A stretch of DNA of 40,101 nt, taken from the NCBI GenBank assembly GCA_028683785.1, contig JAQUHC010000004.1, positions 1 through 40,101 on the forward strand, in the 5' to 3' direction. The first letter of the stretch is position 1. Every line of letters begins with the position of its first letter. Below are positions 1 to 40,101 of this stretch, in pieces. Source of the stretch: Oscillospiraceae bacterium. Its GTDB lineage: Bacteria > Bacillota > Clostridia > Oscillospirales > Acutalibacteraceae. The notes beneath the pieces are model-generated. The model saw nothing but the letters and a program-made list of their open reading frames with translations, made no database searches and was not told the origin of the DNA. The translations under genes and the position numbers were made by a program.

Positions 1-1162
1 CGTCCTCTTTTTCTTCAACAGCAAAAGTAGTTCCTTTTATACCGGCGACAGCCTGTTTATGTTCAAATTCCATTTCCCCGCCGTGAATCATCTTTTGAAT
101 GTTACACCATATATTTCCCGATAGTATTTCCGTTGCTGATGGCGACTCAGGCTCATCGGGAAGTGTAATCTGTGTGTTTTCTCGTATTGAAAAGGTGGTA
201 TAGTTGGTTTTACTTATAACAACACCGGAGTCGCGATGGGTTCTTATAGTATCTCCAAAATAAATTCTACTATTTGGAGACAAATATTCCCATTCGTCTT
301 CATACTGTTTATCTTTCCGAATGATCCATACTTCTCCCCAGATATCCGCAACTCTCAAATTACTATCTACATAATTCGGGTCGAGCTTATGAAGCTTATC
401 TTTTTCCTTTTGCCTATTTTTCCAAGCTTCGAGAATTCTTTCTTCCTTTATTTTTGCATTATACTCCTCGCGCATTTTTACGGCATTTTCCCCGCCGGTT
501 GTATGCCACGTATACTCATAAGCGGTTTGCATAGTTTCATTTCCGCCGCCCAACCCGGTGACTATATATACTTTATCACCTTCCGAGCTGCCTTGAGGCA
601 TTTTCGCGCCCATATCGGCGCTCATTCCTTCATAGCCTGTATTGGTATCGTTCTTGTAGGTTTCCAGGAATGATTTTGTGTATTTTTCTGTAATATCGTA
701 AAGAGAGGTGGATGTTCCGTATGATGCAAAAGGGTCGTCTATATTTATGGGTGTAATAAATGAACCGACACTTGCCCCGAGGTGAAAACAAATCTTGCTC
801 GAGGTTTCAGCCCATATGTACGTATGCAAAACAACCTGTTCTCCCCCGAGATAGTATTTTTCCGGAGTTGCCACCTGACCGGTACTCTTAACATACTCTC
901 CATTGCATTTGTCATGCGTTTTACCGGTATAGGGAACGCCGTCATATGTGACTTCACAACGATATGTATAACTGCCGCGACGGTATACCCATGTTGGGCT
1001 ATAATACTCGCTTTTCTCAACCTTGCTTTTATCTACCTCACTGTCGATAATATTTGTTCTCTCCCAATATCCCGTTTCTTCATTTGCGTAAGTATTCAGG
1101 GGCAGTATGCAAGAAAACAGAAGAATAAAAGAAACGATTGCCGATAATAATTTCTTTTTCAT
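1..1162 (-). CDS. Secreted protein, 3' end off the window; FecR-like motif near the left edge
   Basis: Hand translation from ATG at 1162 gives an uninterrupted frame to base 1: MKKKLLSAIVSFILLFSCILPLNTYANEETGYWERTN...HKQAVAGIKGTTFAVEEKED. Signal peptide, AAGGAG-type RBS just upstream. The VAGIKGTTFAVEE segment resembles the FecR-domain pattern. Absent from the ORF track because it is open at the edge. Confidence 0.88.
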   Translation of the reverse strand, partial: MKKKLLSAIVSFILLFSCILPLNTYANEETGYWERTNIIDSEVDKSKVEKSEYYSPTWVYRRGSYTYRCEVTYDGVPYTGKTHDKCNGEYVKSTGQVATPEKYYLGGEQVVLHTYIWAETSSKICFHLGASVGSFITPINIDDPFASYGTSTSLYDITEKYTKSFLETYKNDTNTGYEGMSADMGAKMPQGSSEGDKVYIVTGLGGGNETMQTAYEYTWHTTGGENAVKMREEYNAKIKEERILEAWKNRQKEKDKLHKLDPNYVDSNLRVADIWGEVWIIRKDKQYEDEWEYLSPNSRIYFGDTIRTHRDSGVVISKTNYTTFSIRENTQITLPDEPESPSATEILSGNIWCNIQKMIHGGEMEFEHKQAVAGIKGTTFAVEEKED

Positions 1163-1297
1163 TTGTATATCTCCTTTATAATGGGGTTTCTGATTTTCTT
1201 TTTTAGAATCTGGTAAAACCTTTTCGCGTGCCGAGCCATACCAAATGAACATTCCGCGAGTCCCGTGATAGCATACAGGAGCATCACTGCTACAATA

Positions 1298-1389
1298 ATA
1301 CTTATTTAATTTATAAACATAGATAATATCCTCGTCCGTTGTATATCTTCTTATTATGATATTTCTATATATCTACTTTAAATTGGTAT
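1298..1389 (+). repeat. 92-bp MITE-like element, copy 1
   Basis: ATACTTATTTAATTTATAAACATAG...CTACTTTAAATTGGTAT; differs from 7662..7753 at 5 of 92 positions by eye; imperfect terminal inverted repeats ATACTAATTTAA. Confidence 0.85.
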
Positions 1390-1431
1390 AAGCATCGAAA
1401 ATAATTCTATGCCCCATGGTTTTGGCCGCAT

Positions 1432-2154
1432 TTATTTAAACAGCGGATTGCCGCAGCTGTCACAAACATCGTTATGTATGTCATTGAATTTCTTACACAT
1501 CATGCACGGTATGTAACTGTCTCGGGATTTATCGTATTTTTCGTAACTGTAATTTAGTTGAGGGTAATAACGGACGCGATCTCCGATTTCAAGGTAGTTG
1601 TAGTAATCGATGTCGATGTCGCGTCCCTGATAAAAGCTTTCAACACACCGCTCCTTTTTGCCGCTGTCGGTACGGAAAGTAATCACGTATTCATCGTAAT
1701 GCTCTATGTCCGAGCTGTCGCCGTTACTTACCCGTCTTGTTTTATCTTTATAGCGCTTGTCTGTAACAACACCGTCCCATCCGCGCTTGGCATTTGAAAT
1801 AAAGATTGAAATTAAGTTGAGCAGTAAAAAAACACCGGATATTGCGCCGCCTATGACAAGCGCATCGGTAGTATTAACTTCATCGGACACTAAGCTGACG
1901 ATCAAATAGATAATGAGCGGCAGCGGTATCGTGATAAAAGCGCAGCCGCGTGAAAACTTTTTGCTCTTTTCTATCGATTCCACGATTTTCGGATCGTGAA
2001 TTTTATCAGAAAATCCGACTCTTCCGCATGGCTCGAAGTTTACTTGCTTTGAAGCGGTTTCAACTGTTTGATTTGTGGTGACTTCGCCGCATCCAGAACA
2101 GAATTTCGCTTGCGCGTTAAGCTCTGCGCCGCAGTTCTGACAGTATTTTGCCAT
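1432..2154 (-). CDS. Membrane protein with N- and C-terminal zinc ribbons
   Basis: Begins MAKYCQNCGAELNAQAKFCSGCGE; two hydrophobic segments; soluble region WDGVVTDKRYKDKTRR...DEYVITFRTDSGKKE; C-terminal CMMCKKFNDIHNDVCDSCGNPLFK. Confidence 0.85.
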   Translation of the reverse strand: MAKYCQNCGAELNAQAKFCSGCGEVTTNQTVETASKQVNFEPCGRVGFSDKIHDPKIVESIEKSKKFSRGCAFITIPLPLIIYLIVSLVSDEVNTTDALVIGGAISGVFLLLNLISIFISNAKRGWDGVVTDKRYKDKTRRVSNGDSSDIEHYDEYVITFRTDSGKKERCVESFYQGRDIDIDYYNYLEIGDRVRYYPQLNYSYEKYDKSRDSYIPCMMCKKFNDIHNDVCDSCGNPLFK

Positions 2155-2232
2155 ATTTCAGTTCCTCCATATTTTCTCTGACAATAGATGGTATGTTGTC
2201 TCTCACGGATATGCCTCCGGTTTTTTGCCTGG

Positions 2233-2820
2233 TTATTCAGCCGCAAATCTGAACATTAAATCCGGCGCTACATTGACATAACCGGGATAATAGTGCATGG
2301 TGATCTCGCCTTTATCGGTTTGTCGTTGATAGATCATCCAGCCGCCAGTGGATTCACCGGGGGCAAGATCAACTCTTGACATGTATCTTTCGCCCCTGTC
2401 AGCAACTTCTAGCATCACCTGTGAGTTTTCTTCTGAGGCCATTTCACTATCATCACCGGTGGGACCTTCATTGTAAACTATACACAAAGCCTTCAATCTC
2501 GGAGATTCTATCGTTTCATCCGAGACGTTTTTGAAGGTAAACCAGACCTTTACATAGTCAAACCCATCCTTTGCCTTTTGAAGCATGGTATTTGGGGCGG
2601 CCGCCGCAATTTTATCAATGGTGATGGAAAGTCCGTTTGCCTCAGCAGCTTCACCAATGCCATAATATTTTTTCTCATTTTTTCCTTCTTCACCCGACAG
2701 CGTGTTGCTCGATTCAGCGGGGTTAGTGCTTTTGGATGGTGATTTTCCATCATCCTCGCCGCACGCAGCGAGAGTAAATATTAACGCCAGCGCTAAGATA
2801 ATAATTAATGTTTTTTTCAT
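2233..2820 (-). CDS. Lipoprotein, DUF4352-like
   Basis: Signal peptide with lipobox (MKKTLIIILALALIFTLAACGEDDG); GEAAEANGLSITIDKI...DYVKVWFTFKNVSDETIES resembles the DUF4352 beta-sandwich pattern. Confidence 0.8.
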   Translation of the reverse strand: MKKTLIIILALALIFTLAACGEDDGKSPSKSTNPAESSNTLSGEEGKNEKKYYGIGEAAEANGLSITIDKIAAAAPNTMLQKAKDGFDYVKVWFTFKNVSDETIESPRLKALCIVYNEGPTGDDSEMASEENSQVMLEVADRGERYMSRVDLAPGESTGGWMIYQRQTDKGEITMHYYPGYVNVAPDLMFRFAAE

Positions 2821-2862
2821 AAGAGAAGCCTCCTAATTTTGATTTTTCAAACTTCCATCAGA

Positions 2863-5800
2863 TTAAAGTGTATCCATACTCTTTTTTGGAATATACGGCG
2901 GGTCAACCGGCGGAGATTTTGTTTCCGAGGCAAAAGGCACCTCGCCAAAAAGCTCCCCAAATAGATAATCAAAGAACTTACCTACCGCTTCGAAATTGAG
3001 ATCAACAGAAATCATGGAAGCTGTCTTTTGGCCGTTTTGTTCCGTGGATTCACTGATCCAGCTTATCCGTGGCCATGCCGAAAGATCAACATAGCTTTTG
3101 CCACCGCCGTGGTAACTCCGCCAACTCTGAACAGCCTCTGAGTCAATTTCTACGATTTTTGCCGTACCCTTTCCAAATAATTCTTCAAGGTACTTCTTGA
3201 TAACTTTTGATTGCTTAAACTCTACAATCTTCAAAACATATTCTCCTTGCTTGTCGATATCCCATCTACCCTTGAAAACATTAGGTGCAATATTCTGCAG
3301 CCATTTGCTTATCGGGTAATTCAACGCTTTCTGCACGGAAGAGTTCTTTAAGGCATTGTCAATAAATTCGCCTGCTATTTTTTTCACGCCCATGGCTGTT
3401 AAGTCTGCAGTAAGCGCTGTAATGGCCGAATATACATCGATTTTCCCGTCTTCATCCATGTTCTCATAAATGTTTTTTCCGATTTTCCAAACAAGGAATC
3501 CTGCTGCTACCGCACAAACTTGTTTAAAGCTTAGCTTACTCTCTTTCGATGTCGCGTCATCGAAAGCATTGGTTATGAGGTTATCCACACCTGCGGTGAT
3601 ATTTTTAGTGATCTCCAGTTCATCCAAATTAATTTCTTCATCATTGAGCAGCCGGTCAATCACTTCACCCAAGAATGCGGCGAAAATGTCTTTGGCGGGG
3701 GACAAAAGGGCGTCGGCCGTATTGCCGTAATAGGTGCTGATCAGATATGAAAAAGCCTGATCGCCGAACCATTTTATCCAATCGGCATAGAAGATCATAG
3801 TATCCAGTTCTGCGACAATCTGCTCATATTCGGCAGCATCCTTTGTGTAATAGATAACCGCATCCTGACAGATTTTGAATGTCACAAGGCGCAGCTCGGC
3901 TGTTGACATCTTTTTGCCGTTTTCTCTTAATATTTTGGCTACTTCCGGGCTGATGCCGCCTACTTTGCTGACGATTTTTTTCATGTTGGCAAAGGCTTCA
4001 TCCCAGCCGGCCAGCGGTCCGGGTCCTCCGCCTACGAGACAAATCGGCAGATCCAAGGTGTATTCTTTCTGACCATAAGCACAGGAAATTGGCAAGGTCA
4101 GGTAATAAGGTTTACCTTTCTCCTCTACCAGAGCTTCTTTAGGAGCAAATTTATATGCTTTCAAGTTACTCTGGGTATCCTCTATAGTATATTTAAATCT
4201 CTCTGCCAGGTGGGCAGTGCGTTCGTCCGTTCCTTTTAAGCCTCCAAAATCAGGACTGAAATCTTTAGGAGCGAGAACACGGACAATGCGTTTCCCATCA
4301 TCCCTCTGCTCAGGCACGGCAAAGTCCAGAACAAAATTTGTCGGCACTACGTCGCCCCATTCGTCCGTAGTCTCCTGATCAAAGGCGCCGATTAAGACAT
4401 AACCCTTGTCATCAAACTTTACCTCCCGAATGGAAAGCCCTTCCGGATAAAGTTCTGCGTTTACGCTTTCCTCCGTCTTTTCCTTATCGTTTTCAGCCAG
4501 AATACCAATCCCAAACATTTGCTTGACAGCTTGAGGTGTTTCAGGCTTGGCGCTGAGGTTCTTTACTTTAAGTAGGTATCTTGTTTCATTTGCGTTTTCT
4601 GTTTCTTCCAGTTTACAACTTAGAGGGACACCCTCCGCCACATCCAGGCGTACTGAGGTTGGCTTTTCCATAAAATCATTCAGTATAACCGGAGTTTCAT
4701 AAACCTCTCCATCTCCTAAGAGCATAGGTAAAGTCATTGTCAAGTAATCTCCTCGCTCAGGGAAGGAAATATAGGGTTTCCCGATTAAGCGGAATGTTAC
4801 GTTGTTTTGGAAGGAACCGCCTTCACCGCTGAAGCGTATGCTTAAAACGCCGCTGTTAGGATTTTGCCCGCCGGGAACAGACTCAGCAAGAACCAGAGCA
4901 CCCATGTAATTTTCCGCCGTGGCGGTGCTTTGCACCTTGAGCCCTCCGCCGGAAAACATCTCAATTCGGGCACTTAAATCGGGCCGGTCTATTTCTTCCC
5001 CTTCAGGCGTGATTTCCACAATCCTGGCATAGACGGTTACCGGTTGAGTATCATAACGGATGGCGTCACCGAAATCTTTGCGTAAGCACATTTTGTATCT
5101 GCTTTTTTTCTTTTTGGAACTATCATCAGATCCGCTGCCGGTTCCTGCTCCGACTATTGCAGTTGCACCGCCTATGATGACAATAGCAACGGCTTCAGGG
5201 ATAGAAGTGGAAGTTTCTCCTTTATCCTTATCGGCGCGGGTATCCACTGTGTCCGTTTCTTTATTGTCTGCTGCTGCCGCCTTAGCACTCAGCTTGACCC
5301 CGACGACCCGAAAATGCACTGTGATGCACGAAGCTGGCTTGCCATCACTGGTCAATCTGCTGCCGGAAGCAATTATTAATAATGTCGAGGGATCATCGGC
5401 TTCAATTCTATGTCCGGCAGCATAAGAGGCCTCCGGCAAACGATATTTACTTCCATAATCTATGGACTCGACCAAGTCATTGCTAACCGTGCTGGGGGAG
5501 CCGGCATAGTCGTGGGTCATAGTATAAGAGCCGCCTACGTTATGTATAATTGCTTTGGATTTCGTAGTACCAAACTGGATATTCTTCATTATATACTCAC
5601 CGGATACTGACGCAGTTCTGGTATGGTCTCCCACAGTAAATTGAATGGGACCATAACTGATATCAAGCTTGTATTCCGGAATGACCTCTCCTCTTTTGAG
5701 GATAAGCGGCGCGCCGCTTACCGGATAATACCTTCTATTTTCCGCACTATTAAGAAAAGAGTTAAAAAGTTGTATATATACTTCATAGGGCACAAGATAA

Positions 5801-5997
5801 ATCTCGTCCGAGCGTTCCCAAAACTCATAAAAAGAATCCCAATCATCCCCACTTTTCATATTCAGCGTGCTGACGGGATCAACATACCCCTTGGGTGCTT
5901 TCGAACTTTCTGCATATGCGGTCAATGACATCAGCATCATGCTGCAAATGAGAAATACCAGGCAAACTGCAAACTGTTTTTTTCTTCTTGTTTTCAT
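2863..5997 (-). CDS. Large exported/membrane protein of unknown function (about 1045 aa)
   Basis: Track ORF 2863..6087, start revised to 5997 (MKTRRKKQFAVCLVFLICSMMLMSLTAYAES, signal peptide). The start overlaps the upstream stop as ATGA. Internal hydrophobic segment IPEAVAIVIIGGATAIVGAGTG followed by KKKKSRYKMCLRKDFGDAIRYDTQPVTVYARI. Confidence 0.85.
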   Translation of the reverse strand: MKTRRKKQFAVCLVFLICSMMLMSLTAYAESSKAPKGYVDPVSTLNMKSGDDWDSFYEFWERSDEIYLVPYEVYIQLFNSFLNSAENRRYYPVSGAPLILKRGEVIPEYKLDISYGPIQFTVGDHTRTASVSGEYIMKNIQFGTTKSKAIIHNVGGSYTMTHDYAGSPSTVSNDLVESIDYGSKYRLPEASYAAGHRIEADDPSTLLIIASGSRLTSDGKPASCITVHFRVVGVKLSAKAAAADNKETDTVDTRADKDKGETSTSIPEAVAIVIIGGATAIVGAGTGSGSDDSSKKKKSRYKMCLRKDFGDAIRYDTQPVTVYARIVEITPEGEEIDRPDLSARIEMFSGGGLKVQSTATAENYMGALVLAESVPGGQNPNSGVLSIRFSGEGGSFQNNVTFRLIGKPYISFPERGDYLTMTLPMLLGDGEVYETPVILNDFMEKPTSVRLDVAEGVPLSCKLEETENANETRYLLKVKNLSAKPETPQAVKQMFGIGILAENDKEKTEESVNAELYPEGLSIREVKFDDKGYVLIGAFDQETTDEWGDVVPTNFVLDFAVPEQRDDGKRIVRVLAPKDFSPDFGGLKGTDERTAHLAERFKYTIEDTQSNLKAYKFAPKEALVEEKGKPYYLTLPISCAYGQKEYTLDLPICLVGGGPGPLAGWDEAFANMKKIVSKVGGISPEVAKILRENGKKMSTAELRLVTFKICQDAVIYYTKDAAEYEQIVAELDTMIFYADWIKWFGDQAFSYLISTYYGNTADALLSPAKDIFAAFLGEVIDRLLNDEEINLDELEITKNITAGVDNLITNAFDDATSKESKLSFKQVCAVAAGFLVWKIGKNIYENMDEDGKIDVYSAITALTADLTAMGVKKIAGEFIDNALKNSSVQKALNYPISKWLQNIAPNVFKGRWDIDKQGEYVLKIVEFKQSKVIKKYLEELFGKGTAKIVEIDSEAVQSWRSYHGGGKSYVDLSAWPRISWISESTEQNGQKTASMISVDLNFEAVGKFFDYLFGELFGEVPFASETKSPPVDPPYIPKKSMDTL

Positions 5998-6971
5998 TCT
6001 GAGGTCGCCTCCTTTTTGTTTTTGCTCACGGCTAGCAATATGCCGCCTGCTATAAGCAGCAGGAGACCAAGCACATAACCGTTCCATCCACCGGGCAGTA
6101 GACTCACCGCCGTAAAGGCTGCAAATCCCAGCGTCCAGCCGCTCATCATCGCTGTCACAACTAAACCGTTCGCCTTTGGCAGCAGCGCCGAGATTATCCG
6201 CCGCAAAAAGCCGTTTTGGGTCAGAGCCTTAGCTGAAAGTGCAAAGCCCGCAACACACACCATGGTATTTTGCAGATTCGATGAAACCATCAAATTGCAG
6301 ACCATCAGCGCAGCCCCGGCACCCATGAGCAGCGGAGCAAAAGCTTCCTTGCCGCTCTTTGTGCTGGACACCAGTTTGCTTATGCCACTTTTTATGCCTC
6401 TCAGCATTCCTTTGTCGGCAACCACCTGTGCCAGCAGAGCCGCTACCAGCCCTTTACCTATGCTGCCGCCGATGAGACTGCCCCGCGCTGCGGTCAGAAA
6501 GGAAAGTATCTTGAGCGGCAATGGGGAAATATCCAAAGCTGCCAAGATATTTAGTATCAACCAAATAGCAGCAAGGGCAATAACAACAAAAAGGCGTTTT
6601 TTATCACCCAAGGTTTTCTTAAAGCCGCCTGCCAAACCTCTGAAACCGCTTTTTAGTAATGACAACAGTCCTTCTCCGGCAAAATCGCCGGTGGCGGGAA
6701 CCAGCTCCGACGGCAAGGCAAGCTCGCCCGCCAACCCATAGGCGGGGGACGCCGCGGAGAACATACTTTTAGCATAGGCGGCTGTCTTGGTTTTTGCTTC
6801 GCTTTTTATTTGTTTGCCGACCTTTGTCAAGACGGTCTCGCTGTTCGGCGCAACCTGATCCGGCTGATTCTTCACTTCCTCCGATGCGGGGGAAGCATTG
6901 GCTCCGCACTTTGCACAGAACTTTGTGTCCTCATTCAGAGACGCGCCGCAGCTTGTGCAGAATTTACCCAT
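5994..6971 (-). CDS. Zinc-ribbon multi-TM membrane protein
   Basis: MGKFCTSCGASLNEDTKFCAKCGA then several hydrophobic segments. Start revised to 6971 because AGGAG lies 8 nt upstream. Confidence 0.83.
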   Translation of the reverse strand: MGKFCTSCGASLNEDTKFCAKCGANASPASEEVKNQPDQVAPNSETVLTKVGKQIKSEAKTKTAAYAKSMFSAASPAYGLAGELALPSELVPATGDFAGEGLLSLLKSGFRGLAGGFKKTLGDKKRLFVVIALAAIWLILNILAALDISPLPLKILSFLTAARGSLIGGSIGKGLVAALLAQVVADKGMLRGIKSGISKLVSSTKSGKEAFAPLLMGAGAALMVCNLMVSSNLQNTMVCVAGFALSAKALTQNGFLRRIISALLPKANGLVVTAMMSGWTLGFAAFTAVSLLPGGWNGYVLGLLLLIAGGILLAVSKNKKEATSE

Positions 6972-7089
6972 TATACTCGCTCCTATTTTCATTATTATGA
7001 CCTTCCTTTCGCACCGACTGGGATGTTTTGGCCGGTTCGGCTATGCCGAATTTGCGCCTCGCTTTTGGCGCAAAAGGACAAAACTCCCC

Positions 7090-7113
7090 GTTTGAAAAAT
7101 TTATTTTTCAAAC
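7090..7113. repeat. Perfect inverted repeat, one of three hairpins between genes
   Basis: GTTTGAAAAATTTATTTTTCAAAC; further hairpins TTCGGC-tat-GCCGAA and TTGCGCC-N8-GGCGCAA lie at about 7034..7075. Confidence 0.7.
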
Positions 7114-7131
7114 TTACTCGCTTTTGGTGCG

Positions 7132-7650
7132 TTACCATCCCGTGATGTCTGCCGTTACGCCGGTTTCATACCAGAATTTTCGTTTGACACCCAGTATCTC
7201 CTTTTGGTCGGTCATGCCGTGCAGCAGCTCGATCCGCGTTGATTGGTTCGCATCTCCAAAAGTCAGAATCATCCGCTGCCTGTCAATTTCAATGCCCACC
7301 AAACGCACACCATGAACACCGTTTAGACCCCATCGGTAGATTTTTGTACCAATCAGAATGCCGAAGGTGGACACCACGGTTTCCTCTGTGTGGTTTTGTC
7401 CCGTACCGCCTGTTTTAGAAATAAGAGCCGATGAAACAGCAAGAATTCGATTATCCCAGATTAATGTGGCATCATAAAGTAAACGGTTTTTTAATATAAG
7501 CAAAATGAGGAAGATAACAATGACTGTTCCAAAAGCAAAGGCAACTTCTGTTTTTGCAGTAATCCCAAACCATCCTGTCAGAAGAGTACTGAGTGTAAAA
7601 AACAGGGCATAAAAATTACGCCGCCTGCGAATTGCTTTTATCTGCACCAT
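7132..7650 (-). CDS. Small membrane protein of unknown function
   Basis: Two N-terminal hydrophobic segments followed by a beta-rich soluble region; strong AGGAGGAGG RBS directly before ATG. Confidence 0.75.
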   Translation of the reverse strand: MVQIKAIRRRRNFYALFFTLSTLLTGWFGITAKTEVAFAFGTVIVIFLILLILKNRLLYDATLIWDNRILAVSSALISKTGGTGQNHTEETVVSTFGILIGTKIYRWGLNGVHGVRLVGIEIDRQRMILTFGDANQSTRIELLHGMTDQKEILGVKRKFWYETGVTADITGW

Positions 7651-7661
7651 ACCTCCTCCTT

Positions 7662-7753
7662 ATACTAATTTAATTTATAAACATAGATAATATCCACGTC
7701 CGTTGTATATCTTCTTATTATGATATTTCTATATATTTATTTTAAATTAGTAT
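7662..7753 (+). repeat. 92-bp MITE-like element, copy 2
   Basis: ATACTAATTTAATTTATAAACATAG...TTTATTTTAAATTAGTAT; same orientation and length as copy 1; ends 11 bp upstream of the 7650 start codon. Confidence 0.87.
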
Positions 7754-7863
7754 TACTAATTCTTACACCCTAATTCTAATGAAAATCGGCGGATAAAACA
7801 TCACCCAAAAGGGTGAGTTTGCAGAAAAGGGGCGGACGCATAAATCAACCTCAAAAACAAAAG

Positions 7864-7897
7864 AGCCAGGGAAACAGTATCGTTTCTCTGGCTTTAT
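7864..7897 (-). terminator. Candidate intrinsic terminator, minus strand
   Basis: GAGCCAGGGAAAC-agtatc-GTTTCTCTGGCT inverted repeat; on the minus strand it is followed by CTCTTTTGTTTTTG. Confidence 0.45.
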
Positions 7898-7909
7898 TCG
7901 GTAGTATTA

Positions 7910-8133
7910 GTAGGGGCGGATTCTATATCCGCCCGTTCCAAATCCTCTCGTTAAACAATAACGATTGCGTAATAATGGTTTGGCACAACAACATATTGCG
8001 AGCACATAATGCGCGGAAATTGTTTCATTGTTCGGTTAAATGCAGGTGCAAACATTCGGGAGGATATAGAATCCTCCCCTACGCCGCCAAATATAATTAT
8101 ACGATTATAGGTGCATATTGTAATACTAATCAA
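7910..8133 (-). pseudogene. Degenerate RAYT/Y1 (IS200-like) transposase fragment with REP palindromes
   Basis: Minus-strand translation MFAPAFNRTMKQFPRIMCSQYVVVPNHYYAIVIV resembles the RAYT FNRxMKQ...YVVMPNHxHAIVIV core. GTAGGGGCGGAT-tct-ATATCCGCCCG (about 7910..7937) and CGGGAGGATATAGAATCCTCCCC (about 8056..8083) are REP-like palindromes. Confidence 0.65.
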
Positions 8134-8186
8134 AGGTTATATTAGAATACTTGTTTTTCAATTTAAACAATCGTTTACGAGTTATT

Positions 8187-8293
8187 CGGGCGCACACATA
8201 GGTGCGTTCCTACGAAATCATATACAATTTTACCGAATAAGCGCATAGTTTTAGGGATGACGCAAATTTTTCATTATGTGTCAGCCCCTTAAA
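8187..8293. repeat. Dispersed repeat, inverted copy of 35408..35508
   Basis: The reverse complement reads ggggctgacacataatgaaaaatttgcgtcatccctaaaactatgcgcttattcggtaaaatt...gtaggaacgcacctatgtgtgcgcccg, matching the region after 35408. Confidence 0.65.
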
Positions 8294-8306
8294 ACACAAT
8301 ATTATA

Positions 8307-9719
8307 TCATTTTGCTGACTGGTTCTTAAGTAGAGTGCTGACAAGTTCCACGCGGCTTGAGACATCGTATTTTGAAAAAATATTTCTAATATGTGTCTTA
8401 ACAGTGTTCTCACTGATAAACAGAGTTGATGCAATTTCACGGTTTGATTTTCCGGAAAGAATGAGCTGCAATACTTCCTGTTCACGAACGGTGAGTGGAT
8501 CAAGTGTTTTTATATGACTCATAACAGTGGCTTGCTCTGTTTGAGACATGCCCGAATACACAGTAAGATAGGTGTGGCTTTTCAGCAATAAAACCAGCTG
8601 CCTGTTTAACGGCGGCAGAAGAACAAGGGTGATACAAACCACAATTAAAGCTATTACCGCAACCTCAGCACTGGGTAGTTTTGACGAAGTAATGAACATC
8701 CCCAACACGCCGCCGCAAAGTACGCCCAGTACATTCGCCGACAGCCCGATCCCGAAAGTTTTTGCAGGATTGTTTGTGTGATCCAGCATTTCGCCTAATA
8801 TACTCCACCAGAATAAATCAAAGATACCGCAAGCTCCCAACATCAATGTATCTACAATTAGATAGTCTGTTTCACATCGGCCCAGAAGCATAAAGGATAT
8901 AAATGCTGCCATAATCATCCCCATGCCGACATACAAAACAGGGGAGCGTTTTCTGCTCAGAGGCATGAAGCGAAGAATAGCGAGCGCCAGAATATACGGC
9001 ACCGCCCAATACCAGCTGACTAATCTTGTTAGGTGATCAAACGCCGGATTAATAACCTGATACATTAGGCCGGAATCGATGGTAATGATAAAAACAAATA
9101 AAGCTAATATCAACAAAGGATGATCACTGCTAAGGGGTATTTCATTTCGAAAGGAAGCCTCAGTTATCGGTTCGAAATCTACAGGAAGCAATCGGATAAA
9201 AAAACAACCTAATGGAATACAGGCCAGCGAAAAGCTAAGAGCCGCAAAAGGCGACCACATTTCAGACATCACATTAATTGCAATCATCAGAACATTAGAA
9301 AAAATCAGAACATCGGCACAAGACTGTAACCGTTCATTTTTAGGTGTGAAGGCTTTCAGAAAAAATCCCCATGCCGCTACCGCACAGCCGGAGGCATAAC
9401 CTGCCGCAATCAGTCCGGTCGCCCATAACACAGAAGGCGGAAAATAGAACGGGATGGAAAAAAGCACACATAGCCCCATGGCGAAAATCATAGCCTTTCG
9501 GGCAGAGGCTATATTCTTTGAAATGAAACCACCGGTAAAAAGCCCTGCGAAATGCGCCGCAATCGCTCCGGTTATGTAAAGGGGAGCATCTGCATTAAAA
9601 TACTCCAGCAGGCCATATAAAACCTGCCCCTCGAAAAGAAAGGAAAGCTGATACGCAAAGGGAAAAGCAAAACCCACAATTGAATATATGCGATAAGCTT
9701 TAGGTTTTGTAAGCTTCAC
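8307..9719 (-). CDS. LuxR-family transcriptional regulator with multi-TM MFS-like N-terminus
   Basis: C-terminal LDPLTVREQEVLQLILSGKSNREIASTLFISENTVKTHIRNIFSKYDVSSRVELVSTLL is a GerE/LuxR HTH; about 12 hydrophobic segments precede it. Start proposed at GTG 9719 (GAAAGGAG 9 nt upstream) rather than 9776. Confidence 0.85.
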   Translation of the reverse strand: MKLTKPKAYRIYSIVGFAFPFAYQLSFLFEGQVLYGLLEYFNADAPLYITGAIAAHFAGLFTGGFISKNIASARKAMIFAMGLCVLFSIPFYFPPSVLWATGLIAAGYASGCAVAAWGFFLKAFTPKNERLQSCADVLIFSNVLMIAINVMSEMWSPFAALSFSLACIPLGCFFIRLLPVDFEPITEASFRNEIPLSSDHPLLILALFVFIITIDSGLMYQVINPAFDHLTRLVSWYWAVPYILALAILRFMPLSRKRSPVLYVGMGMIMAAFISFMLLGRCETDYLIVDTLMLGACGIFDLFWWSILGEMLDHTNNPAKTFGIGLSANVLGVLCGGVLGMFITSSKLPSAEVAVIALIVVCITLVLLPPLNRQLVLLLKSHTYLTVYSGMSQTEQATVMSHIKTLDPLTVREQEVLQLILSGKSNREIASTLFISENTVKTHIRNIFSKYDVSSRVELVSTLLKNQSAK

Positions 9720-9778
9720 GCAATGATACTCCTTTCTTTGGGCAGGACACAGCGTCCCACAGATTATCATCACCATTA

Positions 9779-10012
9779 TTAATTAATTTTATCGTTTTCC
9801 TTATCTTCGTCCGTGTAATACTCGATTAAGTCACCAACTGTACAATCAAACAATTCACAAAGCTTATTTAGGGTATCGTAATCTATTCGATTGGTCTTGT
9901 CGTGATAAAGTTTGGATATTGCGCTTCTCGCAATCCCGGTCTTTTCATGTACGGCTTGAATATTGTAACGCTTTTCGCCCATGAGAGTGGATAGCTTACA
10001 GCGAATAGCCAT
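9779..10012 (-). CDS. XRE/Cro-type HTH regulator
   Basis: MAIRCKLSTLMGEKRYNIQAVHEKTGIARSAISKLYHDKTNRIDYDTLNKLCELFDCTVGDLIEY; GGAGG 7 nt before the ATG at 10012. Confidence 0.85.
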   Translation of the reverse strand: MAIRCKLSTLMGEKRYNIQAVHEKTGIARSAISKLYHDKTNRIDYDTLNKLCELFDCTVGDLIEYYTDEDKENDKIN

Positions 10013-10279
10013 CAAAACATCCTCCAAATAAGATAAAATATAGAGTTCATCTTTGTTATTATATAAAAATACGGAAAGGAAGTAAAGAGGTAGCGCTAAC
10101 CCTGTATAATAAAAAGAACGCTATGAAGGAAGTCATGATTCATCTGTGTTGAATGTTATAGTTGGACTTAGTATCAGCAGTAAATGTCCCTGTTTGTCAG
10201 GTAATGCTTTGTGATATTATATAATCAGTAAACCAGAATCCAACTGAGCCTCGAGGAGAAATCCCTGATGGCTTTCTTT

Positions 10280-10315
10280 TTGCCCGCAAGGTACTGTTCA
10301 GTACCTTGCGGGCAA
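10280..10315. repeat. Perfect 17-bp-arm palindrome between convergent/flanking genes
   Basis: TTGCCCGCAAGGTACTG-TT-CAGTACCTTGCGGGCAA; no good T-tract on either side. Confidence 0.8.
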
Positions 10316-10349
10316 TTCGGCGTTCCGGTATGGCAGCGATGAATTACCG

Positions 10350-13300
10350 CTATGAAAGCAACACGGTCACATCATGGGGTACCCTGTCCAGCGGTACATT
10401 TGATGCAGGTTTACCGTCTACCGTCAGGGCGGGCGAGCCGCGTTTTATTTGGATATTTAAAGGGGTGGAATTGAGGTTGATTTTGATTTCGCAATCATCC
10501 CAATTGCTTGGCAGACGGGGGGTTATTTCCAGATAATCACCATGCGGATTAAGCCCCAACACATGGCGAAGCACGGCGGTATAATACCATCCCGCCGAGC
10601 CGGTATATTGGGTCCATCCGGCCCGCCCGGGACATTCGGGATGAGAATAAACATCCCCCGCAAGAGCATACGGCTCCCCCTTATATTGCTTGCCCAAGCC
10701 GTCTGCATATTTATGGGCGGTGCTTATAATCCTTAATAACTCCACTCCCTCATCGGTCCGTCCCGCTTCAAGCAGCGCAATTGCCAACCATGTTGCCGCA
10801 TGGGTATATTGTCCTCCGTTTTCTCTCAGTCCGGGCGGGTATGCGGAAATATAACCTACCGGATGTTGGCGGTCATCAAATCGCCCTTGGGCATGGGGGC
10901 CGGTAAACGGAGGCGCCAGCACCTTTATTATCCCGTTTTTTCGGTCTACCAAATGTTTAAGCGCGGTATCAAGCGCGACCGAGGTGCGCTCAGCTGGCAG
11001 GCCGCAGAGCACCGAGAAGCTTTGAGGCAGGCTGTCTATTTCGCCGTCGCCTCCCCCGGGAGAGCCAAGGGGGGTTCCGTCATCGAAAAACGCACGGATA
11101 TAACGATCCGTTTCAAAGCATGCATCTGCGGCACGGCGGTATTCCTCGGCGGATTTTCGATATTCCACCGCTCGTTCATGCTCATTTCTTTGCTCACATA
11201 TCGGCGCAAATCTGTCAAGTGTTATTGCAAGAAACATTGCAAGCCAAACACTTTCCCCCCGCCCCTGTGCACCCACAAGGCTGAAGCCGTCATTCCAGTC
11301 CCCCGTTCCAATCAACGGAAGACCGTGCTCCCCGCGGGTGGAAGCCCTTGCGAGTGCTCGAATGCAATGCTCATACAGTGTGCTCGTATATTTGGTCGAT
11401 TCCGGCTTGGAGTAGCGGTCCTTTTCATCCTCCCTCAACGGTTCTCCCATAATCCAGCTTATCTGCTCGTCCAAAACGCAGCTGTCTGCGGTGAATTCGA
11501 CATACTCGGCGGTGGCGAAGGGCAACCAAACCAAGTCGTCTGAGCAATGTGTTCTAACCCCCTGAAACATTCCGGGCATCTGATACCACCAATGCATCAC
11601 ATCGCCCTCCTCAAACTGCACAGCCGCACAGCGCAAAAGCTGACTTCTTGTCACGGCTGAATTAAACCAAAGGATGGAGAGCGAATCCTGAAGCTGGTCG
11701 CGAAACCCCCATGCCCCTCCGTTTTGATAAAAACCGGTACGCGCATATATGCGGCAGATTAGGGACTGCCACGGCAGCCATCGCGATATCATGGCGTTAA
11801 GAAGCGGGTCGGGAGTTTTGATTTTCGGCAAACTTAAAGACATTCGCGGAACCGATTTGACAAGCTCGGGCAGCCGTAATGCAGCGTCATTTGCCTCCGG
11901 ACCGATTTTATCGGTAAATCCGAGGACAAAGGAAATGTTTTCCTTGCGTCTCGGCGGGAGCTTGCGCCGTACAATTACGGCGGCGCACGGGTCGGGCAGC
12001 GGAGATAATGTGCCCCCGCTCCAAGAGCCGGTTAAAAAGCTTCCGCGGTCACAATCGCAGCCGTCCGCCCCGCCCACCGCCGTGAGGAGCGCGCTGCCGT
12101 TAACAGCTCCAAACGGATTGCGCAAAATCAGGGCACCGTTTTCCCAATGTGCAACGGTATGACGGGCGTTTCGTCGATTTACTCCCAGTATTGGTTCGGT
12201 ATAATAAGCGGACTGTATATCAATCTCCTCCTCTCCCGTATTTTCCATAGACAATTCAACCAATTTCCACATACCTTGAGCGGGTACACTCACCGTGACC
12301 GTGGTATTAATGTTTCCGCATCTACCCGAATACTTAGCGTAACCGTCGCCGTATTCGGTTTGCGCTCCCAGAACCGTGTCGTATATGGCGCCGCCTATGC
12401 GAAGCAGCAGCATCTCTCCCCTATTGTCCGAAGCGGTATCGTTGGTCCAAGGGGTCAGTTTATTTTCGTGGGAATTAACAGCCCAAGTGAAGCCCAACGC
12501 CTTGTCCGAAACCAGTGTGCCGAAATCCGGATTTGCAAGAACATGACACCACGGCAGATCCGGCTCGCCTGTAATAATAAACTTATCTCCCTTAAATACT
12601 CCCCCCCCAATCGCCGTGACCGATTCATCATCATTTTCGGTAATATTATCAATTGGTTTTACCGGGAGTATATTTGCGGCATGATAATCCGCAGGCGGAA
12701 TACCCGCTCTTCTTAAATCCCGCGCGCCGTTGTGCGCACATACCGCGGTCAACAGTAACAGTGCGCTTTCGCCATGGTTGACAAGATTTATCGGATGGAT
12801 GCCTCCGCGTTTTCCCAGCATTTCGCTGCTACCCGCGTTTCGCGCCGCCTCGCGCAGCTCAGCCAGCACCGGAGAGTCATATTCACCGCCTTCGTGATAG
12901 GCAATAACCACCTCGGTGATAACCCCTCCAAGCATCAGCGAACGATGCAGGCGCATATACGGCTCCGCCCTTGAAGCATCGGCGGCATTGTGAATCTCAA
13001 CGAGTATTATCGGGAAATCCCCCGAAATTCCAAGCGGCCAAAGGGCATCCTGACCCCTGGAATTTTCCCTTGCCGCTGCCGCCCATTCCCGCAGCATTCG
13101 CGGCGGGAAAAACAGGTCGGGCAATATTTCGGCGGCGAGCTGGGCTTCAACCCCACCAAAAGGCGAAGGGGCTGCTCTGTTCGACGAGAGTATTCCCTCC
13201 CGCCGTATTTCAATCAGCCTGTTGGCCGCTTCGCTTACCGTCGGCGCTGCCACCAAAGCCAGGGTAACCGCCCTTTGTGTGTGGGGCGGGAGTTCAAGTT

Positions 13301-16300
13301 TAATCCTCATTGCAACCGCACTGTCGGGAATTCCTTCCCCCGAGGATGAAAACGGCTTGTCTATTGCAGAGGGAACCGAGCTTATACCAAGCGGACTGTC
13401 AAGCAAAAATTCGCGTGATGATTCATATTCAAATTCCCTGTCGTCGAGAAATCCCACGGCAAGGCAGGCTGGAGGTTCCCCCTCACGCTGCCGGCGGGTG
13501 ATAAACAATGCCTGTACCGATTCATCCTTTTTGGCAGAAAGAAATATTCGCGAAAACGCGGGATGTGCAAGCGCATCATCCCGTCTTGCCAGACTGGGCT
13601 CGAAATAAAACATAACCGATACGGTTGTTCGATGACTTGCATTGTTTTTTACCACAACCTGCCGCTGCTCGCAGGGTAATCTGGGATGCACCATGGCCCT
13701 CATTCCCGCTTCAAGAGAGTCCTTTTCGGCGGTAAATATCGCGGCACCCGTTTCAAATTCCGCGCGGCGTTTTATTCCTTCAAATGTCGGGCTGCGCTTA
13801 TTTAATTCACCTTTTTTACTCTCGGTCGGTGTGTGTTTATCATAGTTCGGAGCGGCGGTGATTGAAAACGCGCCCTTTTCTCCGCCGATTATTGCGTAAA
13901 TACCCTGAGGATCCATCAGCAGATCATCACTGAACCGATGTATATCAATCCGACGGGAGGAGGATATACCGGCACCTGTATCGGTTATTGCAAGCTGCCA
14001 TTCCGCTCCGGACAAAAGGTGCATACGCGGGGTTCGCGGGTTGATATGGCGGATTTCCTCAACAAAAGGCCGGACACGCCCGGGAACCTCGGGAACACTG
14101 TTTTCCCGCGCCGGCTCATATACCGCTCCGGCGGTCGGGGCTTTTTCATAGGATAATTCTATAGCCCGGGTCATATCCTCATCCCTGAGAAAGCGCTTAA
14201 CAAATATATCATCCTTAACGGCGTTGGCGCAGGCTACCATGCTCATGCCGATATGGTGAGCCATATAGCTTCTGACCACAGAATACCCGCCTCTTGCCAT
14301 CCTCCCCTTTGTAAAATCGGCGGCCTCGTAAAATCCGCAGTTTCCCGTCATTCCGAGTTTTTCAAGCCTTGACAGGTTTCTCAGTACGGCGGAAGGGTCG
14401 GTTGTAAGGGCAAGGAAGCTCGAATAAGGGGAGATTACCAGATCGGCACCCAATCCCCGTTTTAATGCCAGACGGGGAACACCGTGGGCTTTATACTGAT
14501 AATTCAAATTGCTGTCAAATGCATAGAATCCGCTTTCGCTTATCCCCCACGGTATCCCGCGCGGAGGGCGGCGGCGCTGACAGTGCAAGCAAAAGCGTAA
14601 CGCCTCATAATCCATGGTACCCTCTTCTGCCGGCAACAGCAGACGGGGCATGAAGAATTCAAACATGGTACCCGTCCATGAGACCGGACCTATTGCATTC
14701 CCTGATCTCGTAAGTGTGCGGCCGAGGGCTCCCCAATGCTTTTTGGGTATTATTCGACTTGCAATGGCAAAATAACCGGTCATACGGCTTTCGCTCATCA
14801 ATAGGTCATAGAAAGAGGTGCTGAGACTTCCCGAATCGAGGTCGATACCGATATGAAAAAGGGCGCGGTTTTTATTATACATAGGGGTTAAATCTATCTC
14901 ATTCTGAAGATTTCGCGCTTTTTCGGCGGCAGCCTCGGCGCGGCTTCCTCCGAGTTCGTACAATGATTGGCGCAGCGCGACAAGACAGCAGGCAAAGTTT
15001 CCGCTGTCAACCGCCGAAACATATCTTGGATTAAGCGGTCGCAGGGTCCTGGTGTCGTACCAGTTCAAAAGATTCCCCTTCCACTTTTCCAGCTTTTCTA
15101 TGGTATTTAATGTTTTCTCTATTTTTGACATCATCACATCTATATCAATCAGCCCGAAATCATGCGCGGCAACAATGCACAGAAGATACAAGCCGATATT
15201 TGTCGGAGATGTCCGATGAGCGACCCTCCAGACAGGCGATTCCTGTAAATTATCGGGAGGAAGATAATGCTCCTCGAATGTGCATTGCTCTTCATAATAT
15301 CTCCACATGGCGGATGCATAGGCTTCGATTTGTTCGCGCTGCCCCGTGCTCAAGGAGGCTGTCGATTTATCGGAACCGCCCGACCTGCCCGAATAGATGG
15401 CAAAAGGCAGCAGCATAACAAATATGATGCCGCCCAGTCTGGTAAAGCCGGCTCCGAAATATATCAAATATGCGGAAATTATCAAGGTCGGCCAAAAACG
15501 CCTGACGGATGCAATCCAACCCCCGCTGCCCTTATCCGCCTGTGCCGCCGTTGTCCATTCAAGCATTTTCCGTCTGGATATCAGCCGTCCTACCGCCCGC
15601 AGCACGGCATCCAGAGAGGTGAGCGCCGTAGAGGGCAGCATGATAATGGTGTACCAAGCCTGTGTTATTGCGCCGAGTGCGCGAGGCATGACACGGGAGT
15701 AATAACGGCCGCCGAGTGTAATCCAGCCGCCATGAATAAGGGATAATATCGCGGTCAACAGATTTCCGGCTATGGGTGAAACAATTCCGGTCACTGCAAG
15801 CAGTTGACCTGCACGCCAGGGTAAGAGCGGAGAGATAAGCAGGCATAATAATGCCACCGTCGGAGTTATTGAGCGGCGAAGGTTGTCGATCAGCTTCCAG
15901 CGGTCCAGCCTCCCGAGCGGCAGCTTTCGATTAAATATAAAGGGCATATTCTGCCAATCTCCGCGAATCCAGCGATGCAGCCTGTCCAGCCAACCTCCCA
16001 TAGCAGAGGGTGAGCTGTCTGTCATTTCAACATCCGATACAAGACCGGTACCCAGCAGACAGCCTTCCAGAATATCGTGACTCAACACCTGTTCTTGGGG
16101 CAGAGATGAGTTTTCCAAAATAGAAAAGGCCTCGACATCGATTAGCCCTTTACCTGTAAAAACCGCGGACGAAAAGCAATCCATATATAGGTCGCCTGTA
16201 ATGGCGTCGTATGGGGTTATTCCCCCGACGCCCGCCATGGCACGGGAAAATGCGGTGCGGTTGGCGGAATGCAGCTCGGCAACAAGCCGTGGGATGAGTA

Positions 16301-17867
16301 TGCCATATCCGTCGGCAACCCGCCGACCGTCAGAAGCAATCCTCGGCTTGACCAACGGATGAAGAGCCGTTCCCACAAGCTCGGCTGCCGTATCAAGCAG
16401 CATACCTGTGTCGGCATCCAAGGCGAGCAGGTATTTTGCACGCCTGAGCTGCTCAAGATCGCCCTCAAAAGCGATAAATTGATGTGCGCCGCCTTTTATT
16501 ATGCGAATAAGCTCGGAAATAGCGCCCCGCTTGCGCTCTCGCCCGGTATATGCTTTCATGGTGGGGCTGTATTCACGCGGGCGTACGGCAAGGATAAAAT
16601 GATTACCGGTTCGTTTGTTAAGTCGACGGATCTCTCTGCGCATAGCAGCTATATCGGCGGCATCCCGCGGAATTGTGGGATAAGAGGCCTGCGACAGGTC
16701 GGCTAAAAGACATATTTGCACCGCTCCCTGTCCGTTTGTGTTATAAAGATTATAGAGATGCTTTGCGGTTTTTGCGGCATTTTGTGCACCCGGTAACAGG
16801 GATGAAACCGTGATAACGGTTCGCCCCTCTTCGGGGATTATTCCGTTTAACTCCATACGGGGAAGCCGTCTAGGGGTTATTCCCAATAGGAGTAATTGCT
16901 GCAATACAGGGCGGCACAGCTCGGCAAGCGGGATATATAATAGTAGAGCTAATATCGGAATGTTTACAGCTGCCGCAAGTGCAACAGCCGCAACAGCAGG
17001 AACGAGAATGTTGCAGATTAGCAATACGCGACCACGGTTGCGCCGTTTATGACGGTTGCAATATGCAATCAGAGGGGTACCTACATGCTTGTCCCGCAGG
17101 GTATCCCCCTTTTCTGCCAGCTCGATAAATTCTGCGGCTGTCGCCGATTCGCTTTTACCGTTTTTTATTGCCGCGAAAGCGGTTCGTTTTCGATAATCCG
17201 CCCGTGTTTTATCGTCCATTTTGGAATAAAGCCCTGCCGGATCATCCCGAAGAATGCGTTCAACAATACTGTGTCTTTCCGTCATGCCGGTAAAATCCAG
17301 CCCCACAACCTGACGCAGTCCGCTGACCGATATTGAAATCAGCCGTTCCGCCTCTCCCCCTTTTTGTTTACAGGCCTCGGCCGCCGTGATTATAAAAGCC
17401 GCCCTCAAACAAAGCGGCAACTGTTCCAGTTCAAAAACCGTCAGAGGGCGGACCCGCTGAACGGTCTGTATCATTTCTTCGAATATAACCTCATCCGGAA
17501 CGCCTATTATATGCACCATCTTTATCAGAAGTGAACAGGTTACCGGCATTTTTCCGTTGCTCGGCTGCTTGTTTGCATATCGCAGACCGGTTAAAACGCT
17601 GGTTCCCTCACGCATAAGAAGATGATAATTATCGTCCAGCCATTCACGAAAGCCCTTTTCACCGTCGTCGGTAATATTTTTACTCGAAACGGCTTGATGG
17701 CTGGCTTTATGCAATGTTTTCAACGCGAACCGTATCCGCTTTTGCAGGGGGCGCAGGTTGGCAGGAGGATGGTGCTCGGCGATAAATTCCTGAGCAAGCG
17801 AGCGAAAAAGCACGGTGTTTTCGCTGTCTTCAATTTCTTTGGGAGGGACAGGAGTGTTATCCGACAT
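10350..17867 (-). CDS. Cyclic beta-1,2-glucan synthase-like protein (GT84, glycoamylase-like and GH94 regions)
   Basis: About 2.5 kaa ORF with LALDADTG, HDILEGCLLGTGLVSDVEM, LHRWIRGDWQ (glycosyltransferase region), a glycoamylase-like middle (GFYEAADFTKGR...VRSYMAHHIGMSMVA) and a GH94 C-terminus (HWWYQMPG...GTGDWNDGFSLVGAQGRGESVWLA). Start 17867 or 17891 is uncertain. Confidence 0.88.
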   Translation of the reverse strand: MSDNTPVPPKEIEDSENTVLFRSLAQEFIAEHHPPANLRPLQKRIRFALKTLHKASHQAVSSKNITDDGEKGFREWLDDNYHLLMREGTSVLTGLRYANKQPSNGKMPVTCSLLIKMVHIIGVPDEVIFEEMIQTVQRVRPLTVFELEQLPLCLRAAFIITAAEACKQKGGEAERLISISVSGLRQVVGLDFTGMTERHSIVERILRDDPAGLYSKMDDKTRADYRKRTAFAAIKNGKSESATAAEFIELAEKGDTLRDKHVGTPLIAYCNRHKRRNRGRVLLICNILVPAVAAVALAAAVNIPILALLLYIPLAELCRPVLQQLLLLGITPRRLPRMELNGIIPEEGRTVITVSSLLPGAQNAAKTAKHLYNLYNTNGQGAVQICLLADLSQASYPTIPRDAADIAAMRREIRRLNKRTGNHFILAVRPREYSPTMKAYTGRERKRGAISELIRIIKGGAHQFIAFEGDLEQLRRAKYLLALDADTGMLLDTAAELVGTALHPLVKPRIASDGRRVADGYGILIPRLVAELHSANRTAFSRAMAGVGGITPYDAITGDLYMDCFSSAVFTGKGLIDVEAFSILENSSLPQEQVLSHDILEGCLLGTGLVSDVEMTDSSPSAMGGWLDRLHRWIRGDWQNMPFIFNRKLPLGRLDRWKLIDNLRRSITPTVALLCLLISPLLPWRAGQLLAVTGIVSPIAGNLLTAILSLIHGGWITLGGRYYSRVMPRALGAITQAWYTIIMLPSTALTSLDAVLRAVGRLISRRKMLEWTTAAQADKGSGGWIASVRRFWPTLIISAYLIYFGAGFTRLGGIIFVMLLPFAIYSGRSGGSDKSTASLSTGQREQIEAYASAMWRYYEEQCTFEEHYLPPDNLQESPVWRVAHRTSPTNIGLYLLCIVAAHDFGLIDIDVMMSKIEKTLNTIEKLEKWKGNLLNWYDTRTLRPLNPRYVSAVDSGNFACCLVALRQSLYELGGSRAEAAAEKARNLQNEIDLTPMYNKNRALFHIGIDLDSGSLSTSFYDLLMSESRMTGYFAIASRIIPKKHWGALGRTLTRSGNAIGPVSWTGTMFEFFMPRLLLPAEEGTMDYEALRFCLHCQRRRPPRGIPWGISESGFYAFDSNLNYQYKAHGVPRLALKRGLGADLVISPYSSFLALTTDPSAVLRNLSRLEKLGMTGNCGFYEAADFTKGRMARGGYSVVRSYMAHHIGMSMVACANAVKDDIFVKRFLRDEDMTRAIELSYEKAPTAGAVYEPARENSVPEVPGRVRPFVEEIRHINPRTPRMHLLSGAEWQLAITDTGAGISSSRRIDIHRFSDDLLMDPQGIYAIIGGEKGAFSITAAPNYDKHTPTESKKGELNKRSPTFEGIKRRAEFETGAAIFTAEKDSLEAGMRAMVHPRLPCEQRQVVVKNNASHRTTVSVMFYFEPSLARRDDALAHPAFSRIFLSAKKDESVQALFITRRQREGEPPACLAVGFLDDREFEYESSREFLLDSPLGISSVPSAIDKPFSSSGEGIPDSAVAMRIKLELPPHTQRAVTLALVAAPTVSEAANRLIEIRREGILSSNRAAPSPFGGVEAQLAAEILPDLFFPPRMLREWAAAARENSRGQDALWPLGISGDFPIILVEIHNAADASRAEPYMRLHRSLMLGGVITEVVIAYHEGGEYDSPVLAELREAARNAGSSEMLGKRGGIHPINLVNHGESALLLLTAVCAHNGARDLRRAGIPPADYHAANILPVKPIDNITENDDESVTAIGGGVFKGDKFIITGEPDLPWCHVLANPDFGTLVSDKALGFTWAVNSHENKLTPWTNDTASDNRGEMLLLRIGGAIYDTVLGAQTEYGDGYAKYSGRCGNINTTVTVSVPAQGMWKLVELSMENTGEEEIDIQSAYYTEPILGVNRRNARHTVAHWENGALILRNPFGAVNGSALLTAVGGADGCDCDRGSFLTGSWSGGTLSPLPDPCAAVIVRRKLPPRRKENISFVLGFTDKIGPEANDAALRLPELVKSVPRMSLSLPKIKTPDPLLNAMISRWLPWQSLICRIYARTGFYQNGGAWGFRDQLQDSLSILWFNSAVTRSQLLRCAAVQFEEGDVMHWWYQMPGMFQGVRTHCSDDLVWLPFATAEYVEFTADSCVLDEQISWIMGEPLREDEKDRYSKPESTKYTSTLYEHCIRALARASTRGEHGLPLIGTGDWNDGFSLVGAQGRGESVWLAMFLAITLDRFAPICEQRNEHERAVEYRKSAEEYRRAADACFETDRYIRAFFDDGTPLGSPGGGDGEIDSLPQSFSVLCGLPAERTSVALDTALKHLVDRKNGIIKVLAPPFTGPHAQGRFDDRQHPVGYISAYPPGLRENGGQYTHAATWLAIALLEAGRTDEGVELLRIISTAHKYADGLGKQYKGEPYALAGDVYSHPECPGRAGWTQYTGSAGWYYTAVLRHVLGLNPHGDYLEITPRLPSNWDDCEIKINLNSTPLNIQIKRGSPALTVDGKPASNVPLDRVPHDVTVLLS

Positions 17868-18050
17868 AATACTGCATAATGGTACTGTCACATTTGATAT
17901 TGATCATTATGTTGCGTGACAGACCATCCTCCTTTCCGAGTGTGGTGGTTGAGGATTTATAAAAATAGACTCAAAAACTATATTTCCCTCGAACGACCAA
18001 ATCATGCACTCGATTGCCGGATAATATGCCAAGCCCCGTGAGAAGTTTCA

Positions 18051-18360
18051 GTTAAGGCGGTCTTAAGCCTCCCTCTGACGAGGGAGGGGGACCGCGAAGC
18101 GGTGGAGGGAGAGAATAGCACAATCTGGGACGAAACGGTAAGATTGTGATAGGTATGCTTGCCTCGAATTTTTTGGTGATTGGGTGATTGATGTTTTCAA
18201 TCAATTTGTGCGGGGTCTCTCCCTCAGTCGCCTGCGGGCGACAGCTCCCTCGTCAGAGGGAGCCGATGACAGCATAATATTTTTACTATAAAACTTAGTA
18301 AAATCAGGCACTAAGATGTTGTGTTAAATTTAAAATTAATTTACATTAATCTCTAAATCA
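18051..18360. repeat. About 310-bp dispersed repeat, copy 1
   Basis: Matches 36251..36558 along its length. Contains inverted modules GCCTCCCTCTGACGAGGGAGG...GGAGGGAGAGA and TCTCTCCCTCAGTCGCCTGCGGGCGACAGCTCCCTCGTCAGAGGGAGCC. Confidence 0.85.
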
Positions 18361-18448
18361 ACTTTTATATTAATTTTCGGCGGTACACAAGACATATTTA
18401 TAACTGCTGTTTTTGCAATTCATCAGGTTATTATTGGCTATTTTGTAC

Positions 18449-18477
18449 TTGATTACACGGTATAAAAGAGATATAAT
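18449..18477 (+). promoter_or_regulatory. Candidate sigmaA-type promoter for the AraC gene
   Basis: TTGATT-N17-TATAAT; lies inside the longest-ORF version of the downstream gene. Confidence 0.55.
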
Positions 18478-18568
18478 GTCAGTGATAGGTAAGAAAAGGG
18501 GAATTGTAGTCGAAATATGTAATTATTATAGTAAAATCCATATTACAATTATAAAAGGGCGTGATGCT

Positions 18569-19468
18569 ATGATGCTACAATGCAGATTTGACCCGGATTA
18601 TTCGGTACCGATTTCATTTAATATCAAGGAGGATTTTTGTCAACCGCCGGATCAGAACGGTTTGCAAATCATTCATGTTGAAAGCGGATGCGCAGCTCTT
18701 CGTATTAACAATGACAGGTGCTTTATTCAATCCGGAGTACTTATATTTCGAAATCCCGGCGTTGTAATCGAAAAGCTGTACAGCAATAACCTGATAGCGC
18801 AGTCTATATCCTTTAAGCCCGATTTAATTAATTATCAGCGCCCCAATCACACCTGCAAAGATAATAAAAATACGGGATATATTTACCCGTATTATCATCT
18901 TTTTTATGATTTAAGCTATTCATATTCCGGTATTCTTACCCTTGACCCGATGGTGCGGCCTAAGGCAAAGGATCTTTTTTCTTCGGCAATATCACAGATG
19001 ACCGACCAGCCTGACAGCCACTGGTGCAGTCGGGTGAGGGTAATTTTAATAGAGCTGTATCGGCTTGCAAGGAATGAGTATTCATTTCACGATAATAGTG
19101 AGTCAAAAACGACTCTGGCACACAATACTCTTGACTATATTCATGGGAATTACGAGAAGGTAATCACCGTTGCCAAGCTGTGTGAGCGTTTTCATACCAA
19201 TCACACCACCCTGCTTAAGGAGTTTCGCGCCCTTACCGGAACAACAATAAATCAATATATTTTGGAATACAGGCTTAACCTTGTGCGGGAGGCGTTATTG
19301 TTTACCTCCCTTACCATTGACGAAATTGCGATTAAGTTCGGTTTTAGGCAGGCTTCATATTTATCAAGGGTTTTTCGGGCGCGGACGGGTATGGCTCCCG
19401 GTTGTTTCCGCAATCAGCTTATAAACCAAATTTCAGATTTATCCGATAATAAGGTAACAAAAACGTAG
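18569..19468 (+). CDS. AraC-family transcriptional regulator
   Basis: Track ORF 18413..19468. C-terminal double HTH ITVAKLCERFHTNHTTLLKEFRALTGTTINQYILEYRLNLVREALLFTSLTIDEIAIKFGFRQASYLSRVFRARTGMAPGCFR. Start probably at 18569/18572 (MMLQCRF...). Confidence 0.85.
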   Translation: MMLQCRFDPDYSVPISFNIKEDFCQPPDQNGLQIIHVESGCAALRINNDRCFIQSGVLIFRNPGVVIEKLYSNNLIAQSISFKPDLINYQRPNHTCKDNKNTGYIYPYYHLFYDLSYSYSGILTLDPMVRPKAKDLFSSAISQMTDQPDSHWCSRVRVILIELYRLARNEYSFHDNSESKTTLAHNTLDYIHGNYEKVITVAKLCERFHTNHTTLLKEFRALTGTTINQYILEYRLNLVREALLFTSLTIDEIAIKFGFRQASYLSRVFRARTGMAPGCFRNQLINQISDLSDNKVTKT

Positions 19469-19492
19469 GGAACGGTCAAGACCGTTCCCTAC
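19465..19492. repeat. REP-like palindrome overlapping the AraC stop codon
   Basis: GTAGGGAACGGTC-aa-GACCGTTCCCTAC, perfect arms; the in-frame TAG of the AraC gene is inside it. Confidence 0.8.
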
Positions 19493-19560
19493 ATTATCCA
19501 ACATTATTGGTTAATATAAATCGGGGGTTTCAAAATGAATACATGAATTAGAACACGACA

Positions 19561-19683
19561 TAAAAATATGGCAAAAATCGTTTTATAATAGAATAATCCG
19601 CAACGAACAGAGCTATCGAGAGGTTTGCGAGTATATAGATGAAAATCCTCTAAACCGGAGAGAGGATGAATTGAATACAAAAA
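19561..19683 (+). pseudogene. C-terminal remnant of a RAYT transposase
   Basis: Plus-strand translation IWQKSFYNRIIRNEQSYREVCEYIDENPLNRREDEL resembles the RAYT C-terminus; no complete gene. Confidence 0.65.
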
Positions 19684-19746
19684 CGCAATATTATGGCAGG
19701 ACGTAGGCGCGTCACTGCTTTTTTTGGCTGGATACACGATAGATCA

Positions 19747-20943
19747 TTATGCTTTACCTTTAAGCCCTTTTGCTCCGCCCAGGGAGATGCCCGATAGGAT
19801 GTTGGTTTCATATGTGAAGGTCAGGCTCTGTCGTTCACGATGCCGTTTGAATGCAAGTCTTATAAGATTGTCGAGGAGGGAGGCGAAATTAATTCCGGAG
19901 GCATCCCACAAATAGAAGGATAATGACCCCGGGATGGTGTTGATTTCGTTGATATAAATCTCGTCGCTTTCTTTATTGTTAAGAAAGTCGATACGAACCA
20001 CCCCCGAGCAACCCAGAGCCAAAAAGGCTTGGGCGGCAAGACTGCGCACCTTCTCTTCCAATACGGAGGATATATCGGCGGGCAACCGTCGTTTCAGGCT
20101 GCTCATACCGCTTTTTTCTCCCCCTGCATCTCCCGCGTTGCTAAGATATTTATCCTTGTAATCGAGAATTTCATTGGATGTTACAGGCTCCTCGCATACC
20201 GAGGTGCGGACATCGTCTGCATCCCCCAATACCGAACAGTTTATCTCGCGAAGGTTTTGTACCGCGGGTTCTATAAGAGCGCGGGACGCAAAACTCAGCG
20301 CCAAATCTATTGCTGCTTTTAAGGATAGACGGTCGGCAGCCAAGGAGATACCCACCGATGAACCCAGATTGATCGGCTTTATAATCAAAGGATAATTAAA
20401 CCTCTCCTCGATGCTGTTCAAAATCGCATCTTCATCCTGTGTATACTGCCTGCCCGTAACGGTAACGCAATCCAGAACCGGCAGCCCCGCCTGCTTTAAA
20501 ACCGCCTTGGTGGCATATTTATCCATACCCAGGGCGGATGACAGCACATCGCAGCCGGTATACGGAACACCCAGTGTTTCGAGCAAACCCATCAGGGTGC
20601 CGTCTTCGACATTTGTACCATGTACCACCGGCAGGGCTACATCAAATTCACCTACAAGGTTGTTCCCCAGCTTTTTTATGGGGTATCGAATCAGGGCAAC
20701 ACGGCCGTCCTGCGGCACGAGCACCACCCTGACAGCTTTTTCAAGACATGTTTTCATATTCTTGTAGCTTTCGATATCCCCCATGTGATCTCCGGTATAG
20801 AAAATACCGTCCTTGGATATATAGATAGGCAATACATTATATTTATCTGTATTTAAGGCGCAGCAAGCCTGTATCCCCGAAATAATTGATACCTCATGTT
20901 CCACACTTTGCCCGCCGAAAAAAACGGCAACCGTTATTTTCAC
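19747..20943 (-). CDS. ddl: D-alanine--D-alanine ligase
   Basis: VFFGGQSVEHEVSIISG, IKPINLGSSVGIS, NEILDYKDKYLS, VRIDFL...YINEINTIPGSLSFYLW. Confidence 0.93.
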   Translation of the reverse strand: MKITVAVFFGGQSVEHEVSIISGIQACCALNTDKYNVLPIYISKDGIFYTGDHMGDIESYKNMKTCLEKAVRVVLVPQDGRVALIRYPIKKLGNNLVGEFDVALPVVHGTNVEDGTLMGLLETLGVPYTGCDVLSSALGMDKYATKAVLKQAGLPVLDCVTVTGRQYTQDEDAILNSIEERFNYPLIIKPINLGSSVGISLAADRLSLKAAIDLALSFASRALIEPAVQNLREINCSVLGDADDVRTSVCEEPVTSNEILDYKDKYLSNAGDAGGEKSGMSSLKRRLPADISSVLEEKVRSLAAQAFLALGCSGVVRIDFLNNKESDEIYINEINTIPGSLSFYLWDASGINFASLLDNLIRLAFKRHRERQSLTFTYETNILSGISLGGAKGLKGKA

Positions 20944-20960
20944 AGTAATTCATCCTCCTA

Positions 20961-22520
20961 TCAGAAATTATCGGGCAGATCGTTTTCAAGCAAGACAGTC
21001 CGCTGTCCCTCGTCGGGCAGTTTCTTTATAATGTCCAGTGCATCATTTAATGTCTTGGCGACATATATCCGTTCCTTGTTAAACCCTGCCGACAATAGCC
21101 CGTCGCTCAGGGGAGGGGCTTGCTTTTCACCCACCAGAACGGCATAATCACAGCGTGATGCCGCATAACTGCCCAGCTCCTTATTAAGAGCATCCTGTCT
21201 GTCCCCCAGTTCGACCATTCCGGGGGTTACAAGAACACGCTGCCCCTCAAACCCGCTCAGCACATCGAGTGCCGCACGAAATCCCGCGGGGTTGGAGTTG
21301 TATGCATCGTCAATATAACCGTTGGGCAGCAGCTGCAGTCTGTGCTTCACCGGCTTCAGCCGCTTTATCGGGATGCTAAGCTCGGCTAACGAAATTCCCA
21401 TCTTATGCGCAATCGCGATACAGCCGAGAATATTCTGAATATTATGCCCGCCCAATAATTTTGTGGTGTAGCGACGGGATTCACCGCCGGGGACGGTGAG
21501 TGTGAAGGTGCTTCCGTCCTTGCCCACGGTAATATCATGGGCGGTGTAATCGGCATTATTCCCAAAACCGTAAGTCAGCGAGGGAACGCCGACATTATGT
21601 TTGCGAATGTATTCATTATCCCAATTCAGAAAAAGGATGCCGTCGTTTTTAATTGAATCTGCAAGCTCAAATTTCGTGTTGATGATATTATCCAAGAATT
21701 TAAAGGTTTCAAGATGCTGCTCACCGATCGAGGTTATAATTCCGTGTTTAGGATTTACAAGCTCGCATATTTCTTTGATATCCCCCGGCCTTTTTGCCCC
21801 CATTTCCGCAATGAATATTTCATGCACCGGGCGAAGCTGCTCCCGTATTGTTCTGACAACACCCATTGTTGTGTTATAGCTTTCGGGTGTCATAAGAACA
21901 TTATATTTTACCGACAGCAGGGAATGCAGAAAATTTTTGGTGCTGGTCTTTCCGTAGCTGCCTGTAATGCCGATAACCGTGAGCCGAGGCATAGAGGATA
22001 ATATTTCACGCGCTTCATTGATATATTTACGGGCAATAATTTTTTCAAAAGGTTGGTTTACCGTGTTTACAATCAGGGTAATAAACGGGGTCAATGCCGC
22101 CCACAAGAATAAAAGCCCCAAGCTGACCCGAAGCATACCGGTAAGTACAACGACGGCGCATACGATAATAAGTAAAATCAATTGGGTGAACACAAGTCGT
22201 TTGATGCGGTTGGTGAATACCAGCGGTTTTTTTGCCTTTTCGGGGCGGGTGAGATATGAGTGCAGGAACAGTAATAAGGAGCAGGCTGTTCTGGCCCTCC
22301 AGTCGGTCGGTTGCAGCAAAAAACTGGCAACCGCCACCATGGCAAGCAGCAGCCACCCCATCTGATTGATAATTATATTCCTATTTTCTTTCATCCATCG
22401 TGCATACCGATCATTCATATATGAGTTGAGCTGAAGCATGTGTGTATAATGAAGGGTCAGCAGCCCGCAGTCGACGATAAAAGCGACAAAAAGAAGGACG
22501 GTTGAAATAATTTCAAGCAT
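20961..22520 (-). CDS. murF: MurF-like Mur ligase with N-terminal transmembrane region
   Basis: VIGITGSYGKTSTKNFL (P-loop), YNTTMGVVRTIRE, IAEMGAKRPGDIKEICELVNPKHGIITSIGEQHLETF, YNSNPAGFRAALD; about 170-aa hydrophobic N-terminal extension. Confidence 0.87.
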   Translation of the reverse strand: MLEIISTVLLFVAFIVDCGLLTLHYTHMLQLNSYMNDRYARWMKENRNIIINQMGWLLLAMVAVASFLLQPTDWRARTACSLLLFLHSYLTRPEKAKKPLVFTNRIKRLVFTQLILLIIVCAVVVLTGMLRVSLGLLFLWAALTPFITLIVNTVNQPFEKIIARKYINEAREILSSMPRLTVIGITGSYGKTSTKNFLHSLLSVKYNVLMTPESYNTTMGVVRTIREQLRPVHEIFIAEMGAKRPGDIKEICELVNPKHGIITSIGEQHLETFKFLDNIINTKFELADSIKNDGILFLNWDNEYIRKHNVGVPSLTYGFGNNADYTAHDITVGKDGSTFTLTVPGGESRRYTTKLLGGHNIQNILGCIAIAHKMGISLAELSIPIKRLKPVKHRLQLLPNGYIDDAYNSNPAGFRAALDVLSGFEGQRVLVTPGMVELGDRQDALNKELGSYAASRCDYAVLVGEKQAPPLSDGLLSAGFNKERIYVAKTLNDALDIIKKLPDEGQRTVLLENDLPDNF

Positions 22521-22556
22521 GGGTATTCTCCCTTGGTAAGTCTGTATGGTTACGAG

Positions 22557-23294
22557 TTAATCTATAAATGCATCCAGAACACGGCTGCATTGCCCCCAGC
22601 GGTCGGAAAATGAAAAATGTCCGGCATTTTTAAGTACAACCAAACCTGAGCCGGGGATAAGCTTTTCCATTGTCTGACCATCCGGAAGGGGGGTGGCGGT
22701 ATCGTTTTCGCCCCAGATGAGCAGTGTTGATACCGATATCCCCGATAGCAGAGGTGTTAAATCCTCATTCAATGCAAGCACCAAGGTCCTCCGCATAAGG
22801 GGGGAGGCGTTGCGATAATCCGACGAACCCGTTTTACGGCGCATTTTCTCTGCCAAAGGGGGCAGCAACCGCCGCAAGGCTTTGTAAGAATATACCTTGA
22901 TATAATATTTCGGACCCCGCGCCGGTCTTATTCCTGCGGCATCCATAAGAATAATTTTAGGAACGCTTATGCTGAGATTCGGACGATTCATAAGCTTAAT
23001 AATGATGCGCCCGCCGTAGGAGTGACCAATCAGAATTGGGGAGGTCAGCCCCACAGCTTTACAAAATTTCAAAGTAAAATCTACATAATTATCAACCGTC
23101 CACGGCTCGGGAGGCTCTTGACTGCCGCCGAAGCCGGGCAGGTCGGGAGCTACCACCCGGCAGCGGGATGACAGGTGGTCGATTATCAGCCGATATGTTT
23201 GGGCGGGAGCCCCCCATCCGTGTAAAAGCAAAACCTCAGGCCCCTGCCCCTCGTCGATATAGCGGACACAACGCCCGTCAATTTGGATTTCCAT
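22557..23294 (-). CDS. Alpha/beta hydrolase
   Basis: LLLHGWGAPAQTY, VVAPDLPGFGGS, LIGHSYGGRI nucleophile elbow, WGENDTATPL, NAGHFSFSDRW. Confidence 0.88.
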   Translation of the reverse strand: MEIQIDGRCVRYIDEGQGPEVLLLHGWGAPAQTYRLIIDHLSSRCRVVAPDLPGFGGSQEPPEPWTVDNYVDFTLKFCKAVGLTSPILIGHSYGGRIIIKLMNRPNLSISVPKIILMDAAGIRPARGPKYYIKVYSYKALRRLLPPLAEKMRRKTGSSDYRNASPLMRRTLVLALNEDLTPLLSGISVSTLLIWGENDTATPLPDGQTMEKLIPGSGLVVLKNAGHFSFSDRWGQCSRVLDAFID

Positions 23295-23385
23295 GACAGC
23301 CTCCCGCTTGATAATAACCTATAAAGTATATGCCTCTAAATCGGTCGGCATTACCCGGCGCACATAAAGAATATGGTGGTTGCTG

Positions 23386-25101
23386 TTAAAATGGCCATTG
23401 AAACTCATACTCTGTCGGTTGGGTTGTCGGGGCGGCGGTAGTGGTAAGGGTGGTTTCACTTACCCTGAGTGTAACCTTGCTCCCTACTTCAAGCTGGTTT
23501 CCCGCTTCCTGAACGCTTTCTACCATATCTTTATCAACCGTATCAGAGACAACCGGCATAATGGTAACCCTGAAGCCCAACGCTTCAAGATACAGCTTAG
23601 CCTGATCGGAGTGCCAGCCCGAAACATCGGGTACGGTTATTTTTTCAGGGCCCGCGCTTATGACAACTTTAATTGTTGCGCCTTCGACGGCACCGGTTTC
23701 AGCGCTTGGTGTCTGGTTTAATATCTCACCCTTGGGACGGTTGCTGTACTGCATATACTCAACAGCAATCTTCATTTTGCCGATAAGTGTATCTTCACGA
23801 ATATCATAATAATTTTTACCCACAAGGTCGGGGGTGGCAAATTTCTCCGGTTGGTTAATCCTTTGTGTTGTAGGCGCGGTGGTCGGGATGGTTATAATAG
23901 TCGAGCCGGATGCTTGGGACTTATCGTTGTTTCCGCTGGTTAAATCGGGCAGGAGTATGAGTATTACCGTTCCGGCGGCAAGCAGCAGAAATATAAACAC
24001 AGCCAAAACTATAAGCACTGCGTATTTTGTTCGGCTATTCTTTTTGTCGGGCGGCGGGGCATCCTCTTCATCAGTTTCGGAATTTTCCGGCACCTCATCC
24101 TGCCGCAGGCGGGATACTGCCGGGGCGGTGGACAGTTGGTCACGGAAGCTGTCAATTGTGCGGGTGCGGTTTTCGGGATCTACCTGCAATCCGTTAAACA
24201 ATGCCGCTGCAATATAATCGGGCAGTTCGGCGGCAATATCCGACGGAACGAAAAGGTCGTTTGAATCCTTTGCTCTTCGCGGAGCTTCGGGAGGGGGATT
24301 GCCTGTCAGGGTGCGGAAAACCGTGGCGGCCAGCCCGTATACATCGCTCCATACACCGACATCCCGACCAAAGCCGTATTGCTCGGGAGCAGAATAGCCG
24401 CTCGTTAAACGGGGGCGCAAATCGGTGCTGACACGGCGGGCATCGGTAATGCAAAAGCCCTGAAGGCGCAATTTACCGTCACTGCCGATTACCAGATTTT
24501 GCGGGCTGATACCCAGATGGGTGACACCCGCTGTATGAAGAGAAATCAAAGCCGACAGAAGCGGCATAAAAAGAGGGCGCGCCTCGTCCCATTTCATACG
24601 CCCCCCCAACTGTTTCAGACGGACTTCAAGTGTGATACCCTCTGAGTATTCTGATACCGTATAGGCGGTCTGATTTTGCTCAAAAATATCATATACCGCA
24701 ACAATAACGGTCAGCTCACGCATACGCGCAAGGGCACGGGCGTGGATTCTGAATTTTTCATAATAGTCTCGGAAGGGGGTTTCGCAGCCGCCGATAATAC
24801 GCAGCGACCCGTTGGGCATGCGTTCGGCAAGGGTATCGGGGAAAAACTCCCGAATAGTAATGGGTGATTTCAGCACATTGTCAAAGCCGATATATACCGC
24901 AGCATCCCCTGTTTGTTCAAGAAGCTTTCCTACAAGATAACGCTCGGATAAAACGGTGCCCACAGGCAGAAACAGGGGCTCATTGTTACCGTTTGTGGGG
25001 TATCCGCATATGCCGCACTCATGGCGGCCTTCGGGAAGCGGGTTCATGCAGCCCATACACAGCCTGCCTTTATCCTTGTATTCCGACATTGGTATCACCA
25101 A
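23386..25101 (-). CDS. Zinc-ribbon / protein-kinase-like (probable pseudokinase) / TM / two PASTA domains
   Basis: N-terminal CMGCMNPLPEGRHECGICGYP; kinase-like fold (SERYLVGKLLEQTGDAAVYIGFD...SGYSAPEQYG...WSDVYGLAATVFRTLTGNPPPEA); TM YAVLIVLAVFIFLLLAAGTVILIL; PASTA units FATPDLVGKNYYDIRED... and ITVPDVSGWHSDQAKLYLEALGF.... Confidence 0.88.
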   Translation of the reverse strand: MVIPMSEYKDKGRLCMGCMNPLPEGRHECGICGYPTNGNNEPLFLPVGTVLSERYLVGKLLEQTGDAAVYIGFDNVLKSPITIREFFPDTLAERMPNGSLRIIGGCETPFRDYYEKFRIHARALARMRELTVIVAVYDIFEQNQTAYTVSEYSEGITLEVRLKQLGGRMKWDEARPLFMPLLSALISLHTAGVTHLGISPQNLVIGSDGKLRLQGFCITDARRVSTDLRPRLTSGYSAPEQYGFGRDVGVWSDVYGLAATVFRTLTGNPPPEAPRRAKDSNDLFVPSDIAAELPDYIAAALFNGLQVDPENRTRTIDSFRDQLSTAPAVSRLRQDEVPENSETDEEDAPPPDKKNSRTKYAVLIVLAVFIFLLLAAGTVILILLPDLTSGNNDKSQASGSTIITIPTTAPTTQRINQPEKFATPDLVGKNYYDIREDTLIGKMKIAVEYMQYSNRPKGEILNQTPSAETGAVEGATIKVVISAGPEKITVPDVSGWHSDQAKLYLEALGFRVTIMPVVSDTVDKDMVESVQEAGNQLEVGSKVTLRVSETTLTTTAAPTTQPTEYEFQWPF

Positions 25102-25240
25102 TTCCTTCCTTCGTTGTTAAGTGAAACGAATTGTACATAATAAAAAGATTAAAGTCAATAATTCATAAACATTTGTAACCGAATATTACAATAATGATAG
25201 CATAATTATTGTCAAAACCGAGGGTGGTTATTTTATCAGA

Positions 25241-26242
25241 TTAAAAAGAATTTGTACGCTGAATTTTGTCGCGCGCGCTTATTTGCCTGATATCGCGCCC
25301 TATAAAAGTTAAGGGTACAAATGTACCGATTACCCGAGAGGAAATCTGATCCCCATACATATCGGTAAGCTCGTTCTGGTCGAGGTTGGTGCTTATTATG
25401 GTCGGCCGCCCGTCCAGCATACGGCTGTTTATCAGATTATACAGACAGGAGATGTAAAAGGTGCTGGAGAATTCGGTACCTAAATCATCAAGAATTAAAA
25501 GGTCACATTCAAGCATTATATCCTCGCTGTTTCCCTGCTCTCGCCCGAAATGCTCCTTTTCAAGCTGGTGGAGAAGCTTTTGAACAGGGCCGTATATTAC
25601 CCCGAAGCCTCTGTCTATCGCTTTTCTTGCAATCGAGAGCGAAACATGGGTTTTCCCCGTTCCGGTTGCTCCGCGCAGCAACAAACTTGGGGATTGCAGG
25701 TCAAAATCCTCGGCATAGCTTCGGCAGAAGGATATAACCTCTTTCATTTTTTTGCGGGGAACCACCCCGGTGCCGGAATCCGGCGCGGTTGAATAATAAT
25801 CAAGGCGCAGGCTGTCAAAGCTGCAATCTTTCATCATACCCATATAGCTGATTCGGCTGAATGCCTCTTCGCGCAAAAGTGCCTTAAAGCATTCACACAT
25901 CCGCCTGTTTGTGTAACCGGTATCCTTGCAGACGGGGCAGGTAAATTTCGGCTCAAAATTCGGGGCATGTATGCCTTCCTTACCCAACAATTCGGCAAGC
26001 TCGGCCTGCAAAGACAAATTTTGTGTTTTTATTTTTTCGACGGCATTATCCACATCACCGCCGTCAAGCACTGCCTGGGCGACACGAATTGCCGCGCTTG
26101 CCATATCCCGCTCTATTTCACGAATACGGGGATGCTTGTTTATCATTTTATCCCGCAAATTTGAAGCTCTGGTTTGTGCATCGGTACGCCGCCGCTCCAG
26201 CTTGGTTTTTGCAGAATCATAAACCTCACGGCTGTATCCCAT
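25241..26242 (-). CDS. DnaC/DnaI-like ATP-binding protein (helicase loader family)
   Basis: FTCPVCKDTGYTNRRMCEC, Walker A LLRGATGTGKTHVSLSIA, Walker B LLILDDLGTE, PTIISTNLDQNEL. Confidence 0.87.
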   Translation of the reverse strand: MGYSREVYDSAKTKLERRRTDAQTRASNLRDKMINKHPRIREIERDMASAAIRVAQAVLDGGDVDNAVEKIKTQNLSLQAELAELLGKEGIHAPNFEPKFTCPVCKDTGYTNRRMCECFKALLREEAFSRISYMGMMKDCSFDSLRLDYYSTAPDSGTGVVPRKKMKEVISFCRSYAEDFDLQSPSLLLRGATGTGKTHVSLSIARKAIDRGFGVIYGPVQKLLHQLEKEHFGREQGNSEDIMLECDLLILDDLGTEFSSTFYISCLYNLINSRMLDGRPTIISTNLDQNELTDMYGDQISSRVIGTFVPLTFIGRDIRQISARDKIQRTNSF

Positions 26243-26286
26243 CTATATGCCCCTTCCCTTATTTTAACGTGGATTTAATAAATGTA

Positions 26287-27291
26287 TTATTTCCAATTCT
26301 TTGTATATACCGGTGTAAAATTGCGAACCATTTCTTCATATTCATCAAGGTCTAAGGATGAATTTTTCTTGCTTCTACCCTTTCCCTTGCGTTTGCCGCC
26401 TTTCACCGATTCGGCCTTTTCAACCGAATCAATCCCGTCCTCCCTCCATTGCTCGATTATTTTCATCATATATCCGCTGTTGAATTTCCCTGTGGCGGCA
26501 TGGCACTTCTCGTATGCCAGAACGAGCAGCCCTTCATCAACCTTCCAATCGTAAATCCAGAGCTCGGCCGCGTCCGATTGTGTGACGGTTGGGGATTTGG
26601 TAATACCTAAAAGCGAGCTGAGCTTATTCCATGCTTGCTTTCTGCGCTCCATAGCGCAGAGTAACTGCTCGGCAGCGGCAATGGAGTCCGCCCCTCTGTC
26701 AGACCAATCGAGAGCAACCTTTTCTATGTATCTCATATGTGCCTTACCCTCTGCGATTGCGTACTCAATCACCATGAGGATTACCTCGACAGGCATTCCT
26801 GCGGTGTCATACAGATATAAGAGGGTTTCCATATCCCCGTGGGATATCGGACGGCCTAACCGGGCAGAGGCGGTGTTAAGTAAATAAGAAAACTCGCTGC
26901 TTTGCTTCTGACGGCTGATTACCTCTTTCATCGAGGGCTTTACCGGGCGGGGAGGCGGCATAACGGTTATTTTTTCCGGAGCCGGCTTCTTTTTAGGCTT
27001 TTCCTTTTTCTTCTCTGATGGTTCTTCTTCTCTTACAATTTCGTTTTCTGATTCGACAGAAAGCAGCAAACCGGTAGCAAACCAGTATTGAAGAGCATCG
27101 GTGCAGTCGGCAGGGGACAGACCGATCGCTTTTGAACAGCGTTTAGCATCAAAAACACCCTGCCCGCCCCTGAGCAGCCAGAGCAATACCTTAAGCTGTG
27201 CCGAACCGGCCAGCTTTATATGCTCGTCCGCTACCGCGGCGGGGACAGCAAATATCTCCCCGAGTGTTTCGGGGTTGAGGCGATAATTCAT
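26287..27291 (-). CDS. DnaD-domain replication/primosome-type protein
   Basis: N-terminal MNYRLNPETLGEIFAVPAAVADEHIKLAGSAQLKVLLWLLRGG; C-terminal DnaD-like helices (ILMVIEYAIAEGKAHMRYIEKVALDWSDRGADS). Start revised from 27324 to 27291. Confidence 0.82.
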   Translation of the reverse strand: MNYRLNPETLGEIFAVPAAVADEHIKLAGSAQLKVLLWLLRGGQGVFDAKRCSKAIGLSPADCTDALQYWFATGLLLSVESENEIVREEEPSEKKKEKPKKKPAPEKITVMPPPRPVKPSMKEVISRQKQSSEFSYLLNTASARLGRPISHGDMETLLYLYDTAGMPVEVILMVIEYAIAEGKAHMRYIEKVALDWSDRGADSIAAAEQLLCAMERRKQAWNKLSSLLGITKSPTVTQSDAAELWIYDWKVDEGLLVLAYEKCHAATGKFNSGYMMKIIEQWREDGIDSVEKAESVKGGKRKGKGRSKKNSSLDLDEYEEMVRNFTPVYTKNWK

Positions 27292-27454
27292 TATCGGGTC
27301 GCGCCTTTCATTAATACATTTCAAACATCATTATACACTCAAACAGAGTCAAGGGGCAACTGTTTTTTGGTTTTTGTGGTTTATATGATGTCCGGAATAG
27401 ATAAGGGGTTTAAAGATAATAATATAATAACAATATCAGAAAAGAGGAACCGAT

Positions 27455-28324
27455 ATGCAATTCCGAACAGATTTGGCCATAGAAGCAGCGATACAGGGTG
27501 AAAAGCCAATCCCGGGTGTACAGCAGGAAAGCAGACAGGTCGATGATATCAGGCTTACACGAATCGTCATTGAAAACCAACAAGGGGAGCAGGCACTCGG
27601 CCGGCCGCGCGGCACATATATAACCGCCGAGCTTCAACCCCTGTCCGACGATGAGCAGAACATGGAGGAAAAGGCAAAGCTGTTGGGGGATGAGTTGCGT
27701 TCACTTCTCCCCGAAACAGGGTTGGTTTTGGTTGTCGGGCTGGGCAATCAGTCGGTGACTCCCGATGCTCTGGGCCCGCGTTCGGCGGGCATGGTTTTGG
27801 CAACCCGACATATCGAGGGCGAATTTGCACGGTCTACCGGGCTTGAAAAGCTGCGCCCCGCGGCTGTTTTTATACCCGGCGTGCTTGGTCAAACAGGAGT
27901 GGAAAGCAGTGAAATGGTAAAAGGAATCTGTGATATCGTGAAGCCTGCCGCGGTCATTGTCATAGATGCTTTGGCGGCAAGAAGCGTGGATAGACTGGGC
28001 TGCACGATTCAGATTTGTGATACCGGAATATCTCCGGGTTCCGGGGTGGGAAACAATCGGATGGCTCTGAACTCAGACACACTGGGGATGGCTGTAATCG
28101 GGCTGGGCGTTCCGACGGTGGTGGATGCGCGGACGGTGGCGATGGAACTGACCGGACGAGAGGAATCGGTGGATCAGGTTACCCCCCGGGGGGCGGAAAT
28201 GATGGTGACACCGCGTGAAATCGATTTGATAATCAAGCGGGCATCCCAGCTGGTTGCCATGACGATTAATGCTGCTTTGCAACCCGAATATTCGCCCTTG
28301 TCGCTTGTATCGGCGGCAAGCTGA
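27455..28324 (+). CDS. gpr: GPR endopeptidase (germination/spore protease)
   Basis: FRTDLAIEA prosequence, GLVLVVGLGNQSVTPDALGPRSAGMVLATRHI, VIVIDALAARSVDRLGCTIQICDTGISPGSGVGNNR. Confidence 0.95.
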   Translation: MQFRTDLAIEAAIQGEKPIPGVQQESRQVDDIRLTRIVIENQQGEQALGRPRGTYITAELQPLSDDEQNMEEKAKLLGDELRSLLPETGLVLVVGLGNQSVTPDALGPRSAGMVLATRHIEGEFARSTGLEKLRPAAVFIPGVLGQTGVESSEMVKGICDIVKPAAVIVIDALAARSVDRLGCTIQICDTGISPGSGVGNNRMALNSDTLGMAVIGLGVPTVVDARTVAMELTGREESVDQVTPRGAEMMVTPREIDLIIKRASQLVAMTINAALQPEYSPLSLVSAAS

Positions 28325-28370
28325 ACCGCGGAAAGCATAAAAAGCATAGAAATCGCATAATCTGATAACG

Positions 28371-29516
28371 GTGATGATTATGCAGGACAAATCAAATAAA
28401 AAAGTAAAACGTTCACACTCGGAAGCGGCGCGTATATTTATTGTTATAACGGCTTTGGTCGGTTGTATAACGCTGGCGGTGGGAGGGGCTGCTGAAGGGC
28501 GGCTCCTCAATATAGGGCGGGGTTTAGCCCTGCTGTCGGTTGGAATAATGCAGCCCGAGGGCGGTGTGCAGGTTTTAAGCGAAAGGCTGGAACGCATACC
28601 CGCCCAAGGCGGCATGCAGCAGCGCGATGTGCTGTCAGATTTGTCATATGCACCGATTGGGGGGGTCCTGACCTCGGGTGAACTTGCTTCCTCAAAAATC
28701 ATACCGTCAGGCATAGTTCCGCCCGAAGCGGGGGACGGAGGCAAGATAATTGAGCAGATGGCGAGCATAGGCAGTAATTTTGTGCAGGGGGTATCGATAA
28801 AAAACGTAAGCAGCCGCACAATTGATGTCGCCGCGCAGCTTAAGATTTCACCCGATATAAAGATTAAAAAATCAGCCGACCCCCAGGTGTTGATTATGCA
28901 CACACATACCACCGAATCATACATGACCTATTACGCGGGATATTATAACGCCGAGGATTCAGCGCGTTCCAAGGACGATACCCGCAGTGTGGTGGCTGTG
29001 GGAGAGGCCGTTTCGGCTCAGCTTCGTGCCGCAAATATCGGGGTAATTCATAATGTAACACTGCATGATTCTCCAAAATACACCGGTGCCTATGAAAGAG
29101 CAGAAAAAACAATAAAAAAGATACTCAAGCAGTACCCAACCATAAGTGTGATTATCGACCTTCACCGGGATGCCATGAACAAGTCCAAAACAGAAAAATA
29201 TAAGCCTACTGTTATGGTTAACGGTCGTAAAGCGGCACAAATAATGATCGTTACAAGTGTTTGCCATTCATCCGCCTTCCCTCACCCCGATTGGGTTGAA
29301 AATTTGAGGCTGTCGCTCAGACTGCAGAGCTCCCTCCATACCCGGTATTACGGAATTGTCCGGCCGCTTTATCTGGTAGACAGCCGGTATAATCAGAATT
29401 TATCACACGGCTCCCTGCTTATTGAGGTCGGTACCGATGCAAACACCGTAAGCGAGGCGGTATATTCGGGTGAAATTTTGGGAAAAACACTTGCGCAGGT
29501 ACTGATACTAATTTAA
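28371..29516 (+). CDS. spoIIP: Stage II sporulation protein P
   Basis: QVLIMHTHTTESYM, VIIDLHRDAMNKSKTEKYKPTVMVNGRKAAQIMIVT, LLIEVGTDANTVSEAVYSGEILGKTLAQVL; directly downstream of gpr. Confidence 0.93.
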   Translation: MMIMQDKSNKKVKRSHSEAARIFIVITALVGCITLAVGGAAEGRLLNIGRGLALLSVGIMQPEGGVQVLSERLERIPAQGGMQQRDVLSDLSYAPIGGVLTSGELASSKIIPSGIVPPEAGDGGKIIEQMASIGSNFVQGVSIKNVSSRTIDVAAQLKISPDIKIKKSADPQVLIMHTHTTESYMTYYAGYYNAEDSARSKDDTRSVVAVGEAVSAQLRAANIGVIHNVTLHDSPKYTGAYERAEKTIKKILKQYPTISVIIDLHRDAMNKSKTEKYKPTVMVNGRKAAQIMIVTSVCHSSAFPHPDWVENLRLSLRLQSSLHTRYYGIVRPLYLVDSRYNQNLSHGSLLIEVGTDANTVSEAVYSGEILGKTLAQVLILI

Positions 29517-29529
29517 TTTAAATTAGTAT
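29505..29529. repeat. 25-bp palindrome equal to fused 92-bp-element termini, overlapping the spoIIP stop
   Basis: ATACTAATTTAATTTAAATTAGTAT; the arms match the termini of 7662..7753; spoIIP ends ...CTG ATA CTA ATT TAA inside it. Confidence 0.8.
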
Positions 29530-29623
29530 TAGGAACGCATCGCTCTATTCTGGAATGTTTTAGAATGGATTTAGTATGATATGCTATCCACCCCGATGCC
29601 TTCATAGAGGATGATTAATAATT

Positions 29624-29977
29624 ATGGCAAAGGAAACAAGAAAAGGGCAGAGGTGTAAAAGAGTAAGGCTGATATTTTTAACCTGGATAATGTCGGTTTA
29701 TTTACTGATTATGTTGGCGGGATTTATAATTGCGGATTATAATTCCCGTCGGGTTGGTTTTGGCGACGGGAGTTTGAGACTTGATATTTCCGCGCAGGAT
29801 GGCGAGCTTATAATAAATGCGTTTGGGCGGGAAAAGTATTTTGAGATACCCGATGAGGTCGAAAAATGGACGGGCAGAGCGTGGCATATCCTCCCGCCGG
29901 GTGTCAAGGCGATTTTTTGGATGTATGAATATGAATGCGAAGCCTCGGCACAAATAACAAAACAGATAAACGACTGA
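29624..29977 (+). CDS. Small single-TM protein of unknown function
   Basis: RVRLIFLTWIMSVYLLIMLAGFIIADY hydrophobic segment; ORF follows spoIIP on the same strand. Confidence 0.6.
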   Translation: MAKETRKGQRCKRVRLIFLTWIMSVYLLIMLAGFIIADYNSRRVGFGDGSLRLDISAQDGELIINAFGREKYFEIPDEVEKWTGRAWHILPPGVKAIFWMYEYECEASAQITKQIND

Positions 29978-29995
29978 AACAACTTGTATTATGTA

Positions 29996-31117
29996 TCAAC
30001 CGTTCAATATCCTTGTTATCAGTGTGTTTGATACAAGAAAGCCGTCCGGGGTTAAATGTATCCCATCCGAGTCAACCACAGCCAGCTTATTCGGCAGGGA
30101 GGCGGCGCGCACCGTCACACCCTTAGGGACCGCATGGCCGAACCTCTCCTCAAACTCCTTATATTTTATACCTCGGTTTAGTCTCAGGCGAAGCATAAGA
30201 TACTCCGTCTCGCCTGCGTTCGGATATGTATCGGACGATTGCTCGTCAACCGGCGGGCTGCCTTTTATAAATCCATCCTGATCGCGGGTATAATAAAACC
30301 GCCGTCCGTCAATAAATGAATGAGCTGCCGGCCCTATTCCGAGATAAGGGTCGGCATTCCAATATTTTAAATTATGTCGGCTCTGAAAGCCGGGCAGGGC
30401 GAAATTCGACATTTCATATTGCTCAAAGCCAAACGACTCCAGTGTTTGACAGGCGGATAAATAAAGCTCTGCCACCGTATCATCGTCGGGCAGGCACAGC
30501 TCATCCTGATTTTTATAAAAGGGGGTACCCTCCTCGACTTTCAGCATATAAGCCGATATATGAGTTGCACCCAGATTATGAGCTTCACACAGGGTGGATG
30601 TAACAGAAGAAACGGTTTGTCCTTTGAGACCGAGCATTACATCAAGGGAAATATTATTTATCCCCGCGGACTTTGCAGCCTCCACCGCCTTTACGACATC
30701 CTGATGACGATGACGGCGGCCGAGAAATTCCAGCTGGTTATCATTCGCGGTCTGCATTCCAATGGATATCCGGTTGCCGCCGACAGCCGAAAATGCGGCA
30801 AAAACATCATCAAGCCCGTCTGCCGGATTTGCCTCCATGGTGATTTCAGCGTTCTCAATAATAAAACAGCCCGCCGCCCGAATAATGCGTGAAATTCGTT
30901 CTCCGCCCAAAAGTGAGGGGGTGCCGCCGCCCAGATACAGTGTATCGGCGGTTACACCCTCAAGCTTTTTATGCCATTGTTCGATTGATTCGACTACGGT
31001 ATGTGTATATGAGTTCAGTATATCCGGATTGATATCGGTCAGTGAATAGAAATCGCAGTAGGGGCATTTTGATATACAAAACGGTATGTGGATATAAAGC
31101 CCGATAGGGTTAGGCAT
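29996..31117 (-). CDS. hemW: HemW-like radical SAM protein
   Basis: GLYIHIPFCISKCPYCDFYS (CX3CX2C), DTLYLGGGTPSLL, TMEANPAD, RISIGMQTANDNQLEFLGRRH, GIGPAAHSF. Confidence 0.93.
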   Translation of the reverse strand: MPNPIGLYIHIPFCISKCPYCDFYSLTDINPDILNSYTHTVVESIEQWHKKLEGVTADTLYLGGGTPSLLGGERISRIIRAAGCFIIENAEITMEANPADGLDDVFAAFSAVGGNRISIGMQTANDNQLEFLGRRHRHQDVVKAVEAAKSAGINNISLDVMLGLKGQTVSSVTSTLCEAHNLGATHISAYMLKVEEGTPFYKNQDELCLPDDDTVAELYLSACQTLESFGFEQYEMSNFALPGFQSRHNLKYWNADPYLGIGPAAHSFIDGRRFYYTRDQDGFIKGSPPVDEQSSDTYPNAGETEYLMLRLRLNRGIKYKEFEERFGHAVPKGVTVRAASLPNKLAVVDSDGIHLTPDGFLVSNTLITRILNG

Positions 31118-31142
31118 TTAATACTCCTTTTTCGTAATAGGG

Positions 31143-32312
31143 TTATGGGCTGCTGCATCCGGAAGGGGGAATGGTCGGCTTTTTCAACCGATGCCGATAA
31201 TTGAGGTAATCCCGTAGCAGCATTTGGAATATTGCAATCACGGGGACACCCAGGAAGATACCCCAAAATCCGAACAAACCGCCCCCAAGGGTGATGGCTA
31301 GCAGCACATAAATCGGACGGACACCCAGGGTGTGACCCACGATACGCGGCTGAATCAGATTCGCATCTATTTGCTGCATGACTATAATATATATGGCAAT
31401 GAAAATTGCGCCGTAAAGGTTTCCCGACAGGAAGGTGATGCCCACCGCAATACAGCCGCCGATTATGGCCCCGAAGTAGGGAATCATATTGAGCAAACCG
31501 ATAAGGAAGCCGATAAGCGGGGCGTTTGGCGCCCTGAATATAACCAATCCTATTGTCATTAAAATGCCCACAATTATGCCGTCCAGCACCTGGCTGTAAA
31601 AGTAGCTGTATAGGATTTCGCAGGAACGGTGGGTGTAATGTGAAAGCTTTGACATCTGGTTGTCATTCAAAAATATGCCAAGTATCAGTTTGCCGGTACG
31701 GATAAGAGATTCACGGCTTATCAGCATATAGATCGAGATAATAAAGGCCATGAAAACACCCAGTAATGAAGAGGTAAAATTCATAATGCCCTTGAAGTAG
31801 CTGATTACAGCATCTGACGAGAGCCTTGGCTGAACATATGAGGTATAGATATTTTCTATGGTATCCGAAATATTGAATCCTTGCAATATCCCGCCGTCCT
31901 GGGCAAATGTATTAAGATATGTCATCAGCTGCTTATAGTAATTAGGCAGTGAAGATACAAAATCCACCAAGCCCTTGACAACAGCCGGAAGCGCAAAGGT
32001 AAGCAACAGGCTAAGAATTATAAGAAGAATTAAATAGACCAACAGCACCGAAATTACACGCGAATTTCGTGAAATAAAGCCAAATTTACTCCGAGCAACA
32101 AGTGTTTCCAAACGGTTGGATGGGGCGAATAACAGGAATGCCAGACCCAGCCCAATCACAAACGGGCTGAGAATGGTAAAAATTCTGCCGATGAATGATA
32201 CGATGATGTTCATATTATCAAAGGTTTTGTAAACGGCTATCAGAGCGACACCAAGTAGAAACAAAGATACCAAACGGGTAAATCCCTTCAGGTATTCTTT
32301 CACATAGCCCAC
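31143..32312 (-). CDS. AI-2E family transporter (PF01594-like)
   Basis: Multi-TM protein with GIIVGILMTIGLVIFRAPNAPLIGFLIGLLNMIPYFGAIIGG and IQPRIVGHTLGVRPIYVLLAITLGGGLFGFWGIFLGVPVIAI. Confidence 0.9.
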   Translation of the reverse strand: MGYVKEYLKGFTRLVSLFLLGVALIAVYKTFDNMNIIVSFIGRIFTILSPFVIGLGLAFLLFAPSNRLETLVARSKFGFISRNSRVISVLLVYLILLIILSLLLTFALPAVVKGLVDFVSSLPNYYKQLMTYLNTFAQDGGILQGFNISDTIENIYTSYVQPRLSSDAVISYFKGIMNFTSSLLGVFMAFIISIYMLISRESLIRTGKLILGIFLNDNQMSKLSHYTHRSCEILYSYFYSQVLDGIIVGILMTIGLVIFRAPNAPLIGFLIGLLNMIPYFGAIIGGCIAVGITFLSGNLYGAIFIAIYIIVMQQIDANLIQPRIVGHTLGVRPIYVLLAITLGGGLFGFWGIFLGVPVIAIFQMLLRDYLNYRHRLKKPTIPPSGCSSP

Positions 32313-32462
32313 CCCCTTTTATCAATTCAGTATATCAATTTTCTCCCTGAGGCACAAGGGGAAAAACGGCGATTATATGGAATAATTTCTCGCGCTTTTA
32401 ATCGAAATTTGCATTAGAAAGCAAAAGCAAACCCTTTTTGATGAAATTAGGTATTTTTGTTA

Positions 32463-32492
32463 TTGACAAAAGGGGCTGAGATACTATATAAT
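32463..32492 (+). promoter_or_regulatory. SigmaA promoter for the tRNA cluster
   Basis: TTGACA-N18-TATAAT, both hexamers match consensus, 28 nt before tRNA-Met. Confidence 0.8.
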
Positions 32493-32520
32493 GAACAACG
32501 CTTCACTACAAATCATGTAC

Positions 32521-32597
32521 GGCGGTATAGCTCAGTTGGCTAGAGCATGCGGTTCATACCCGCAGTGTCGTTGGTTCAAATCCGACTACCGCTACCA
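32521..32597 (+). tRNA. tRNA-Met (CAT)
   Basis: GGCGGTA...TGCGG-TTCATAC-CCGCA...GTTCAAATC...TACCGCTACCA; cloverleaf arms pair; encoded CCA. Confidence 0.95.
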
Positions 32598-32624
32598 CGC
32601 GCCTCCAGCAGGGGGCGCATCTGC

Positions 32625-32699
32625 GGCCCGGTGGTCAAGCGGCTAAGACACCGCCCTTTCACGGCGGTAACACGGGTTCGATTCCCGTCCGGGTCACCA
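32625..32699 (+). tRNA. tRNA-Glu (TTC)
   Basis: GGCCCGGTGGTCAAGCGGCTAAGACACCGCCCTTTCACGGCGG...GGTTCGATTCCCGTCCGGGTCACCA; anticodon TTC. Confidence 0.95.
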
Positions 32700-32744
32700 C
32701 CACTCAATTCAGCCTGATTTCGGTTAGGCTGAATTGTACTATGA

Positions 32745-32821
32745 GGGCGCATAGCTCAGCCGGTTAGAGCGCTTGCTTCACACGCAAGAGGTCGGGGATT
32801 CGAGTTCCTCTGCGCCCACCA
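32745..32821 (+). tRNA. tRNA-Val (CAC)
   Basis: GGGCGCATAGCTCAGCCGGTTAGAGCGCTTGCTTCACACGCAAG...TGCGCCCACCA; anticodon loop TTCACAC. Confidence 0.95.
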
Positions 32822-32827
32822 AATATA

Positions 32828-32873
32828 AACCACCGAAAAACGGCTTAAACGCTGGGTTTCCGGTGGTTTTTGT
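32828..32873 (+). terminator. Intrinsic terminator after the tRNA cluster
   Basis: ACCACCG...CGGTGGT stem (AAACCACCGAAAAACGGCTTAAACGCTGGGTTTCCGGTGGTTTTTG) followed by a T run. Confidence 0.7.
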
Positions 32874-33009
32874 TTGTGAATTATCATTACACGATACCGA
32901 AATACCGCGTCAGCCTTTTATTTTACTTTAGTGAAATAATACTTTACTTTGGTAATATGATGTTGTAAAATGAAAGCAGAAGTTTTTGAATGAGAGGATT
33001 GATTTGTAA

Positions 33010-33879
33010 ATGAAAAAATTCATGGCATTAATTATTGCAGTGGTTATGACAATGCTGCTTGCAACCGGATGTTCAAGTAAAACACATGAGTATGTCGTCT
33101 TGGATGAGGCACTTGCCGACGAGCAGTACGGAATCGGGTTCCGCAAAGCGGATCAGTCACTTCGTGATGAGGTTCAAAAAACCCTTGTTGACATGAAAAA
33201 GGACGGTAAGCTGGCTGAGATTACAGAAAAATGGTTTGGTGAGGACACCTCAACCGTGCCCGATACCTTTACTCCGGCAGGCAGCACCGACGATTCCCTT
33301 AACAAAATTAAGGAAAAGGGCAAGCTGATACTCGGTCTTGATTCCTCTTTCCCTCCGATGGGATATAAGGATAGCGAGGGGAATATCATCGGATATGACA
33401 TCGACCTTGCCACCGAGGTTTGCAAACGCATGGGGGTTGAGCTTGTGCTTCAGCCTATCGTATGGGCACAGAATGTAACAGAGCTTAATACCGGCAGAAT
33501 CGACTGCATTTGGAACGGTATGACCATCAATGACGAGCGCAACGAGAAAATGAACCTCAGCGAATCCTATATGAACAATCGTCAGGTTGTAATAACCTTA
33601 AAGGATTCGGGAATATCAAAGCTTACCGATCTGAAGGACAAATCGGTGGTTCTTCAGACAGGCTCCACGGCAAATGATGCATTAGACGACCGTGATGATA
33701 TCAAGAAAATTATCAAAGGCGGCAAAGCTACCTCGGTGAGCAACAATATTCTTGCAATGTACGAGCTTCAAAAGGGCAGAAGTGATGCTGTTATCATGGA
33801 CGAGATTGTTGCACGGTACTACATAGAGCGCCCGGATGAACTAAAATCAGAAGCTGAAAATATCGGCGCGAACACCTAA
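33010..33879 (+). CDS. Amino-acid ABC transporter substrate-binding lipoprotein, apparently circularly permuted
   Basis: Lipobox LLATGC; SBP_bac_3-like segments DDSLNKIKEKGKLILGLDSSFPPMGYKDSEGNIIGYDIDLATEVCKRMGV and IDCIWNGMTINDERNEKMNLSESY; the usual C-terminal segment EYVVLDEALADEQYGIGFRKADQSLRDEVQKTLVDMKKDGKLAEITEKWFG sits right after the signal peptide. Confidence 0.88.
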   Translation: MKKFMALIIAVVMTMLLATGCSSKTHEYVVLDEALADEQYGIGFRKADQSLRDEVQKTLVDMKKDGKLAEITEKWFGEDTSTVPDTFTPAGSTDDSLNKIKEKGKLILGLDSSFPPMGYKDSEGNIIGYDIDLATEVCKRMGVELVLQPIVWAQNVTELNTGRIDCIWNGMTINDERNEKMNLSESYMNNRQVVITLKDSGISKLTDLKDKSVVLQTGSTANDALDDRDDIKKIIKGGKATSVSNNILAMYELQKGRSDAVIMDEIVARYYIERPDELKSEAENIGANT

Positions 33880-33904
33880 ATAAAGGATTAAAAGAATTTA
33901 GTAT

Positions 33905-33936
33905 CAACACCTGTCTCCGGATGGTGACAGGTGTTG
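33905..33936 (+). promoter_or_regulatory. Intergenic stem-loop between substrate-binding protein and permease genes
   Basis: CAACACCTGTC-N10-GACAGGTGTTG, 11-bp perfect stem; weak T tract, so possibly partial termination or mRNA stabilisation. Confidence 0.55.
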
Positions 33937-33965
33937 AGTTGTTGATTTAAAAGCGAGGGAAGCAT

Positions 33966-34604
33966 ATGTCATGGGATAATGTCTTGAATACGACAGAGCA
34001 GATAGCGCAAGCTTCGCTGCAAACAATATCATTATTTTCATTAACCCTTATTTTCTCCCTCCCGCTGGGGTTATTAATGGCGTTTTGCAGAATGTCGCGT
34101 ATTCGTCCGCTTTCCTTGCTTATGCGGGGGTATCTGCTGATAATGCGAGGCACGCCGCTCATGCTGCAGCTCATATTTTTTATGTATGGGTTGAATCTGC
34201 CGTTTTCGCGTTTTCAGGTGGCGGTTGTTGCGTTTTCGCTCAACTATGCCGCCTATTTCGCCGAAATATACCGAAGCGGTATCGAAGGCGTTCCGGTGGG
34301 TCAAAGTGAGGCGGCCAATGTGCTCGGGTTTTCAAAAGGGCAGACCTTTTTCAGAATTATACTGCCACAGGTAATCAAAAAAATCCTGCCTCCAATGGGC
34401 AACGAATTTATGACATTGGTGAAAGATACCTCCTTAGCTCAGATAATCGGGGTGGCTGAAATTTCATTGATCGGTTATCAGTTGCAGCAGACCTTTGTCT
34501 CAATGATCCCGATTGTTATAGCAGGTGTTTTCTATCTGCTGATGAACTCTGTTGTCTCAAGGGGTTTTTCAATGGCCGAAAAGCGGCTGGGCTATTATCG
34601 CTGA
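33966..34604 (+). CDS. Amino-acid ABC transporter permease
   Basis: [100 protein letters not shown] (EAA loop). Confidence 0.93.
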
Positions 34605-34617
34605 AAGGGGGATGAGC

Positions 34618-35388
34618 ATGAGCATTTTGGAAGTAAAGAATATCCAGAAATCCTTTGGAAAAGAGCGGGTGCTGCGTGACATCTCCCTGAATGTCCAGCA
34701 GGGTGAGGTTTTGGCGGTTATCGGACCGTCCGGCTCGGGCAAGTCCACCCTGCTTAGATGTGCCACGCTGCTGGAGGAAATTGATTTCGGCTATATTGCA
34801 TACGGGGATTTGGTTATGGCTCGTTCCGAGGGAAATAACGAAAGAGCGGTATACAGTGCCGCCCCTGTTCTTCGGCAGATAAGGCGCAGGTTTGGTTTGG
34901 TATTTCAGAGTTTTAACCTGTTTCCCCATTTTTCGGTTTTAAGGAATATTACAGAGGCACCTGTGCGGGTTGAGGGGAAAAGTCGGGAAGAAGCCGAACA
35001 GCAGGCGCGGGCTCTTTTGGATAAGGTGGGATTGAGCGAAAAAGCCGACGCCTATCCATGTGAATTGTCGGGCGGTCAGCAGCAGCGGGTGGCAATAGCA
35101 AGAGCACTCGCCATGCAGCCGGATATCTTGTTTTTTGATGAGCCGACCTCGGCGCTGGATCCCGAGTTGACCGGTGAAATCCTGAAGGTTATACGAAGCC
35201 TCGCTCAAGAGAAAATGACCATGGTGATCGTAACGCATGAAATGGCATTCGCGCGCGATGTCTCCGACCGTGTAATTTTTATGGACGACGGGGTCATTGT
35301 TGAGCAGGGCGACCCGCAACAGGTTTTGGAAAATCCGCAGAGTGAGCGCACAAGAGCCTTTTTGTCGCGTTTCAGCCATAACGGATAA
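34618..35388 (+). CDS. Amino-acid ABC transporter ATP-binding protein
   Basis: Walker [28 protein letters not shown], Walker [17 protein letters not shown]. Start revised from 34552 to 34618 (AAAGGGGG upstream). Confidence 0.94.
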
Positions 35389-35407
35389 TACCGCGTAAAA
35401 TTAAAAA

Positions 35408-35508
35408 AGGGGCTGACACACATTTTTCATTGTGTGTCAGCCCTAAAACTATGCATTTATTCGGTGGAAATTTATGTGATGCCGTAGCGGCGCACATGTG
35501 TGCCGATG
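35408..35508. repeat. Dispersed repeat (inverted relative to 8187..8293), including a terminator-like hairpin
   Basis: GGGCTGACACACA-tttttcat-TGTGTGTCAGCCC (35410..35443) follows the ABC genes; flanking ctaaaactatgcatttattcggt is shared with the 8.2-kb copy; ends in the palindrome GTAGCGGCGCACATGTGTGCCG. Confidence 0.65.
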
Positions 35509-35602
35509 GACAGAATGCCGCGCATGAACAGGATATCGGTAATATCCGAATATATCGAACTGATCATATGTTTTGTAAAGATATTAACGATGGAGATCAA
35601 TT

Positions 35603-36037
35603 TTAATCCGGAAAATATTTATTGATTTCCTCTTCGTTAATTGCAATTTTTATGCTGTAATTTACATCATCGCAAACTATAAGTTGTTTGGAATGGTATG
35701 TTAAGCCTTTCAGAACCGTTCCGTCATCCTTATAAATACCGATACTGAATTGAAAGCCATCCCTGCTGTTTTGATCCCAATTTATGCGATAATTTGTGTC
35801 TTTAAACAATCCATATACACTATCAATTTCGGCTTTATCGGTTATTTCCGCTTGCTTTCCTGTGCTTCCGCTGAATAGGACAATTTTGTTGATTCCGCCG
35901 GATGTGTCGCCAACAAGATCATCGAAGGATTTGGTGTAAAGGATGTGGGGTACAATAAAAATATCCGTCAACACGATTACGATAAAGACAGCGACTGTTA
36001 CCAGAATAAGGATAACATTGGTTTTACTTTTTTCCAT
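35603..36037 (-). CDS. Membrane-anchored protein of unknown function
   Basis: N-terminal TM KTNVILILVTVAVFIVIVLTDIFIV; coherent 144-aa ORF with GGGAGG RBS region upstream. Confidence 0.65.
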   Translation of the reverse strand: MEKSKTNVILILVTVAVFIVIVLTDIFIVPHILYTKSFDDLVGDTSGGINKIVLFSGSTGKQAEITDKAEIDSVYGLFKDTNYRINWDQNSRDGFQFSIGIYKDDGTVLKGLTYHSKQLIVCDDVNYSIKIAINEEEINKYFPD

Positions 36038-36250
36038 GATTGACCTCCCTTGCAGATAAAAATTTTATGCATGTGGCATAATATTACAATATTAGGGCTC
36101 AGTTGTCAAGTCATGGAAAGAAAAGAGAAATCATCTTGTTTTCACTCGAGTTTTAAGAGCTTTATAGTAAAAAATGTTGCTATTCTTCAGCTCCCTCGTC
36201 AGAGGGAGCCAAAGGGCAGCAATTTCTATATAAATCACGATATAATTCCC

Positions 36251-36558
36251 GTTAAAGCGGTCTTAAGCCTCCCTCTGACGAGGGAGGGGGACCGCGAAGC
36301 AGTGGAGGGAGAGAATAGCACAGTCTAGGTCGAAACAGCAGGATTATAATGGGTGTGCTTGCCTTGGGTTTTTGGTGATTGTTGAATTGATGTTCTCAAT
36401 CAATTTGTGCGTAGTCTCTCCCTCAGTCGCCTGCGGGCGACAGCTCCCTCGTCAGAGGGAGCCGAAGGGCAGCGATTTTTCTATAAAACTAAGTAAAATC
36501 AGGCGAGACGATGTTATGTTAAATCCAAAACTAATTTACGCTAATCGTCACTAAATCA
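36251..36558. repeat. About 310-bp dispersed repeat, copy 2
   Basis: Matches 18051..18360 end to end, with an extra partial unit (CAGCTCCCTCGTCAGAGGGAGCCAAAGGGCAGCAATTTCTAT) at about 36188..36229. Confidence 0.85.
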
Positions 36559-36780
36559 GCCTCGAAAAAACCGTTGACAGTGTAGGGGAGGATCCCATAT
36601 CCTCCCGTTTTCTGAGGATTCCATATCCGCCCGTTTTCTGCGGATTCCATATCCACCCGTTCAAATATAACGATTGCGTGAAAATGGTTTGGCATGATAA
36701 CATATTGCGGATATTTTTTCATTGTTCGGTTAAATGCCGGTGCAAATCATTCGGGAGGATATAGAATCCTCCCCTACGCC
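36531..36780 (-). pseudogene. RAYT/Y1 transposase fragment with tandem REP-like expansion
   Basis: Minus-strand MKKYPQYVIMPNHFHAIVIFERVDMESAENGRIWNPQKTGGYGILPYTVN; HFH of the Y1 core; tandem units TTTTCTGMGGATTCCATATCCRCCCG at about 36608..36660; REP at 36749..36780. Confidence 0.65.
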
Positions 36781-37041
36781 ACCAAATAAAATTTTATCCC
36801 TATAATCATAATAGAAAATTTAGTTTGTTTTGTGATAGAACCCTTGATTCGCTTAATTATCCTCTACAATGTAGTGGCGCACCTGTGTGTGCGCCGTTTT
36901 TCAGCAATTTACGCCGTTTATGTCGGTGTATTAATCATAAAATTCCTGTCTGGTGGAGGGAAAAAAGACGTATTCCAAAAAGCCAATTTTGCAGAATAAA
37001 TATAATGGGAAGTTCAAAGTGCTTTAATAGCTTGTTATGTT

Positions 37042-38079
37042 CTAATCCTCTGTAAGCATATCATAGAATACTTGTTCTGGGATTACTTGTAGATCGGCAC
37101 CATCAAGAATTAACTTCTCGGCTTTCTTCTGTTTACTGCTTTTTCCATCCTTAATAGTTTTGCAATAGTCATTATTTCCGAGAATAAGAAAATTTGTTTT
37201 CTTGGTAACACTGTCAGCCGGTACACCTCTGAGATTTGCTACAAGTTGCATAGCTTCCGCTCTGGTCATTTTTTCAAGAGCTCCAGTAAAAACACATACC
37301 TTACCATACAACGGATGGCCTTCGTCAAACTCATCAGATGTGGCTTTAATATCACGGGCATGAACACCATCTTTTCCGTGCTTTGCGGATGAAAATCTAC
37401 AAAAATCATCAAGTGCTGTTCCACCAGCAATAATATGATTCATAAGCGCAACAAAACAACGATTACATGCTTCACAATCGTGCAGCGCTCTGTGAGCTCG
37501 ATCAGTTTTAATATTAAAGAACTTTACCACATCCAACTGCCTATGATGCTTAAGGTCTGGGAGCTCTTTACGAGCAATGCGCATCACATCAACAAAATCA
37601 TTTGATAGAGGTTTCCCGAGACATTGAACCATGTTATCATATATGAAATTAATGTCAAAATTAACGTTATATCCGACCAAAATACTATTGCCCACAAAAT
37701 CTGCAAATGTCCCAATACACTCATTAATAGTCGGAGCGTTAGCAAGCATTTCATTCGTTATTCCTGTCAACTCAGTTATGTATTCATCTACAGCATTTTC
37801 CGGGTGAACAAGAGTCAAATACTCAGCCGTTTTGACCCCTTTTTCGTAGTGGATAGCAGCTAACTCTATAATTTCATCCCATTCTGGGGAAAGACCTGTT
37901 GTCTCGATATCGATGACTGTATAATTTTCTGGAAATGCAACCAGACTCTTTCCTTTGTCTTTGCGTTCTGCTTTTATCGACTCCGCTTGGTTTATTACTA
38001 CATGAGGCTTTCCATCTTCGCCAATTTCGAACCCTATTGTTATGCCGAGAGCCATACAGAATCCTCCTAATCCCAACAT
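37042..38079 (-). CDS. DEDDh 3'-5' exonuclease with C-terminal BRCT domain
   Basis: TVIDIETTGLSPEWDEIIELAAIHYE, LVGYNVNFDINFIYD, DRAHRALHDCEACNRCF (exonuclease motifs); PLYGKVCVFTGALEKMTRAEAMQLVANLRGVPADSVTKKTNFLILG (BRCT). Confidence 0.9.
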   Translation of the reverse strand: MLGLGGFCMALGITIGFEIGEDGKPHVVINQAESIKAERKDKGKSLVAFPENYTVIDIETTGLSPEWDEIIELAAIHYEKGVKTAEYLTLVHPENAVDEYITELTGITNEMLANAPTINECIGTFADFVGNSILVGYNVNFDINFIYDNMVQCLGKPLSNDFVDVMRIARKELPDLKHHRQLDVVKFFNIKTDRAHRALHDCEACNRCFVALMNHIIAGGTALDDFCRFSSAKHGKDGVHARDIKATSDEFDEGHPLYGKVCVFTGALEKMTRAEAMQLVANLRGVPADSVTKKTNFLILGNNDYCKTIKDGKSSKQKKAEKLILDGADLQVIPEQVFYDMLTED

Positions 38080-38164
38080 TTCATAATCACTAAATAATTA
38101 ACCCGCCATAATATAATAAACATTATCGTAAGTTTATATGATGCTACTATGCATTTCGTCCTTA

Positions 38165-38887
38165 TCAAATATTAGAATCTTCTGTATATCTTATAATAGT
38201 TATTTCATATACTACTGGGAGGTTCCCGTAATCAACATAAGTTGTCTTACATGTTGGAAAGATTTTCGGATTATTCACGCCTATTCTTTTCATAAAATCC
38301 ACTTCTTTATAGCTGCCAAATGCGTGTACATCAAACAAAATAAAATGTTCATCGTGCGTGGGTAGGACAATGAGAATATTCTCAAAAGCCTTACTGTCAA
38401 TATATGTTGAGTACAACTCGTCAAATAGTATATCTCGTTTTTTTGTCATAGCGCTCCAAGTTTTTTCGGTAAGATAATTTGTTTTAATATAAAATGGGTA
38501 GAACCACGTGAATAGTGGTGACATTGTAATAATGAACAAAGATGGAACACATGAATATGTTTTCTCCGATTTTCGCCTAGCCGCAGCCAAAACATCTGAT
38601 ACCAAAGCATCCTCAATGCTAAAACGAGATTTTTCTAAATCACGTACTCCCTTGAGTTGTGGAACCAAGGAACTTTCAATAGCAAAAGTAACTTCAAAAC
38701 CTCTGGAACCAGAAAGATAGTCTGGCTCATGCCTATCAGGATTTCCTTTAATGACATCTTTCTCTCCAAGGATCTGTGAAATAAATGCTTTTGCGACTTT
38801 TTCAGATACGGACTCAAAGTCGTTTGATTTATGTGCCGAATCGAAAAATCGAGGTGGTATGTTCATGTCGATTTTTACTACCATTCG
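38165..38887 (-). CDS. Protein of unknown function, possible PD-(D/E)xK-like nuclease fold
   Basis: Start revised from 38953 to 38887 (GGAGG 7 nt upstream of ATG, MVVKIDMNIPPRFF). Motif DRHEPDYLSGSRGFEVTFAIESS suggests a degenerate PD...E-x-T active site. Confidence 0.6.
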   Translation of the reverse strand, partial: RMVVKIDMNIPPRFFDSAHKSNDFESVSEKVAKAFISQILGEKDVIKGNPDRHEPDYLSGSRGFEVTFAIESSLVPQLKGVRDLEKSRFSIEDALVSDVLAAARRKSEKTYSCVPSLFIITMSPLFTWFYPFYIKTNYLTEKTWSAMTKKRDILFDELYSTYIDSKAFENILIVLPTHDEHFILFDVHAFGSYKEVDFMKRIGVNNPKIFPTCKTTYVDYGNLPVVYEITIIRYTEDSNI

Positions 38888-39126
38888 ATTTCCTCCAATC
38901 GCTGTTAAGTTCTGTCGAGCTTCCCCATCCTTGCTCACCCACAAATCTCCCAATTTATAATCACCTAAACTTTTTTAATTATATCATATTTTTATGTAAA
39001 AGGTAATATTTTGTATATTTTTCTCGAAATGTTTCACATTAGTAAATTTTCCCCGATATATGACCACAATTTTCAAGATAATAAAAGCCGCTCTAGGTCT
39101 AATTTATTGAATAATTTAAATAATCA

Positions 39127-39157
39127 TTCGGGAGGATATAGAATCCTCCCCTACGCC
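39127..39157. repeat. REP-like palindrome
   Basis: TTCGGGAGGATATAGAATCCTCCCCTACGCC, same as 36749..36780 and near 8056..8085. Confidence 0.75.
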
Positions 39158-39241
39158 ACCACAATATAATAATGCTTGCCGCGTTTATTATTCCTCTTTC
39201 GCCTTATTAAAACAATATATATTACCATATTATGACACAAA

Positions 39242-39281
39242 TACAGTCGGTAGATGAATATAATTATATCTACCGACTGTA
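39242..39281. promoter_or_regulatory. Long perfect stem-loop upstream of spoIIE
   Basis: TACAGTCGGTAGAT-N12-ATCTACCGACTGTA, followed by TATTTTTATC; 28 nt before the spoIIE start. Confidence 0.6.
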
Positions 39282-39308
39282 TATTTTTATCACGATTAGG
39301 ATGTGAAG

Positions 39309-40101
39309 ATGTTGAAGCAAAAGGCATTGGCAGGAGCGGGCAGCGGACATGCCCCTGAAAAGGAATTATCATCACAGATCAGACAAGCCGGAGAAAGCAG
39401 TATATCAAAACAACTGGCGCTGCTCATAATATGGGCATTATTTGGGCTTGTTATGCCCCGTGCAAGCGTTTATGCAGGCATGAAGCCGTTTGGAATCAGC
39501 TTTGCGGCCGCCGTTCCGGGCGCGGGGGCGACATTGGTATACATAGCAACCTTGGCGGGATATATTCTGTCGGGCGGGGCGGTATCCCCTCTGAGATATA
39601 TTGCCGCTTTGTTGGCTGTGGCGGGAATAAAATGGTCGCTCAGCGGAATAAAATTAATTGCAAATCACCCTGTATTTGTACCGGTCATAACATTTCTATC
39701 TGTCGAAAGCACCGGTCTGGCACTGGCTGCCGTGAACGGACTTGATATATATAACATCCTTCTGGTTACAGCAGAGGGACTGATAGCGGGCGGAGCGGCC
39801 TTCTTCTTCCGCTCCACCGTAAGGCTGGTATCTACCGAGGGACTGGATGACACCCTGACCGCTCAGGAGCAGGCAAGTGTCGTCATGACCGGTTCGATAT
39901 TATTGATGGCTACAGCCGCCATAACCTTCAGCGGTATTGCACCCGGACGGATTTTAGCGGCAATTATCATCCTCTTGTTGGCGCGCAGCGGCAAGGAGCA
40001 GGGGGGCAGCATAGCGGGGATTGTACTGGGATTGGCCATGTCGATGACCGGACCCGAGTATATGTATCTGGCGGCCGCATACGCTTTCGGGGGACTCATC
40101 G
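39309..40101 (+). CDS. spoIIE: Stage II sporulation protein E, 5' portion (N-terminal membrane domain)
   Basis: Hand translation MLKQKALAGAGSGHAPEKELSSQIRQAGESSISKQLALLIIWALFGLVMPRASVYAGMKPFGISFAAAVPGAGATLVYIATLAGYILSGG...; serial TM segments; open to the window edge, hence not in the ORF track. AGGA 7 nt upstream of ATG. Confidence 0.82.
   Translation, partial: MLKQKALAGAGSGHAPEKELSSQIRQAGESSISKQLALLIIWALFGLVMPRASVYAGMKPFGISFAAAVPGAGATLVYIATLAGYILSGGAVSPLRYIAALLAVAGIKWSLSGIKLIANHPVFVPVITFLSVESTGLALAAVNGLDIYNILLVTAEGLIAGGAAFFFRSTVRLVSTEGLDDTLTAQEQASVVMTGSILLMATAAITFSGIAPGRILAAIIILLLARSGKEQGGSIAGIVLGLAMSMTGPEYMYLAAAYAFGGLI

Follow-up and report, generated by a model that had tools for sequence, protein, structure and literature searches.

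TpMglB-2 (Tp0684) of Treponema pallidum is a natural circular permutant whose permutation its authors tentatively link to membrane tethering (PMC4990184), and circular permutation has also been documented by CPSARST in the glycine-betaine-binding proteins (OpuAC/ProX) (PMC2395249). For the family-3 solute-binding proteins (SBPs; PF00497) no report of a permuted member was found in the open literature searched. A canonical family-3 SBP reads N-M-C, where N denotes the N-terminal part of lobe 1, M denotes lobe 2, and C denotes the last strand of lobe 2 together with the C-terminal part of lobe 1. In the window (the whole 40,101-nucleotide stretch analysed here, from an Oscillospiraceae bacterium) the gene at 33010-33879 departs from this arrangement; judged from its translation, the product is a family-3 solute-binding lipoprotein (PF00497) whose segments run in the order C-N-M. 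We hold it highly probable that the gene encodes a working natural circular permutant, an amino-acid-binding lipoprotein of family 3 that supplies the permease and ATPase encoded downstream.

The open reading frame, on the forward strand, starts with ATG and encodes 289 residues, including a signal peptide and a lipobox, LATGC, whose Cys21 is nearly invariant across alignment A1. Segment profiles find each segment once, in the rotated order, with a linker joining the native termini, and the displaced C segment runs from the last lobe-2 strand, EYVVLDE, through the lobe-1 C-part to ...KWFGEDTST (Table 1). Lobes and strands are assigned here as is usual for the family, in agreement with the secondary structure of the predicted model.

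Table 1. Features of the permuted SBP gene and its surroundings (window coordinates).
Feature	Position	Strand	Evidence
tRNA-Met, tRNA-Glu and tRNA-Val genes	32521-32821
Signal peptide, lipobox LATGC (Cys21) and short spacer	33010..33084	+	Translation
Displaced canonical C-terminal segment (C)	33085..33255	+	PDB alignments, PF00497 97-132, dN/dS
Linker VPDTFTPAGSTDDSLNKI between native C- and N-termini	33256..33309	+	Translation, low dN vs saturated dS
Lobe-1 N-part (N), conserved NGMTINDER motif (Arg177)	33310..33603	+	PF00497 1-98, invariant residues
Lobe 2 (M), last residues MDEIVARYYIER, Asp264 invariant	33604..33834	+	PDB alignments, relatives
New C-terminal tail and stop, non-conserved	33835..33879	+	Variable or absent in relatives, weakly constrained
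Strong inverted repeat, 15-nt arms, 4-nt loop	33904..33937	+
Permease gene of the same importer	33966..34604	+	ORF list, gene neighbourhood
ATPase gene of the same importer	34612..35388	+	ORF list, gene neighbourhood
Perfect 13-nt inverted repeat, terminator-like	35410..35443	+

From sequence comparison the homology of this protein to PF00497 is certain, and its departure from the family is one of segment order alone. PF00497 is its best Pfam match, with no sugar-binding family among the Pfam matches, and the score of 133.5 bits (cut-off 26.4) is reached in two stretches. In a genome-wide search both of these lie above the cut-off, with model positions 97-132 at 32998-33243 and model positions 1-98 at 33325-33654, so that the later part of the model comes before the earlier and the collinear order N, M, C is absent. 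This reversed pair of partial matches bears out the circular permutation proposed in an earlier, sequence-only reading of the locus and excludes a single collinear match. The protein sequence quoted in that reading also agrees exactly with the translation of the ORF. Residues 7-190 of 4ohn align to residues 93-275 of the protein (i-E 2.7e-35) and residues 194-250 to residues 26-82 (i-E 8.9e-7), and 3hv1, 6svf and 4zv1 also give two stretches in reversed order. The new termini separate the lobe-2 helix VARYYI from the strand EYVVLDE, at a loop through which the canonical relative L125 reads ...VARYYISKSDNPDQFKILDEVLSEE..., and because the break just precedes this strand, the last strand of lobe 2 opens the mature chain directly after the lipid anchor. 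The end of the protein had been taken for a second version of EYVVLDEALADEQ, but past YYIERPD the tail varies or is missing in relatives and is weakly constrained, and nothing therefore favours that identification.

An AlphaFold model, for which permuted sequences were the only input, is confident (pLDDT 91.7, pTM 0.83) and, as the permutation would have it, predicts the secondary-structure elements in the expected order. Because Foldseek compares structures in chain order, no full-length match is expected for a permuted model; in the SBP structures that match best, only about 183-194 columns are covered, and the Foldseek matches listed include no solved family-3 SBP with the same order over its full length. 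Taken together with the canonical relatives, the model suggests that the chain would still fold into the usual two-lobe Venus flytrap with the break in a surface loop of lobe 2, that ligand binding would be ordinary, and that the lipid anchor would have moved from lobe 1 to lobe 2.

The gene is under purifying selection, with a dN/dS of about 0.09 (0.066/0.775) relative to the same-genus locus L003. The displaced segment gives a dN of 0.046 and a dS of 0.772 (dN/dS about 0.06), and the linker is constrained (its dS is saturated but its dN is low); the loose parts in this comparison are confined to the signal peptide and the tail (dN/dS about 0.5). Arg177 and Asp264 are invariant in 31 sequences and align with the matching residues of 4ohn, and we take them to be the expected ligand contacts of amino-acid SBPs, with the ligand carboxylate and amine respectively. 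The permease and ATPase genes are intact downstream, as had been claimed, and at loci with enough room such genes lie directly behind most permuted SBP genes. For the ATPase a start at ATG 34612 is more likely than at TTG 34552 of the listed ORF. The inverted repeat that separates the SBP gene from the permease gene fits an intercistronic stem-loop, which would favour the SBP mRNA, and that 3′ of the ATPase gene is probably a terminator; the three tRNA genes lie immediately 5′ of the operon.

Ten ORFs of the same genus share the C-N-M order, which is carried by the same-genus loci L003-L011 and L014 and also by L012, L013, L038-L058 and others, and thus the orthologue search that had been suggested finds it in both same-genus and more distant genomes. 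One of the same-genus orthologues (L014/L057), of the same order, is split into three frames and is either a decayed gene or a poor sequence. Segment profiles assign 123 distinct ORFs of the fetched loci to N-M-C, 90 to C-N-M and 14 to M-C-N, counts that mirror the collection of loci and not natural frequencies. In an even sample of the class, full-length matches to the family II C-N-M profile (A2) occur in 35 of 391 genomes, with segment order checked directly for the fetched loci L234-L263; three of the 35 are single-contig genomes (G621, G649 and G768; family II).

Three other explanations of the gene itself have to be weighed. The source genome is a metagenome-assembled draft of 185 contigs, 88.9% complete, and the named family I carriers of C-N-M are all MAGs or uncultured, circumstances under which assembly or binning could have produced a chimera at about 33240-33290; however, identical junctions recur in many independent assemblies, purifying selection spans the linker, M-C-N is present in isolates, and there are single-contig genomes, albeit family II ones, that carry C-N-M. 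The many orthologues and the single-contig genomes rule out an assembly artefact, and we assign a chimera at the junction a negligible probability. Hardly more credible is a non-functional, decaying remnant of a tandemly duplicated gene, which the broken orthologue L014/L057 might recall, but which is at odds with the dN/dS of about 0.09, the invariant ligand-contact residues, and the intact lipobox and operon. Somewhat less remote, though still improbable, is a domain-swapped dimer, with the C segment at the start of one chain completing the fold of a neighbouring molecule and not its own. ArgBP of T. maritima, a related family-3 protein, is known to form helix-swapped dimers, and a linker of about 18 residues joins the displaced segment to the body, but the predicted monomer is confident without a partner. 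Further backing for the reading as a circular permutant comes from the confident model, from the conserved transporter operon, and from purifying selection, which acts on the linker as well as on each of the three segments.

Segment by segment, the window protein is similarly close to its canonical sister L125, with identities of 68% in N, 58% in M and 67% in C, which is consistent with an origin of the C piece from the same gene; a chimera in which C came from another paralogue is unsupported, as these identities are even. An in-frame tandem duplication giving N-M-C-N-M-C could have produced the order, if the first N-M and the last C were then lost to leave C-N-M. Fused NMC-NMC proteins in relatives make this route plausible, namely L264, a tandem fused lipoprotein of 528 aa, and L015, which reads NMC-NMC-permease, though the window protein has neither of them as a close sister. 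Half-way forms (C-N-M-C or N-M-C-N) were not seen among the fetched loci, and a search of the break points for direct repeats found none. Of the tandem-duplication origin put forward in the sequence-only reading, the route stands as plausible, and the remnant C-terminal copy is unsupported.

Trees for the tests of origin were built from sequences first restored to one common order, and the C-N-M groups in the AU tests were defined by segment order, not from the tree. In family I the C-N-M rows are scattered among canonical ones, with 6 changes of order among 78 rows and 8 among 89 (7-8 in bootstraps), and a single C-N-M clade is rejected (AU p 3.9e-10 and 5.1e-7; 1.9e-7 on N-M alone). A second C-N-M group, L260-L263 of family II, likewise sits among canonical rows, and a single clade is again rejected (AU p 7e-4). 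The AU tests thus reject one origin of C-N-M in both families, and the order appears, on these alignments, to have switched at this one loop several times among related proteins of Clostridia. A tree with L013 placed in the window clade is not rejected (AU p 0.25), and because L013 may belong there and reversions are possible, we claim several switches but not an exact number. A single ancient permutation, with its multiple origins made apparent by recombination between permuted and canonical genes or by reversion, would leave the protein unchanged. The canonical row L229, which pairs with a C-N-M row inside a large C-N-M clade, could be such a reversion, and the changes of order have no proven direction; nonetheless, one clade is rejected even on N-M alone, and in independent groups such as L043, L050, L052 and L053 the best canonical relative of N-M is either the same as that of C or closely related to it. 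We consider one ancient event unlikely, with repeated switching the better account.

The only other PF00497 protein detected in the source genome, itself an 88.9%-complete draft, is L002 (contig C12), which has the order M-C-N and is followed by permease and ATPase genes; both detected family-3 SBPs of this genome are thus permuted, and differently. The L002 model has a pLDDT of 87.4, and the PDB entry that Foldseek matches best to it is the SBD1-SBD2 tandem of GlnPQ (6h30; 228 columns), as though the predicted chain spanned the junction of two canonical domains; OpuAC is also among its matches. M-C-N relatives are present in the isolates Ruminococcus flavefaciens 007c and Papillibacter cinnamivorans DSM 12816, the viral contigs searched contained no relative of L002, and a single M-C-N origin is not rejected (AU p 0.075). 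An ORF of ~1200 aa at L167 (1-3633) and L195 (genome G038, C5) has four tandem M-C-N units before a permease domain; its M units score weakly, and parts of its interior can also be read in the canonical N-M-C order, which would allow pairing of the domains in two registers, a split domain being closed by the two ends of the chain. M-C-N domains are also fused to the permease in one ORF in L170 (two), L147 (one) and L205 (one), the last of which comes from the complete Anaerocolumna sedimenticola chromosome and has its M part missed by the profile. Some Ruminococcus-like genomes (L083, L096 and L102) have a canonical family-I SBP near an M-C-N SBP on the opposite strand.

It is unusual for a natural circular permutant to have canonical sisters as close as those here (about 58-68% identity per segment), and the repeated switching at one loop and the two different permutations in one genome stand out. 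It is possible, though we are doubtful, that clostridial family-3 lipoproteins repeatedly switch order by duplication and trimming, with the chain always opened in lobe-2 loops, and that such switches are favoured because they shift the point of lipid anchoring from lobe 1 to lobe 2 and thereby alter the docking or movement of the tethered protein. The recurrent rotation in relatives amounts to a natural experiment in protein rearrangement, and because it apparently recurred, with candidate tandem intermediates, both the path of permutation and its functional effect are directly testable. Ordinary profile annotation labels the permuted genes as normal SBPs, masking the rotation, and permuted SBPs are ready scaffolds for biosensors, in which the permutation is usually made by hand.

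The window protein is like other family-3 SBPs (PF00497; 4ohn, 3hv1, GlnH/HisJ type) in sequence family, predicted two-lobe fold and conserved ligand residues, and as the lipoprotein of an amino-acid ABC importer; it is unlike them in its rotated order, its new termini in a lobe-2 loop, and the predicted placement of its anchor on lobe 2. TpMglB-2 is also a permuted, tethered ABC-importer binding protein and has relatives in Gram-positive gut bacteria (PMC4990184), but it belongs to an unrelated family with a class I sugar-binding fold, and its permutation is in the N-lobe, with a fourth crossover and a different break point. The tandem SBDs of GlnPQ (6h30) resemble what the duplication route requires, fused NMC-NMC domains, whereas each of those domains is canonical and fused to the transporter. 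The glycine-betaine-binding proteins, like family 3, include permuted relatives within one kind of binding protein (PMC2395249), but they are a different family, and their order is nearer to that of the M-C-N protein L002 than to that of the window protein.
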